Below are positions 1-64,000 of a DNA stretch of 64,000 nt, one piece after another. Position numbers and translations under genes: made by a program. The stretch lies in NCBI GenBank assembly GCA_021794205.1, contig JAJYRH010000001.1, positions 62,001 to 126,000 on the forward strand, in the 5' to 3' direction. The notes under the pieces are model-generated. The model was not told the origin of the DNA. It searched no databases and saw only the letters and a list, made by a program, of their open reading frames with translations. Every line of letters begins with the position of its first letter. The first letter of the stretch is position 1. This DNA comes from a bacterium. GTDB taxonomy: Bacteria; Vulcanimicrobiota; Vulcanimicrobiia; Vulcanimicrobiales; Vulcanimicrobiaceae.

Positions 1-8
1 GCTCGTAG

Positions 9-485
9 ATGCTCGCATCGCTCGCGCTGGTGGCGGCGGTCGCCGCCCCGGCAAAATCCTCAAACGCCTTCCTCACCGATTTCGCCGGTTCGTGGCGCTG
101 TAGCGCGAAGGGCGAGACGCCCTCGCTCTGGCGGATCGGGCGCGTCCCCGGTAGCCGCTGGGTCCGCGTCGATTGGGGGATTCGCCCCAACGGCCTCCCG
201 AGCGGGAGCGCTTTCGTCGGATATATCCCCTCCCGGGGGATCTGGCTCTATCGCGATTTTCACGGCGGCGGCAGCTACGCGAATATGCACGGCACGCGCG
301 CGAGCGACGGAACGTGGACCTGGAACGGTCCGTTTTATCCTTACGCCGCGCCGCGTGGAAGCGCCCCGTTATTGGGCCGCATTACGTGGAAGCGTAGCGA
401 TGCGAGGCACGTTCTACGCACCTTCGCATCGTACGACCGCGGCACTCTGGTGCCGCACGGCGGCGACACCTGCACCGCGCAGTAG
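9..485 (+). CDS. Secreted protein of unknown function
   Basis: This encodes 158 residues. An in-frame TAG at 6-8 directly precedes the ATG, so the protein cannot start further upstream in this window. The first ~16 residues (LASLALVAAVAAPAKS) form a short hydrophobic signal peptide. The mature part is rich in Trp, Gly and Arg (SWRC near residue 30, TWTWNGPFYP near 104) and has two Cys, at about 31 and 155, that could form a disulfide in the exported protein. The lengths and Trp/Gly pattern recall small beta-sandwich secreted proteins, but no family is recognised. It ends 3 bp from the convergent cytochrome c gene. Confidence 0.6.
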   Translation: MLASLALVAAVAAPAKSSNAFLTDFAGSWRCSAKGETPSLWRIGRVPGSRWVRVDWGIRPNGLPSGSAFVGYIPSRGIWLYRDFHGGGSYANMHGTRASDGTWTWNGPFYPYAAPRGSAPLLGRITWKRSDARHVLRTFASYDRGTLVPHGGDTCTAQ

Positions 486-488
486 ATC

Positions 489-983
489 TTACTTGGCGAC
501 CGCTTTCACATCGGCGACGGTCACCGGACTCGCCGAATTTCCCCACGACGAACGAACGTAGGAGATAACTGCGGCGATATCCGCATTCGAAAGCGTCGTT
601 CCCCACGGCGGCATCATGCCGTTGTAGCTCTTGCCTTTCACCACGATCGCGCCTTGAAGGCCGTATTTGACGATGTGAATGACCTTCGCTTTGGCGCCCA
701 TGACGGTGGGATTGCCCGCGAGCGGCGGGAACGCTCCGGCGACGCCTTCGCCGGTCGCTTGGTGGCAACTCGCGCAATTCGTGTTATAGACCGAGGCCCC
801 AGCGGCATTCGCCGCGGGTGCGGCGCTCGTCGCCGCCATCGGACTGCCGGCCGGGGAGGCGGCGGCCGAACTTTGCGGCGCGCTGCTTGCCGAGGATGAA
901 GAACTACTCGTGTTCTTCGAGCATGCGGAGAGGGCGAACAGCAAGCCCGCCGCAACGAAACCGATTTTTCGGAGTGAACTCAT
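489..983 (-). CDS. Class I cytochrome c lipoprotein
   Basis: This is a 164-residue electron carrier predicted to be anchored outside the cytoplasmic membrane. The N-terminus has a lipoprotein signal with lipobox LSAC (Cys about residue 21), followed by a Ser/Ala/Pro-rich linker of about 45 residues. The haem c site CASCH lies at about residues 71-75. The distal axial Met is probably in GMMPPW (about 122), and the C-terminal helix contains ISYVRSSWGN, typical of the cytochrome c class I fold (cytochrome_CBB3/Cytochrom_C family). It is a single-domain mono-haem protein with no oxidase genes beside it, so its redox partner is unknown. An AAGGAG sequence lies 13-18 bases before the ATG. Confidence 0.88.
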   Translation of the reverse strand: MSSLRKIGFVAAGLLFALSACSKNTSSSSSSASSAPQSSAAASPAGSPMAATSAAPAANAAGASVYNTNCASCHQATGEGVAGAFPPLAGNPTVMGAKAKVIHIVKYGLQGAIVVKGKSYNGMMPPWGTTLSNADIAAVISYVRSSWGNSASPVTVADVKAVAK

Positions 984-1290
984 ATTCTATCGGCGCTCCT
1001 TTACGCTCGGTACCCCTACGCGCCGCTACGGCGATTTGCCTGCCGACGGCGCGATCGGCGCGCATGAATAATCGTGGCGAACGCTCGAAGCAATCGCTCC
1101 GATCGTTCCGCTCGGGCTTCGAAAGAGCCGTATGGGAAGGTCGTCTTCATACGGCATTCCCAGTGGTTTTGAAAACGTGCGACGATGCGTCGGCGCGCGG
1201 TGGATCGACGAGCATCGGTCGCGCGCGCGATCTGCTACGAGCGGTTCGGGAGCGCCGGGAGAAGCTTAACCTCTCCCGGACCGGTGCGTG
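984..1290. other. Intergenic region with two hairpins
   Basis: These 307 bp lie between the start of the cytochrome c gene and the end of aceB; I see no supportable gene. There are two perfect inverted repeats. One has 8-bp arms at 1127-1134 and 1148-1155 (GCCGTATG / CATACGGC). The other has 8-bp arms at 1255-1262 and 1272-1279 (CCGGGAGA / TCTCCCGG), 12 bp beyond the aceB stop. The second could end aceAB transcripts, but no T-run follows it on the minus strand. The cytochrome c promoter should lie near 984-1060; I could not identify it. Confidence 0.4.
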
Positions 1291-2796
1291 CTAGCGGGGG
1301 TCGAAGGCGCCCGTCAGGATCATCTGCTCGGCGAGCAGACGCGCGCGACGATACCGGGCGATCTCTTCGCGCGAACTCTGCGGCGGGAGCGCCGCGAGAA
1401 TGACGTCGAGCTCTTCGTCGAATGCATCGGCGAGCGAGCGCGGCGTATACTCTCCCGGGAAGCGCAGGCGCTGCGCGATCATCAACCGATAGATGCGATC
1501 GGTTGCGAGATCTTCCATGTATCCGTCGATCAAGCTCGCGCCGCGCCCGTCGAGCACGCCCTTGCGGTAGCGAATGACCGTGCGAATCGCGGCGCGCGTC
1601 CCTTCGATCGTCGTCGCGCCGACGCCGATCGGCGCGGGGCGAAGATCGGGGTGGAGATCGGCTCCCGGGGTGACGAACGAGAGTTGATTCGGCTCGGGAA
1701 ATTGCGCGACGGCGATCGCGTTTTGGTCGGGGTGCCCCGTCCACGCCCCGTCCATACCGCAGCTCGCTTCGTTGCGCTTATCGCGTTCGAGCGCGTCGAG
1801 CGCGCGAGCGTTGAGCTCGGCATCTTCGCGGCTGGGGTAGAGCGCGGTCATCCCGCCGATTGCGAGAACGCCGCGCCGGTGGCAGATCTGCGGTAAGAGC
1901 GTCCGGAGATTTTGGAAAAATGCGACGTCGTGCGGAATCGTATTGCGGTCGGGCAAAAGCCAGTGGGGATCGTTGAGATTGAAGTGGATCAACGAGGCCA
2001 TATAATCCCAACGCCCGAGGTTGAGCCCGAGAATCGAATCGCGCAGGTTGTAGAGAAACTCCTCGACTTCGTACGCGAGCGAATGGGCTTCGACGAGCGC
2101 CATGCACGAAATGGCGTTTCCCGGCCAGCCGCGCGCGCTCGAAACCGCAGCGAAGAGATCGCGCCAGAAGATCGCTTCTTCCGCGGACTCGCTTTTGGGA
2201 ATGTAGAGCAAGAGCCCGTGCGGGAGCTCGTGGAGCTCGAGCGAGAACGCGAGCAACGCGACGTCGAAGACCGAAGCGCTCGCGAGTTCGTCCTCGACGA
2301 TGCCGGCTTGCGAAAGGTGGAGCGGGCGAACGCGGGTCCAAATGACGGCGTCGCGCCGTGCGATGCCGACGCTGCCGCCGCGCTTGCGATCGTCGTATGC
2401 GAGCGTCCCGCGCAGGGCGGCGACGACGTTTCGGTGCCCGAGCATGAGGTGATCCCACTCGTTCACCATCGAATCTTCGAGATCGAGCATGATCCCGGGC
2501 GCGCCGGAGTTGATCATCTTCACGACGAGTTCGGCATCGTCGGCGGGGCCGGTCATTTGATTGCGCTGGTCGCGCACCCATGCGGGCAGCTCGATCTTCC
2601 AGTTCGTCGTCGTCGCCGCGGAGGGCGGCAGATAATCGGGGAGATCGCCCGCGTGGGCGCGCGCGAGCCGTTCGGCGCGCGCGCGGACCAAGCGTTGCTG
2701 TTCGGGAGTGAAGCGCCGATGGATCGGGAGAAAGAATTCGGCGAATCCCTCGGCGAGGTCGACCTTCAGGTCGAAACCCGGTGCTGCGACGTTCAC
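1291..2796 (-). CDS. aceB: Malate synthase A
   Basis: This 501-residue enzyme condenses glyoxylate with acetyl-CoA to malate, the second step of the glyoxylate bypass, in the cytosol. The length and motifs fit the A-type (AceB) rather than the ~720-residue G-type. [13 protein letters not shown] at about residues 100-112 is the family's Asp/Glu segment, [11 protein letters not shown] (150s) contains the catalytic Arg, and GLNLGRWDY (about 258) and GGMTALYPS (about 314) are further conserved stretches. It starts at a GTG that overlaps the aceA stop as GTGA, so it should be translationally coupled to aceA. Together they let the cell grow on acetate or fatty acids without losing carbon as CO2. 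Confidence 0.95.
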
Positions 2797-4100
2797 GCGC
2801 CGACGGCGACTTGAACGGCGGATTCGTAGAATTGTTCGCTCTCCGTCGATCCGTGAAGCGCGGTCGTCGAGGATTGCCCCTCGCTCACGACCGAGGCGAC
2901 TTCATCGAAATAGCCGGTTCCGACTTCGCGCTGGTGGCGCGTGGCGGTGTAGCCGAACGCTTCGGCCGCGAACTCCGCTTGCTGGAACTCCGCGTACGCA
3001 CTCATGCCGCGCTCTTTGAAATCGTGCGCGAGGGTGAAGAAGCTGTGATTGAGTGCGTGGAAGCCGGCGAGGGTGATGAACTGGAACTTATAGCCCATAG
3101 CGTTGAGGCGATCGCGGAACTCGGCGATCGTCACGTCGTCGAGTTTGCGCTTCCAGTTAAAGGACGGCGAGCAGTTATAGGCGAGCATCTTGCCGGGATA
3201 GCGGGCGTGAATGGCATCGGCGAATTGCTTCGCTTCGTCGAGATTGGGCTCCGAGGTTTCGACCCAGAGCAGATCGGCGTGCGGTGCGTAGGCGAGGCCG
3301 CGAGCGATCGACGCTTCGATGCCGTTTCGAACGCGGAAAAAGCCTTCGCTGGTGCGTTCGCCGGTGCAGAACGCCTTGTCGCGAGGATCGATATCGCTGG
3401 TGACCATCTGCGCGGCCATCGCATCGGTCCGCGCGATGACGATCGTCGGCACGTCGAAGACGTCGGCGGCCAATCGCGCCGAGATGAGGTGCCGAACCGC
3501 CTGTTGCGTGGGGATCAACACCTTGCCGCCGAGATGGCCGCACTTCTTTTCGCTGCTGAGTTGATCTTCGAAATGGACCCCCGCCGCGCCGGCTTCGATC
3601 ATCGCTTTCATGAGTTCGAAGACGTTGAGCGCTCCACCGAAGCCCGCTTCGGCGTCGGCGACGATGGGAAGGTAAGATTCAGGGCCGCCCTTCCCTTCGA
3701 GCGATTCGATTTGATCGTACCGCGCGAGCGCGCTGTTCAGGCGCTTCACCAGAGTCGGCACGCTGTTGACGGGGTAGAGCGATTGGTCGGGGTAGATCTG
3801 TCCGCTCACGTTAGCATCGGCGGCTACCTGCCAGCCGCTACAGTAGAGCGCCTTGAGCCCGGCCTTCGCGGCTTGGATCGCCTGGCCGCCGGTCATGGTG
3901 CCGAGCGCTGCCACGGGCTCGGATTCGTGCAGGCTCGCCCAGAGGCGGGAGGCACCGAGACGGGCGAGCGTCTGTTCGACGACGATGCTGCCTTGAAGGC
4001 GGACGACATCTTCGGGGCGATAGCGGCGCTCGATGCCCTTCCAACGGGGTGAGGTCGCCCAGTCGGCGGCGATTGCGGCAGCTCTACGATCGATACTCAC
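2793..4100 (-). CDS. aceA: Isocitrate lyase
   Basis: Isocitrate lyase splits isocitrate into glyoxylate and succinate. The catalytic signature KKCGH is present (Cys general acid in KCGHLGGK), as are [10 protein letters not shown] and DQSLYP. I chose the GTG at 4100, giving 435 residues: this leaves 12 residues before DWATSPRWK, the spacing typical of the family, and AGGGAGG lies 13 bases upstream. The ATG at 4148 would add 16 residues unlike other isocitrate lyases and overlaps a leader hairpin arm region. It is the first gene of aceA-aceB and has its own promoter (4204-4232). The leader would be about 97 nt. Confidence 0.95.
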
Positions 4101-4158
4101 GGTGTGCTTGGTTCCTCCCTGGCCGGCAAAGTGGATGCCTACAGCCATTTATTTGGAT

Positions 4159-4187
4159 CGATTCATTGGATGGCATCAAATGAATCG
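4159..4187 (-). promoter_or_regulatory. Leader hairpin upstream of aceA
   Basis: Perfect 9-bp inverted arms CGATTCATT (4159-4167) and AATGAATCG (4179-4187) with an 11-base spacer lie in the predicted aceA 5' leader, between the expected transcription start (about 4197) and the start codon. It could stabilise the mRNA or be a second operator. It sits next to the ATG at 4148, which is one reason for preferring the GTG at 4100 as start. Confidence 0.45.
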
Positions 4188-4203
4188 TTGGATGCATACC
4201 AAG

Positions 4204-4239
4204 GTTATACAAAAGTCGAGACGCTATGTCAACATAGCG
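4204..4239 (-). promoter_or_regulatory. aceA promoter with overlapping palindromic operator
   Basis: On the minus strand a perfect -35 TTGACA (4227-4232) is separated by 17 bases from a -10 TATAAC (4204-4209), a near-consensus sigma70-type promoter reading toward aceA. The -35 lies inside a perfect palindrome, CGCTATGT-CA-ACATAGCG (4222-4239). Such a position is typical of a repressor operator that blocks RNA polymerase. Glyoxylate shunt genes are usually repressed in this way (IclR, RamB or similar), but which regulator acts here cannot be told; none is encoded next to it. Confidence 0.75.
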
Positions 4240-4273
4240 CCCCGACTATTTTTCAAGCACCGCTATCCGGCGC

Positions 4274-7200
4274 TTAGCACTCCGGCAGGCGAAGCGAGGG
4301 CCGCGCGGTGAGATCCGGACGAATCTCGACGTGCGCGGCGAGACTGCGCTCCATCAATTCGAGCGCGCGGTCGAGTTGCGGGTCGCGATCGTTGCGATAA
4401 TCCTGCGGCGCGATGTCGACGTCGTAATCGGGATCGGTGCCGTAGTTTTCGACCTTCCAGCCCACATCGACGAACCAGAACGAATACTCGGGTTGCGTGG
4501 TTACCGTTCCGTCGACGAGATGGTGGTAGGGGTTGATACCGATAACGCCGCCCCACGTCCGTTTCCCAACTAAGGGCCCGAGCCCGTAGAGTTTGAACGC
4601 GTGGCTGAAAATGTCGCCGTCGGAGCCCGCGAATTGATTGGTGATGCCGACGATCGGTCCGCCGACCGATTCGGGCGGATAGGGTTCGACCGGGCCGTAG
4701 CGCGAGACGTCGAAGCCGATGCGCTTGCGATTGAGCTTCTCGATCAATAGCGGCGAGACGTGGCCGCCGCGATTGTAGCGGATATCGACGATGAGGCCGC
4801 GCTTATCGAATTCGCTGAGGTAGCCGCGATGAAATTCGGCGAAGCCCCACGGCCCCATATCGGGAACGTGGAGGTAGCCGACGGCGCCGCCGGTTTTCTC
4901 GGCGACGTAACGACGGTTCCGTTCCACCCACGCGCGATAGCGCAACGATGCTTCGCCGGCGAGCGTCTTCACGACGATCGTGCGTTCGTCGCCGCGCTTG
5001 TTGGCGATGCCGAGCGCGATCTCGTTCCCCGCGGTATTGACGAGCAATCGCTCCGGTGCGATCTCGGCGGAGAGGCGCGTTCCAGCGATCGAGAGCAAAT
5101 AGTCTCCTTCGCGTACTTCGAGCCCCGGTTCGGCGAGCGGCGAATCGGCGTTACGATCCCACGAATCGCCGCGATAGATGCGTTCGATACGGTAGGCGTT
5201 GCGCTCGCCGTCCCAGCGATAATCGGCGCCGAGGAATCCGCGCCGATACTGCGGCGGTATCCGCAGATCGCCGCCCATTTCGTAGGCATGCGAGGTCCCG
5301 AGTTCGCCGTGCATCTCCCAGATGAGGTCGGAGAGTTCGCCGCGCGTGCGAACGCGGGGCAGCACCGCTTTATAGCGATCGTAGACGCGGTCCCAATCGA
5401 CGTCGCTTAAATCGGCGACCCAGAACTGCTCGGTCTGAAGTCGCCACGCTTCGCGATACATCTGCGCCCATTCGTCTTGCGGGAGTACTTCGACGCTCGC
5501 GCGATCGCAATCGATGAAACCGCTCTTGCGGCCGGGTTCGGCCGGGGGCTTCCCATCCTCTTCGTCCTCGGGAAGATCGCCGAGCGCGTCGATCGCGCGA
5601 AGGCGCGCGCCCGAGGTGTAGAGCAGCGTTCGTCCGTCGGGGCCGAGGCGCATTTCGTCGACATCGCGCGCGAGCGTCGCGCAGCGTTGCTGTTCGAAAT
5701 CGTACGAGAGCAGCACGCCGCCGCTATGCTCGTCGTCATCCCCGCCCTGCGGAGCGATGCCGCGAACGGGATAGCGCGTGAAGAGCGCGCGACCCTTTAC
5801 GGCGACGAGATCGCCGTAATTGCCCTCGTCGACCGGAAAGGCCAGCATGCGCCCGGTAATCCCGTCGAAATCGATCTCGATATCGGCGTGCTTCTCGTCC
5901 TTTTTATCGCGTTCGTCGTCGTGATGGTCGTGGTGATCGCGATGGAGCGGCTTGGGCTGGGGCACGAATGGCGAGGGCACCTCGGTGCGCAGCGTAATGG
6001 CAAAGGGACGCTCCGCTTGCGGAAATCCGAGATCGAATTGCAGCGCGTCGTAGAGCGGACGAAAATCGCGCGAGGCGATGCAGTAGAGGTATTTCCCATC
6101 GGGATCCCATTGCGGCGAGCGGTCGACGCGCAGCGCGGTCGTCACGTCGTGAATCTTTCCGGATTTCACTTTGACGATGCGGAGGATCGAGGAATTGGAG
6201 TTCGGCGACCAGGAGTAGGCGATGAAGCGTCCGTCGGGAGAGTACGCGATGCCGGAGATCGGGCGTCCGAGGCTGCGGTCGAGCGTACGGATGGTGTGCT
6301 CGGCGAGATCGAGGATGCAGAGCTCGTGGCGATGGTTCGAAAATGCGAGCGTCTCGCCGTTGGGCGAGAGTTCGAGTTCGATCGGTCGCCCGATATCGCC
6401 GACGGTGAGCAGCTTCGGTTCGCCGTTCTCGCCCGCGTTCCAGCGCGCGATCTGTTCGTAGCCTTTGCGATCGGTGACGCCGACGAGATGTTTTCCGTCG
6501 CGCATCCACCGTACGAGCCGAATGCGCGAGCGGCTTCCCTCGCCGTAGCGAACGACGGGCCCTTCGAAAAGCGGCATCGAAAACGCCTGTCCGCGCGCGA
6601 CGAATGCGACGTGCGTGCCGGCGGGAGAACTCTCGAAATCTTCGAGCATCTCGGAGGCGTCGTCGAAGCGACGTACGCTCTGCGGAGCCGAGGAGTGCGC
6701 CTCAATCTCGATCGTACGCGTCGTGCGATCGGCGATATCGAAGAGCGCGATGCTGCCGCCGACGCCGTACACGATGCGCCGACCGTCGGTGGAAGGGAAG
6801 CGCGCGTAATACTCCGAGTCGTTGCTCTCGGCGCGGAGATCGCTGCCGTCGGGTGCGCACGAATAGATCTTTCCGATGCCTTCGTGGTCGGTGAGCACGT
6901 AGATGCGCTCGTCGATCCACATCGGCCACACCGGGTTTCCGTCGGGAAGTGGAAGGCGTTCGAAATCGCCGGTCCCGGCGGTATCGATCCAAATTTCGCC
7001 CGCGGTGCCGCCGCGGTAGCGCTTCCAACGCGCGGGATCGTCGGCATTGCGACCGAGCACGCTGCGGCCGTCGGCAGCGCGCGAGAGCGCGCGCACGTGA
7101 CCGAGCCCGAGTTCGCGCGGGCTCCCTCCCGTTGCGGGGATGGCGAACGCGCGCATTTCGCGTTCGTACCACGCCGACGGATTCGCCGAGAAGAAAATTT

Positions 7201-7498
7201 CGCTCCCATCCGGGCTCCAACCCGAGATCGACGCGAGCGTCGCGCCGAGAAAGGTGAGGCGTCTGGGAACGCCGCCCTCGGCCGGCATCACGTAGAGCTC
7301 GGGATTTCCATCGTCGTTGGAGATGAAGGCGATCGTGCGAGCGTCGGGCGAGAGGCGTGGAAAGCTCGCCGCTCCAAAACCGGTCGTCAAGCGCCGGGCG
7401 GCGCCTCCGGAGAGGTCGACGCTCCACAGATCGTCCTCACAGACGAAGACGAGAAGATCTCCCGCGATGGTGGGATAGCGATAGTAGCCTTGACTCAT
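4274..7498 (-). CDS. Tricorn-type protease
   Basis: This large cytosolic protease (1074 residues) trims peptides released by the proteasome or ATP-dependent proteases. The order is TolB/WD-like beta-propeller repeats (about residues 1-590), a helical C1 domain with catalytic His in GTSHAYE, a PDZ domain (about 750-830), and a C2/S41 domain with the nucleophile Ser in QFAGSDGD. The length matches Thermoplasma tricorn (~1070). An unusual His/Asp/Lys-rich acidic-basic stretch (HRDHHDHHDDERDKK near residue 520) lies at the end of the propellers and looks like a flexible or metal-binding insertion. Bacterial homologues are scattered. It is transcribed divergently from the photolyase-like gene, with a 76-bp gap. 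Confidence 0.93.
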   Translation of the reverse strand: MSQGYYRYPTIAGDLLVFVCEDDLWSVDLSGGAARRLTTGFGAASFPRLSPDARTIAFISNDDGNPELYVMPAEGGVPRRLTFLGATLASISGWSPDGSEIFFSANPSAWYEREMRAFAIPATGGSPRELGLGHVRALSRAADGRSVLGRNADDPARWKRYRGGTAGEIWIDTAGTGDFERLPLPDGNPVWPMWIDERIYVLTDHEGIGKIYSCAPDGSDLRAESNDSEYYARFPSTDGRRIVYGVGGSIALFDIADRTTRTIEIEAHSSAPQSVRRFDDASEMLEDFESSPAGTHVAFVARGQAFSMPLFEGPVVRYGEGSRSRIRLVRWMRDGKHLVGVTDRKGYEQIARWNAGENGEPKLLTVGDIGRPIELELSPNGETLAFSNHRHELCILDLAEHTIRTLDRSLGRPISGIAYSPDGRFIAYSWSPNSNSSILRIVKVKSGKIHDVTTALRVDRSPQWDPDGKYLYCIASRDFRPLYDALQFDLGFPQAERPFAITLRTEVPSPFVPQPKPLHRDHHDHHDDERDKKDEKHADIEIDFDGITGRMLAFPVDEGNYGDLVAVKGRALFTRYPVRGIAPQGGDDDEHSGGVLLSYDFEQQRCATLARDVDEMRLGPDGRTLLYTSGARLRAIDALGDLPEDEEDGKPPAEPGRKSGFIDCDRASVEVLPQDEWAQMYREAWRLQTEQFWVADLSDVDWDRVYDRYKAVLPRVRTRGELSDLIWEMHGELGTSHAYEMGGDLRIPPQYRRGFLGADYRWDGERNAYRIERIYRGDSWDRNADSPLAEPGLEVREGDYLLSIAGTRLSAEIAPERLLVNTAGNEIALGIANKRGDERTIVVKTLAGEASLRYRAWVERNRRYVAEKTGGAVGYLHVPDMGPWGFAEFHRGYLSEFDKRGLIVDIRYNRGGHVSPLLIEKLNRKRIGFDVSRYGPVEPYPPESVGGPIVGITNQFAGSDGDIFSHAFKLYGLGPLVGKRTWGGVIGINPYHHLVDGTVTTQPEYSFWFVDVGWKVENYGTDPDYDVDIAPQDYRNDRDPQLDRALELMERSLAAHVEIRPDLTARPSLRLPEC

Positions 7499-7574
7499 AG
7501 CCCGAGTCTCTTAGCGATAGCAGTCGTCGGTTCCGCTTGCAACGAGTCGAGAGCGCTGGTGGTTGTAGGCGGCG

Positions 7575-8789
7575 ATGAACGTCCGAGAGGAAGCGTTGCG
7601 ACGCCTCGCGTCGCTCGATTTGGGCGGCTATGCCCAACGGAGGTCGTATCTCGACGGAAACGCCACGCGTCTTTCGGCGTACCTTCGTTTCGGAATCCTC
7701 TCGCTCGCCGAGGTGCGCGATCGTGCCTGGAGTGCCGACTGCGATCTCGCCTCGCGCGAGAAGTTTCTCAACGAGTTGGCGTGGCACGATTATTACCGAC
7801 GCGTGCTTGCGTTGCTCGGCGACGCGATTCGCAAGCCGATCGAGCCTTCGAAGAGCGGGTGGCCATTCGATGCGTACGAGCGCACGCTCCCCGAGGATGT
7901 CGCCGCCGGGGCGACGGGGCTTGCGTGCATCGATGCATTCACCGAAGAATTACGCGAGACCGGCTACCTGCACAATCACGCGCGCCTCTGGTTCGCCGCA
8001 TATCTCGTCCATTGGCGAAAAATCGCGTGGGAGAGCGGCGCAGACTTTTTTCTCAAGTATTTGATCGACGGCGATCCCGCCGCGAACGATCTCTCGTGGC
8101 AATGGGTCGCGTCGACGTTCTCCGACGCGCCGTACATATTCAACCGCGCGAACCTCGAACGCTTTTCGGGCGGGCGCTTCTGCGCCTCGTGTCCCAAACG
8201 TAACCGGGGCTGCCCCTTCGAAGGCGAGTACGACGCCCTCGCGAGCGCGCTCTTTCCGCACGAGCGCGGCGAATCGCCGCCGCAGCCCGAGCTCCGCGCT
8301 CCCTCGGATCGGCGCGTACCGCTGGGCGAGGGTCCCGAAAACGCGATCGTGCTGCATCACTACGACGCGATGCGCTCCACGCACCCGGCGGCACGATTCG
8401 CACCCGATGCGCCCGCGCTCTTCGTCAACGACGCGCGGCTCTACGACGAAGCTTTGGTGAATCAGGTCGGCCGCACGATCGTCTACGCCGCGCTCGGGGC
8501 GATGCGGGCGGAGTATCGAACCGGCGATATCGTCGACGAAACGTTGCGTTTCGCGAGCGAGGTCGGCGCGAACGTCGCCGTCGTTACCGAGAGCTCCGAT
8601 CCCGCACTCCGACGCCGCTTCGCGGCGCTCGCCGAACGCATGAAGGTGCTGGTCGTTCCCGACGATCCCTTCGTGACGCTCGATGAAGAAGTGGATCTTC
8701 GACGCTTTTCGCGCTATTGGTCGCTCTCGCGACGCGCGTTGAGCACCGCGGCGAGGGCGGCGAATATCGTTCCGCTATTTTCGAACTGA
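7575..8789 (+). CDS. Photolyase/cryptochrome-like protein with swapped domains
   Basis: This encodes 404 residues; an in-frame TAG just upstream fixes the earliest start. Residues ~1-205 match the C-terminal FAD-binding helical domain of photolyases: RLSAYLRFG, FLNELAWHDYY, TGYLHNHARLW, LIDGDPAANDLSWQW. Next comes a Cys cluster CASCPKRNRGC (about 206-216) that could bind a metal or Fe-S cluster. Residues ~240-390 resemble the alpha/beta antenna domain that normally comes first: AIVLHHYDAMR, ALFVNDARLY, and a Rossmann-like pattern. So the usual N- and C-terminal halves are in reverse order. It could repair pyrimidine dimers or sense light; activity cannot be judged from sequence. Its 3' end overlaps the convergent GH125 gene by 76 bp. 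Confidence 0.75.
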   Translation: MNVREEALRRLASLDLGGYAQRRSYLDGNATRLSAYLRFGILSLAEVRDRAWSADCDLASREKFLNELAWHDYYRRVLALLGDAIRKPIEPSKSGWPFDAYERTLPEDVAAGATGLACIDAFTEELRETGYLHNHARLWFAAYLVHWRKIAWESGADFFLKYLIDGDPAANDLSWQWVASTFSDAPYIFNRANLERFSGGRFCASCPKRNRGCPFEGEYDALASALFPHERGESPPQPELRAPSDRRVPLGEGPENAIVLHHYDAMRSTHPAARFAPDAPALFVNDARLYDEALVNQVGRTIVYAALGAMRAEYRTGDIVDETLRFASEVGANVAVVTESSDPALRRRFAALAERMKVLVVPDDPFVTLDEEVDLRRFSRYWSLSRRALSTAARAANIVPLFSN

Positions 8790-10117
8790 ACGAGCGGGGA
8801 GACCAGCGTCGGAGTTTCGGTAATGCGCCGGCGCCCGACGAGCGTGCCGAACGGCAGCATCGGCGGCTGGCGAAACGTCGCGATCGAACGAAAGAGCAGC
8901 TCTGCATAGAGTGCGTTCGCCCAACCGAAATCGGCGCGCGTGTAGCGCCACCACCCGTTGACGTAAAAACTTTCGTGGATGAGCCCGGCGTTACCGTCGG
9001 TCTCCGCGAGCTCGGTGATCGCTTCGGAGACCTCAGGCGACGAGGTGGAGGTGAGCGCGCGCGTGATGATGGAGAGCGGCCAGACGTTGTCGTACGGCGT
9101 ATGCGGGCTTCCGATTCCGGCGGCGTAGAGGCCGGAGAAATAATACGGATTGCTCGCGCTCAATACGAAATTTCGCGTCCGAACGTAGAGCGGGTCGTCG
9201 GTGCCGCACCAACCGATATAGGGAAGTGAGAGCAGGCTCGGTAGATTCGCGTCGTCCATGAGTTTCGCATGGCCGAGGCCGTCGACTTCGTAGGCATAGA
9301 TGCGCCGACCGGTGCGCGGATCTTCGACGATGCCGTACCGTTCGATGCCGATGTAGACCCGTTCCGCGAGCGAGAGCGCGCGGTCCGCCAGCGCGCGGTC
9401 GTGCCATCCGCTCTCGGCGAGCGATCGGAGTTCTTCGAGAGCGATCACCGCGAGTGCGTTTTGCGGAATGTTGTAGCGGTAAACCACCGGATCATCGGAG
9501 GGGCGGAAGGCGCTCCAGATCATCCCCGCGTTGGGATTGTACGCGGGGTGCGTCCACGTTTTGTACGGATAGCGATACGAACTGCAGGTCGCGTGCTTGC
9601 GTTCGCAGGCATAGGTGGCGACGATCGTCGCGAACGCGCGGTGCAGCGACGGCGTAAAGATGCTGCGGTCGTACGTCTCGTTGTAGTAGGTCCACGCTAG
9701 AAGCACCGGCCAGGCGAGCGAATCGATCTCCCACTTGCGCTCCCAAATGTGAAAATCGGCCTGAAAGGCATTCGCGTATGGGTCGGTATCGATATCGAGC
9801 GCTTCCCTCGCGATCGCGCCGCGGACGCGCAACGCAACCGGTTGATAGTAACGAACGAAGGGGATATAAGGTATCGTCTGCGCGGCGGAATCGCGTAGCC
9901 ACATCGCCGGAATATCGCCGGTCTGCACGTACGTCGTTCCATCGGGCTGCGGGAAAAAATCGGTCAGCAACGTGTGAAAGAGCGTCCGCGGATCGATCGT
10001 TTTATGCCGGTGCCCGGTGAGTGGAACGATTAATTGCCAGGCCCGAACCGGCCGCGGAGCGAGCCCGAGCGCGAACGCGACTGCGAGCGCCCAGGCGATT
10101 CTCTTGCGCGCGCTCAC
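8714..10117 (-). CDS. Secreted glycoside hydrolase family 125 (exo-alpha-1,6-mannosidase)
   Basis: This encodes 467 residues starting at a GTG that overlaps the stop of the upstream serine hydrolase gene (GTGA), which fixes the start. The first ~26 residues are a signal peptide with a likely cleavage after PVRA. The body matches GH125 (fungal Mug157/bacterial exo-alpha-1,6-mannosidase): TGDIPAMWLRDSAAQ near residue 70, NPNAGMIWSAFRPSDD, and GLIHESFYVNG, whose Glu is a plausible general base. Family members release mannose from alpha-1,6-linked mannans or N-glycans, so this may degrade fungal or plant mannan outside the cell. The C-terminus overlaps the photolyase-like gene tail to tail. Confidence 0.87.
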   Translation of the reverse strand: MSARKRIAWALAVAFALGLAPRPVRAWQLIVPLTGHRHKTIDPRTLFHTLLTDFFPQPDGTTYVQTGDIPAMWLRDSAAQTIPYIPFVRYYQPVALRVRGAIAREALDIDTDPYANAFQADFHIWERKWEIDSLAWPVLLAWTYYNETYDRSIFTPSLHRAFATIVATYACERKHATCSSYRYPYKTWTHPAYNPNAGMIWSAFRPSDDPVVYRYNIPQNALAVIALEELRSLAESGWHDRALADRALSLAERVYIGIERYGIVEDPRTGRRIYAYEVDGLGHAKLMDDANLPSLLSLPYIGWCGTDDPLYVRTRNFVLSASNPYYFSGLYAAGIGSPHTPYDNVWPLSIITRALTSTSSPEVSEAITELAETDGNAGLIHESFYVNGWWRYTRADFGWANALYAELLFRSIATFRQPPMLPFGTLVGRRRITETPTLVSPLVQFENSGTIFAALAAVLNARRESDQ

Positions 10118-11193
10118 CGGAGCGGATCGCGAATGTCGAGCGCGCGTGCGAGGATGCTTCTCGCCAACGGCGTGAGATCGACGCGGTCCGCGTTGGTGAG
10201 GAGCACGAGGTCGAGATCGTCGCGTCGGAGATGCACGGCGATGCTGGAATACCCTGCGACGTAGCCGCGAACCAGCCAAGCCGAGCGACCGAAAATGCGC
10301 GTCGTCCCAAAGCCGTCGCCGTACGCGCTCTCGCCGCCGCCGGGCAGTGCGACCGGCGGGAGCGTCGCCGCGAGCCAATCGTGCGAGAGGATCTCGCCGC
10401 CGAAAAATGCTGCGTACCAACGAAGCAGATCGGGAACGTTCGATGCGAGATCGGCGACGCCGAATCCCAAGGTCGGCGATCCCGCCGGGACGTTTCCGCG
10501 AGCGTAGGCCGCGAGCGGTTCAAAGGCCGGCCAGGCGACCGCGGTCGCGCGTTCGTGGAGCGGTGCGAGGATGTTTTGCTGGAGGAACTGCTGATATGGC
10601 CGGTGCTCGGCCTCCTGAACGGCGAGCGCGAGCGCGAGATAATCGCTGTTCGAATAGGCGGCGCGCGTGCCGGCTGCAAACGCGCGCGGAGCCTTCAGCG
10701 CCTCAGCGTAGAGAGCGTTCGGAGCGATCGGTTCGCGCCGCTCGGGCGAGAAGCCGGGAAGGTTCGCGTAATCGGCGAGTCCCGCCGCCATCGCGAGCGC
10801 CTCTCGGACGTTCGCTTCCGGGTCGCCGGGCAACGGCGTCGAAAACGAGAGCGCTCCCGAGCGAATCGCCAGCAGCGTCGCCGCGGCGGTGAACGATTTC
10901 GTCAGCGATCCGATTGAGAAAATCGTCGTCGATCGGACGCGCGCGCGCGCGCCGGGGCGCAGTACGCCGTAGCCCCGCTCGTAGAGCGGGTGCCCTTCGC
11001 GCGCGATGCCGAGCGCGAGCCCCGGGATCGAATGGTCGCGCATCACGTAGGCGACGATGCGGTCGATGCGCGCTTCGCGCACGACTCCGAGCGTCGCCGC
11101 AGCTGCGGGTACGGAGAACGCGCAGAAAAAAGCCGCGGCGAGCAGGGCGGCATCGGCAAAGGTGCGGCGTCCGCGCCGCGAAGAGAGTCGCAT
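10114..11193 (-). CDS. Secreted serine hydrolase, class C beta-lactamase family
   Basis: This encodes 359 residues with an N-terminal signal peptide (hydrophobic about 14-33, AAA-type cleavage). The serine nucleophile motif SxxK is seen as SLTK in SIGSLTKSF, and the Tyr motif YxN as YSN in AAYSNSDYLAL. This is the PF00144 fold shared by esterases, D-aminopeptidases, DD-peptidases and AmpC-like enzymes; the substrate cannot be told. It is translationally coupled to the GH125 gene behind it. Its ATG shares the bases CATG with the divergent gene at 11192, so any promoter must lie inside that neighbour's coding region. Confidence 0.85.
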   Translation of the reverse strand: MRLSSRRGRRTFADAALLAAAFFCAFSVPAAAATLGVVREARIDRIVAYVMRDHSIPGLALGIAREGHPLYERGYGVLRPGARARVRSTTIFSIGSLTKSFTAAATLLAIRSGALSFSTPLPGDPEANVREALAMAAGLADYANLPGFSPERREPIAPNALYAEALKAPRAFAAGTRAAYSNSDYLALALAVQEAEHRPYQQFLQQNILAPLHERATAVAWPAFEPLAAYARGNVPAGSPTLGFGVADLASNVPDLLRWYAAFFGGEILSHDWLAATLPPVALPGGGESAYGDGFGTTRIFGRSAWLVRGYVAGYSSIAVHLRRDDLDLVLLTNADRVDLTPLARSILARALDIRDPLR

Positions 11194-12010
11194 GGTTCAC
11201 CGCCGCTTTGCGCTCGTCTTCGCGCTGCTCCTGGTCGGTGTCGCCTCGGGGCCGACGCCGAGCCCGTCGCCGGTGCCGACGCGCCCGCCGAGCCTCTTGC
11301 GGCGGCTTGAAAATTTTTTCATGCTGCACGGCGTGCATCCGCCCCCGCGGCAACCGGCGGGCAGCCCGCTCCCCAAGAGTTATCCGATCCACGGTTCGAT
11401 GATCGTGCGTCCCGACGCCGCGGTACGGGTGAGTTGCGGGCGTGGCTTCGTCGCGTGTTATATCCACGTGATCGCGACCGCGCAGAACAACGCGCGTCTC
11501 GAAGGGGTGCTCTGGGGCCCGAAGGCATTGCTCGTGCACTTGCACGTAACCGGTTCGCCGCGTTCGCCGCATTTTTGGCTCGGCGTCGATAACCGCTACG
11601 CATCGCGCGATCGCGCGCACGCCTATCTCCGCGCGCGGCTCTACGTGCCGGTCGCCGCATCGATCGACGGGACCGGAATACGCGGCGCCTACGACGTGAG
11701 CGGCCTTCGCGGAGCGTGTACGTTCGATGTCGCCTCGATGGATATCGGCGTCGCCGGATGCTCGAAACTCGATGCGATGACCGTCGCGGGAAGCGTGAGC
11801 GTGACGTTACTTCCGGGGATCTGGCCCGACGTTCGCGTGCGCACCGAGAGCGGTGCTATCGCGCTGACCGTACCTGCGGGCTTTCGGGGGCGGGTGCACG
11901 CGCGCTCGCTGGAAGGGAACGTTCGCAATCCGCTCGATGCGGGCTTCGACGAAGGCCGCTTGGACCTGCAATCGCTCTCGGGACGGATCGACGTACGCGC
12001 GAACCCCTGA
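11192..12010 (+). CDS. Secreted DUF4097-like beta-repeat protein
   Basis: This encodes 272 residues. The ATG at 11192 follows an AAGAGAG ribosome-binding sequence and begins a good signal peptide (ALVFALLLVGVAS). A Pro/Ser/Thr-rich linker follows. The C-terminal ~120 residues show the short repeated strands of the DUF4097 'putative adhesin' family (ASMDIGVAGC, VRTESGAIALTVPAG, SLEGNVRNP, LQSLSGRIDV). It ends in the same way as the protein at 13659-14429 (GRV..S..G.V.NP...G...L.L....G.I), so the two are paralogous in that domain. The function of DUF4097 proteins is not established. Confidence 0.7.
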   Translation: MVHRRFALVFALLLVGVASGPTPSPSPVPTRPPSLLRRLENFFMLHGVHPPPRQPAGSPLPKSYPIHGSMIVRPDAAVRVSCGRGFVACYIHVIATAQNNARLEGVLWGPKALLVHLHVTGSPRSPHFWLGVDNRYASRDRAHAYLRARLYVPVAASIDGTGIRGAYDVSGLRGACTFDVASMDIGVAGCSKLDAMTVAGSVSVTLLPGIWPDVRVRTESGAIALTVPAGFRGRVHARSLEGNVRNPLDAGFDEGRLDLQSLSGRIDVRANP

Positions 12011-12027
12011 ATCGGGGCGCCTATGGT

Positions 12028-12205
12028 GTGAAGGATTTTTAGGCGCGATAGAACTCTGTGCCGACGAGAAAAATGCCTCCGCCACGTTCGAGTGCGTTCG
12101 TTACGTCGAGCCCCCCGTTCCCCTGCGCGAGTACGAGCATTTATATTCCAACAAAGGGCGCGACTGCAGTAAAAAGCAGATAGAGCGCGCGTGTTTTCTG
12201 CTCAG
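12028..12205 (-). pseudogene. Decayed copy of the small membrane-protein gene at 12624-12845
   Basis: The sequence aligns along its length with the intact gene at 12624-12845, including a 24-base identical block (12087-12110 versus 12690-12713). Reading on the minus strand in the same frame, a TGG Trp codon of the intact copy is TAA here (12141-12143), and the codon after YRA is also TAA. The N-terminal part before about 12205 is no longer recognisable. It is therefore a duplicated, non-functional remnant; the order of duplication and decay cannot be told. Confidence 0.75.
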
Positions 12206-12623
12206 CGGTCGATCTGCTCGCCGACGTTCAGGGACGAAGGCCCAGATATTAATAATGCTCGTGGACACGCAATTGTCGTCGGGGATGTTGTCTTGCAAGA
12301 GCGTGAGCGATTTCGGCGATCCCATGCAGACGGCGCTTCCTGTCGGCGGCGCTAACTTCCGAAAAGCGGTGGCTTCCTGGCGCAGAAATTGCAGACATTA
12401 GAAACACGCTAGCCAGTATCGTTGGTTCCTTTACGCTTATGCGGGCCCAGCCCTTTATGACGGGGTTCCTAGCGACGACCCTTGAGAGATTTTTGGCGGA
12501 GGAAAAAGGTGTGCGAACGAAGGGCGCATCGAGGTACGTGCGAAGCCGTGATATAGACGTCGTTTGCACCTCGATGTTCGACCTCAGCCGTCCGGTGCGT
12601 GTGCCGTGCGGATCGAGTGTAGC
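12206..12623. other. Lower-GC region without a supportable gene
   Basis: About 420 bp between the pseudogene and the intact small membrane-protein gene. GC content is visibly lower than in the neighbours. Open frames of 62 codons (12439-12627, plus) and 106 codons (12249-12569, minus) exist, but neither has a ribosome-binding site, a recognisable domain or convincing composition. It may be decayed sequence left by the duplication. Confidence 0.4.
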
Positions 12624-12845
12624 CTAGGTTGTAAAGGCCTTATAGGCGCGATAGAGCCCTATGCCGATGAGCAAAACGCCGCCGCCCCATTCGAGTGCGT
12701 TCGTTACGTCGAGTTCTCCGTTCCTTGGCGCGTGTACGAGCGTCCAGATTCCAACAAAGAGCACAACTACAGACATAAGTAGATACAGCGCACGTTTTTT
12801 TCGACCGAGGCCGGAGTCGCTCGCGTTTGGCATCATAGGTGGCAT
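12624..12845 (-). CDS. Small two-helix membrane protein
   Basis: This encodes 73 residues with two predicted membrane helices: ALYLLMSVVVLFVGIWTLV (about 19-37) and GGGVLLIGIGLYRAY (about 54-68), joined by a short polar loop containing DVTNALEWG. The N-terminal segment is basic (GLGRKKR), favouring N-terminus inside. It overlaps the end of the Gly-rich lipoprotein gene by 13 bp, so the two form an operon. A decayed paralogue lies at 12028-12205. The size and position behind a small secreted protein would suit an immunity or anchoring partner, but that is speculation. Confidence 0.65.
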   Translation of the reverse strand: MPPMMPNASDSGLGRKKRALYLLMSVVVLFVGIWTLVHAPRNGELDVTNALEWGGGVLLIGIGLYRAYKAFTT

Positions 12846-13480
12846 CCTTGTAGGGCGGCGTTGTGTTGGTCAAGGGAGAGTTGAGCTTGAGCAGCTTCGA
12901 GTGCGTTGTTGGCGGCTAGAACCGCGAAACCCGCAGCTAAGACTGCGGCGCTTACGGGCAGCGTTCCAATCCCTAAGGTCAGGAGGGTTTCGATGCTGTC
13001 GCTACCTGAGAGCGCTATTAGTGCGGCCAACGCGGCTGCGAGATTTTCCTGATCGGCGGCGACGTTCATTTCATCGATTTTAATCTGTTCAAGTGACGTA
13101 TGCCCGCCCCCGCCACCGCATCCGCCGGTCGACATTTTTGCGTGGGCCAGATCGGCACTTGTTGGGATCGTTCCTTTATCGATGAACACTCTTCCGTTCG
13201 CGAAGCGATTGATGGCCGCCCCCTCAGTGTTAAATGACAACTGGTCGACGAGCCTCCCATTGACGTAAATATTGTATCCCGAGGCCGTTTTTACGACTTT
13301 CTTGGTGACACTAGCAGCACTTGCAGCGTTGGGCATCATGGCCGTACCAGTGTGCGCACACGCAGTGAGACCGAAGCTCAGCAACGTCACTGCGGCTAGA
13401 GCCCTTTGTATACTTTGGCGGTAGCTAGTCGGTTTGGATTCGCTCGAGGTTTCAAGGTGTTTCTCAGCTGAGAATTTCAA
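12833..13480 (-). CDS. Gly-rich lipoprotein or secreted protein of unknown function
   Basis: This encodes 215 residues. A long charged n-region (about 25 residues) precedes a hydrophobic stretch ending in the lipobox-like LTAC (Cys about 41), so the product is probably exported and perhaps lipidated. The middle has SGYNIYVNGRLVDQL. A metal-binding-looking run GGCGGGGGH lies near residue 121. The C-terminal third is hydrophobic and Ala-rich (two stretches, about 148-160 and 168-190), like a membrane hairpin. No known family is recognised. It is co-transcribed with the 73-residue membrane protein. Base composition is lower in GC than flanking genes, hinting at acquisition. Confidence 0.6.
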   Translation of the reverse strand: MKFSAEKHLETSSESKPTSYRQSIQRALAAVTLLSFGLTACAHTGTAMMPNAASAASVTKKVVKTASGYNIYVNGRLVDQLSFNTEGAAINRFANGRVFIDKGTIPTSADLAHAKMSTGGCGGGGGHTSLEQIKIDEMNVAADQENLAAALAALIALSGSDSIETLLTLGIGTLPVSAAVLAAGFAVLAANNALEAAQAQLSLDQHNAALQGCHL

Positions 13481-13520
13481 AATAGCTCCCTAAATGTAAA
13501 TAGAAAATTCCGGAGGCGAT

Positions 13521-13553
13521 GCCTGCGGATTGACGCAGGCTTCCCCCCCCCCC
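13521..13553. repeat. Hairpin followed by an 11-C homopolymer
   Basis: A perfect 7-bp stem GCCTGCG/CGCAGGC (13521-13527, 13534-13540) with loop GATTGA is followed by TT and eleven consecutive C (13543-13553). It lies between the divergent genes starting at 13480 (minus) and 13659 (plus). Such a long homopolymer can vary in length by slippage and may change promoter or leader spacing. Confidence 0.6.
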
Positions 13554-13658
13554 AGAAAACCCTTCGAGGGCGCGTGGAATATTTTGGGAGAACGCTCCGC
13601 CGCCCGAACCCCTGAAACTTTTATTTGGCCCCCGCGTACAGTAGGCGGAGGTTGAAAC

Positions 13659-14429
13659 ATGAACGCTACGGCAACGCCCAGTCACAGCACGCTCTTACGC
13701 TCCCTCGCCCTCGCGGCGATGCTCGGCGCCGCCCTCTTCGGCTTCGCTCGCGGATCGGTCGACCGGACGTTGCAGCAGAGCGCCTCGGTCGCAAAAGGTC
13801 GGCGCGTCGTCTTCGATTGTTCGAAAGCGCGCGTCTCCTGCGACATCTCCGCAATCGGCTCCGCGACGCAGCAGGTGCAGGTGACGGCGAACGTCTCAGG
13901 CCCCGATTCCGCTAACGTCGAGATTTTGCGCGAGCCCGGAAGCGCGCATTTCGTCGTCGCGCTCAAGGACCAGCCGACGGATTCGACCTCGCTCTGGTCG
14001 GTCGTCGGTCGAGCGTTCCATCCGTCGACGTGGTATCGACCCAATGCCTACGCAACGGTAGCGCTGCGCGTACCCGCCGATAGCGAACTCGCGATCTCCA
14101 ACACCAACGATCGCATTCACGTGCGCGGCGTTCGCGCGCGCCTCTCGCTCTCCGATGTGAATGGCAGCGTTTGGACGAGCGATAGTGCCGACGTGCGTGC
14201 CGCCACCGTGAACGGCTCGCTCTATCTCTCGCTCCCCGCCGCGACGCCGGAGGTCGATGCGAGCAGCGTGAACGGCAAAATCGTCCTCACCCTCGCCGGG
14301 GATTTTACCGGGCGCGTCTCGACCTCGACGGTGAACGGGCACGTCAGCAATCCGTTCGGCAGCGGGAGCGGCGCCGGGCAGCTGAAACTCTCGACGGTGA
14401 ACGGGAGCATCACCCTTCAGCGCATTTAA
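13659..14429 (+). CDS. DUF4097 family exported protein
   Basis: This encodes 256 residues with ribosome-binding site GGAGG seven bases before the ATG. A hydrophobic N-terminus (LALAAMLGAALFGFA, about 12-27) is a signal peptide or single membrane anchor. The rest is the DUF4097 repeat fold: short beta strands with recurring V-N-G turns (SDVNGSVWTS, ATVNGSLYL, SSVNGKIVL, STVNGHVSN, STVNGSITL), each about 20 residues apart, which suggests a right-handed beta-helix or solenoid. The two Cys at about 49 and 55 may form a disulfide. It is related to the product of 11192-12010. No function is established for the family. Confidence 0.8.
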   Translation: MNATATPSHSTLLRSLALAAMLGAALFGFARGSVDRTLQQSASVAKGRRVVFDCSKARVSCDISAIGSATQQVQVTANVSGPDSANVEILREPGSAHFVVALKDQPTDSTSLWSVVGRAFHPSTWYRPNAYATVALRVPADSELAISNTNDRIHVRGVRARLSLSDVNGSVWTSDSADVRAATVNGSLYLSLPAATPEVDASSVNGKIVLTLAGDFTGRVSTSTVNGHVSNPFGSGSGAGQLKLSTVNGSITLQRI

Positions 14430-14483
14430 TTCGGTCGGTGCGGCAGGTGCCCGCGAGCGACGGATAGCACCGAAGCCGACGAG

Positions 14484-15389
14484 ATGCTCAGCCTCGAAAA
14501 CCTTCTTGTTGAATTCGATGCCGGTCGCCCGCGCGGGCTCGCGCGGGCGATTACGCGTGCGGAATCCGGCGACGGCGCCTCCCTCATGCGTTCGCTCTAC
14601 GCGCGCACCGGTAGGGCGCTCACGATCGGGCTCACCGGGCCGCCGGGCGTTGGAAAATCGACGCTCACCTCGGCGTTGGTGAAAAAGGCGCGCAGCCTCG
14701 ATAAAAGCGTCGGCGTGATCTCGGTCGACCCGTCATCGCCGTTCTCGCACGGCGCGTTGTTGGGCGATCGCATTCGGCTCACCGAGCATTTCGTCGATCC
14801 CAAGGTCTTCATTCGTTCGATGGCCGCGCGCGGACATCTCGGCGGCGTTTCGGGAGCGACCGGCGACGCCGTGTTGTTGATGGATGCGTTTGGTCTCGAC
14901 GTTATTATTGTCGAGACCGTCGGCGTCGGGCAAAGCGAGATCGAGATCGCCGAACTCGCACAGAGTACGCTCGTTGCCTTGCAGCCGGGGAGCGGCGATT
15001 CAATTCAGGTCCTCAAAGCCGGAATCATGGAGATCGCCGATATCTTCGTCGTCAACAAAGCCGACCACCCGATGGCGAATCAACTCAAGCGTGAAATTCG
15101 CTCGATGATGGAGATTTTGCAGTACGGCGCCTGGGTGCCGGAATTAGCGATGACGCAGGCGTTGGAAGGCACCGGCATCGACGAGTTGTGGAGCGCGATC
15201 GAACGGCATCGCGCCTATCTCTTCGAGAGCGGTGAGATCGTGCGGAAACGTCGCGCCGCGTTCGACCATCAAGTGCGTCAGCTCGCACTTGGAAAGCTGC
15301 AGCATCGCCTCGATGCCGCGATCGCCGCGCACCCCGATCTTTCGATCGATCCGTACGCGGCGTCGGAGCGGATTCTCGCGGAGTTCTAG
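14484..15389 (+). CDS. meaB: MeaB-type GTPase chaperone of B12 acyl-CoA mutase
   Basis: This encodes 301 residues of the MeaB/ArgK G3E GTPase family. Walker A is GPPGVGKST (about 53-61), the Mg-binding segment is VDPSSPFSHGALLGDR, and the guanine-specificity motif is NKAD. MeaB docks on adenosylcobalamin mutases, gates cofactor loading and guards against inactivation. The mutase subunits it should serve lie 1.1 kb downstream (16504-18745), separated only by the oppositely oriented gene 15386-16405. The stop overlaps that gene's stop by 4 bp. The older name ArgK (arginine transport kinase) should be ignored. Confidence 0.93.
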   Translation: MLSLENLLVEFDAGRPRGLARAITRAESGDGASLMRSLYARTGRALTIGLTGPPGVGKSTLTSALVKKARSLDKSVGVISVDPSSPFSHGALLGDRIRLTEHFVDPKVFIRSMAARGHLGGVSGATGDAVLLMDAFGLDVIIVETVGVGQSEIEIAELAQSTLVALQPGSGDSIQVLKAGIMEIADIFVVNKADHPMANQLKREIRSMMEILQYGAWVPELAMTQALEGTGIDELWSAIERHRAYLFESGEIVRKRRAAFDHQVRQLALGKLQHRLDAAIAAHPDLSIDPYAASERILAEF

Positions 15390-16405
15390 TACCCCACGGC
15401 GGTGGAATCGCCGAACGCGATCACCGGGCAGTTGACGAAGAAGCCGGCCGGCTTCGGCGAGAGGGCGGAGAAGGCGTCGTACGACGTAATGCGCGCTTTT
15501 TGCGGAGTAGCGACGACCTGCACGCCCCAGAGCGGCGAGTAGGCGTTGCTCGCATAGAGATGCGCGACGTTCGGGACGAGCGAGAGGATATTGAAGGGCG
15601 CGCTCAAGCGCGCGGCATTCGCCCAGGTCGCATCGGCACGTAACGGCGTGTGCAGCGTGAGGTACTTCAAACCTTGTCCGTCGCGCGCGCCGGTCGGGCC
15701 GTCGACGATGACGCCGATCGGAATCGTCGCCGCGATCTGCGCCTTCGCGAGCCGCGGGACGTAGGTGGCGCGTTCGACGGTCGCCGCGACCGGGTTCGAT
15801 GCATCGGGACTGATGTAATAGATCGGTTTCCCGTCGAAGAACCCACGCGCGAGGGCGAGCGTCACCGTCATGTTTTTCGTATCGATCGCGAGCACGCGAT
15901 CTTCAGTGTTGCGGTGGTGCGTGACGTCGAACGGTCCGTTCCCGGTCGCAACGATCGGTGCGTTGAGAACGCCGCGCTCGCCGCGCACGCGGACGAACGG
16001 CGAGTAGTTCGCATCGGCGATGCCGCCGGGCTGTGCAACGCTCGGCGGAAAACCGGCCGCCGAAGGAACGAAGATCCGCGTCGGTGCGAAGTTCGGCGCG
16101 CCCGAAAAGACGAGGCGGCCGCCTACGCGCCGCGCGCGCTGCGTCGCGGCAGCGCCGATCGCCGCTAAACTCGGCGCGTAGATGACGTGGAGACGGCGAG
16201 CGGTCGCCGCATTCGAAGCGTCGGTGACGACGTACCACACCGTCTCGCCATGCGCGCTCCCGCGGTAGAGCGGGAGGACGGCGGTATGGTTGGTGGTGTC
16301 GACGGAGAGCGTGCTGGGGAGAATCTTCTCGTTCGCGGCCCGGGCGTGGGCTCCGAGGGAGAGGGTAGCGAGGATGGCCGCGAAGGCGGCGATAGAGTAT
16401 TTCAT
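15386..16405 (-). CDS. Secreted protein of unknown function
   Basis: This encodes 339 residues. AGGAGG lies four bases before the ATG and a clear signal peptide ends at AHARA (about 23). The mature protein has a duplicated motif, ETVWYVVTDASNA (about 55) and KPIYYISPDASNP (about 200), with similar surrounding strands, suggesting two related domains of about 140 residues. These segments recall secreted archaeal and bacterial proteins of unknown role. No catalytic motif is visible. It interrupts the meaB-mutase gene group on the opposite strand. Confidence 0.65.
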   Translation of the reverse strand: MKYSIAAFAAILATLSLGAHARAANEKILPSTLSVDTTNHTAVLPLYRGSAHGETVWYVVTDASNAATARRLHVIYAPSLAAIGAAATQRARRVGGRLVFSGAPNFAPTRIFVPSAAGFPPSVAQPGGIADANYSPFVRVRGERGVLNAPIVATGNGPFDVTHHRNTEDRVLAIDTKNMTVTLALARGFFDGKPIYYISPDASNPVAATVERATYVPRLAKAQIAATIPIGVIVDGPTGARDGQGLKYLTLHTPLRADATWANAARLSAPFNILSLVPNVAHLYASNAYSPLWGVQVVATPQKARITSYDAFSALSPKPAGFFVNCPVIAFGDSTAVGY

Positions 16406-16503
16406 GGTCCTCCTAACGCACGATGTAGGCGCGCCGGATTCCCGGAGTTCGGAATTCTCCCCGCTCAGGAAACGGGGCTCGCGATAGCGAAACGGGGGAG
16501 GTC

Positions 16504-18213
16504 ATGGCTAAGATGATGGATCGCCCGACCGGCGGCGGGCAGCCCACGCCGGAATTTGAAGCGCAGCAGGCCGCCTGGGAGGCCGCCTCGGCGAAGGGCA
16601 AACCGCGAAGCGGGCCGGGCTCCGGCGCGACCGATCGCACGCTCTCCGATATTCCGCTGAAGACCTGCTACGGCCCGGCCGACATCGCCGAGCTCGATCT
16701 CGCGCGCGATCTCGCTTGGCCGGGGCAGTACCCCTACACGCGCGGCATCCACCCCAACGGCTTCCGCGATCGTCTCTGGACCATGCGTCAGTTCGCGGGT
16801 TTCGGGACCGCCCGGCAGACGAATGAACGCTATCATTTTTTGCTCGCGCAGGGGCAGATGGGGCTCTCGGTCGCCTTCGATATGCCGACGCTGATGGGCT
16901 ACGATTCCGACGCTCCGCATGCGCGCGGCGAAGTCGGTAAATGCGGCGTCGCGATCGACTCGCTCGCCGACATGGAGGTGCTCTTCGAGGGCATCGATAT
17001 GGGCAAGATCACCACCTCGATGACGATCAACGGCCCCGCCGCGATCGCCGTCGCGCAGTACATCGCCGCCGCGGAGAAAAAAGGCATTCCGCGCGCGATG
17101 CTCGGCGGAACGATTCAAGCCGATATCCTCAAAGAGTACATCGCGCAGAAAGAATGGATCTTCCCGCCGCGCCCGCACATGCGCGTCATCGTCGATATGA
17201 TCCAGTTCTGCACCGAGCAGATGCCGAAATGGAACACCATCTCGATCTCCGGCTACCACATTCGCGAGGCGGGTTCGACCGCCGCGCAAGAGCTGGCGTT
17301 CACGCTCGCCGACGGCTTCGCCTACGTCGAAGCGTGCATGAAGGCCGGTATGGACGTCGATTCGTTCGCGCCGCGGCTTTCGTACTTCTTTAACGCACAC
17401 ATCGATTTCTTCGAAGAGATCGCGAAGTTCCGGGCGGCGCGGCGCATCTATGCGCGCCGCATGCGCGAGAAATACGGCGCGAAAGATCCGAAATCGTGGC
17501 AGCTGCGCTTCCACACGCAGACCGCGGGTTGCAGCGCAACCGCCCAACAGCCCGAGAATAATATCGTGCGCGTCGCCTACGAGGCGCTCTCGGCGGTGCT
17601 CGGCGGAACGCAATCGTTGCATACCAACTCGATGGACGAAGTGCTCGCCCTGCCGACCGAAAAATCGGTAGAGATCGCGTTGCGCACGCAACAGGTGCTC
17701 GCCTACGAAACCAACGTCACCAACGTCGTCGATCCGCTCGGCGGCTCCTACTTCGTCGAGGCGCTCACCGACGAGATGGAACGACAGGCCGAAGCCTACT
17801 TCGCGCAGATCGAAGAGTTCGGCGGCGTGATCGAGGCGATCGAAGCCGGCTTCTTCCAGAAAGAGATCGCCGACGCGAGTTATCGCTACCAGCGCTCCGT
17901 CGAGAGTAAGGACCGGGTCATCGTCGGGGTCAACCACTTCACGCGCGACGAAGAGCGCGGAGATATGGACCTCCTGAAGATCACCGAGGAGACCGAGCGC
18001 GAGCAGGCCGCATCGGTGCGCGCCGTCCGGGAATCGCGCGACGCGAATGCGGTCGCCAAGGCGCTCGGTCGCTTGAAGGCGGCCTGCGCCGACCCGAAGG
18101 ATAATCTCATGCCGCATCTCATCGACTGCGTCAATGCCTATTGCACCGAGGGCGAGATCGTCGATACCATGGTCTCGGTGTACGGGCGCTACACCGAACG
18201 GTCAGTATTCTGA
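16504..18213 (+). CDS. Adenosylcobalamin acyl-CoA mutase large subunit, isobutyryl-CoA mutase type
   Basis: This encodes 569 residues, the TIM-barrel substrate-binding subunit; the B12 domain is on a separate small subunit, as in Streptomyces IcmA/IcmB and archaeal mutases. Motifs include [28 protein letters not shown] and [10 protein letters not shown]. The two residues that set specificity can be read: position 97 is Phe (MRQFAGF), where methylmalonyl-CoA mutase has Tyr89, and position 215 is Gln (EYIAQKEW), where it has the carboxylate-binding Arg207. Phe plus Gln is the isobutyryl-CoA mutase pair; 2-hydroxyisobutyryl-CoA mutase has Ile plus Gln. It probably interconverts isobutyryl- and n-butyryl-CoA. 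Automatic annotation would call it methylmalonyl-CoA mutase. Confidence 0.9.
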
Positions 18214-18326
18214 TGCCGTTCACCGTGCTGAGCGAACTCGAACGGCATCGCGTCCGCAAAACGTTGCTGCGGGTTCGCGAACTACTCGAACAAGCCGCGG
18301 CGCTCGCGCGCAAACGGAGGACCTAA
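18213..18326 (+). CDS. 37-residue coupled micro-ORF between mutase subunits
   Basis: The ATG overlaps the stop of the large-subunit gene (TGATG), so ribosomes could restart here. The product (37 residues) starts [13 protein letters not shown] and is almost entirely helical with alternating Leu and basic residues (pI very high, 10 Arg/Lys), ending in ARKRRT. Its last codons contain GGAGG, which is the ribosome-binding site of the small-subunit gene six bases further on. It may be a real small protein that joins the mutase complex, or simply a translational bridge that couples the two subunit genes. No homologue is recognised. Confidence 0.5.
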   Translation: MPFTVLSELERHRVRKTLLRVRELLEQAAALARKRRT

Positions 18327-18331
18327 CTACG

Positions 18332-18745
18332 ATGGACCGACCCCTACGCATCGTCGTGGCGAAGGCCGGGCTCGACGGTCACGATCGCGGGGCGAAAGTG
18401 ATCGCGCGCGCACTGCGCGACGCGGGTATGGAGGTGATCTATACCGGGCTCTTTCAGACGCCCGAACAGATCGTTCAGACCGCGATTCAGGAAGATGCCG
18501 ACGGTATCGGGCTCTCGATTCTCTCGGGCGCGCATATGACGCTCTTCCCGCTGATTCTCGATCAGCTCAAAGCGCAGCAGGCCGAGGATATCGTCTTTTT
18601 CGGCGGTGGGACGATTCCGCCGGAGGATGCCGAAGCGTTGCGCGAACGCGGCGTTCAGGCGGTCTTCACGCCGGGCGCGCCGCTGCAAGAAATCGTCGAT
18701 TTCGTGAACGATGCCTGCGGCAAGCGCCGCGCCTTGGTCGGCTAG
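18332..18745 (+). CDS. Adenosylcobalamin-binding small subunit of acyl-CoA mutase
   Basis: This encodes 137 residues, a stand-alone B12-binding domain. DGHDRG (about 15-20) supplies the His that replaces the cobalamin lower ligand (DxHxxG motif), SILSGAH (about 62-68) holds the Ser that contacts the nucleotide loop, and FGGGTIPPED is the third conserved element. It pairs with the large subunit at 16504-18213, matching the IcmA (~566) plus IcmB (~136) size pair. GGAGG is 11 bases before the ATG. The longer frame open upstream is non-coding extension overlapping the large subunit. Confidence 0.92.
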   Translation: MDRPLRIVVAKAGLDGHDRGAKVIARALRDAGMEVIYTGLFQTPEQIVQTAIQEDADGIGLSILSGAHMTLFPLILDQLKAQQAEDIVFFGGGTIPPEDAEALRERGVQAVFTPGAPLQEIVDFVNDACGKRRALVG

Positions 18746-18793
18746 TCCGACGATCTCCGTTTCGCACGACTCGCTACGACTGAAGAGGAATAC

Positions 18794-20287
18794 GTGAAGG
18801 TACGAACGCGTGTCGCGCCGTCGCCGACCGGCGATCCGCATGTCGGCACGGCTTACGTCGCCCTGGTCAATTACGCGTTCGCCAAGCGACACGGCGGCGA
18901 TTTTCTACTGCGCGTCGAGGATACCGACCGCGCTCGCAGTACGCCCGAGAGCGAACGCGCGATCCTGAAATCGCTGCAATGGCTCGGTATCGAATGGGAC
19001 GAAGGCCCGGATAAGGGCGGCCCGCACGGGCCCTATCGGCAGAGCGAACGCGCGGCGATCTATCGCGAGCACGTCGAACGATTGCTCGCCGAGGGACACG
19101 CATTTCGCTGCTTCTGCACGTCGGCACGCTTGGACGATCTTCGCGTCGCGCAGCGAGCCGCCGGACAACCCTCGCGTTACGACGGCCTCTGCCGCGGCCT
19201 GAGTGCCGACGACGTCGCGCGCCGGACGGCGGCGGGCGAGCCGTTCGTCGTGCGCTTGGTGGTTCCGTGCGAAGGCGTCTGCGTGGTGCGCGACGCACGA
19301 CGCGGCCCGATCGAAATTGCGTGGAGTGACGTCGATATGCAGGTGCTGATGAAATCCGACGGGCTCCCGACCTATCACCTCGCAAACGTCGTCGACGATC
19401 ACCTCATGGAGATCACGCACGTCATTCGCGGCGAAGAATGGGTGAGCAGCGCACCGAAGCACCTGTTGCTCTATTCGTATTTCGGTTGGACGCCGCCGGA
19501 GATCGCCCATCTCCCGCTGCTTCGCAATCCCGATAAGAGCAAGCTCTCGAAACGGAAGAATCCGACGAGCATCCTCTTTTACGAACGCATGGGCTACCTG
19601 CCCGAGGCGCTGCTGAATTTCCTCGCGTTGCTCGCCGCGGGCCCCGTCGGTGGTGAAGAAGTCTTCTCGCTCGCGGACTTCGTCGACCATTTTTCGCTCG
19701 ATCGCATCTCGCTCGGCGGCCCGGTCTTCGACGTGCCGAAACTCGATTGGCTCAACGGGCGCTACCTACGCGAACGCCTCGACGGGGATGCCTTCGCGGC
19801 GCGCGTCGGAGCGTGGGGTTTCTCGCCGGAGCGCGTCGCGCGCATCGCCGCGCTCGCGCAGCCGCGTATCGAGCGGCTCTCCGATACCGGCAATTTGCTC
19901 GCGTTTTTCTTTGCCGGCCGATTGACGTACGATGCGGCGTTACTCGTCGCAGGGAAAATCGACGCGCCGACCGTGCGCAAGGCGCTCGCGGTCATGCAGC
20001 GGGAACTCGATACCTTGCGCTCGTGGGAGAGCGCGGGGATCGATGCCCTCTTCCGGCGCGTCGCCGCGGCGATCGATATCAAAGTGCGCGATCTCACGCG
20101 GCCGTTCTACGTCGCGATTACGGGGAGCCCGACCTCGGTGCCACTCTACGACGCGATGGAGATTCTCGGGCGGGATATCGTGCGCGAGCGCCTGCGCCAC
20201 GCCTTGGAGCTGCTCGGGGCCCCCTCGAAGCGCGAGCAAGAGGAATGGAAGAACGTCGGGAGCGCGAGCGCGGAGATCCCGGCGTGA
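18794..20287 (+). CDS. gltX: Glutamate--tRNA ligase
   Basis: This 497-residue class I aminoacyl-tRNA synthetase charges tRNA-Glu. The HIGH-type motif is in PSPTGDPHVGTAY (about 9-21), the KMSKS-type loop is KLSKRKN (about 242), and the anticodon-binding helical domain follows from about residue 330. Its length is normal for bacterial GltX. The start is a GTG with AAGAGGAA upstream. It overlaps glmU by GTGA. A tRNA-Glu (TTC) gene lies in the same window at 48637. Confidence 0.95.
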   Translation: MKVRTRVAPSPTGDPHVGTAYVALVNYAFAKRHGGDFLLRVEDTDRARSTPESERAILKSLQWLGIEWDEGPDKGGPHGPYRQSERAAIYREHVERLLAEGHAFRCFCTSARLDDLRVAQRAAGQPSRYDGLCRGLSADDVARRTAAGEPFVVRLVVPCEGVCVVRDARRGPIEIAWSDVDMQVLMKSDGLPTYHLANVVDDHLMEITHVIRGEEWVSSAPKHLLLYSYFGWTPPEIAHLPLLRNPDKSKLSKRKNPTSILFYERMGYLPEALLNFLALLAAGPVGGEEVFSLADFVDHFSLDRISLGGPVFDVPKLDWLNGRYLRERLDGDAFAARVGAWGFSPERVARIAALAQPRIERLSDTGNLLAFFFAGRLTYDAALLVAGKIDAPTVRKALAVMQRELDTLRSWESAGIDALFRRVAAAIDIKVRDLTRPFYVAITGSPTSVPLYDAMEILGRDIVRERLRHALELLGAPSKREQEEWKNVGSASAEIPA

Positions 20288-21609
20288 TCGTGCGAGCGAT
20301 TCTGCTGGCGGCCGGAAAAGGCACGCGCATGAAGAGCGCGCGGCCGAAGGTGCTGCACGAATTATGCGGGCGTTCGATGCTGTGGTATGCGCTCGCCGCA
20401 TTGCGCGAGGCCGGAATAGACGAGATCGTCGTGGTGACGAACCCCGAACTCGATCCTGAGGTGCGCGCGCTGGGCGTTCGCACCGTCGTTCAAGCCGAAC
20501 AGCTCGGGACCGGGCATGCGGTTCGCGTCGCGCTCGAGGCGTTGGAACCGCGCGCCGACGGACGCATCTTGGTTACCAACGGCGACATGCCGTTGGTGCG
20601 CGCCGAGACGCTCGTTCGCGTCCTCGCCGCGGCCGGAGAGCACGATATTTCGTTGGTCACGGCGCGCATGCCGCTGCCGTCGAACTTCGGCCGGATCGTG
20701 CGCGAGGGCGAGCGCGTCGCGCGGATCGTGGAGCTCCGCGACGCCGACGACCGCGAACGTGCGATCGATGAAATGAATGCGGGCATCTACGCTTTCCCCG
20801 AAACGCATCTGCGCGACGTCGTCTCGAAATTGCGCAACGATAACGCGCAGCGCGAGTACTATCTGACCGATGCGATCGCGCACGCTGCGGCGGCGGGACG
20901 CCACGCGCTGCCCGTCACTGTCGAGACGTTCGAAGAGGTGCTCGGGGTCAACGATCGAAGCGAACTCGCCCGCGCGCGTGCCGCAATGAACCGCCGTATC
21001 TGCGAACGGCACATGCTCGCGGGCGTCACCATCATCGACCCGGCGACGACCTACCTGGAGCCGGAGTTGACGATCGGTATCGACACGGTCATCTATCCGG
21101 GCACGTCGATCTCGCTCCAATCGATCGTCGGAAGCCGTTGCACGATCGGGCCGCACGCGCGGATCTCCGACGCGCGCATCGGCGACGACGTTTCGGTGCG
21201 CGAGAGCGTGGTGGTGGAGAGCGAGATCGGCGCCGGCTCGACGGTCGGACCGTTCGCTCACGTTCGCGGCCACGCGGTGCTCGTCGGCGATAACCGCGTT
21301 GGGAATTTCGTCGAGATTAAAAATTCGCGGTACGAGCGCGGAGCGAAATCGGCGCACCTTTCCTACCTCGGCGATGCCGAGATCGGTGAGGAGAGCAACA
21401 TCGGCGCCGGTACCATTACCTGTAACTACGACGGCAAGAAAAAGCACCGCACGAAGATCGGGCGCGACGTCTCGATAGGATCGAACACCTCGATCGTCGC
21501 GCCGCGAACGATCGGCGACGGCGCACTCACCGGGGCGGGCAGCGTGGTAACGAAAGATATCGAGCCCGGCGGCCGCGTCGCAGGAAATCCCGCGCGCCCG
21601 CTACCCTAG
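20284..21609 (+). CDS. glmU: Bifunctional UDP-GlcNAc pyrophosphorylase / GlcN-1-P acetyltransferase
   Basis: This 441-residue enzyme makes UDP-N-acetylglucosamine for peptidoglycan and surface glycans. The N-terminal uridyltransferase domain has LAAGKGTRM and KSARPKVLHEL (about 8-30) and GDMPLV. From about residue 240 a left-handed beta-helix of hexapeptide repeats forms the acetyltransferase, with NFVEIKNSR, HLSYLGDAEIGE and NIGAGTITCNYDG, which carry the acetyl-CoA and catalytic His sites. The GTG start overlaps the gltX stop, fixing the start; the much longer open frame upstream is out of phase with gltX and not coding. Confidence 0.95.
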   Translation: MIVRAILLAAGKGTRMKSARPKVLHELCGRSMLWYALAALREAGIDEIVVVTNPELDPEVRALGVRTVVQAEQLGTGHAVRVALEALEPRADGRILVTNGDMPLVRAETLVRVLAAAGEHDISLVTARMPLPSNFGRIVREGERVARIVELRDADDRERAIDEMNAGIYAFPETHLRDVVSKLRNDNAQREYYLTDAIAHAAAAGRHALPVTVETFEEVLGVNDRSELARARAAMNRRICERHMLAGVTIIDPATTYLEPELTIGIDTVIYPGTSISLQSIVGSRCTIGPHARISDARIGDDVSVRESVVVESEIGAGSTVGPFAHVRGHAVLVGDNRVGNFVEIKNSRYERGAKSAHLSYLGDAEIGEESNIGAGTITCNYDGKKKHRTKIGRDVSIGSNTSIVAPRTIGDGALTGAGSVVTKDIEPGGRVAGNPARPLP

Positions 21610-23049
21610 CGATCGCTCTCGAGCGAGCGTCGCCCCGAGTTCGCGAATTCCGTCGAGCAGCACGCGGAGATCGTCCTCGGTCGTGCGATGGTTGACGAAG
21701 CACGCACGCAAGGCACGTTTTCCGCCGATGCTCGTCGAGGAAACGACGGCGATGCCGCTCTCTTGCACGCGGATAACTAACTCGTCGTTGAACGCATCGA
21801 GAGCGGCTTCGTCGAGCCCTTTCGGACGATAGCGAAAGCAGACCACATTCAAACCCACCGGCGCGAGTAACTCGAACCGGGCGTCCACGTCGATCGACGC
21901 TCCAAGACGCTTCGCTTGTTCGACGTTTCGTTCGATCGCGGCGGCGATACGATCGGCGCCGTGCTCTTTGAGCGTGAACCACACCTTCAGCGCGCGAAAC
22001 GAGCGTGAGAGTTCCGGAATGTAGTCGGTAAACCACGGCGTCGCGCTGGCGAGCCCGCGCGTCATACGCGTGAGGTAGGGGCCCTCGGAGGCGAAGGTCG
22101 CCCGGTGCGCTTCGCCGTCGCGCACGAGGACGCAGCCGACATCGTACGGAGCGTGCGCCCATTTATGGAAATCGAAGGCGATCGAATCGGCGCGCTCGAT
22201 GCCCTTCAGCCGTTCGCGCAGGACCGACGAGAGCATCGCGAGCGCCCCGAAAGCGCCGTCCACGTGGAGGTGGCAATCTTCGCTCCGAGCGATCGATGCG
22301 AGTTCGTCGAGCGGATCGATCGCGCCGACGTCGACGGTGCCGGCGTTGGCGACGATGAGAAACGGGCGCGCGCCCGCGGCCCGATCGCTCGCGATGCGCT
22401 CCCGGAGCGCTGCGATATCGATGCGTTGCCGACCGTCGGTGGGGAGGATGCGGAGCGCCTCGCTGCCGATTCCCGCGATTTCGAAGGCGCGACGCACGCA
22501 TCCGTGCGTCGCCGCCGACGCATACCCGGTAATCCGCGTGCGTTGCGGATCGAGGCCGCGTTCGCGCACCTCGCCGCCCAACGCGCGGGTGCGCGCGACC
22601 AGAACGCCGATGAGATTCGCCTCCGACGCGCCGGTCGTCAGAACGCCGGTCGCCTCGCGCGGAAAGCCGAAGAGCTCGCGCGACCAATCGATCACCTGGC
22701 GTTCGACGTACACGGCTCCGTGATTCCGGCCGCCGACGTTGGCGTTCATCGTTGCCGCCAGCATTTCGGCGATCGCCCCGCTCGGCGTTCCCGTGCCCTG
22801 AACCCAGCCAAAAAAGCGCGGATGGATGTTACCGCCGGTGTAGGGGAGGATCGTTTCTACGAACGTGCGATAGACATCGGAGAATTCGCTCGGCGCGCGC
22901 GGTAACGCTTCGCGCAGCCGTTCCTTCGCGCTCTCGGGCATCTCTCGCCATGCCGGGCGCTCGCGCACGTCGCGGAGAAAATCGACGGCGTCGTCGAGTG
23001 CGTGGTGCGCTGCCGCTCGAAACGCCTCCCAATCATGCGGGTCGAGCAT
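21601..23049 (-). CDS. Group II pyridoxal-phosphate amino-acid decarboxylase
   Basis: This encodes 482 residues of the aromatic-L-amino-acid/glutamate decarboxylase family. The Schiff-base Lys is K296 in DFHKWAHAPYD, the pyridine-N Asp is D264 in HVDGAFG, and the PLP phosphate loop is TTGASEAN (about 138-145). Substrate could be an aromatic amino acid, glutamate, aspartate or histidine; the N-terminal segment NIHPRFFGW is typical of the aromatic type. It overlaps the stop of the upstream TPR/ATP-grasp gene by 17 bp, so both are made together and may act in one pathway. Its 3' end overlaps glmU by 9 bp. Confidence 0.88.
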   Translation of the reverse strand: MLDPHDWEAFRAAAHHALDDAVDFLRDVRERPAWREMPESAKERLREALPRAPSEFSDVYRTFVETILPYTGGNIHPRFFGWVQGTGTPSGAIAEMLAATMNANVGGRNHGAVYVERQVIDWSRELFGFPREATGVLTTGASEANLIGVLVARTRALGGEVRERGLDPQRTRITGYASAATHGCVRRAFEIAGIGSEALRILPTDGRQRIDIAALRERIASDRAAGARPFLIVANAGTVDVGAIDPLDELASIARSEDCHLHVDGAFGALAMLSSVLRERLKGIERADSIAFDFHKWAHAPYDVGCVLVRDGEAHRATFASEGPYLTRMTRGLASATPWFTDYIPELSRSFRALKVWFTLKEHGADRIAAAIERNVEQAKRLGASIDVDARFELLAPVGLNVVCFRYRPKGLDEAALDAFNDELVIRVQESGIAVVSSTSIGGKRALRACFVNHRTTEDDLRVLLDGIRELGATLARERSLG

Positions 23050-24457
23050 GTTGCCGATCGATCAAGCGCTCGAATGCGCGAAATATTTTTGGAACGTGTT
23101 GATATTTATAGGCGAACAGTTCGCGATCGTCGGTTAGATGGACGATGATCGCGGGATCGGCCTCAAACATGAGGAGGCGCCCCTCACGATCGATCGAGCA
23201 GTCGAATCCCACGTAGTCGAGGCCGAGCGAATCCACGAGGCGTTCGAGCGCGGTCGCGGCGGCCGCCGGGAAGACGGCGCGCCAATCTTCGAGAAAGGCG
23301 CGCTCCTCGTCGCGCATCCATTGTTCGGCCTTCATCTCCGAGCTGTAATAATGGACCATCCAGTTCGACGAGATTGCGAGATGATAGGGAAAAATCTCGC
23401 GGTCGACCGCGACGAGGCGGTATTTTCGGAAGAAACCGTCGGGCGATGCGTAATCGACCCACGGCGTCAGAAAGAAGCGTTCGCCCGGGGTTTCGCCGAG
23501 ATAGCTCTGCAACTCGGCGCTCGTCTCGATGCGGCGCGCACCCTTTCCGGCATGCGAATCGACCGGTCGGACGATCGTCGGCCGCTCGATCTCCTCAGAT
23601 TGAAGCGCCTCTCGCGAACGCTCGAGGGTTTCGGGTGCGTTGCAGTCGGCGATCCGCGCTGCGATCCGCGCGCAGCGCACGCGATTGGTCTCGAGAACGC
23701 GGAGGGGATCGTTGAGGATCGGGCGGCCGAGCATTTTTGCGACCAACTCGGCGAGCAAAAGCATCTCGACGTTTTCGCTCGATTCGCCGATTGCGTTGAA
23801 GAGCGCGTCGTACTCGGGGAGCGAGAGCGCCGAAAGCTTTTCGGGGGAGGTGAGAAAAAGTTTATGCAGCGTCGTCGTCTCGCGATCGACGAGATATTCG
23901 AGCGGGGTATTGGCGAACCAGTCGCCCGGCGCACAGAGCGCGAGGATGCGCCGCCGCTCCTTCGGCGCGATCGAGCTGAAGAGCTGTTGTGCGGCGAGCG
24001 CGCGTTTCTGGTGCGCCAGCGCCTTCGATCGATTTCCGAGCTGTTGTTCGAGTTCGTACATGGCGAGATGGGCGACGAGGTTCTCTTCGTCGATGCCGAG
24101 TGCGAGACGGTATTGCGAACGGGCCCCCTCCAAATCGCCCGCTGCGTAGAGTTCGGCGCCGTATCCCAGCCGTGCGGCGAGCAGGTGCGGATCGAGTTCG
24201 ACGGCGCGTGCGTACGATTCGCGCGCGCGTTCGCGATCGCCGAGCTCGGCGGCGATAAAACCGCGATTCGAAAATATCTCGGCGAGCGGAGGTGACTGCT
24301 CGCTCGCTGTGTCGAGGAGTGCGAGCGCGCCGCGAAGATCGCCGCCGGCGCGAAGGCGTAACGCTTCTTGATTGGCGCGGCGCAGATCGTCGAGCGAAAA
24401 TGTCCGGGTCGCCCCGCTGCCGGGAACGTCGTGCATCGGAGGCTGCATGACGAGCAT
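23033..24457 (-). CDS. TPR repeat protein fused to an ATP-grasp-like ligase domain
   Basis: About 474 residues from the ATG at 24457; ATGs at 24448 and 24436 are alternatives and no strong ribosome-binding site decides between them. Residues about 25-165 form three or four TPR helices (AEIFSNRGFIAAELGD, RARESYARAVELDP, ARSQYRLALGID). The C-terminal ~230 residues look like an ATP-grasp ligase: RPVDSHAGKGARRI (phosphate/Lys strand), RKYRLVAVD and YVGFDCSID...LLMFEADPA (Mg-binding acidic strand). ATP-grasp enzymes join a carboxylate to an amine. With the decarboxylase overlapped downstream, a small-molecule amide or peptide product is possible. Confidence 0.7.
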   Translation of the reverse strand: MLVMQPPMHDVPGSGATRTFSLDDLRRANQEALRLRAGGDLRGALALLDTASEQSPPLAEIFSNRGFIAAELGDRERARESYARAVELDPHLLAARLGYGAELYAAGDLEGARSQYRLALGIDEENLVAHLAMYELEQQLGNRSKALAHQKRALAAQQLFSSIAPKERRRILALCAPGDWFANTPLEYLVDRETTTLHKLFLTSPEKLSALSLPEYDALFNAIGESSENVEMLLLAELVAKMLGRPILNDPLRVLETNRVRCARIAARIADCNAPETLERSREALQSEEIERPTIVRPVDSHAGKGARRIETSAELQSYLGETPGERFFLTPWVDYASPDGFFRKYRLVAVDREIFPYHLAISSNWMVHYYSSEMKAEQWMRDEERAFLEDWRAVFPAAAATALERLVDSLGLDYVGFDCSIDREGRLLMFEADPAIIVHLTDDRELFAYKYQHVPKIFRAFERLIDRQHARPA

Positions 24458-25523
24458 CTTTTTCGGGAACGCCCTCGCGCTCCTGGCGACCCTCGCTAAT
24501 CGTAGCGCACCCGCTCGCCGCGAGAGCGGCAACGTAGCGGACGGGCTCGACGGGATGCGTTTGGTCCGCTCCGCGCTCGCCGCGGTCCGTGAAGGACCCG
24601 AAGCGGTCGTTCGTAGCTTCGCCGAGCAATCGCTCGAAGATGGTAACGGCGGCGAAAACATCCTGCTCTTCGTCTCGGCTGGAGATGAATTGCGATGCCG
24701 TCAACGGTTCGGGCACGATGTCGAGCACGCGGTGGAGATGCGCGTCCGTTTGGATGACTCGAGCGCGCTGGTCGCGCACGCGTGGTCCGCGCGGCACGCC
24801 GTCTTTACCTCGAACGATATGCCGCCGTTGCTGCCGACCGAGCGGAGCGGATGCGCGGTGCCGTTGATCGATAACGAAGCACCGATCGCGGTATTGTATT
24901 GCGGCTTCGTACAACAGCGATCGCGCCGCGCGCTCGAGCGTCATTGCGCGCTCGCAGGGGAGATTGCGGTGCCGTTCGCGCTGGCGTGCGAACGAGAGCG
25001 GGATCTCGCGCGGAGCCTCTACGACGGCCTGACCGGTCTGCTGACGCCGCGCGCCTTTCGCGAACGTCTCTCGCGCGCGCTCGCCGAAGAATGCGCGGGC
25101 GGGAAAGTCGCACTGTGGTTCGTCGATACGGACCGCTTTAAAGAAGTCAACGACACCTTCGGGCACGCGGTTGGCGACCGCGTGCTGCAACAGATGGCCG
25201 AGTTGCTTCGAACGCATGCGGTCGCGCGGACGGATTTCGTCGCGCGCAACGGCGGCGATGAGTTCTGCGCCGCGTTAATCGGCATTACGAAGACGCTCGC
25301 GATCGAACGGGCGCAAGAATTTTGCGATGCCGTGCGCGCGCACGATTTTGGAATTCCGTTGCGCGTGACGGCGAGCATCGGCGTCGCCGCCTATCCCTTC
25401 GACGCGCGAACGGCGGCGGCGCTTTTGGAGCGGGCCGACCGGGCGATGTATGCCGGGAAGAACGCGGGGAGGGACCGGGTGAGCTTTGCCTTGGAAGGGC
25501 GGGACTCGGCGCTCTACCGCTAG
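24447..25523 (+). CDS. GAF-like/GGDEF diguanylate cyclase
   Basis: This encodes 358 residues; CGGAGG four bases before the ATG at 24447 fixes the start. The N-terminal ~190 residues look like a GAF sensor domain (LLFVSAGDELRCR, GCAVPLIDNEAPIAVLYCG). The C-terminal GGDEF domain has the intact active motif NGGDEF (about 270) and DTDRFKEVNDTFGH, so it should make cyclic di-GMP from GTP. The RxxD inhibitory site normally five residues before GGDEF is absent (ARTD), so product inhibition is unlikely. It is cytosolic, with no membrane helix except perhaps a weak hydrophobic start. Divergent from the TPR/ATP-grasp gene with overlapping starts. Confidence 0.85.
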   Translation: MTSIFFGNALALLATLANRSAPARRESGNVADGLDGMRLVRSALAAVREGPEAVVRSFAEQSLEDGNGGENILLFVSAGDELRCRQRFGHDVEHAVEMRVRLDDSSALVAHAWSARHAVFTSNDMPPLLPTERSGCAVPLIDNEAPIAVLYCGFVQQRSRRALERHCALAGEIAVPFALACERERDLARSLYDGLTGLLTPRAFRERLSRALAEECAGGKVALWFVDTDRFKEVNDTFGHAVGDRVLQQMAELLRTHAVARTDFVARNGGDEFCAALIGITKTLAIERAQEFCDAVRAHDFGIPLRVTASIGVAAYPFDARTAAALLERADRAMYAGKNAGRDRVSFALEGRDSALYR

Positions 25524-25544
25524 GCGGCTCGCGATGCCCGGCGA

Positions 25545-26834
25545 ATGCCCCGGCCTATGTCGCTAACCTCCCGGGTCGTGCGTATCGCCGCGAGCTGCTT
25601 CCTCCTCGCGCTCATCTTTGCTCCGCACGCGCTCTGCGCCCGCGAGTACCGCCCCGACGCGCTCGATCGGCAGCTCGACGCCGTCTCCGATCGCCGGCTC
25701 ATGGCGACGCCGATCCGGCATCTGCTCGACCCCGAACGCAGCGCGGCTGCGCATCGCCTGTTACGCTGGCGTTTGCCGCTCTGGATCGTCGTTACCGGCG
25801 CAGAATTTTTCACGTTGCTCTATCTGTGGAGTTCGGGAAATGCGGCGCGCCTGCGCGATGCAATACGGCGAAAAATGCGCGGCGATGCCGCTGCGGAATT
25901 TGCGATGGGCGCCTGTATCGCCGCAGCGCTTCGCATCGCCGGGCTGATCCCCAACTACGTGCGGTACCGGCTCGATCGCGCGCTCGGGCGCTCCGAAGTG
26001 CTCGGTGCCGAGTGGCTCTGGATATGGTTGCTCGGAACCGTCACAGCGATGCTCGTCGGAGGCGCCTTGCTCGCCATCGTCTTCCGCTTACTCGCCCGTA
26101 CGAAGCGCTGGTATCTGCCGACGGCGGCGATACTGGCGATCGCCGCATTCCTCGGGGGCATGCTCTACCCGGTCGTCGTGGTGCCGGTCCTGTGGCCGCA
26201 TCACGAACGTTCGGTGCAGTTGACGACCGAGAATAGAGCGCTCGCGAGCTCGTTCGGATTGCACGATATTCCCATTCGCGTCGCGCAGGCCGATTACGCC
26301 GGACTCGTCGATCGCGTCGTGCCGGTCGGCATCTTCGCGACGCGCGAAATTCTTGCGTCGCTTTCGATCGAACGGGCGTATTCGATTCGCGAACGCGCCT
26401 TTCTGTTGGCGCGCGTCGATGCGATGCTCGCGGCGCGCTTCCCGGTGCGTCGCACCGCGATCGATCTCGTGCTCGTCCTGCTCGGCGTCGCGATCGCCGT
26501 CGTCCTCTCCGAGCGGCTCGGCGTGCGGCGCGACGACGATCCGCTCTCGCGCGTCGCGTTGCTCGCCGCTCTTTTGGTGCTCGCCTACGCGGCGATCGCT
26601 CCGGTCGATCTCGCCATGCGCCGCTCTGACGCCTCTGCGGCCGACCGGGCGGCGCTCGCCGTGACGCACGATCCTGCCGCCGCCGTTCGCGCCTTGGTGC
26701 GCCAAGGCGACCATCGCGTCGAGGGGCTCTGCCCGAGCGCGGGCGCCCTACTCTTCGTCGATCCGCATCCGCCGCTAGGCTCGCGCATCGCCGCGATCGA
26801 GGGGCGCCCCGACCCCTGCCGCTCCACTTCTTAA
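25545..26834 (+). CDS. M48 (Ste24-like) peptidase relative without zinc site
   Basis: This encodes 429 residues: a signal/anchor, then several membrane helices (about 76-95, 157-180, 190-215, 305-320, 336-355). The layout follows CAAX-protease/Ste24-like M48 proteins: GLIPNYVRYRLDRALGRS, then IPIRVAQAD..., VGIFATREIL and the C-terminal DPHPPLGSRIAAIE. Where the family has HExxH, this protein reads R290-V-D-A-M294, and the third-ligand ExxAD element is S-D-A-S-A-A-D. No zinc ligand remains, so it should be an inactive pseudo-protease, perhaps a binding or regulatory protein. The start may be the ATG 12 bases further on. Confidence 0.65.
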   Translation: MPRPMSLTSRVVRIAASCFLLALIFAPHALCAREYRPDALDRQLDAVSDRRLMATPIRHLLDPERSAAAHRLLRWRLPLWIVVTGAEFFTLLYLWSSGNAARLRDAIRRKMRGDAAAEFAMGACIAAALRIAGLIPNYVRYRLDRALGRSEVLGAEWLWIWLLGTVTAMLVGGALLAIVFRLLARTKRWYLPTAAILAIAAFLGGMLYPVVVVPVLWPHHERSVQLTTENRALASSFGLHDIPIRVAQADYAGLVDRVVPVGIFATREILASLSIERAYSIRERAFLLARVDAMLAARFPVRRTAIDLVLVLLGVAIAVVLSERLGVRRDDDPLSRVALLAALLVLAYAAIAPVDLAMRRSDASAADRAALAVTHDPAAAVRALVRQGDHRVEGLCPSAGALLFVDPHPPLGSRIAAIEGRPDPCRSTS

Positions 26835-26978
26835 TCATTCTTAAAATAAAGGCGCGGCTGAGGCGCGCGTAGCCGGAGGAGGGAGGAGCGTTTTGTCGCA
26901 TCTACGACTTAACGCATCCTTAACGTTCTGCTGCGCTCTCGGGTGCGTTTCATCACTGAATCCTGTGGAGATGAGTAC

Positions 26979-28229
26979 GTGTATCAACGCCTCTCGCGAG
27001 CGCTCGCCGTTGCCGCGCTCGTAGCCCTCGCTGCCTGTTCGGGGAACGGCTCGACCGGGACGCCTGCCTTCTCGCCGACGGCATCGCTGCCTTCGCAACC
27101 CACGCTTCCCAATAACGTCGTCGAATCGTGCGGCGGCCCCGTGCCGGCCGGCTATTCGCGCTGCTTTGCACTCATGCGCACCGATATCGGCGCGCCGGTC
27201 GACCCCTCGATGCGGGTCGCGATGAGTCGCCCCGGCGGCAGCTCGGCGACGCCCGCCGGCTACGGGCCGAGCGATCTTCGTTCGGCATACTCGTTCCCGT
27301 CGACGACGGCGGGAAGCGGACAGACCGTGGCGATCGTCGATGCCTACGACGATCCGAACGCGGAGAACGACGTGAACGTCTATCGTTCGCAGTACGGAAT
27401 CCCGGCTTGCACCACTGCGAACGGCTGCTTCAAAAAGGTCAATCAGAACGGCGTTCAGGGAAGCTACCCGCGTGGTAATTCGAGCTGGGGGCAAGAGATC
27501 TCGCTCGATCTCGATATGGTCTCGGCGGTCTGCCCGAACTGCCACATTCTGCTCGTAGAAGCGAGCAGCGCTTCGAACAGCGATCTCGATACCGCCGTCA
27601 ATACCGCCGCATCGCTCGGAGCGACGGAGATCAGCAATAGCTACGGCGGCAGCGAGACCAACGCCACGAACTCCGCGTACGATCACCCCGGCATCGCGAT
27701 CACGGCGAGCGCCGGCGATAGCGGGACCGGCGCCGAACAGCCTGCATCGTATGCGACCGTCACCGCGGTCGGCGGCACCACGCTCAACCGAGCGAGTAAC
27801 GCGCGCGGCTGGAGCGAGACCGTGTGGAGCGGGAGCGGCAGCGGTTGCAGCGCCTACGTTGCGAAGCCCTCGTGGCAGACCGGTTCGGTCTTCGCCTGCC
27901 CGAACCGCACCAACAACGACGTTTCCGCCGATGCCGATCCGAACACCGGCGTCGCCGTTTACGATAGCTACGGTTCGAAACGGAACACCGGCTGGCTCGT
28001 CTTCGGCGGCACCAGCGTCGCGAGCCCGGTCATCGCGTCGGCGTACGCGCTCGCGGGGAATGCCGCATCGGTAACCTACGGATCGTATCCGTACTCGCAC
28101 ACCGCCGACTTCAACGACGTGACGTCGGGAAGCAACGGCACCTGCACGTACGCGTACGTCTGCAACGGCGAAGTCGGCTACGACGGTCCGACCGGCGTCG
28201 GCACGCCGAATGGAGTCGCCGGACTCTAA
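26979..28229 (+). CDS. Sedolisin-type (S53) serine-carboxyl peptidase lipoprotein
   Basis: This encodes 416 residues from a GTG preceded by GGAG at an 8-base spacing; the ATG 36 bases upstream lacks this. The lipoprotein signal ends at lipobox LAAC (Cys about 20). The S53 catalytic set is visible: Glu and Asp in SSWGQEISLDLDM, oxyanion Asp in SAGDSG and nucleophile Ser in FGGTSVASP. Sedolisins digest proteins at acidic pH. There is no recognisable N-terminal pro-domain of usual size (only about 90 residues precede the fold), so it may be made without the long chaperone pro-region. Many Cys suggest disulfides. Confidence 0.85.
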   Translation: MYQRLSRALAVAALVALAACSGNGSTGTPAFSPTASLPSQPTLPNNVVESCGGPVPAGYSRCFALMRTDIGAPVDPSMRVAMSRPGGSSATPAGYGPSDLRSAYSFPSTTAGSGQTVAIVDAYDDPNAENDVNVYRSQYGIPACTTANGCFKKVNQNGVQGSYPRGNSSWGQEISLDLDMVSAVCPNCHILLVEASSASNSDLDTAVNTAASLGATEISNSYGGSETNATNSAYDHPGIAITASAGDSGTGAEQPASYATVTAVGGTTLNRASNARGWSETVWSGSGSGCSAYVAKPSWQTGSVFACPNRTNNDVSADADPNTGVAVYDSYGSKRNTGWLVFGGTSVASPVIASAYALAGNAASVTYGSYPYSHTADFNDVTSGSNGTCTYAYVCNGEVGYDGPTGVGTPNGVAGL

Positions 28230-28247
28230 ACTCCGCACCCGGTAAAC

Positions 28248-28284
28248 GCGATGGGCGCCGACGGAGAACGTCGGCGCCCATCGC
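28248..28284. terminator. Hairpin terminator between convergent genes
   Basis: A perfect 16-bp stem (28248-28263 with 28269-28284) with loop GAGAA lies between the stops of the sedolisin gene and the convergent acetylglutamate-kinase-like gene. It has no T-run on either side, so it may act as a bidirectional Rho-aided terminator or mRNA 3' stabiliser. Confidence 0.7.
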
Positions 28285-28302
28285 ACATCTCGATCCCGTA
28301 CG

Positions 28303-28983
28303 TTACGCCGCGAGAACGACTCCACCGGTGACGCGCGTGCCGACGTGCCGTTCGGTGAGCAGTTCGATCACCGCCGCGTGTGCGATGCGTCCATCGCAGA
28401 TCTCCGCGGCGCCGATACCGCCGCGGACGCCGCGCGCGGCGGCGCGCATCGTCGCGCGCAGATCGGGGGCGACGCGTTCGTCATCGGCGAGCGCGAGTGC
28501 CTCGGCGGCGGTGAGTTCGAAGATGGGATCGTTGGTCAGCGGATTGGCGACCGAACCGGCGCGGTGAAAGAAGATCGCTCGCGATGCGTGGAGGGCGACG
28601 CCGACGGCGCGCGCGACCTCGTCGGCTTCAACGAGCTCTTCACGCGCGGCGATCGGTGCGTAGGCGACCGGTTCGACGATCGGAACGAAGCCTGCATCGA
28701 GCAGCGCGAGCAACACCTCGGGTTGAACCGCCCCAACGCCGCCGGCGGCACGCGGCAGCAGCGCGCCGTCCGCTCCGGTCACCCCGACCGCGCGGTTCTG
28801 CGAGAGGTTCATGCGCATCACCAGCGCGCGGGCGCTCGGAGAATCCGGCGCGACGATTACCGCTCCGACACCTTTCTCGCGGAGCACGTCGATATCGGCG
28901 AACAGCGTTGCATCCTGTGCGTTCGCCGTCTCTCGATCGCAGCGTAGTACGAAGGTCGTTCCCGAAAGTCTCTCTACGCTCAC
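28303..28983 (-). CDS. Acetylglutamate kinase-like amino-acid kinase
   Basis: This encodes 226 residues, shorter than ArgB (~260-300). The second half reads like ArgB: PEVLLALLDAGFVPIVEPVAY, VEADEVARAVGVALHASRAIF, GVRGGIGAAEICDGRIAHA and TERHVGTRV. The N-terminal ATP/phosphate loop that begins ArgB (K-x-G-G) is not evident (the start is SGTTFVLRCDRE), and DEVA lacks the usual NxNAD Asn. So the fold is amino-acid kinase but substrate and even activity are uncertain. It starts at GTG with AAGGGGGAA upstream. No other arginine genes are nearby. Confidence 0.65.
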   Translation of the reverse strand: MSVERLSGTTFVLRCDRETANAQDATLFADIDVLREKGVGAVIVAPDSPSARALVMRMNLSQNRAVGVTGADGALLPRAAGGVGAVQPEVLLALLDAGFVPIVEPVAYAPIAAREELVEADEVARAVGVALHASRAIFFHRAGSVANPLTNDPIFELTAAEALALADDERVAPDLRATMRAAARGVRGGIGAAEICDGRIAHAAVIELLTERHVGTRVTGGVVLAA

Positions 28984-29032
28984 CGTCGCGCGTTCCCCCT
29001 TACTAGGAGAATCGGCAACTGTATGCGCCGAT

Positions 29033-29614
29033 TTAGTCGGCGCGAAAGGCGTTCACGCTCGGTAACGCGCGCTCGGTCCCTTCGGCGAGCCAGCGTTCGG
29101 CCCCATCGGCGGCGGCGACGACGACGCGCGCGAGCGTATCGCGTTGCGCGACGGGAAATGCGCCGAGTACGTAGTCGATACTATCCCCGCCCTCGGGGCG
29201 CCCGACGCCGACGCGCAGGCGGGCGAAGTGCTCGCCGATCGTTCCGATAATCGAGCGCAATCCGTTATGGCCGCCGTGACCACCCGACGCGCGCATGCGC
29301 AGGCGCCCGAGCGGTAGATCCATATCGTCACTGATGACGAGAATGCGTTCGGGCGGCGTACGATACCACGACGAAATCAAGCGAACTGGAACGCCGCTGA
29401 GATTCATATAGGAGGTGGGTTCGACGAGGAGCACGTTCCGTTCGCGCACCAAGGCCTGACGCGCTCGATCCTTTTGGCGCCAGTTCGTAACGCCGAAACG
29501 ACGCGCTACTTCGTCGACGATCATGAAGCCGACGTTGTGGCGCGTTGCCTCGTACTCTTTTCCGGGGTTGCCGAGCCCGACGATCAGGCTCGGCGATTCG
29601 CTGCGATTGCTTAT
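29033..29614 (-). CDS. pth: Peptidyl-tRNA hydrolase with non-standard start codon
   Basis: Pth frees tRNA from dropped-off peptidyl-tRNAs. Essential conserved parts are present: GLGNPG (Asn10 of E. coli), TRHNVG (His20), SYMNLSG, and SDDMDLPLG (Asp93). The first two lie upstream of the first ATG (29524), and no ATG, GTG or TTG occurs in frame before them. Candidates are ATA at 29614, which overlaps the rplY stop as ATAA and gives 193 residues, the normal length, or CTG at 29587 (184 residues), giving an N-terminus close to other Pth proteins. A sequencing error turning ATG into ATA is also possible. Translational coupling to rplY is likely. Confidence 0.88.
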   Translation of the reverse strand: MSNRSESPSLIVGLGNPGKEYEATRHNVGFMIVDEVARRFGVTNWRQKDRARQALVRERNVLLVEPTSYMNLSGVPVRLISSWYRTPPERILVISDDMDLPLGRLRMRASGGHGGHNGLRSIIGTIGEHFARLRVGVGRPEGGDSIDYVLGAFPVAQRDTLARVVVAAADGAERWLAEGTERALPSVNAFRAD

Positions 29615-30264
29615 GCCTTGATCTCGCTCTTTTGACCGAGCACTTCGGGTTCGATCTGCTCGGCGGTCGTTCCGACGGCGCTCTCTTCAACCTGGCGCGC
29701 CGTCTTCGAAGCCTCGACGGTAATGAGGACGGTCTCGGGCGAGGTGACGAGGCGAAAACCCTTCGGCAGTTTGACGTCGCCTGCGCTAACGTGCCGGTGA
29801 ACGCCGAGCTCGCTGACATCGATATCGATATGCTCCGGCAATTGGTCGGCAGGGCCTTCCACTTCGATGTGGTGCGAGAGCAGATCCATCACGCCGCCGA
29901 ACTCCTTCACGCCGGGCGCGACCCCAACGGTAGCGATCGGCACGCGCGCGGTCACCGCCTCGTTCAAGCCGACGCGCTGGAAATCGACGTGAATGACGCG
30001 GCGCGTCACCGGATGGCGTTGAACCGCGCGCAATAACGCGGTGTCGATCGTCCTTCCCGCATGGACGAGCGTCAGCACGCCGCCGGCTTCATGGCGACCG
30101 GCGAGCTCTTCGAACGCGCGCCCTTCCATCGCCAAATGGCGCGGTGCGTCGCCGTGTCCGTAGAGAACTGCGGGCACCATGCCTTTCGCGCGCAGCGCCG
30201 ATGCTGAGGAGGAGCCCGTCGTTTCGCGGGGCTCGACGGGAAGGATGTGTGCTTTGGTAGGCAT
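29611..30264 (-). CDS. rplY: 50S ribosomal protein L25 (Ctc type)
   Basis: This encodes 217 residues, the long CTC form: an N-terminal L25 5S rRNA-binding domain (about 1-92; TGSSSASALRAKGMVPAVLYG, RHPVTRRVIHVDFQ) plus a C-terminal TL5-like beta domain (about 95-180; GVAPGVKEFGGVMD, SELGVHRHVSAGDVKLP) and an acidic tail. It follows prs and precedes pth on the same strand, the order prs-ctc-pth common in many bacteria. Confidence 0.95.
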   Translation of the reverse strand: MPTKAHILPVEPRETTGSSSASALRAKGMVPAVLYGHGDAPRHLAMEGRAFEELAGRHEAGGVLTLVHAGRTIDTALLRAVQRHPVTRRVIHVDFQRVGLNEAVTARVPIATVGVAPGVKEFGGVMDLLSHHIEVEGPADQLPEHIDIDVSELGVHRHVSAGDVKLPKGFRLVTSPETVLITVEASKTARQVEESAVGTTAEQIEPEVLGQKSEIKA

Positions 30265-30298
30265 GGGGTTCCTCTGCTTTCTCGTTGGTAGGGTCGGT

Positions 30299-31306
30299 TC
30301 AGGAAACGGTAACGGGCTCTGCGAAGTTCGCGTCGATTTTCATGTCGTCGACGCTGAAGAGTTCGGAGACCGACCGGTTGGTCGTGATGCGGCCGATCGC
30401 GTCGGCGAAGGTCTGCGCGATCGAGAGTTGGACGAACTTCTCGCCGGCGGGCTGCAAGATGGGAATGGTGTCGGTAATGATGACGCGTTCGATCACCGAA
30501 TTGGCGAGTACCTCGATCGCGTTGTCGGCGAAGAGGCCGTGCGTCGCGACGGTATGTACGCTCGTCGCACCGCGCGCCTTGATCGCTTCGGCGGCCTTGG
30601 CAAGCGTGCCGCCGGTCGAGATCATATCGTCGACGATCACCGCAACTTTGCCGTTCACGTCGCCGACGATATCGGTAACCTCGGAGACGTCGGGCTGCGG
30701 GCGGCGCTTGAAAACGATCGCGAGTGAGGCATTGAGCCGCTTGGCGAACAATTCGGCGCGGTGGACACCGCCCGCGTCGGGGGAGACGACGACGATGCGA
30801 TCGTCGCTGAGCCCTTCGCGCTTGAGATAATTGCAGAGCGTCGGCATCGCCATTAAATTGTCGACCGGAATATCGAAAAAGCCCTGAATCTGCGCGGCGT
30901 GAAGATCCATCGTGACCACGCGCTTCGTTCCCGTCGTTTTCAGTAAGTTCGCGACGACCTTCGCGGAGATCGGCTCGCGCGGCTTGGTCTTTTTATCTTG
31001 TTTGGCGTAGCCGTAATAGGGAACCACGGCGGTGATACGGGCCGCCGAGGCGCGGCGGAGGGCGTCGATCATGAGGAGCAGCTCGACGAGGGCGTCGTTG
31101 ACGCCGTTTCCGTTGGGGGCCTTGCAGATCGACTGCACGACGAAGACCTCCGCTCCGCGGACGTTCTCGCGAATCTCGATGCGCGTCTCTTCGTTTTTGA
31201 ACTTCGTCACGAGTGCGTCGCCCAACGAAATTTTCATGCGCTTGGCGATCGCCTCGGCGAGTTGCGGATTCGAACTCCCGGAAAAAAGGAGAGGCGTGGT
31301 GCTCAA
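30299..31306 (-). CDS. prs: Ribose-phosphate pyrophosphokinase
   Basis: This enzyme makes PRPP from ribose-5-phosphate and ATP for nucleotides, His and Trp. Motifs include [12 protein letters not shown] (ATP loop), [21 protein letters not shown] and the PRPP-binding [12 protein letters not shown] take the TTG at 31306 as start, because AGGAG lies seven bases upstream and it gives 335 residues beginning [13 protein letters not shown], close to the usual ~317. The open frame extends a further 62 codons upstream across the uvrB promoter region and is not coding there. Confidence 0.94.
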
Positions 31307-31385
31307 GGGCTGGCTCCTAGGGCGGGCGGGTAGACCCTGTGGTTCCGAGCGGGCCGCTCTCACTCCTCGCCGAATCACGCTCAAA

Positions 31386-33440
31386 GTGGCTTTGCAGGGA
31401 ACATTTCGGCTCGTTTCACCCTTCTCGCTCGCCGGCGACCAGCCGGCGGCAACCGAGGCGCTCGCCGACGGCGTGAGGCGCGGCGACCGCATTCAGACAT
31501 TGCTCGGCGTGACCGGCTCTGGAAAGACGATGGCGATGGCGCGCACCATCGAACTCGTCCAAAAACCGACGCTCGTGCTCTGCCACAATAAGACGCTTGC
31601 TGCCCAGCTCTGTGCCGAATTTCGCGAATTTTTCCCGCAAAATGCGGTCGAGTATTTCGTTTCCTACTTCGACTATTACCAGCCCGAAGCGTACGTAGCG
31701 GCGACCGATACCTACATCGAGAAGGATTCCTCGATCAACGACGAGATCGAGCGCCTGCGCCACGCCGCGACGCAATCCTTGCTGACGAGGCGGGACACGC
31801 TCATCGTCGCCTCGGTCTCGTGCATCTTCGGCCTCGGATCGCCCTCGGATTACATGGAGATGTCGCAGCGCATCGCCGTGGGAGAAGAGATCGATCGCGA
31901 TTACCTGCTGCGCCGGTTGGTCGATATGCAGTACCGTCGGAACGATCTCAATTTAGTACGAGGCACCTTTCGCGTGCGCGGCGACACGTTGGAGCTCGTC
32001 GGCGTCGAAGAGGAACTCGTCCATCGAATCGAATTTTTCGGCGACACGATCGAAGCGATCAACGTCGTGAATTTAATGACGGGCGAGTACGTCGAATCGA
32101 AAGACGAACTCCTCGTCTTCCCCGCCAAGCATTTCATCACGCCCGACGAAAAACTCCGCCGCGCGATCGCGAGCATCGAGGCCGAACTGTTCGAGCGGCT
32201 CGCGGTGCTGCGCGATGGGGGGAAGTTGCTCGAAGCGCAACGGCTGGAGCAACGAACGCGCTACGATCTCGACATGTTGCGCGAGGTCGGCTACTGCAAC
32301 GGCATCGAGAATTACTCGCGCCATCTCACCGGGCGCGAGGCGGGATCGACGCCGTGGTGCTTGCTCGACTTTTTCCCGAAGGACTGGCTGCTCTTTGTCG
32401 ACGAGTCGCACGTCACGTTACCGCAGGTTCACGGTATGCTGCCCGGCGATCGCGCGCGAAAACTCTCGCTGGTAGAGCACGGCTTCCGGCTTCCCAGCGC
32501 TCTCGATAATCGACCGTTGAGTTACGAAGAGTTCGACGAGCACCTCAACCAAGCGATTTACGTTTCGGCGACGCCGGGAACCTACGAGACCGGACGGAGC
32601 GCTCAGGTAGTCGAGATGATCGTGCGCCCGACGGGGCTCGTCGATCCCGAGATCGAGGTGCGCCCGACGCGCCATCAGGTCGACGATTTGATGGAAGAGA
32701 TTCGCCTTCGCGTCGCACGCAACGAACGCGTGCTCGTAACCACGTTGACGAAAAAAATGGCCGAGGACCTCACCGATTTCCTCGTGGAAGCGGGCTTGAA
32801 GGTCCGCTACCTGCACAGCGAAGTCGATACGCTCGAGCGGATCTCGATTCTACGCGATCTGCGAAATGGCGTGTTCGACGTGCTCGTCGGTATCAATCTG
32901 TTGCGCGAAGGACTGGATCTGCCGGAGGTCTCGCTCGTCGGGATCTTCGATGCCGATAAGGAAGGCTACCTGCGCAGCGCGACTTCGTTGATTCAAACCA
33001 TCGGCCGCGCCGCCCGCCACGTCGAGGGTAAGGTCATCATGTACGCCGATAACCTCACCGAATCGATGGCACGTGCGATCGGCGAAACGCGTCGGCGCCG
33101 CGAACGCCAGACGGCCTACAACCTCGAGCACGGCATCGAGCCGCGCAGCGTCCGTAAGGAAGTGCGCGATATTTTGGCGATGGTCGGCGGGGGCGATCGC
33201 GGCGAGAAAAAAGCGAGCGCGCGCGATCGGTTGCCGCGCGAGGTCGCCGCGCGCATGGCCGCCGACCTCGAAAAAAAGATGCGCGAGTTCGCGGCGAATC
33301 TCGAGTTCGAAAAAGCCGCTGCGGTGCGCGACGAACTCATCGAGGTGCGCAAGCAGAGCGGGGCCGCCGAATCGATTTTGTTCGGAGCGCGCGCGCCGAA
33401 AGTGCTCGCGCGCGCGCTCGACGAAAGAGATGCGGAATGA
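31386..33440 (+). CDS. uvrB: Excinuclease ABC subunit B
   Basis: UvrB verifies DNA damage handed over by UvrA and recruits UvrC in nucleotide excision repair. 684 residues from the GTG at 31386 (a TTG lies 6 bases on; no clear ribosome-binding site). Walker A GVTGSGKT, the beta-hairpin region [22 protein letters not shown] box, helicase motif VI-like [10 protein letters not shown] and IGRAARH, and a C-terminal UVR domain ([15 protein letters not shown]) are all present. It is divergent from prs with 79 bp between. The next genes are a HAD hydrolase and uvrA, transcribed together. Confidence 0.95.
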
Positions 33441-34168
33441 TCGACCTCGTCCTCTTCGACCTCGACGATACGTTACACGACGACACGCAGGCCTGTTTGC
33501 TCGCGGGGATGGAGAGTGCCGAAGAGGTCGCGCGCGAACGCGGGATCGACGCGCGGCAACTCGCCGACGCCTACGCTCGCGAGGCCGCGCGTTTTTGGCA
33601 CGGCATTACCGCCGAGCAACTGCGCACGAAGTTGGCGCGTCTGCGGGAAACGATGTGGGAGCGCGCGCTCGCCGAGGTCGGTATCGCCGATCCCGCACTC
33701 GCGCGCCGAACCGCCGAGCGCTACTATCTGCTACGAAAGAAATATTTCGCGCTCTTTCCCGGGGCGCTGGAGTTGTTGGAGGAACAGCGGACGCGCGGGC
33801 GCCGGCTCGGCATCCTCACCAACGGCTTTGCGGAGACGCACGTGGAGAAAATCGCGCTGCTCGGGCTCGCCGAAGCGGTCGATGCGACCTTTTTTGCCGA
33901 CGACACCGGCCTGCTCAAGCCCGACCCGGCGTTCTTCGAATACGCGTGCGAGCGGCTCGGGGTGCCGCCGAAGCACGCCGCGATGGTCGGCGACCGGTAC
34001 GACCGCGATATCGCCGGCGCCTTAGCGGCCGGGATGACCGCGATCTGGCTCAACGTGCGCGGAGAGGACCTGCCCGCCGACGCGCCGCCCCCGCATGCAA
34101 CCGTCACGGCGTTTTCAGGGGTTGGTCGAGCGCTGGAGATCGCTGCGGCGCGGTCTCGGAACGGATAA
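33437..34168 (+). CDS. HAD-superfamily hydrolase
   Basis: This encodes 243 residues and starts with an ATGA overlap with uvrB. Motif I is DLDDTLHDD with the nucleophile Asp (about 8-10), motif II is LTNGF (about 133), motif III/IV are the Lys in LKPDP (about 157) and [12 protein letters not shown] (about 182). The helical cap between motif I and II is of the YjjG/subclass I type. It should be a phosphatase, possibly of nucleotides, which would fit its place between uvrB and uvrA, but substrate is unknown. Confidence 0.88.
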
Positions 34169-34170
34169 AG

Positions 34171-37140
<2,970 letters not shown>

Positions 37141-37144
37141 CCCT

Positions 37145-40968
<3,824 letters not shown>

Positions 40969-40972
<4 letters not shown>

Positions 40973-41331
40973 CGTTCGAAGATGACGACCGCGGCGGCGG
41001 TCGTTGCGGTGTGCGTGATCGTCAGGTGGATGCGCGCGATCTCGCGTTCTTGGAGCAACGCGCACGCTTCGCCGTGCAGCAGAATCGTCGGACGGCCGCT
41101 CGGTTCGTGCCCCACTTCGACGTCGCGCCATGGGATCGCGTGGCCGAACGCTTTCCGCGTCGCCTCCTTTGCGGCGAAGAAACCCGCGAGGCGTTCGGGC
41201 CAGTTACGTTTGCGCATGGCGTAGCTCATCTCGGCTTCGGTATAGACCTTTCGCGCGAACGCGGCGCGTTCGCGTTCGTCGAAACGATACCGATCGACCT
41301 CGGCGAGGTCGATCCCCAAACCAACGATCAT
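40969..41331 (-). CDS. acpS: Holo-[acyl-carrier-protein] synthase
   Basis: AcpS transfers phosphopantetheine from CoA to acyl carrier protein. 120 residues starting MIVGLGIDLAEVDR; the Asp in GIDLAEVDR and Glu in FAAKEATRKAFG bind Mg. HLTITHT ends the conserved core. I chose the ATG at 41331 because it begins the family's N-terminus exactly; the frame extends 25 codons upstream without conserved sequence. It is translated with nnr. Confidence 0.93.
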
Positions 41332-41399
41332 CGCGCAGCCTTCCCTATCGCCGACAAGTTTTCCGGTAGCGAACGCCGAATAGCGGGCGAGGAAGGAGC

Positions 41400-41936
41400 A
41401 TGGCAAAGATCATTCGTCTGATACCGGTGAACACCGTCGACGCACGCCTCGCCGATCGGCTCGCCGTCTGCATCGAGGAGCGCTTCCTCACCGGCGTTCG
41501 TATCGAACGCTCGTTAGCGCTCGCTCGCACCGCGCTCAACGCCACGCGCAATCAACTCTTCGCTCCGACGCTCTACGCGCGCATCGCGCGCGGTTTCCCG
41601 GGGCAGGAGGGCTTCGCGCTCGCTCTGACCGAGTTCGACTGCTACAAGACCTCGCAGCGTTACCTCTTTGCCGACGCCGACGCGAACACGGGGACCGGCG
41701 TCGTTTCGCTCCATCGCTTGCGCCCCGAGTTCTACGGGGAGGATCCCGATCCGAACCTCCTCTTTCAGCGCGTACTCAAAGAGGCGGTCTACGCGCTCGG
41801 GCGCGCGATGGGGCTGCGGAGCTGCCACTCGCCGCGTTGCGCCATGCACGCGACCAGCTCGGTTTTCGAAACCGATACAAAGTCGCCGAACCTCTGCGAG
41901 GCCTGTCTCGGCAGAATAAGTCGGGCCCGGCAGTAA
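41400..41936 (+). CDS. Archaemetzincin homologue lacking catalytic residues
   Basis: This encodes 178 residues; GAGGAAGGAG lies just before the ATG. Order and Cys pattern match archaemetzincins (AmzA), whose core is HExxHxxGxxHC-x4-C-x-M followed by C-x2-C. Here the corresponding stretch is Y131-ALGRAMGLRS-C142, then C147-A-M and C166-E-A-C169. Thus the structural-zinc Cys (142, 147, 166, 169) and the Met turn are kept, whereas the three His ligands are Tyr131, Arg135 and Ser141 and the catalytic Glu is Ala132. It should fold but not cut peptides. Confidence 0.75.
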   Translation: MAKIIRLIPVNTVDARLADRLAVCIEERFLTGVRIERSLALARTALNATRNQLFAPTLYARIARGFPGQEGFALALTEFDCYKTSQRYLFADADANTGTGVVSLHRLRPEFYGEDPDPNLLFQRVLKEAVYALGRAMGLRSCHSPRCAMHATSSVFETDTKSPNLCEACLGRISRARQ

Positions 41937-42008
41937 AAGTCGCTCCGCAAGGCTAAAGAACCCTTAAAGTAGGCCAGCGCTAGCGCCAGAGGAGGTTCCT
42001 AGGTCGTC

Positions 42009-43691
42009 GTGCTCTATGCGAAAATTGCGGCAATGCGTTCGCGCTTCGGGCTGCCGGCGCGTATCGGGATCGCTGCAATCGCGGCGCTCGTGGCCGGCCT
42101 TGCGGCGTGGTACGGAAACGCCGTCGCCATCGAAGTTCTGCTCCTTGGGATCGTCGCCGTCGGCGCGGCCTTCGTCGGCGTGCCGATCGGTACGCTGCTC
42201 GCCGTAGCGGTCGCACTGATCGATTTCTGGGCGCGCCACGCCCACCACAGCCACCAGGCGATCTCGGGCAGCGTGCTTCTCGGCATCGTCGGCATCGCAG
42301 TCAGCCTGCTCTTTGCGGGCGAGATCTCGCGCATCGATACCGCCGAGGAGTTCGAGCCCGGGCAGTATGCGTTTCGGAGCGCGACGATATCGCGCCCCGC
42401 GCTTCCGCGCGGAGAATCGGCCGACGTGCGTTCGGGCGTCGCGACGCTCGCTGCGAGCATTCGCGAAGTCTCGAGCGGCGATTTTACGAAAAATATTGCA
42501 TCCCCCGATGCCGCGCTCGGCGAGCTCGCCGTCGCGCTCAACAAACTCATTTTCGGTCTCCGCGAATTTTTCCGCGAACTTCATCAGAATTCGGCGAATC
42601 TCGGCGCCTCGGGCGCGGAACTCCGCTCGACCGCATCGACCGCGCTCGCGGTGATCGAGGGCGCCTCGGTCGCGCAAGGACAACTCGACGAAGGCATCAA
42701 CGAACAATCGCGGATCGTAGACCAAGCGACGGCAAAGGTCCGCGCGCTGACCGACGCGATCGCATCGATCGCTGCGGCCGCCGAAGAGCAAACGCGCAGT
42801 CTCGACGAGACTGCGCTCTCCGTATCGAACATGGCGAGCTCGATCGAACAAGTGACCGCGCAGGTCGATTCGCTCTCGTCGATCTCGACGGAGATGTCGC
42901 AGACCGCCGCCGGCGGCGGCACCGCGATCGAAACGATCGTCGCGGGGATGCAGTCGATCCGTTCGACCATCAACGAACTCGCCGGCGATATCCGACAGCT
43001 CGGCAGTAACTCCGAGCAGATCGGCGATATCGTGAAGGTGATCGACCGTATCGCCGAACAGACGAACTTGCTCGCGCTCAACGCGGCGATCGAAGCGGCG
43101 CGCGCGGGCGAACACGGTAGAGGTTTCGCCGTCGTCGCGAGCGAGATTCGGAAGCTCGCCGATGGAAGCGTCTCGGCGACGAAAGAGATCGCCGGACATA
43201 TCAGCTCGACGCAAGCGGTTATTTCGGAGGTCGTCGATGCGATGGATCGACTTACCGAACGCGTCGAGGAGAACGTCAACAGTACCAATTCCGCCTCGGG
43301 GGCGCTCCAAGCGATCGTTCACGCCGTGCTGACCGCCAACCAACAGATCGGCGAGATCAGCTCGGTCGCGCGCGCGATGAGTTCGAACTCCTATCAGGTG
43401 ATTCGTTCGATCGAAGAGATTACGAAGTCGGTAGCGTTAAATATGCAAGCGACGGGCTCGATGCAGAGCCAGTCCGACGACGTAAATAAGGCGTTCTCCG
43501 ATATCGCGTCGATATCGGCTCAGAACGCATCCTCGGTAGAGGTGCTGACCTATGTAAATAAAGAGGTTACCGATAGCGCACAACGGATCCTGACGTCGCT
43601 CGACGGGATGACCGCCGGGATGAAACAGATGGACGAACGGCTGAACCATTTCAAAGTGAGCGACACAACGACGGAGGGAATCGGCGAATGA
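42009..43691 (+). CDS. Methyl-accepting chemotaxis signalling protein without sensor domain
   Basis: This encodes 560 residues from a GTG; AGGAGG lies about 14 bases upstream and an ATG at 42033 is an alternative. About four membrane helices lie in residues 15-105 with hardly any loop outside, then a HAMP-like linker, then a long coiled coil with the highly conserved MCP tip ([41 protein letters not shown], here cited as the block at about 347-385). This tip contacts CheA/CheW, which are not in the window. No ligand-binding domain is present; the next gene, overlapping by ATGA, encodes one. Confidence 0.88.
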
Positions 43692-45022
43692 AAATGACGT
43701 TACGCGTCAGATTGCTCGGCACGATCATCGGTGCCGTGGTGCTTTTTTTTCTGGTGAGCGTCATCGCGACGCGAGTCGTGCTGCAGCGCGACCTGTTCAA
43801 CCTCGGCAAGAGCGAGGTGACCAACGGCGCCGGCGCGTTCGGTGGCTATTGGAGTTCGCATCGCGATCTCATCAAGGTCCTCGTATCGCAGGATGCGGCT
43901 TCCAGCGCGCTCTTGAAAGCGGTGCAATCGCACGACACGGCGCAGCTCCAGGATCAGCTCGCGAATATCGCTCGCACCTCGAACCTCTCGTTCCTCACCG
44001 TCGTGGACGCAAACGGAAAAGTGCTCGCGCGTGCGAACGGCATGCAGCCGGGCTCGCTCGCAAAAGAATCGATCGTCGCGCGCGCGCTGACCGGTGAGAC
44101 GGTGAGCACAGCCGCGATCTTGACCGCGAAGGAACTCGCCGCCGAAGGGCTCGCGCCCCAAGCGCAGATGACGATTACCGATGCTTCCGGCGCGAATGTC
44201 GGAAGCTCGACCGCTGGCCTCGCGCTGGTCTCGGCCGCGCCGATGAGTGATTCCGCCGATCGCACGATCGGCGCGGTTTACGGCGGCGTGTTGCTGAACC
44301 ACGCCTACGACATCGTCGATCAGAGCACCAAAGCGCTCGGCGGCAAGACGGCGATCCTGCAAGGCGACGTCATCATCTCCAGCAACATTAAAGCGAAGGA
44401 CGGCACGCGCGAAGTCGATCGCCAGGTAAAAAGTGCGAAATCGGTCGTCGAAAATGGCACGCCGTACACCGGGACCGAACGGATCGGCCCGATTACCTAC
44501 ATCGCGCACATCGATCCCATTCTCAACGACCAGAGTAAAGTAATCGGCGCGCTCTGGTACGGGATTCCGCGCGCGCAGATTACCGGCATCATCGCGCATA
44601 CTACCAACACGTTGCTCTTCTGGGGCTTGCTCGCGATGATCCTCGCGCTCTTCCTCGCGATCCCCATCGTCGAACGGCTCTCCAAACATCTCGCGACGCG
44701 CAGCAAACAGGTGCGGAGCGCGGCGAAGGAGCTCGGCGTCGTGATCGTCGGCAGCGAAGTTTCGGGCGACCACGTCGCGCAGACGAAATCGACGATCGAA
44801 AAGAGCGGCGCGATTATCGCCGAGCTGGCGAAGGCCGGCGATGCGAGCGGAAAGATCGCGCAACTCAAGAGCCTCAACGACGAAGCACTCGGCGATGTGA
44901 TCGTGATCGACACGCTCTCGCAAGAGATGAGTTCGCGTATGAAGCAGGCCGTCGACCGCGTTTCGGAGTTGAACGAGGTTGCCGGAGGTCTCAACGAACT
45001 CGTCACGGGTGAGCAGAGCTAA
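43688..45022 (+). CDS. Membrane Cache-domain sensor protein without signalling domain
   Basis: This encodes 444 residues. An N-terminal helix (about 8-31), an extracytoplasmic region of ~270 residues resembling a Cache/PAS-like chemoreceptor sensor ([45 protein letters not shown]), a second helix (about 305-328), then ~115 cytoplasmic residues of helical coiled-coil. It lacks the MCP hairpin tip, GGDEF, kinase or other output domain. Its ATG overlaps the stop of the MCP gene, so both are made together and probably form a two-chain receptor. Confidence 0.8.
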
Positions 45023-45186
45023 TGCGCCGCGCCGTACGTCCCGCGACGTGTCCGCCGGCTCTTTTCCGCCGGATGCATCGTTGCTCATCGGTCACAACGC
45101 TACGGCGTTGCTCCCTCTTCGCGCCTCGCCCCGACGAAAAATCGTTCGTCGGATCGTCTCGCGCGACGTACGGCGCGGCGCATTAG
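45019..45186. repeat. 168-bp inverted-repeat element (structured RNA or MITE)
   Basis: Perfect 22-bp terminal inverted repeats at 45019-45040 and 45165-45186, extended inward by one mismatch and five more pairs. Inside are smaller perfect hairpins: CAACGC-TACG-GCGTTG (about 45092-45107) and CCGACGAA/TTCGTCGG (about 45131-45152), and a direct repeat CCGCCGG twice. Ends read C-TA-ATGCG...CGCAT-TA-G, so a TA target duplication as made by IS630/mariner-type elements is possible. It supplies the stop codon of the Cache gene and ends just before the AGGCGG ribosome-binding site of the next gene. No transposase is inside. Confidence 0.7.
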
Positions 45187-45197
45187 GCGGAATCGCT

Positions 45198-45413
45198 ATG
45201 GCCGATATCGTCCTCTTCTTTGCAAGTAATGCCGACACGATGATCGCCACCAAAGCGCTCAAGGATGCCGGTGTGACTTCGAAGATGATCCCGCGCCCTG
45301 CGGGGGTCGCCACCGAGGCGAACCTCTGTTTGAGTATCGACGCGTCGGCAGAGAGCTCGGCGAAGAGCGCGCTCTCCGGCGCCGGGGTCAACCTCGGCGG
45401 GGTCGCCCGATAG
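45198..45413 (+). CDS. DUF3343 (putative Se/S carrier-like) small protein
   Basis: This encodes 71 residues with AGGCGG eight bases before the ATG. It reads VLFFASNADTMIATKALKDAG then SKMIPRPAGVATEANLCLSID, the DUF3343 pattern (pairs an Ala/Ser-rich helix with I-P-R/T-P-x-x-x and one Cys; here the single Cys is near residue 50). Members have been proposed to carry selenium or sulfur because they occur near selenium genes. That proposal is of interest here because a selenoprotein gene lies in the same window. It follows the inverted-repeat element. Confidence 0.7.
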   Translation: MADIVLFFASNADTMIATKALKDAGVTSKMIPRPAGVATEANLCLSIDASAESSAKSALSGAGVNLGGVAR

Positions 45414-45415
45414 CG

Positions 45416-46195
45416 CTACCGCAGCGCGCGAACGTCGCCGAGCCCGACCACCACGATCGACCCATCGGAGCGCTCCACGCGGAGCGCTCCTCCCGTTTCC
45501 AGGGCGAGCGCACGAGCTTCGAAGGGCTCGCTCTCGCCCTCGGGGAGCAGCCGATAGCGTTTGCCGGGGATCTCCGCGATGTGCTCCCAGCGCCGAAGGA
45601 GTGCCGTCGGGCGCTCGAAGGCATCGAGCATCGCATCGGCGCTCCGAAGGATCGCCGCCAAGAGGTGGGGCGCCTCGAGCGGGCGGATATCGTCGCAGAA
45701 GGCGGGCGGCGGGCTCACCTCGCGTTCGGCGTTGGGATAGCGCCGCAGATTGATCCCGATGCCGCAGCCGACGAAGGCGCGATCGCCGGCGACGCGCGAG
45801 ACGGCAAGCATCCCCGCGAGCTTTCGGTCGGCGAGCAAGAGATCGTTCGGCCACTGGGCGCAGGTGGTGACCCCGAGCTCTGCCAGCGCGCCCCAGACCA
45901 CGCAGGCGCTCCAGAAAGGCACGAGCCAGAGCGCCGTGCTCGGGAGCGGCTCGGGCAGGATCGTGGTGAAGAGCAGGGCGCTCCCCGGGGGAGCGATCCA
46001 CGCGCGCCCCTTGCGCCCCGCCCCCGCGTCCTGGAAGCCCGCGACGATGGTGAGCCCCCCCGAGCCCGGCTCGCCGAGCAGGGCGCTCGCATCGCGATTC
46101 GTGCTTTCGGTGCGGGCCAGGTAGCGGATGCGCGAAAAACGCGTCCCGGCGAGGTGCGGGGCGAGCGCGGCGTAGGGATCCTGCAGTTGCTCCAT
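45416..46195 (-). CDS. birA: Biotin--[acetyl-CoA-carboxylase] ligase
   Basis: This encodes 259 residues starting [14 protein letters not shown]. The enzyme activates biotin with ATP and attaches it to the carboxylase carrier protein. Core motifs: TESTNRDA, the adenylate loop GAGRKGRAW (a variant of GRGRxxR), QWPNDLLL and RKLAGML, then an SH3-like C-terminal domain. There is no N-terminal helix-turn-helix, so it is a class I enzyme that does not act as a repressor. Its stop lies 2 bp from the convergent DUF3343 gene. Confidence 0.93.
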
Positions 46196-46219
46196 CGTCG
46201 GCGAGAGGCTTCGACGTCT

Positions 46220-46237
46220 GCTTGGGCGTACCCAAGC
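46220..46237. promoter_or_regulatory. Palindrome between birA and ndk
   Basis: Perfect 7-bp inverted repeat GCTTGGG-CGTA-CCCAAGC, 24 bp before the birA start and 7 bp before the ndk start. It can form a hairpin with a tetraloop or serve as a dimer-binding operator shared by the two divergent genes. No sigma70-type hexamers stand out around it. Confidence 0.4.
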
Positions 46238-46244
46238 GCCCGTT

Positions 46245-48436
<2,192 letters not shown>

Positions 48437-48488
48437 CCTCGGCAGGCGCTTCGTTTCGCCGCTGCGAACGCGGTTGGGCCCGATTCGT

Positions 48489-48563
48489 GGGCCTGTAGCT
48501 CAGCGGTAGAGCGGCCGGCTCATAACTGGTTGCGCGTAGGTTCGAATCCTACCGGGCCCACCA
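48489..48563 (+). tRNA. tRNA-Met (CAT), possibly tRNA-Ile2
   Basis: 75 bases with encoded CCA. Acceptor stem GGGCCTG/CGGGCCC, D arm GCTC/GAGC, anticodon loop CTCATAA with anticodon CAT, T arm GTAGG-TTCGAAT-CCTAC. The first base pair is G-C and the anticodon stem lacks three G-C pairs, so it is not the initiator. Elongator Met and lysidine-modified Ile2 share this anticodon and loop; sequence alone does not separate them here. Confidence 0.93.
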
Positions 48564-48636
48564 ATCGTGTTGACAGCCCCCGCCCCTGCGGGTACCCTAC
48601 GCCTGTACCCGGGCCGTTCTCGGGTGCGCGACACGT

Positions 48637-48711
48637 GGCGCCATCGTCTATCGGTTAGGACAGCCGCCTTTCACGTGGCAAAGACGGGTTCGATTCCCGT
48701 TGGCGCTACCA
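48637..48711 (+). tRNA. tRNA-Glu (TTC)
   Basis: 75 bases with encoded CCA. Acceptor GGCGCCA/TGGCGCT (first pair G-U), anticodon loop CTTTCAC with anticodon TTC, T arm CGGG-TTCGATT-CCCG. D arm region TCGTCTATCGGTTAGGA is typical of bacterial tRNA-Glu. It lies 73 bp after the CAT tRNA and before a terminator. Confidence 0.95.
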
Positions 48712-48716
48712 CGTAA

Positions 48717-48739
48717 GCCCCGCTACGGCGGGGCCTTTT
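48717..48739 (+). terminator. Intrinsic terminator after the tRNA genes
   Basis: A perfect 7-bp GC stem GCCCCGC/GCGGGGC with TACG tetraloop, followed by CTTTTC. It starts 6 bases after tRNA-Glu and should end the tRNA transcript. Confidence 0.85.
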
Positions 48740-48762
48740 CGTTCTTCGGGTTCGGCCGATCG

Positions 48763-49416
48763 TCAGCGACCAGCATCTATGCGGGTCGTTAAGAAGGCGA
48801 GAAATAGGTGCTTTAATTCCGCGACCAGCTCATCATCACTGATTGGCAGCATCTCGGTCCATAGGGAGAACGCTTCCAGAACGCGCGTTTCGACCACGTT
48901 GGCGAGCACCAGCGTAATAAAGGTTACCGCACGTTTTGGGTCGGCGTGAACGATCCGGTGGGAGAAGCGCGAAATAATTTCATCGACTACAAACTGAGCG
49001 TTCGTGGTGACCAGTTCCATCGCACGCCTGCGGAACTGTTCGTCATCGTCGTTCTCGACAAAACGAATCATGGCGCGCATGAACGTCGGCTGAAGCCGAT
49101 ATTGCTGGATGAGCGAGCGGGCGAGCGCCCCGGCGACCCATTCTAAGGTGCGATCCTCCAACATGGGTGGGATTGCCGCAGTGTTAACGGCGTTCGAGCG
49201 TTCTAGGACATCGATGAAAGCCGTTCGCAGCAACGACTCCTTGTCGCGGAACCGTCGATAGACGCTCGCGGGCGCCATCTTGGCGGCCGCGGCTATGCGG
49301 GGGATCGTGGCGCCCGCGAGTCCATCGGTGCGAACGATCGCGACGGTGGCCTCAAGCAGGCGTGCCAGTGCCTCACGGCTTCTTTGCTGCTTCGGGGGGT
49401 GGACGGCCTCGCTCAC
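48763..49416 (-). CDS. TetR-family repressor
   Basis: About 217 residues from the GTG at 49416. The N-terminal helix-turn-helix is typical (LLEATVAIVRTDGLAGATIPRIAAAAKMAPASVYRRFRDKESLL, read as residues about 20-62). The C-terminal domain should bind a small ligand. A -10 TATACT lies six bases before the GTG, so the mRNA is probably leaderless; a TTG 18 bases upstream is another possible start. It is divergent from an MFS exporter with a shared 58-bp control region containing a 9-bp inverted repeat, so it very likely represses the exporter and itself. Confidence 0.9.
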   Translation of the reverse strand: MSEAVHPPKQQRSREALARLLEATVAIVRTDGLAGATIPRIAAAAKMAPASVYRRFRDKESLLRTAFIDVLERSNAVNTAAIPPMLEDRTLEWVAGALARSLIQQYRLQPTFMRAMIRFVENDDDEQFRRRAMELVTTNAQFVVDEIISRFSHRIVHADPKRAVTFITLVLANVVETRVLEAFSLWTEMLPISDDELVAELKHLFLAFLTTRIDAGR

Positions 49417-49422
49417 CGGGAG

Positions 49423-49474
49423 AGTATACCCCAAGCCCTTGACAAAATGCGAACGGGAATATACATTCGCATTT
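49423..49474. promoter_or_regulatory. Divergent TetR/MFS promoters and operator
   Basis: Plus strand: TTGACA (49439-49444), 17 bases, TACATT (49462-49467), then only seven bases to the MFS ATG, so a leaderless mRNA. Minus strand: TATACT (49423-49428 reversed) six bases before the regulator's GTG, with a weak -35. A perfect 9-bp inverted repeat, AAATGCGAA (49445-49453) and TTCGCATTT (49466-49474), covers the MFS spacer, -10 and start site; it is the natural candidate for the TetR operator. Confidence 0.8.
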
Positions 49475-50707
49475 ATGGCGGTTCTTCGTATTCAGGCCTT
49501 CCGACGGCTGCTCGTCGGCACCACCCTCTCGCAGCTAGGCGATGTCTTTTTCTTGGTCGCGATCCCGTGGGTGGTGCTCGATCTGAGCGGCTCGGCGCTC
49601 GCCATGAGCTCGATCCTCGTCACGGTAGCCATTCCGCGCGCCGGGCTCATGCTTTTTGGCGGAGCGCTGAGCGATCGCGCCCCAGTTCGGAACATCTTGA
49701 TCCTCAGCAATCTCATCCTTATGGCCTGCGTGGGCGTCGTGGCCTTCCTCGCGCAGCTGCATCTCCTCGCGCTCTGGATGCTCTACATCATTGCGTTGAT
49801 TTTCGGCACTGCCGACGCCTTTGCAGCCCCGGCGATGAAGGTGCTCGTGCCCTCGATCGTCGCGCAAGAAGAGATTCCGGCAGCGAACTCCCTACTGCAG
49901 ACAGCAATGCAACTCTGTTTACTCGGTGGCGCGGGAGCGGCGGGGCTCACGATACAACGTTTCGGTATCGCCTCCGCGATGGCCATCGACGCCGTAAGCT
50001 TTCTGCTTCTCATTGCCGCGCTCGTTAGCATCCGCGAGGCGCGCAGCGTTCCGTTTCAAGCTCGAGGCGTGCTCGCTGCGATCGGCGACGGCATCCAATT
50101 CGTGCTACGCGACCCATCGCTTCGTCTGCTCATCGTCGTTATCGCGGCCGTAAACTTCGCCATCACCGGCACGACACAAATAGGCATCGTTATGCTCGTC
50201 CATACGCGCTTTGGGTCGGCGGCCGACTACGGTAGTCTCGTCGCTGCAACCGCGATCGGTTCGGTGCTGGGGTATCTGGTGGCTGGGTCGATCAAGGTGG
50301 GGGAGAAGTTGGTCTCCGCGATCTTCGTTGCCGCACTCTTGCTTGGCGTAGCGCTCGGCACACTTTCAATGGCGATGCCGATCTGGACGCTTTTCGGAGT
50401 GCTCCTATTCTGCGGATTCGTCGCGGGGTTTGTAAACGTTCAGGCCCTCTCGTTTCTTCAGACGAAGGTGCTTCCCGCGATGCTTGGTAGAGTGATGAGC
50501 CTCGTCGCCCTGGCATCGATTGGAATCGCTCCCATTTCCCTCGCCATCGGCGGCTTCATCGCTCAACAAAACCTCGGCGCGCTCTTCATCACATCGGGCA
50601 TCTTGCTCGTAAGCATCGCCCTTGTCGGATGGCCGGTAAGCAAAATGGCGTTACACGTTTCCTCGCGCGATCGGCTCGACGTTGCCGAACTCGATAGCAA
50701 CATGTAA
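49475..50707 (+). CDS. MFS transporter (drug efflux-like)
   Basis: This encodes 410 residues with about 12 membrane helices in the major facilitator pattern. MAVLRIQAFRRLLVGTTLSQLGD begins it (residues 1-23), matching the MFS_3/enterobactin-exporter-like group (NxxFRRL...S.LGD). The loop 2-3 motif is GGALSDRAPVRN. Together with the divergent TetR gene this suggests inducible export of a toxic compound. The longer open frame upstream overlaps the regulator and is not coding. Confidence 0.9.
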   Translation: MAVLRIQAFRRLLVGTTLSQLGDVFFLVAIPWVVLDLSGSALAMSSILVTVAIPRAGLMLFGGALSDRAPVRNILILSNLILMACVGVVAFLAQLHLLALWMLYIIALIFGTADAFAAPAMKVLVPSIVAQEEIPAANSLLQTAMQLCLLGGAGAAGLTIQRFGIASAMAIDAVSFLLLIAALVSIREARSVPFQARGVLAAIGDGIQFVLRDPSLRLLIVVIAAVNFAITGTTQIGIVMLVHTRFGSAADYGSLVAATAIGSVLGYLVAGSIKVGEKLVSAIFVAALLLGVALGTLSMAMPIWTLFGVLLFCGFVAGFVNVQALSFLQTKVLPAMLGRVMSLVALASIGIAPISLAIGGFIAQQNLGALFITSGILLVSIALVGWPVSKMALHVSSRDRLDVAELDSNM

Positions 50708-50735
50708 AGAAGCGATCTTGGCGAGCTCGCGTATG

Positions 50736-50770
50736 CGGTGTGCGCGAGATGAACCGCCTCGCGCACACCG
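50736..50770. terminator. Bidirectional hairpin between MFS and YHYH genes
   Basis: Perfect 13-bp arms CGGTGTGCGCGAG (50736-50748) and CTCGCGCACACCG (50758-50770) with a 9-base loop, between the two convergent stop codons. ATTTATAT follows on the plus side (inside the YHYH 3' end). It probably stops both transcripts. Confidence 0.78.
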
Positions 50771-50772
50771 AT

Positions 50773-51831
50773 TTATATCCGCGTCGCCGTGCCTCGATAA
50801 CACGCGATCGTGTATGGGAAGTCGTACGTCGAAACGTAGTGATACATCGTCACGAGTTTTCCGTCCCACATCACCGGGCTCGTCGTGCCGTGGCATTCGT
50901 CGAGATCGGCGCTCGTGAGAATCTTGCCGTTGTACCACGGGCCGTAGATCCCAAATCCATCGGCTGCATATCCCAAGAGCGAAGAATTTTGCGTCGGCGA
51001 TCCCGCGTCGGGTACGCAATCCTGGAGAAAGCCGTGGATGTGATAGGTATCGCTTCCATCGGGGTGCCCGTGACAGTCGTCTTGCTCCTCGTTGGCGTTG
51101 GCATCGTATCCGGCTGCGTCGAATGCATCGAAGACCTCGACGCCGGTCACCGTCACCGCGACCGGTCCACCGGTCAGGCAACCGGGCGTCGTCGCCTCCG
51201 TGGGATCGGTGGGAACGCTGAAACTGAAGTTCTGCGCGATGACGGAGTTCGGATTTCCGTCGTACTGATACGCGGGGTCGCTCTTTGAAATTGGATAGGT
51301 GCCGACGGGCCAATAGGTCGTCGGGAGATCGTCGCCGGCGATGCTCCGCGTCGTGCCGTTCACGGTCACGCTGAACTGACCGGTAAAGGCGTTGCTTCCT
51401 TGCACGACGAGTTTCGCGAGCATATTCCAGGTGTTGGTGGTGCGGTCGATCCACGGGACGTTCTCGCTCGGCGGGGTTCCGCTCGGGGCGTTGCAGAGGT
51501 AGACCTCGCCCTGCGAAGGTCCGCTGGTAGAATATTTGAGATCGCCGATCGGTAATTTCGTGCAATCAAGCGCTCCCGACGACGTCGTCGCCGAGGGGCA
51601 TGTATAGCTCGCCGATACGGAGGTGATTGGCGTTGCCGTAGGGCTGGTGGTCGGTGTTGCGGTGGGATTCGTCGTCGGCGTCGACGTCGGGCTCGTCGTC
51701 GGTGCGGAGGTCGGGCCGGCGCTCGTTCCGGGAATGGTGCCGGAGCCGCTCGACCCGCCCCCACCACCGCAAGCGGAGAGGGCCAATGCGAGCGCCGCAC
51801 AGGCGGCGAGAAGTGGTTGGCGGCGATTCAT
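50773..51831 (-). CDS. YHYH-domain lipoprotein
   Basis: This encodes 352 residues, with AAGGAGA seven bases before the ATG. The lipoprotein signal ends at LSAC (Cys about 21), followed by GGGGG and a ~50-residue Thr/Pro/Ser tandem linker (repeats of PT[ST]xPTATPTT). The globular part is the YHYH family: VFDAFDAAGYDANANEEQDDCHGHP (in part), DTYHIHGF (degenerate YHYH), LLGYAADGFGIYGPWYNG, DLDECHG, TMYHYVSTYDFPYTIACYRG. Conserved His and Cys may bind metal. Function of the family is unknown; exported surface protein. Confidence 0.85.
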   Translation of the reverse strand: MNRRQPLLAACAALALALSACGGGGGSSGSGTIPGTSAGPTSAPTTSPTSTPTTNPTATPTTSPTATPITSVSASYTCPSATTSSGALDCTKLPIGDLKYSTSGPSQGEVYLCNAPSGTPPSENVPWIDRTTNTWNMLAKLVVQGSNAFTGQFSVTVNGTTRSIAGDDLPTTYWPVGTYPISKSDPAYQYDGNPNSVIAQNFSFSVPTDPTEATTPGCLTGGPVAVTVTGVEVFDAFDAAGYDANANEEQDDCHGHPDGSDTYHIHGFLQDCVPDAGSPTQNSSLLGYAADGFGIYGPWYNGKILTSADLDECHGTTSPVMWDGKLVTMYHYVSTYDFPYTIACYRGTATRI

Positions 51832-51979
51832 CGTGCGGTCTCCTTCATGCGAACCCTAGAGAGTGACGCGCCCAGGATAAGCGGGAGGATTCCGTTCTTT
51901 CATGTGAGGGATCACAGATTTCCATAAGAATACACGGAGCCGATCGACCGCGACGAGCCTCTTGCGTTTGCGCCGGCGC
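51832..51979. other. Short intergenic region upstream of the YHYH gene
   Basis: 148 bp containing the leader of the YHYH gene (minus strand) and the region after the glycosyltransferase stop. Apart from the ribosome-binding site AAGGAGA at 51839-51845 I see no clear promoter hexamers or repeats. Confidence 0.4.
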
Positions 51980-53212
51980 TTACAGCCGCTCTATCCAGGT
52001 GGCGATTTGTTCGCCGCCGGGTTCCTCCGCCGTCATTCGCGCGGCGATCTCCCGGCACGCGTTCGCGACCGCCGGATCGTTCAGGAGCGTCGCGAGCGCG
52101 CGCGCCCAGCGTTTCGCCGAAGCTTTTGGAGCGACGCTTTCGGCGACGCCGAGCGCTTTGAGCCGCGCGGCGTTATCGGGCTGGTCGAACGTGAACGGCG
52201 TTATCAATTGCGGCGTGCCGGCGGCAAGCACCGTTGCACTCGTTCCGATTCCACCGTGATGGACGAACGCCGCAACGCGAGGCGCGAGCACGTCGTATGC
52301 AACGTAGGGCTCGTAATGGATCCACGAAGGCAACGTATCGGGCACTTGATCCCGATACCGCGTGACGAACACCGCGCGCATTCCGAGCCTTTCGGTTGCC
52401 GCAAGGGCGCGTTCGAAAAACAAACGTCCGTGTGCGTGGGCGGAGCCGGGCGTAAAGGCAATCGGCGCTGCCCCGGCCTCCAAAAACGCGCGCAACGCGT
52501 CGGAAAGTCGCTCGTCGGGTGCGGCGGGTAAGCGTGGAAACGTCGCGCACACGGCGTTGGGAGGCCAATCGCGTTGCGGCGCTCCGTACCATGCCGGAAA
52601 CGCACCGATGACGCGCTCCGGCGAATTCATCCATCGCCGTATGCTTCGGACCGGCGGCAGCGCGATCGTGGAACGAAATGCATTGAGTTTCGGACAAAGC
52701 AAGAAGCTCATGCCCCGGTCGATCGAGGCGATCATCGCGCGCCGCGCCCAGAGCGGCAGATATTTCGCCCACGGCAACGCTGCGAGCGCTCCCGGGTCGG
52801 TCGCCGAGAGCAAGGAAGAGGGCTGCAAATGCACCGTCACGAGCTTCGTTCCCAACTTTTCTTGCAACAACCGCGCGGCCATTCCCAACGTATTCGTAAC
52901 GATGACCGTCTCGTTCGGCCGAACGCAGTCGACGAGAAACGCGTACGCTAAGGGCCAACCATCGCTGAAAAGTCGCAGAACGACGCCGGCCCCTTTTCTC
53001 GGGTGCCAGAGGTCGGGGTTTTGAAGAACCTCTTCGTATTGCTCCCTGCTGCCGGCCTCGATGAAGCCAAGCCCGGCGCCTTCCACCTTCTCGCGAAATT
53101 GTGCGCTCGTTAGCACCTCGACGTCGTGCCCGCGCCGGCATAACGATTCGCCGATTGCGATAAACGGATAGACATCCCCGGCGCTGCCAACGGTGTAGAT
53201 TAAAACGTGCAT
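51980..53212 (-). CDS. Glycosyltransferase family 1 (UGT/MGT-like)
   Basis: This encodes 410 residues with the GT-B fold of family 1. N-terminal HVLIYTVGSAGDVYPFIAIGESLCRRGH (acceptor side, residues 2-29) and C-terminal donor site HHGGIGTSATVLAAGTPQLITPFTFDQPDNA (about 338-368), where HHGG.GT...AG.P....P...DQ is the signature. Members glucosylate or rhamnosylate lipids, sterols or antibiotics. GSAGDVYP is like the sterol/erythritol-type UGTs. It is alone with no clear biosynthetic partner; acceptor unknown. Confidence 0.9.
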   Translation of the reverse strand: MHVLIYTVGSAGDVYPFIAIGESLCRRGHDVEVLTSAQFREKVEGAGLGFIEAGSREQYEEVLQNPDLWHPRKGAGVVLRLFSDGWPLAYAFLVDCVRPNETVIVTNTLGMAARLLQEKLGTKLVTVHLQPSSLLSATDPGALAALPWAKYLPLWARRAMIASIDRGMSFLLCPKLNAFRSTIALPPVRSIRRWMNSPERVIGAFPAWYGAPQRDWPPNAVCATFPRLPAAPDERLSDALRAFLEAGAAPIAFTPGSAHAHGRLFFERALAATERLGMRAVFVTRYRDQVPDTLPSWIHYEPYVAYDVLAPRVAAFVHHGGIGTSATVLAAGTPQLITPFTFDQPDNAARLKALGVAESVAPKASAKRWARALATLLNDPAVANACREIAARMTAEEPGGEQIATWIERL

Positions 53213-53234
53213 TGCAGCGCCTTAAGCAGCGACA

Positions 53235-53621
53235 CTAGTTTTTACGAGTCATTTGGAAGGCAGAGCCCAAAGGCGTTGCGACATAATAGGAGATGCTGTT
53301 CGGGTTTTGGTCGATTGTGAATCCCGTAAAGATCGGCGCGATCAGCGAACCGTTGGCATCGCACTTCCAGATCGTCCATTCCAAGAACCAGTCATGAACC
53401 GCGCGATCGTAATGCAAAATCTGGTCGAAGCGCGCTCCCGGTCGCACGCGATCGAAGGTCGCCGGTTTCTTCTGGTCGCGTTGTTGGACGGTCATCGTAA
53501 AGCAGTGCGTGGTGTCGTTCCATACCACGAACCGGTGGGCGAGAAAGTCCGCCGATGCGGAATGGGGAGTGAGGCCAAACAAGATCGCGGTTACCGCAAG
53601 AATTCGAACGAGGCGTTTCAT
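53235..53621 (-). CDS. Small exported protein of unknown function
   Basis: This encodes 128 residues with a good signal peptide ending SASA (about 24). The mature ~104 residues are beta-rich and aromatic (HRFVVWNDTTHCFTMTVQQ, DWFLEWTIWKCD) with two Cys that may pair, and a TPLGSAFQMTRKN end. It lies 22 bp after the glycosyltransferase's start and 14 bp from the secretin's stop on the same strand. No family recognised. Confidence 0.6.
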   Translation of the reverse strand: MKRLVRILAVTAILFGLTPHSASADFLAHRFVVWNDTTHCFTMTVQQRDQKKPATFDRVRPGARFDQILHYDRAVHDWFLEWTIWKCDANGSLIAPIFTGFTIDQNPNSISYYVATPLGSAFQMTRKN

Positions 53622-53635
53622 TCAGTGATCCTCCG

Positions 53636-55189
53636 CTACGGTTTCGGTGTCGGTGACGTGGTCGGCGCCGAGGGTGCTGTCGGCGTTGTCGGATTTGTTG
53701 GTCGGTCGAGTGAGTGGAAGCTCTTCGATAGAACGTGTGGAGTGATGACCAAGTACAGGTTGGTCTTCTGACTCGTTTTGTTGACTTGGCGGAAAAAGGC
53801 GCCGAGTATCGGTATGTCGCCGAGCCCCGGAACCTTGCTCAGCGTTTTGATCTCTTGGTCTTGCAGCAGCCCGCCGATGATCACCGACTGGCCGTCTCGG
53901 ACCGTCGCTGCGGTCAACTCCTGGCGCACCGCGATGCGCGGTGCGGTCTGCACGTAACTCAGAATGCTCGAGACTTCGGAGAAAATATCGGCCGTTACTT
54001 CCCCGTCCTCGGCAATACGCGGAAGGATTTCGAGGCTGACGCCGACGTTAATGTATTGGAGTTGTTGCTGCACGATGGTCGTGCCGCCTGAGGGAACGAC
54101 GACCGAGCTGAAGATCGGCACCGCTTCACCCGAGAGGATCGCCGCCATACGATTATCGAGCGCCAGGATGCGCGGTTGCGCGAGGATCTTCGCTTGGCCT
54201 TGCTGTTGGAGCGCCTGTAACTGCGCGGAGAGGGCAACGCCGGAGCTAGGTGTGCCGCTTCCGCTAACCGCCCCCGGAAGCGTTCCCGCATTAAAAGTCG
54301 CGGTCGCGAGGTGCCCGCTCGGCGAATAGTCGATGCCGAGATCGTATTGGCCGGTTTGGGTGAGTTCGACGATCTGGGTTTGGAAGAGCACGCTGCGTTG
54401 CGGCGTATCGACGAGGCGAATCAAGCGTTCGTACGGCGCGATCTCGCTCGGAGTACCGCGCAGAATCACCGCGTTCAATCGGCGATCGACGCTCACGTGG
54501 TCGTTGATATAGACGCCCTGCGGCAGATCCTTCGGAAGGAGCGCGTAGGTCGGTAACGTGACGTAGCTTGGAGCCGCGCTGCTGGATGAATACGAGGAGC
54601 TCGATGAAATCGACGAACTCGGCGTCGGTTGTGCGAATGGTGACTGCGCGCGGAAGTTATCGACCGATGGGACGGTGACGCCACTCTTGATGAGCCCGGC
54701 GACTTCGCTGACGTCGGCATACGAAAGCGGGATGATCTTGATGCCTTCGGCAGAGGTCGTAACCGGGCCGGGCAGATGCGCTTCTTGGTCGCTGCGGTAT
54801 GCGGGAATATGCACGACGATGCGCGATCCTACGGTATCGACGCGCGGAACGACATCGTTCTTGAGGCGGATATCGACGAGCAGGCCGACCCCGGCGAAGG
54901 GCGCGATCTTCGCCGAGACGATTTCGCCGGCGGGATCGAAGACGCCGGGTAATCGTTTGCCGCGCTCGACGCCGAAAAGCAACACTTTTACGTCGTTGCG
55001 CTTTGCGTGGACGATCTGCGATGAGGGCGCGAAGCTGTCGAAATCGAGAACCAGTTGCACGCTGCCGTCGGCGGCAGGCGTCTCGCTGTACGCAACGAGT
55101 TGGGTCTCGCGAGCGAGTGCCGGGTGAATCGGTACGACCAGCGTGTACAAAAAGAACAAAGCCGCACAGAGGGCAATCGACCGACGCAT
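53636..55189 (-). CDS. Secretin (GspD/PilQ superfamily)
   Basis: This encodes 517 residues. Signal peptide (about 1-26), an AMIN-like N-terminal beta domain (VQLVLDFDSFAPSSQIV...VKVLLFGV), a Ser-rich low-complexity linker (near 190-205), an N-domain (RLNAVILRGTPSEIAPYERLIRLVD, about 240-265), and the conserved C-terminal secretin pore (about 290-495) with VPGLGDIPILGAFFR and LYLVITPHVL. The tail is Pro/Thr-rich. It should form an outer-membrane ring for type IV pili or a type II system, but no pilM-P, gspE or pilin gene is adjacent. Confidence 0.87.
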   Translation of the reverse strand: MRRSIALCAALFFLYTLVVPIHPALARETQLVAYSETPAADGSVQLVLDFDSFAPSSQIVHAKRNDVKVLLFGVERGKRLPGVFDPAGEIVSAKIAPFAGVGLLVDIRLKNDVVPRVDTVGSRIVVHIPAYRSDQEAHLPGPVTTSAEGIKIIPLSYADVSEVAGLIKSGVTVPSVDNFRAQSPFAQPTPSSSISSSSSYSSSSAAPSYVTLPTYALLPKDLPQGVYINDHVSVDRRLNAVILRGTPSEIAPYERLIRLVDTPQRSVLFQTQIVELTQTGQYDLGIDYSPSGHLATATFNAGTLPGAVSGSGTPSSGVALSAQLQALQQQGQAKILAQPRILALDNRMAAILSGEAVPIFSSVVVPSGGTTIVQQQLQYINVGVSLEILPRIAEDGEVTADIFSEVSSILSYVQTAPRIAVRQELTAATVRDGQSVIIGGLLQDQEIKTLSKVPGLGDIPILGAFFRQVNKTSQKTNLYLVITPHVLSKSFHSLDRPTNPTTPTAPSAPTTSPTPKP

Positions 55190-55216
55190 GGGCGCACCTT
55201 GGCGAGGAGGCGAGGT

Positions 55217-56686
55217 TTACCCTGTTGCCCGTTCTTGCAATCGGGAGGTTGCTCGTTCTGCTTGCATGGCGATTGCGTTTGCCATTCCGCCAAAAATGAA
55301 CGCATGGAACGGTGCGACCGCATACCAATAGATGAGGCCGAGGAGGCCGCGCGGTTCGAAAAACGCGGTCTGCGTGAGGCGCGTCGTGCCGTCGCCCACG
55401 GCATCCGCCGCGAACTCGAGCCAGGCCTCGCCCGGGAGTTTCATTTCGGCTCGCAGCCGCAACAGGTGCCCCGGTTCGTAGGATTCGACGCGCCAAAAAT
55501 CTACGGCATCCCCGAGACGCAGCTCGGTCGCGCTACGCCGGCCGCGCCGCAAGCCGACGCCGCCCATCGCCTTGTCCATGCTGCCGCGCAACCTCCAAAG
55601 CCAATTCCCGTAGAGCCAGCCACGCTTCCCTCCGAGTTGCGAAAAGACGGAGGCCACGACGTGCGGCGGCGCTTTTGCCGCGCACTCGCGGCGGTCGATG
55701 AGCATGCCTTCGCGGACGCCCGAAAAATTCGCCGGTACCCCTCGAAGATCGAATGCGTCGAACCAGGTCGTTTCGGGCGCGTTGGCGCGGTAGCGATCGA
55801 GCGCGCGCGTGACGGCTAGGTCGAAGCCCTCGGGAACGATCTGCGGAAAATCCACGGTCGCCGAAGGGTCGCGAACGATCACTTCGTTGCTCAATCCGAG
55901 GATGAGCGGTTGGGCGAGCCGTGCGGAGATCGGCGTGACGATATGCACCCAGTACGACGATAGGCGCGGAGTAAAAAACGGAACGATGATGACGCGACGA
56001 TGGAGGTGGCGTATCCGCGCGTAGCGGAGCATCATATCTCGATAGGTAATCGTATCGGCGCCGCCGATTTCGTAAATTTTCGATTCGTGTTCGGGAAGGT
56101 CGAGCGCCGCCACGAGATAGAGTAAGACGTCGCGCACGGAGATCGGTTGCGAGAGCGTCGTCACCCAGCGCGGTGCGATCATCACCGGCAGCCGCTCGGT
56201 AAGGTAGCGCATCATTTCGAACGAGATGCTTCCGCTGCCGACGATCATCGCCGCGCGAAACTCGGTGCACGCGACGCCGCTCGCCCGGAGGATCTCGCCC
56301 ACCTCGTGCCGGCTGCGAAGGTGGTGCGAAAGTATTTCGTCGTCGCTCCCGAGGCCGCCGAGATAGACGATCCGTCGTACTCCCGATTCGCGAGCGATTC
56401 TTCCAAAGAGCTCGGCCGCCGCGCGGTCGCGTTCCTCAAACTCTCGTGAGTCGCTCATCGAATGAACCAGATAGTATGCCGCATCGACATCCGTGCAGGC
56501 CGCCCGTAGACTTCGTTCGTCGAAAACGTCGCCTTCGACGATTTCGGCTTGCGGGAATCGGCCATCGAGGCGCTTCGCGTCGCGAGCCATGCAGCGCACG
56601 TTGTAGCCCGCTTCGATCAGGCGCGGAATCAGGCGACCGCCGATGTACCCGGTCGCCCCGGTTAGCAAAATTCGGCGGGGGCTCAC
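55217..56686 (-). CDS. NAD(P)-binding SDR with C-terminal DUF2867
   Basis: This encodes 489 residues from a GTG overlapping the upstream GST stop (GTGA). The N-terminus is an atypical SDR Rossmann fold (LLTGATGYIGGRLIPRLIEAG; GATGYIGG nucleotide loop), with YLGGLGSDD near 120. From about residue 330 the DUF2867 domain follows (VFSQLGGKRGWLYGNWLWRLRG..., SYEPGHLLRLRAEMKLPGEAWLEF, quoted in pieces), ending in a hydrophobic segment (LIYWYAVAPFHAFIFGGMA). It is the YbjT-like family of unknown reductase function. Coupling to a glutathionyl-hydroquinone reductase suggests quinone or xenobiotic metabolism. Confidence 0.85.
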   Translation of the reverse strand: MSPRRILLTGATGYIGGRLIPRLIEAGYNVRCMARDAKRLDGRFPQAEIVEGDVFDERSLRAACTDVDAAYYLVHSMSDSREFEERDRAAAELFGRIARESGVRRIVYLGGLGSDDEILSHHLRSRHEVGEILRASGVACTEFRAAMIVGSGSISFEMMRYLTERLPVMIAPRWVTTLSQPISVRDVLLYLVAALDLPEHESKIYEIGGADTITYRDMMLRYARIRHLHRRVIIVPFFTPRLSSYWVHIVTPISARLAQPLILGLSNEVIVRDPSATVDFPQIVPEGFDLAVTRALDRYRANAPETTWFDAFDLRGVPANFSGVREGMLIDRRECAAKAPPHVVASVFSQLGGKRGWLYGNWLWRLRGSMDKAMGGVGLRRGRRSATELRLGDAVDFWRVESYEPGHLLRLRAEMKLPGEAWLEFAADAVGDGTTRLTQTAFFEPRGLLGLIYWYAVAPFHAFIFGGMANAIAMQAERATSRLQERATG

Positions 56687-57609
56687 GAGCCGTGCTTCAG
56701 ACGCTCGCGCCCGTGCGGCGCGTCGAGCAGCAGCAGCGGCCCGATCGGCACGATGCGCGTCGGGTTGATATCGTCGTGCGTCATATAATAGTGACGTTTG
56801 ATATGGTCGAAGTTGACCGTCTCGGCGATGCCCGGAATCTGGTAGAGGTCGCGCAGGTAGCCCGACAGGTTCGGGTAGTCGGCGATGCGGCGAAGGTTGC
56901 ACTTGAAATGCCCCACGTACACGGCATCGAACCGAACGAGCGTCACGAAAAGACGCCAGTCGCTCTCCACCGGACGATCGCCGAAAAGATAGCGACGCGT
57001 TGCGAGCCGTTCGTCGAGCCGATCGAGCATGGCGAAGAGCGCGCGTGCCGCCTCTTCGTACGCGCTCTGCGAGGTCGCAAAGCCCGCCTTATAGACGCCG
57101 TCGTTCACGGTGGTAAACATCTCATCATTCAACGCATCGATCTCTCCGCGAAGCGCTTGAGGATAGAGATCGAGCGACGCGTCGCCGATCGCATCGAACT
57201 CGGTTTCGAACATGCGCATGATGTCGTCATCGGAATTGCTGACGATACGGTTGCTTTCCGTGTCCCAGAGAACGGGCACGGTGACGCGCCCGCGGTAGCT
57301 CGTGTCGGTCGCGCGATAGAGTTCGCTGAGGAAGCGTTCGTCGAAACGCCATCCGCGTTCGTCGCGAATCGGGTCGACCACCGTCATCGGGATCGCGCGT
57401 TCCAGTTTCTTTAATTTGCGAGTCACGATGGTGCGGTGCGCCCACGGGCATGCGAGCGAAACGTAAAGATGGTAGCGCCCGGCGACCGCGGGATACGGCG
57501 AACTCCCGTCCGCGCGTACCCAATCGCGAAAGGCGTCCTGCTGGCGGAGAAAGCGCCCGTCCTCGCTCTGTTCGTCGGGGAATTGGGCATTTGCGCGAAG
57601 GTCGTTCAT
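56683..57609 (-). CDS. Xi-class glutathione S-transferase (glutathionyl-hydroquinone reductase)
   Basis: This encodes 308 residues. Catalytic Cys is in SLACPWAHRT (about 51-60), the Xi-class signature CPWAHR, and the C-terminal helices contain DWRLFVTLVRFDAVYVGHFKCN and HDDINPTRIVPIGP. E. coli YqjG and fungal Ecm4 remove glutathione from glutathionyl-hydroquinones. The genome must then make glutathione or a similar thiol, a point to test. It is first in the operon with the SDR gene. Confidence 0.92.
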   Translation of the reverse strand: MNDLRANAQFPDEQSEDGRFLRQQDAFRDWVRADGSSPYPAVAGRYHLYVSLACPWAHRTIVTRKLKKLERAIPMTVVDPIRDERGWRFDERFLSELYRATDTSYRGRVTVPVLWDTESNRIVSNSDDDIMRMFETEFDAIGDASLDLYPQALRGEIDALNDEMFTTVNDGVYKAGFATSQSAYEEAARALFAMLDRLDERLATRRYLFGDRPVESDWRLFVTLVRFDAVYVGHFKCNLRRIADYPNLSGYLRDLYQIPGIAETVNFDHIKRHYYMTHDDINPTRIVPIGPLLLLDAPHGRERLKHGS

Positions 57610-57723
57610 ACTCGCTTCAATCGCGCGGGCGCCGGAGAAGGTTGCCCCACGCGCGCTCGTTCTTCAAATCTTCCAAAAAAGAACGGTTCGCGGCGCTACG
57701 GTTACGACGTAAGGAGAGAACCG

Positions 57724-59241
57724 ATGCGCCACTTTCTCCCGCTGTTGCTCGCCCTCACGTTGTTCGGGATCGCCACGCCGCCGCCGACGGCGCCGGTCGA
57801 CCTTTCGAATATCGTTGCCGCGGCGAAGCCTGCAGTCGTCTTTATCGTTGCCCTCGGCCCGTCGGGAACGCAATCCGGGTCGGGGTTCGCGGTTGCGACG
57901 ACCGCAACCGACACGACGATCGTCACCGTCAACCACGTCGTCGAAGGTGAGTCGCAGGTGGATGTCGTGTTCGACAGCAACGAACGCGAACGGTACACCG
58001 CGCGCATCGTTCGACGCGACCACGTGCGCGACGTCGCCATCCTCAGCGTTCCCATCGGCAATCGCCCGACGCTCGCCCTCGCACCACCCGAGAGCATTCG
58101 AGAGGGAATGAGCATCGCGCTGATCGGCTACCCCATGGCGACCATCGCGTTCAAAAAAATAAACGGAGACGCGCTTCGCCCGTCGATCCACGGTGGGATC
58201 GTCAGTGCGATTCGGCTCGACGGCGAGCTCGTCCAGTTCGATGCCGCCACCTATCACGGCGATAGCGGGGCGCCGATCCTCGACGCGCGCACCGGGAATG
58301 TGATCGCGATCGTTCACGGTGCCGAACTCGACCCGAGCTACGTCGCCCGCGGGCTCGAACAAGCGTTGCCCGGGAGCGCGTACGGCCCCAGCTCCGCGAC
58401 GATATCGTTGGTGATGAACGGCGCCGCCTCTTCGGCTGCCGCAACGACGACGAAAAGAAGTTCGAGCGCCTATCGCATCGGCTACTTTTTGGCGCCAAGA
58501 GGCGAAGGCACGCCCGTAAGCAAGGCGATAAATGAGGTGTTCCTCAGCAAGGTTATGGCCCGTATTCCGCCATTTTTTACAGCGCACAACGAAATGTATC
58601 TCATTCCGGTCACGTTAACGCAACGCGAATTCGCGTCGGTCAGTGGGCTCTCCGGAAAATGCGAAGACGACCGCATCGGCGGAGTCATCGTGCCGAACTA
58701 CACCTGGAGTATCAGCCCGCAAGTAGCCAGCGTTGAGGTTGATCTCTCGATCGCCGATTGTCACGGCATTACATACTATCGTGAGACGAAAACGAAATCG
58801 GAAAACCCCGCCTTTGCCCATCGTACGCCCTCGGCGGAGATCTCGGATATGGGTAGCGACCTCATGGATCAGTTACTTGCTGATTTGTCCGACTACCGTG
58901 CGAAGCATTTCGCCGAATGGAACAGCTTCACGCGCTTCGGGCTCGCTCTCGATCCCACGGCGCCGGGGCGATACCTGCTCATGCTCTATCGCAAGGTGCC
59001 CGACGGGTTCCGGATCGTCGATGTCTCTCCGAACGGCCCCGCCGACCGCGCCGGCCTGCGCGCCGAAGATATCATCGCGAGCGTGAACGGCAAGAACGCC
59101 TCGGCGATGACTCCCGAAGCGTTTGCCGCAGAGTTCGACAATCCGACGGTGACGGTGAGCGTGCTCCGTCCAGGAGGCCCGGTCACGATCCTCGTGCACA
59201 CGTTGAGTTACGCCGAACTCCTTCAATCGCTGGGGCAATGA
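57724..59241 (+). CDS. Exported trypsin-like protease with PDZ domain
   Basis: This encodes 505 residues; AGGAGAG lies six bases before the ATG. Signal peptide (about 1-20). The chymotrypsin-like triad is visible: His in VTVNHVVEG, Asp in HVRDVAILSV and Ser in YHGDSGAPI. A region of ~180 residues of unknown fold follows (about 235-420), then a C-terminal PDZ domain (VDVSPNGPADRAGLRAEDIIASVNGK). It resembles HtrA/DegP but the long middle insert is not typical. It should act on misfolded or surface proteins outside the cytoplasm. Confidence 0.88.
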   Translation: MRHFLPLLLALTLFGIATPPPTAPVDLSNIVAAAKPAVVFIVALGPSGTQSGSGFAVATTATDTTIVTVNHVVEGESQVDVVFDSNERERYTARIVRRDHVRDVAILSVPIGNRPTLALAPPESIREGMSIALIGYPMATIAFKKINGDALRPSIHGGIVSAIRLDGELVQFDAATYHGDSGAPILDARTGNVIAIVHGAELDPSYVARGLEQALPGSAYGPSSATISLVMNGAASSAAATTTKRSSSAYRIGYFLAPRGEGTPVSKAINEVFLSKVMARIPPFFTAHNEMYLIPVTLTQREFASVSGLSGKCEDDRIGGVIVPNYTWSISPQVASVEVDLSIADCHGITYYRETKTKSENPAFAHRTPSAEISDMGSDLMDQLLADLSDYRAKHFAEWNSFTRFGLALDPTAPGRYLLMLYRKVPDGFRIVDVSPNGPADRAGLRAEDIIASVNGKNASAMTPEAFAAEFDNPTVTVSVLRPGGPVTILVHTLSYAELLQSLGQ

Positions 59242-59337
59242 AGGTCGCCGGTCTCCATCAACGGGAATGCATGTATTCGCTTCGAACGGGGTATATCCCC
59301 AAAGCTACGTTTTAGTGCGTAGAGAAGCGATATAAAT

Positions 59338-60033
59338 ATGAACAATTTCTCGAAGCTGCTTGCAGGCGCCGTTTTGACGTTCTCTGCATCGGCATTTTCG
59401 CTGCCCGCCGTCGCACAGAGCGTGCAATCGCCATATGTCGATTCGGCTTGCGGAGCTTGGCAGGGGAATACGTGGGTTCCCAACGGGCGCTGCAGCGATG
59501 CAGACCGAACCTTTAAGCATCAATACGTTGCCGGAACGATCGTCTCGGTAACGGGGCATCTCGTAACGGTGCAGCGCAGTAAGGGGCGGCTCGTCATCGA
59601 CGATCAACTCGCACTCAATCGCCAGATGACCGGAAAAGTCGCCGTCGGCCGGAGAATCCTGGCGCACGGCTACTGGCGTAATAAAGTGTTCTACGCCACG
59701 ATGATCCAGCCGAATACCGCCACCGGTAAGGCATCGGCGGTTATGGCGACGCCCTACGTGGACTCGCGGTGCGGAACCTGGCGTGGGAATGCATGGCATT
59801 CGAACGGCACGTGTACGAGAACCGTCGATATGTATAGGCATCAGTACGTTGCTGGAACCATCACCGGCGTGACCGGCCACCTCGTTACCATTCAACGGAG
59901 CAAGGGTACGCTCGTTATCGACGACCAACTTGCGTTAAATCGAAAAATGACCGGGACGGTTGCCGTCGGGCGCCGGATTCTCGCTCACGGTTACTGGCGC
60001 AACAAAGTGTTTTACGCCACGCTGATCCAGTAA
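59338..60033 (+). CDS. Secreted protein with two tandem copies of one domain
   Basis: This encodes 231 residues with a signal peptide cleaved after AVAQ (about 27). Residues 31-124 and 138-231 are copies of the same ~94-residue unit: PYVDS-CG-W-GN-W--NG-C, then HQYVAGTI--VTGHLVT-QRSKG-LVIDDQLALNR-MTG-VAVGRRILAHGYWRNKVFYAT-IQ, with the last 18 residues of the core identical. The second half of each unit looks like a DUF5666-type small beta-barrel. Two Cys per unit could form disulfides. Function unknown. Confidence 0.75.
   Translation: MNNFSKLLAGAVLTFSASAFSLPAVAQSVQSPYVDSACGAWQGNTWVPNGRCSDADRTFKHQYVAGTIVSVTGHLVTVQRSKGRLVIDDQLALNRQMTGKVAVGRRILAHGYWRNKVFYATMIQPNTATGKASAVMATPYVDSRCGTWRGNAWHSNGTCTRTVDMYRHQYVAGTITGVTGHLVTIQRSKGTLVIDDQLALNRKMTGTVAVGRRILAHGYWRNKVFYATLIQ
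59428..60030 (+). repeat. In-frame tandem duplication inside 59338-60033
   Basis: Unit 1 is 59428-59709 and unit 2 is 59749-60030 (94 codons each), joined by a 13-codon spacer. The protein copies are far more alike than third codon positions, which differ often (for example in the GRRILAHGYW stretch), so the duplication is not very recent and the amino-acid sequence is kept by selection. Confidence 0.8.
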
Positions 60034-60060
60034 CGGTTCCACATTCCTCGGAGAATGGAG

Positions 60061-60102
60061 AACGCTCGTTCTACGCGTGGTCGCGTGGGCGAGCGTTTTT
60101 TT
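60061..60102 (+). terminator. Intrinsic terminator after the duplicated secreted protein
   Basis: Arms AACGCTCG (60061-60068) and CGAGCGTT (60090-60097) pair perfectly; inside, ACGCG-TGGT-CGCGT (60073-60086) makes a second helix. Seven T follow (60096-60102). It is a good Rho-independent terminator for the plus strand and overlaps the end of the convergent 63-codon gene. Confidence 0.85.
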
Positions 60103-60262
60103 CGGGTAACGTCGGAAGCATCGTCTCGGCTTCGGTAATGAGCTCTTCCCCGGCGATCATGCCGGTCGCGTCGGCGTTGAGAATCGCGTCGCGAAAGTCG
60201 TTGGTACGAGCATTGTCGTCGACGTGTTCGGCCTGACGATGTTTATGGTTTTTGTGTTTCAT
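60071..60262 (-). CDS. Small charged protein of unknown function
   Basis: This encodes 63 residues: a His/Lys-rich start (MKHKNHKHRQ), then an acidic-helical middle (DFRDAILNADATGMIAGEELITEAETMLP). No Cys, no membrane segment. A TATACA -10-like hexamer lies seven bases before the ATG (60270-60275 reversed), so a leaderless transcript is possible. The last codons overlap the terminator of the convergent gene. Real-gene status is uncertain. Confidence 0.45.
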   Translation of the reverse strand: MKHKNHKHRQAEHVDDNARTNDFRDAILNADATGMIAGEELITEAETMLPTLPEKNARPRDHA

Positions 60263-60296
60263 GTTGCAATGTATACCCAGCGATGCGAAACCTAAT

Positions 60297-60322
60297 CGGC
60301 GCGCCGGGTATACGGCGCGCCG
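60297..60322. repeat. Two CGGCGCGCCG palindromes around GGTATA
   Basis: The self-complementary 10-mer CGGCGCGCCG occurs at 60297-60306 and 60313-60322, with GGTATA between. Together they can make a 10-bp hairpin or two dimer-binding sites. They lie after the stop of the last DUF2249 gene of the operon (60346) and before the small gene at 60262, so a termination or regulatory role is plausible; no T-run follows. Confidence 0.5.
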
Positions 60323-60345
60323 GATCGATTGAAGCGAGATCCGCG

Positions 60346-60576
60346 TTACGAGCGCCGAATACGCACGCGCCAGAGCTCGGGGCCGCTCTCGAGGTACTCG
60401 AATGCGAACGCTCCCGGGTGATCGTGCTCGAGCTCGAAACGCAGCGGGCGAGGATCGTGGTCGTTGAGTAGGGTGAGGGCGTCACCGGAGGCTAACGTCT
60501 CGAGGCGCGCGTGGATGGTGGGGTGCTTGCGTGCCGGAGGAATCGTACGAATATCGAGTTCGGCGGTATCGTTCAT
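60346..60576 (-). CDS. DUF2249 protein, last gene of the selenoprotein operon
   Basis: This encodes 76 residues: LDIRTIPPARKHPTIHARLETLASGDALTLLNDHDPRPLRFELEHDHPGAFAFEYLESGPELWRVRIRR (abridged; key pieces LDIR.IPP..R...I, LLNDHDPRPL, W.V.I.R). This is the DUF2249 fold related to TusA/SirA-like small alpha/beta proteins, often beside hemerythrins and nitric-oxide genes. It starts 15 bp after the selenoprotein stop. It is one of three DUF2249 genes in the operon. Confidence 0.85.
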   Translation of the reverse strand: MNDTAELDIRTIPPARKHPTIHARLETLASGDALTLLNDHDPRPLRFELEHDHPGAFAFEYLESGPELWRVRIRRS

Positions 60577-60591
60577 GGATGCATCTTCCTT

Positions 60592-61392
60592 TTACGCGCT
60601 TGGCGTCGGTGATGGTGTGGAAAGGTTCTCGCGATGAGAGGGCGCTGCCAGGTGCAGCGGGGGCGCTCGCCGCTCGGCCGTTCGTAAAAGGTCGATCGCG
60701 CGAGCGACGATCTCACGGTGTCGTGGTTCGTCTCCGGGTTCGCCGATCGGCGCATCGCCGTGCGGGGTGACGAGCGAGCGAGGAGCGGTTTCGAGCAATC
60801 GCGGCATCGTACCGATGACGACCGTCGAAAAATCGTGCGTTTCGAGAATGTTGGCGACCAGACCGGCCGTCTTGTGGCACATCGGTCATATCGGAACGAT
60901 GAGCGCCGCATTCGCACCGTCGGCGCGCAGACGAGCGAGCATTTGCGGTATCGTCGATTCGATGAAGGTCGGCCAGTCGAGAAGATAGCCGCTCCAACTC
61001 ACGACGTGTTGGGTGAGCGTGAGGCCGAGCGTGCGAGCGGCGTTGCGAGGGAGCACGCACTCCAGGTCGCGACGCGCGAAGCCTCGGTCGTAATGCTCGT
61101 GTGCGAAGTCGATATGTTCGGCGGGCAGGTCGATATCGAAGGCGCGATAGCTCGCGTCGCCGATTATCGAGCCGGATGCGAACGGGGCTTGCGTTTTTGT
61201 ATCGTACGCCCCCGACGAACTAATCAGCGCGACGCGAAGATCGCCCTTCGGCCGAGCGAACGCGCGGCGATCGATCTCCGGGAGTGGGAAGGCGGGCATC
61301 ACCGCCGGAAAATCCGGAGGATCGTTCGCGAGCGCTCGAAGCGCGGAGGGTAGCCACTCCGCCCAGCGCTCGCGGTATTCGTTGCGGATCAT
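60592..61392 (-). CDS. GrdB-like selenoprotein (in-frame UGA)
   Basis: The gene is open for 168 codons, reaches TGA at 60886-60888, and continues in the same frame for 96 codons with unbroken family similarity, giving 266 residues with selenocysteine at 169. The junction reads ALIVPI-U-PMCHKTAGLV, the U-x-x-C redox motif of the glycine/sarcosine/betaine/proline reductase selenoprotein B family, where aerobic homologues often have Cys at the first position. A SECIS-like hairpin follows. The N-terminal half (ALISSSGAYD, GDASYRAFDIDLP, HEHYDRGFARRDLECVLP) fits the same family. It is too short for a full glycine reductase and no GrdA/GrdC is here, so another thiol-redox role is likely. Confidence 0.88.
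60853..60888 (-). promoter_or_regulatory. SECIS-like selenocysteine insertion element
   Basis: Starting 14 bases after the UGA (60886-60888), GACGGCC (60871-60865) and GGTCGCC (60859-60853) form a 7-bp stem (one A-C mismatch, one G-U) with the 5-base loop GGTCT. The E. coli fdhF SECIS also has a GGUCU apical loop about 18 bases after its UGA. This is the site SelB binds to insert selenocysteine. Confidence 0.75.
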
Positions 61393-61399
61393 CGGTCGT

Positions 61400-61705
61400 T
61401 CATCTCCCTAAGAGAAAGCGCGCTTGTGGCTTGAGGCGTTCCGGCGTCCATTCCGGTGAGAACGTGACGGTGACGTGGAGATCGGTGACCTCCGGAAGCG
61501 CGCGGATCGTGCACTCGACGTCGGCGACGATCGTCTCGTGCATCGGACAACCCGGGGTAGTCATCGTCATCAGAATCGTCACCGCGCCTTTGTGGTCGGC
61601 TTCGATTTCATAAATGAGCCCCAATGAAACGATGTCGATCCCGAGTTCGGGGTCGTTGACGGTGGCGAGCGCCGACTCGACGCTTCGCCGAAGCTCTTCA
61701 TTCAT
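61400..61705 (-). CDS. MIP18/DUF59 family Fe-S assembly-type protein
   Basis: This encodes 101 residues, a single DUF59 domain: VESALATVNDPELGIDIVSLGLIYEIE, then MTMTTPGCPMHETIVADVE with the family Cys in TPGCPM, and VTDLHVTVTFSPEWTPERL. SufT, PaaD and eukaryotic MIP18 belong here; they act in Fe-S protein maturation. It starts with an ATGA overlap with the DUF2249 gene at 61702 and ends 7 bp before the selenoprotein gene. Confidence 0.92.
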   Translation of the reverse strand: MNEELRRSVESALATVNDPELGIDIVSLGLIYEIEADHKGAVTILMTMTTPGCPMHETIVADVECTIRALPEVTDLHVTVTFSPEWTPERLKPQARFLLGR

Positions 61706-61932
61706 TCTCGGTACACTTTCAGCAGATAGCCTCCGCCGATCTCGGGATCGCAGCTGTAGGCAAAGCCGCGATCGTGGAGTTCGGCGAAGAGAAAGATCGG
61801 TTCGCGGTCCATATTTGCGACGAGTATCGTGTCGCGGTCGAAATCCTCGATCGTTTCGAGGATGCGCATCATCGGTTCGGGTGGAGCGAGGCCGCGGTTG
61901 TCGAGACGGACGATGCGTTTCTGGTTATCCAC
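61702..61932 (-). CDS. DUF2249 protein (second copy)
   Basis: This encodes 76 residues from a GTG that overlaps the end of the membrane-protein gene by 8 bp. VRLDNRGLAPPEPMMRILETIEDF then REPIFLFAELHDRGFAYSCDPE; the pattern LDNRGL.PPEPM is typical of DUF2249. The Cys in YSCDPE is not shared by the other two copies. The frame opens 38 codons earlier without conserved sequence. Confidence 0.85.
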   Translation of the reverse strand: MDNQKRIVRLDNRGLAPPEPMMRILETIEDFDRDTILVANMDREPIFLFAELHDRGFAYSCDPEIGGGYLLKVYRE

Positions 61933-63133
61933 GCGCGCCCTCCGATGCGAAAAGATAGAGGGCGGCGAGCCGTGCGATCGCAACGACCGCTGCGATGCCT
62001 CCGAGCGCGTAGATATCGTAGCCCACGCGAGCGAACGACGATTCAACGAACGTGCAGGCGGCGGCGATGAGTGCGCCAGCCGTCATCAGCCCTAACGCCG
62101 CGTGGGCGAGCGGGAGATCGACGGCGCTTCCGAGAGCGGGGAGCCGCGCCGCCGGCATGCGCGCCTTCGCGCCCTGCCAGGTGAGAAAACCGACGATTTT
62201 GTACGAGTAGCCGAGAATCGTCATCGATAACCAACCGAGAAGCGCGAGAACGATCGCGGCGGGAAACGCGCGCGGCTCCCACGTTCCGGCGAGCGCCGCT
62301 ACCGCCGCGATCATTCCTAACGCCCACGCGGCCTCGCCGTAGCGAAGACTGATGTCGAGACGCGCGCGCAGCCGCGAGGAGAGCGTTTTGAGGTGAGCGA
62401 TGCCGATCGCGACGCACGCCGCAATTGCGGCGAGAAAACCGATGCGCGCACCGACGGGAAATCCTCCGATCGACGCGGCAGCGACGAGGATGCCGAGCGC
62501 GACGAGCCATGCCGCCCCCCACGATCCATACGCGTTGGCGTGCGCGACCGCGAACATTGGAACGAAACGATAGGAGATGGTCACGATGAGGATGCTCGCG
62601 AATCCGCCGATGGCGAGCAGCGCGTGCACCGGGGCGAGCGCCGAGAGCGGCAGCGCCCAGAGATCGCCGAGTTCGCCGGCCATCGCCGCGCCGATGCCCG
62701 CCGCCGCGAGAAAGGCCGCGAGCGCGAAAAAGACCAAGGCGCGCGTGCGCCGCTCGTCGCGTCCGCGAAAGAGACGAAGCATCGTCCATCCCACCCAGAG
62801 CGTCGCGCTACAACCGAGAACGATTGCCGCGGCGCCAAAGCTCGGCAGTCCGTAAAAACCGGCGACGAGCAGCATAAAACCGACGGCGAATGCGGAGGCG
62901 ATAGCGAGAACGATTCCCGCCCGCGCGTTCGGCGCGTGCGTGAGGACGGGGAGCAGCTGGTTCAGGGCCGCGATCGCAGCGATGACGACGAACGCTGCAA
63001 ACGCATGGAGCGCTCCGAGCGTCGGGCCGCCGACCGCCACCAGCACGCAGCCGGAGGCAAAGAATGCGAGCGCGAATGCGAGGGCGACTTCACTGCCGAG
63101 AGGATCGTTGCGCGACGAGGGATCGCCGATCAC
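61925..63133 (-). CDS. 12-helix membrane protein, NnrS / haem-copper oxidase subunit I-like
   Basis: About 402 residues from a GTG overlapping the first DUF2249 stop (GTGA); an ATG at 63160 is an alternative. I count 12 hydrophobic helices. His residues lie in helix 2 (GALHAFAAF), at its end (LPVLTHAPN), in helix 6 ([11 protein letters not shown]), after it ([10 protein letters not shown]) and in helix 11 (LAHAALG), as might bind haem or copper, though the full oxidase ligand set is not seen. Similar proteins occur with DUF2249 and MIP18 genes in denitrifiers. Role in NO or metal-haem handling is inferred, not shown. Confidence 0.7.
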
Positions 63134-63363
63134 GTCGATCGCGTGAAGAGAATCCGCCATTCCTCGGGGGCGACCTCATCGGCGGTATAGGAGTATCCCA
63201 ATTTTTTCATGACGCCGAAGAGCGGAATCGGCTCGAAAGAGTTCACCAGGAGGAAGGCGTCCTCGGGGCCGAGCGCCTCAACGGCATCCATGATTGCTTG
63301 AAACGGCTCCTCGCCGCGTTCGTGAAAGGGGCGGACATCGAGTTCGATCGTACGGGTTGCCAT
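63130..63363 (-). CDS. DUF2249 protein (first gene of operon)
   Basis: This encodes 77 residues: [27 protein letters not shown], then [33 protein letters not shown]. The NSFEPIPL segment is the DUF2249 hallmark. A TAGAAT -10 hexamer ends six bases before the ATG, so translation probably begins at or next to the 5' end of the mRNA. It is the first of six overlapping or closely spaced genes ending at 60346. Confidence 0.88.
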
Positions 63364-63375
63364 GTCGTCATTCTA
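63364..63375 (-). promoter_or_regulatory. Leaderless promoter of the DUF2249-selenoprotein operon
   Basis: The -10 TAGAAT (63370-63375 reversed) lies six bases before the ATG at 63363, the same spacing as in the TetR/MFS promoters at 49.4 kb. No good -35 is seen. No recognisable FNR, NsrR or NnrR box stands out in the 60 bases upstream. Confidence 0.5.
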
Positions 63376-63525
63376 GCGCGTCGATTCTCCCGGGGGATTG
63401 ACCGGGGTTATAGACGGCGGCGGTCTCCGCGGGCGTCCCGGGGGAGCCGCCCTTCCCTTCCCCCCCCAGCAACTGCCGAAGAAGCCGTAACGGCGCGCCC
63501 GCGCAGGCAGTACCCTATGGGGGCT

Positions 63526-64000
63526 ATGTCTGAGAAACAGAGAGATATCGTTCTGGTCGGCGCCGGCATTATGAGCGCCACCTTCGCCGCCATGCTCAAA
63601 GAGCTGCGCCCCGACATGCAGGTGGAGATCTTCGAGGCCCTCGATTCGGCGGCGCAAGAGAGCACCGATGCCTGGAATAACGCCGGCACCGGGCACGCCG
63701 CGCTCTGCGAGCTCAACTACACGCCGCAGAACGCTGACGGCAGCGTCGGTATCGCGCGGGCGCTCGCCGTCAACACGCAGTACGATCTCTCGCGGCAATT
63801 TTGGGCCTACATGGTGCGCAAGGGTGCCCTCGGGCAACCGGAGTCGTTCATCCACGACGTGCCGCACATCAGTTTCGTCTGGGGGGACGAGAACGTCGCC
63901 TTCCTGCGCAAGCGCTTTGAGGCGATGAGCGCGCACCACTGTTTCCGCGGCATGGAATATAGCGAAGATCACGCCGAATTGGCGCGCTGGATGCCGCTGG
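63526..64000 (+). CDS. mqo: Malate:quinone oxidoreductase, 5' part
   Basis: The gene runs off the window after 158 codons. [21 protein letters not shown] (FAD dinucleotide-binding GxGxxS, about 7-27) and [23 protein letters not shown] match Mqo exactly, as do VPHISFVWG and [10 protein letters not shown]. Mqo oxidises malate to oxaloacetate at the membrane and passes electrons to quinone, which links directly to the malate made by the glyoxylate shunt genes of this window. An in-frame ATG 9 bases upstream (63517) is an alternative start. Confidence 0.94.

Follow-up and report, generated by a model that had tools for sequence, protein, structure and literature searches.

We report that a gene in an Eremiobacterota MAG almost certainly specifies a true selenoprotein belonging to the PrdB/GrdB-like family, judging from its own sequence and from those of its relatives. 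What is specific to this case is the setting: the selenocysteine (Sec) gene is found within a conserved DUF2249–membrane protein–DUF2249–MIP18–DUF2249 operon, without the usual partner enzyme. The window analyzed here is a stretch of 64,000 nucleotides (assembly GCA_021794205.1, contig JAJYRH010000001.1), and the genome to which it belongs (G000) has a size of 2.2 Mb and is about 90% complete.

An in-frame UGA in a PrdB-like gene

The gene occupies positions 60592–61392 of the minus strand and codes for 266 amino acids when TGA is translated as Sec. The frame, read from 61392 to 60592, has a single interruption, the TGA at 60888–60886, where 60886 is the last base of the codon for Sec169. This codon lies in the sequence ALIVPI-U169-PMCHKTAGLV, which defines a UxxCH motif (U169-P-M-C172-H173), and both the match to the TIGR04483 profile and the alignment with homologues continue through it. 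The frame, its TGA, and the family sequence on both sides are as described in the original prediction, which also foresaw mis-annotation as two broken ORFs; a mechanical annotation would indeed yield pieces of 168 and 96 amino acids. Decoding of the UGA as Sec is strongly supported by these features together with those described below, and codon 169 would be read by SelB and tRNA-Sec under the direction of a hairpin located 3′ of the UGA.

Structure predictions of the Sec protein, based on very shallow alignments, gave pLDDT values of 34 and 41. A sequence search against solved structures returned no convincing relative; the best matches, a designed protein and an acyl-CoA dehydrogenase, covered short stretches only and were discarded.

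Sec machinery of the genome

A search of the same genome for selA, selB, selC, and selD recovered all four genes. The tRNA-Sec gene is located on the same contig as the Sec gene, at a distance of about 10 kb; it scores 68.5 bits, above the gathering cut-off, and ARAGORN also calls it tRNA-SeC. On contig C18, selA is directly followed by selB (L047, 10812–12152 and 12162–14027). SelB and SelD match their curated profiles with 302 and 365 bits, respectively; selB, selC, and selD were identified by such profiles, and selA by its sequence and its position directly before selB. The selD gene (L054, C30:1136–2059) has an in-frame UGA of its own at the usual site (...SSCAGUASKLD...). A gene for a formate-dehydrogenase-like molybdoenzyme on contig C45 (L108, near 94677–95426) also contains an in-frame UGA, within the motif ARIUHSS, and is likely another selenoprotein gene. 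The genome therefore likely encodes at least three selenoproteins.

Across the phylum, 113 of 149 Eremiobacterota genomes contain a gene above the SelB cut-off, so that the use of Sec seems to be widespread in this group. Selenoprotein genes of Eremiobacterota may be mis-annotated, and our literature search found no paper that mentions both Eremiobacterota and selenoproteins.

Conservation of the UGA in relatives

The protein was found in 24 of the 149 genomes. After each locus was re-read, thirteen of these proved to carry a close form (49–94% identity) whose UGA aligns with that of the window gene, and six a distant form (about 29–34% identity), again with UGA. Two genomes (G090 and G091) have Cys at the Sec site, as do plasmid homologues from Roseomonas and Haematobacter (CPVCH and CPICH), and the remaining three contain fragments or decayed or spurious copies. 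The selenoprotein reading had been considered open to refutation by a random codon at this position in related strains; UGA or Cys was found instead, which, together with the complete set of sel genes, supports that reading. In the phylogeny, the close form constitutes one clade of 15 sequences, all with Sec, with a support of 100/100. Three genomes (G029, G030, and G031) have two Sec paralogues each within the close subfamily (L024/L041, L023/L043, and L026/L042, respectively), with the motifs UNMCH and UPLCH.

Between relatives, dN/dS after the UGA ranges from 0.13 to 0.40, values comparable with, or slightly above, those before it. Such low values indicate that the part downstream of the UGA is translated and under purifying selection. 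A nonsense mutation or sequencing error, which would leave a pseudogene of 168 residues and a leftover frame, is extremely improbable: related copies do decay (G062 has an in-frame deletion, G063 a degraded copy, and G068 has lost the gene completely), but many genomes, including some with only about 50% identity, retain the UGA in its column, dN/dS stays well under 1 both before and after it, and synonymous positions are constrained over the hairpin.

A candidate SECIS hairpin

Downstream of the UGA, a SECIS-type hairpin (GACGGCC-GGUCU-GGUCGCC) is present at 60853–60871 of the minus strand; counted from the UGA, its stem starts at 14 nt and its loop at 21 nt. The hairpin, its loop, and its spacing agree with the original prediction, although the full 7-bp stem proposed there does not hold. 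The seven positions of the stem comprise six pairs (one of them G-U) and an A·C mismatch at the second pair, leaving five contiguous pairs; a full seven-pair stem occurs in relatives (G096, G029b, G031b, and G030b). The published model of bacterial SECIS elements calls for a loop of 3–9 nt with G in its first two positions and a spacing of 16–37 nt (PMC13188914); a stem of 4 bp or more is expected as well. The GGUCU loop, the spacing of 21 nt, and the stem all conform to these requirements, and from its sequence the hairpin is predicted to be a usable bacterial SECIS.

The isolated hairpin folds with −6.6 kcal/mol, a value that is unexceptional by itself and narrowly misses the published guideline of −7.5; other members of the close clade reach −7.0 to −11.7 kcal/mol. 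About 17% of synonymous shuffles fold equally well (p about 0.17), and covariation in the stem is too low to be informative as support. Codon usage gives a clearer signal. Among residues with the same amino acid, mean codon identity over codons 173–179 is 0.83 versus 0.49 gene-wide, and codons 173–180 rank highest in the gene. At codons 176, 177, and 179, every shared amino acid is encoded by one and the same codon. The hairpin thus coincides with the strongest synonymous-codon constraint in the whole gene, which indicates that the constraint acts on the RNA. In distant Sec homologues (G089, G083, G082, and G032) another hairpin, GCAC-GGUC-GUGC, is observed 17 nt after the UGA, with a GGU loop. 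An Rfam scan of the region returned nothing relevant.

Relationship to PrdB and GrdB

TIGR04483 (PrdB) is the only strong curated match of the protein (64.5 bits, E 1e-17), covering residues 46–228 and spanning the UGA, and it is matched by all 25 aligned family members. The profile of GrdB (PF07355) is matched by 15 of the 25, and the window protein scores 11.1 bits, below the cut-off of 22. The assignment to the GrdB/PrdB superfamily and the U-x-x-C motif of the original prediction are therefore retained, while its description as GrdB-like is modified, the protein being nearer to PrdB by profile.

That the protein is a true subunit of D-proline reductase, as its best curated profile might imply, is very unlikely. 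Its score is far below the equivalog cut-off of TIGR04483 (300 bits), and a profile search that recovered PrdA and, with weaker scores, GrdE-like proteins from a control plasmid found no PrdA in the genome (about 90% complete). Nor was a prd gene recognized among the neighboring genes. The low score and the missing PrdA lead us to designate the protein PrdB-like rather than PrdB. No pyruvoyl partner of the GrdE type was found in the genome either. The lack of both partners makes reduction of D-proline or glycine improbable, and the protein probably reduces neither.

Comparison with known proteins delimits what is new here. PrdB of Clostridium and Enterococcus can be aligned over residues 46–228 and shares the U/C-x-x-C-H motif and the invariant residues D109, P115, E184, P204, R205, and G217. 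In contrast, the identity to E. gilvus PrdB is 22%, and the window gene has no PrdA or PrdC gene beside it. The Roseomonas and Haematobacter proteins, named ‘glycine/sarcosine/betaine reductase selenoprotein B family protein’, have the same domain with CPxCH at the Sec site, but they contain Cys instead of Sec, show about 25% identity overall, and have other gene neighbors. The closest precedent is the family recorded in the GOS survey as ‘Proline reductase PrdB’ (pfam07355, UxxC), with 235 Sec and 110 Cys sequences (PMC2398784). In marine metagenomes, PrdB-like proteins with Sec belong to the most abundant selenoproteins (PMC2398784). By description, this GOS/Sargasso family has in common with the window protein a Sec-containing UxxC motif, a domain of the GrdB/PrdB type, and the existence of both Sec and Cys forms; it differs from the present case in that the latter belongs to Eremiobacterota and is encoded inside a DUF2249/MIP18 operon. 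Since the kind of protein has already been catalogued, the novelty is restricted to its setting.

A conserved operon with DUF2249 and MIP18 genes

The predicted association of the gene with DUF2249 and MIP18 genes is real, as seen from Pfam matches and from conservation in the genus. All genes of the operon are on the minus strand and either overlap or are separated by no more than 15 nt. It starts with a DUF2249 protein (63130–63363; PF10006, E 3e-18), followed by a 411-residue polytopic membrane protein assigned to no Pfam family (61925–63160; homologues in 21 of the 149 genomes), a second DUF2249 protein (61702–61935; E 1e-11), and a MIP18/SufT-type Fe–S assembly protein (61400–61705; PF01883, E 5e-21). 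The Sec gene comes next, and 15 nt after it a third DUF2249 protein (60346–60576; E 4e-26) completes the order. The membrane protein contains conserved histidines and accompanies DUF2249 and MIP18 in every Eremiobacterota neighborhood that was read. Elsewhere in the window, at 59338–60033, a secreted-looking protein of 231 residues is encoded that consists of two very similar tandem halves and has no clear Pfam family.

The operon is kept in the genus (G064, G065, G066, and G067, and G069 as far as its contig reaches), and only in this genus is the Sec gene inside it. In other genera of the phylum, the membrane protein with adjoining DUF2249 and MIP18 genes forms an operon core without the Sec gene, and the Sec gene, where it occurs outside the genus, lies among other genes. 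The operon core of G082 is followed by genes of COX2/COX1-type oxidases and preceded by a fusion of DUF2249 to a Crp-type regulator. Such a fusion, with a cyclic-nucleotide-binding/Crp-type regulator, adjoins the core at L101:3754–4671, and DUF2249 ORFs of similar length are present in L098, L099, L100, L102, L103, and L104.

Within the genus, three relatives have lost the Sec gene from its slot in three different ways, with the surrounding operon intact. In G062 (L069:1004–1495), an in-frame deletion removes 91 residues (96–186), Sec included; in G063 (L075:2824–3247), a degraded copy occupies the slot; and in G068 (L096:3393–3533), the gene is cleanly absent and its flanks are still recognizable. 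These genomes are draft MAGs, where any single case may be an assembly error. G062 and G068 have a second Sec gene elsewhere, 50–51% identical.

Possible function of the selenoprotein

By analogy with PrdB and GrdB, we infer a redox role for the selenol. Most likely, the U-x-x-C-H motif would form a redox center in which the selenol attacks an electrophilic or oxidized substrate; the Cys three residues further on would resolve the intermediate as a selenenyl-sulfide, which would then be reduced by a cellular thiol system.

It is quite conceivable that the protein is a general thiol/selenol enzyme of antioxidant defense or detoxification, acting on a peroxide or an electrophile and merely co-transcribed with the DUF2249 genes. 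Thiol oxidoreductases commonly carry a UxxC motif, the Sec gene has unrelated neighbors elsewhere (a GST-like gene in G096, L067, is one example), and the operon core exists without the Sec gene. On the other hand, the gene holds a fixed position in six genomes of the genus, with gaps of 8 and 15 nt on its two sides in the window, which suggests purposeful co-expression. We consider such a role unrelated to the operon about as likely as a link to respiration, NO, or Fe–S metabolism.

In Haloferax, the genes of DUF2249 proteins lie next to those for denitrification and are induced together with them; in Thermus, DUF2249 proteins have an effect on nitrate respiration (PMC11218638, PMC6282519). 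The gene neighborhood tentatively points to an accessory role of the selenoprotein in respiration, in nitric-oxide/nitrosative metabolism, or in the upkeep of Fe–S centers. The existence of the core without the Sec gene, and of the Sec gene away from the operon, makes this link an optional one. A more specific and more speculative proposal is that a PrdB-like selenoenzyme without a pyruvoyl partner was recruited to the module of DUF2249, MIP18, and membrane protein for a Se-dependent step in maintenance related to NO or the respiratory chain (Fe–S).

To our knowledge, no reaction has been established for PrdB-like Sec proteins outside amino-acid-fermenting anaerobes. The conserved operon provides a testable lead on the function of PrdB-like selenoproteins, and the recruitment proposed here, if true, would constitute the first role for an orphan member of this family.
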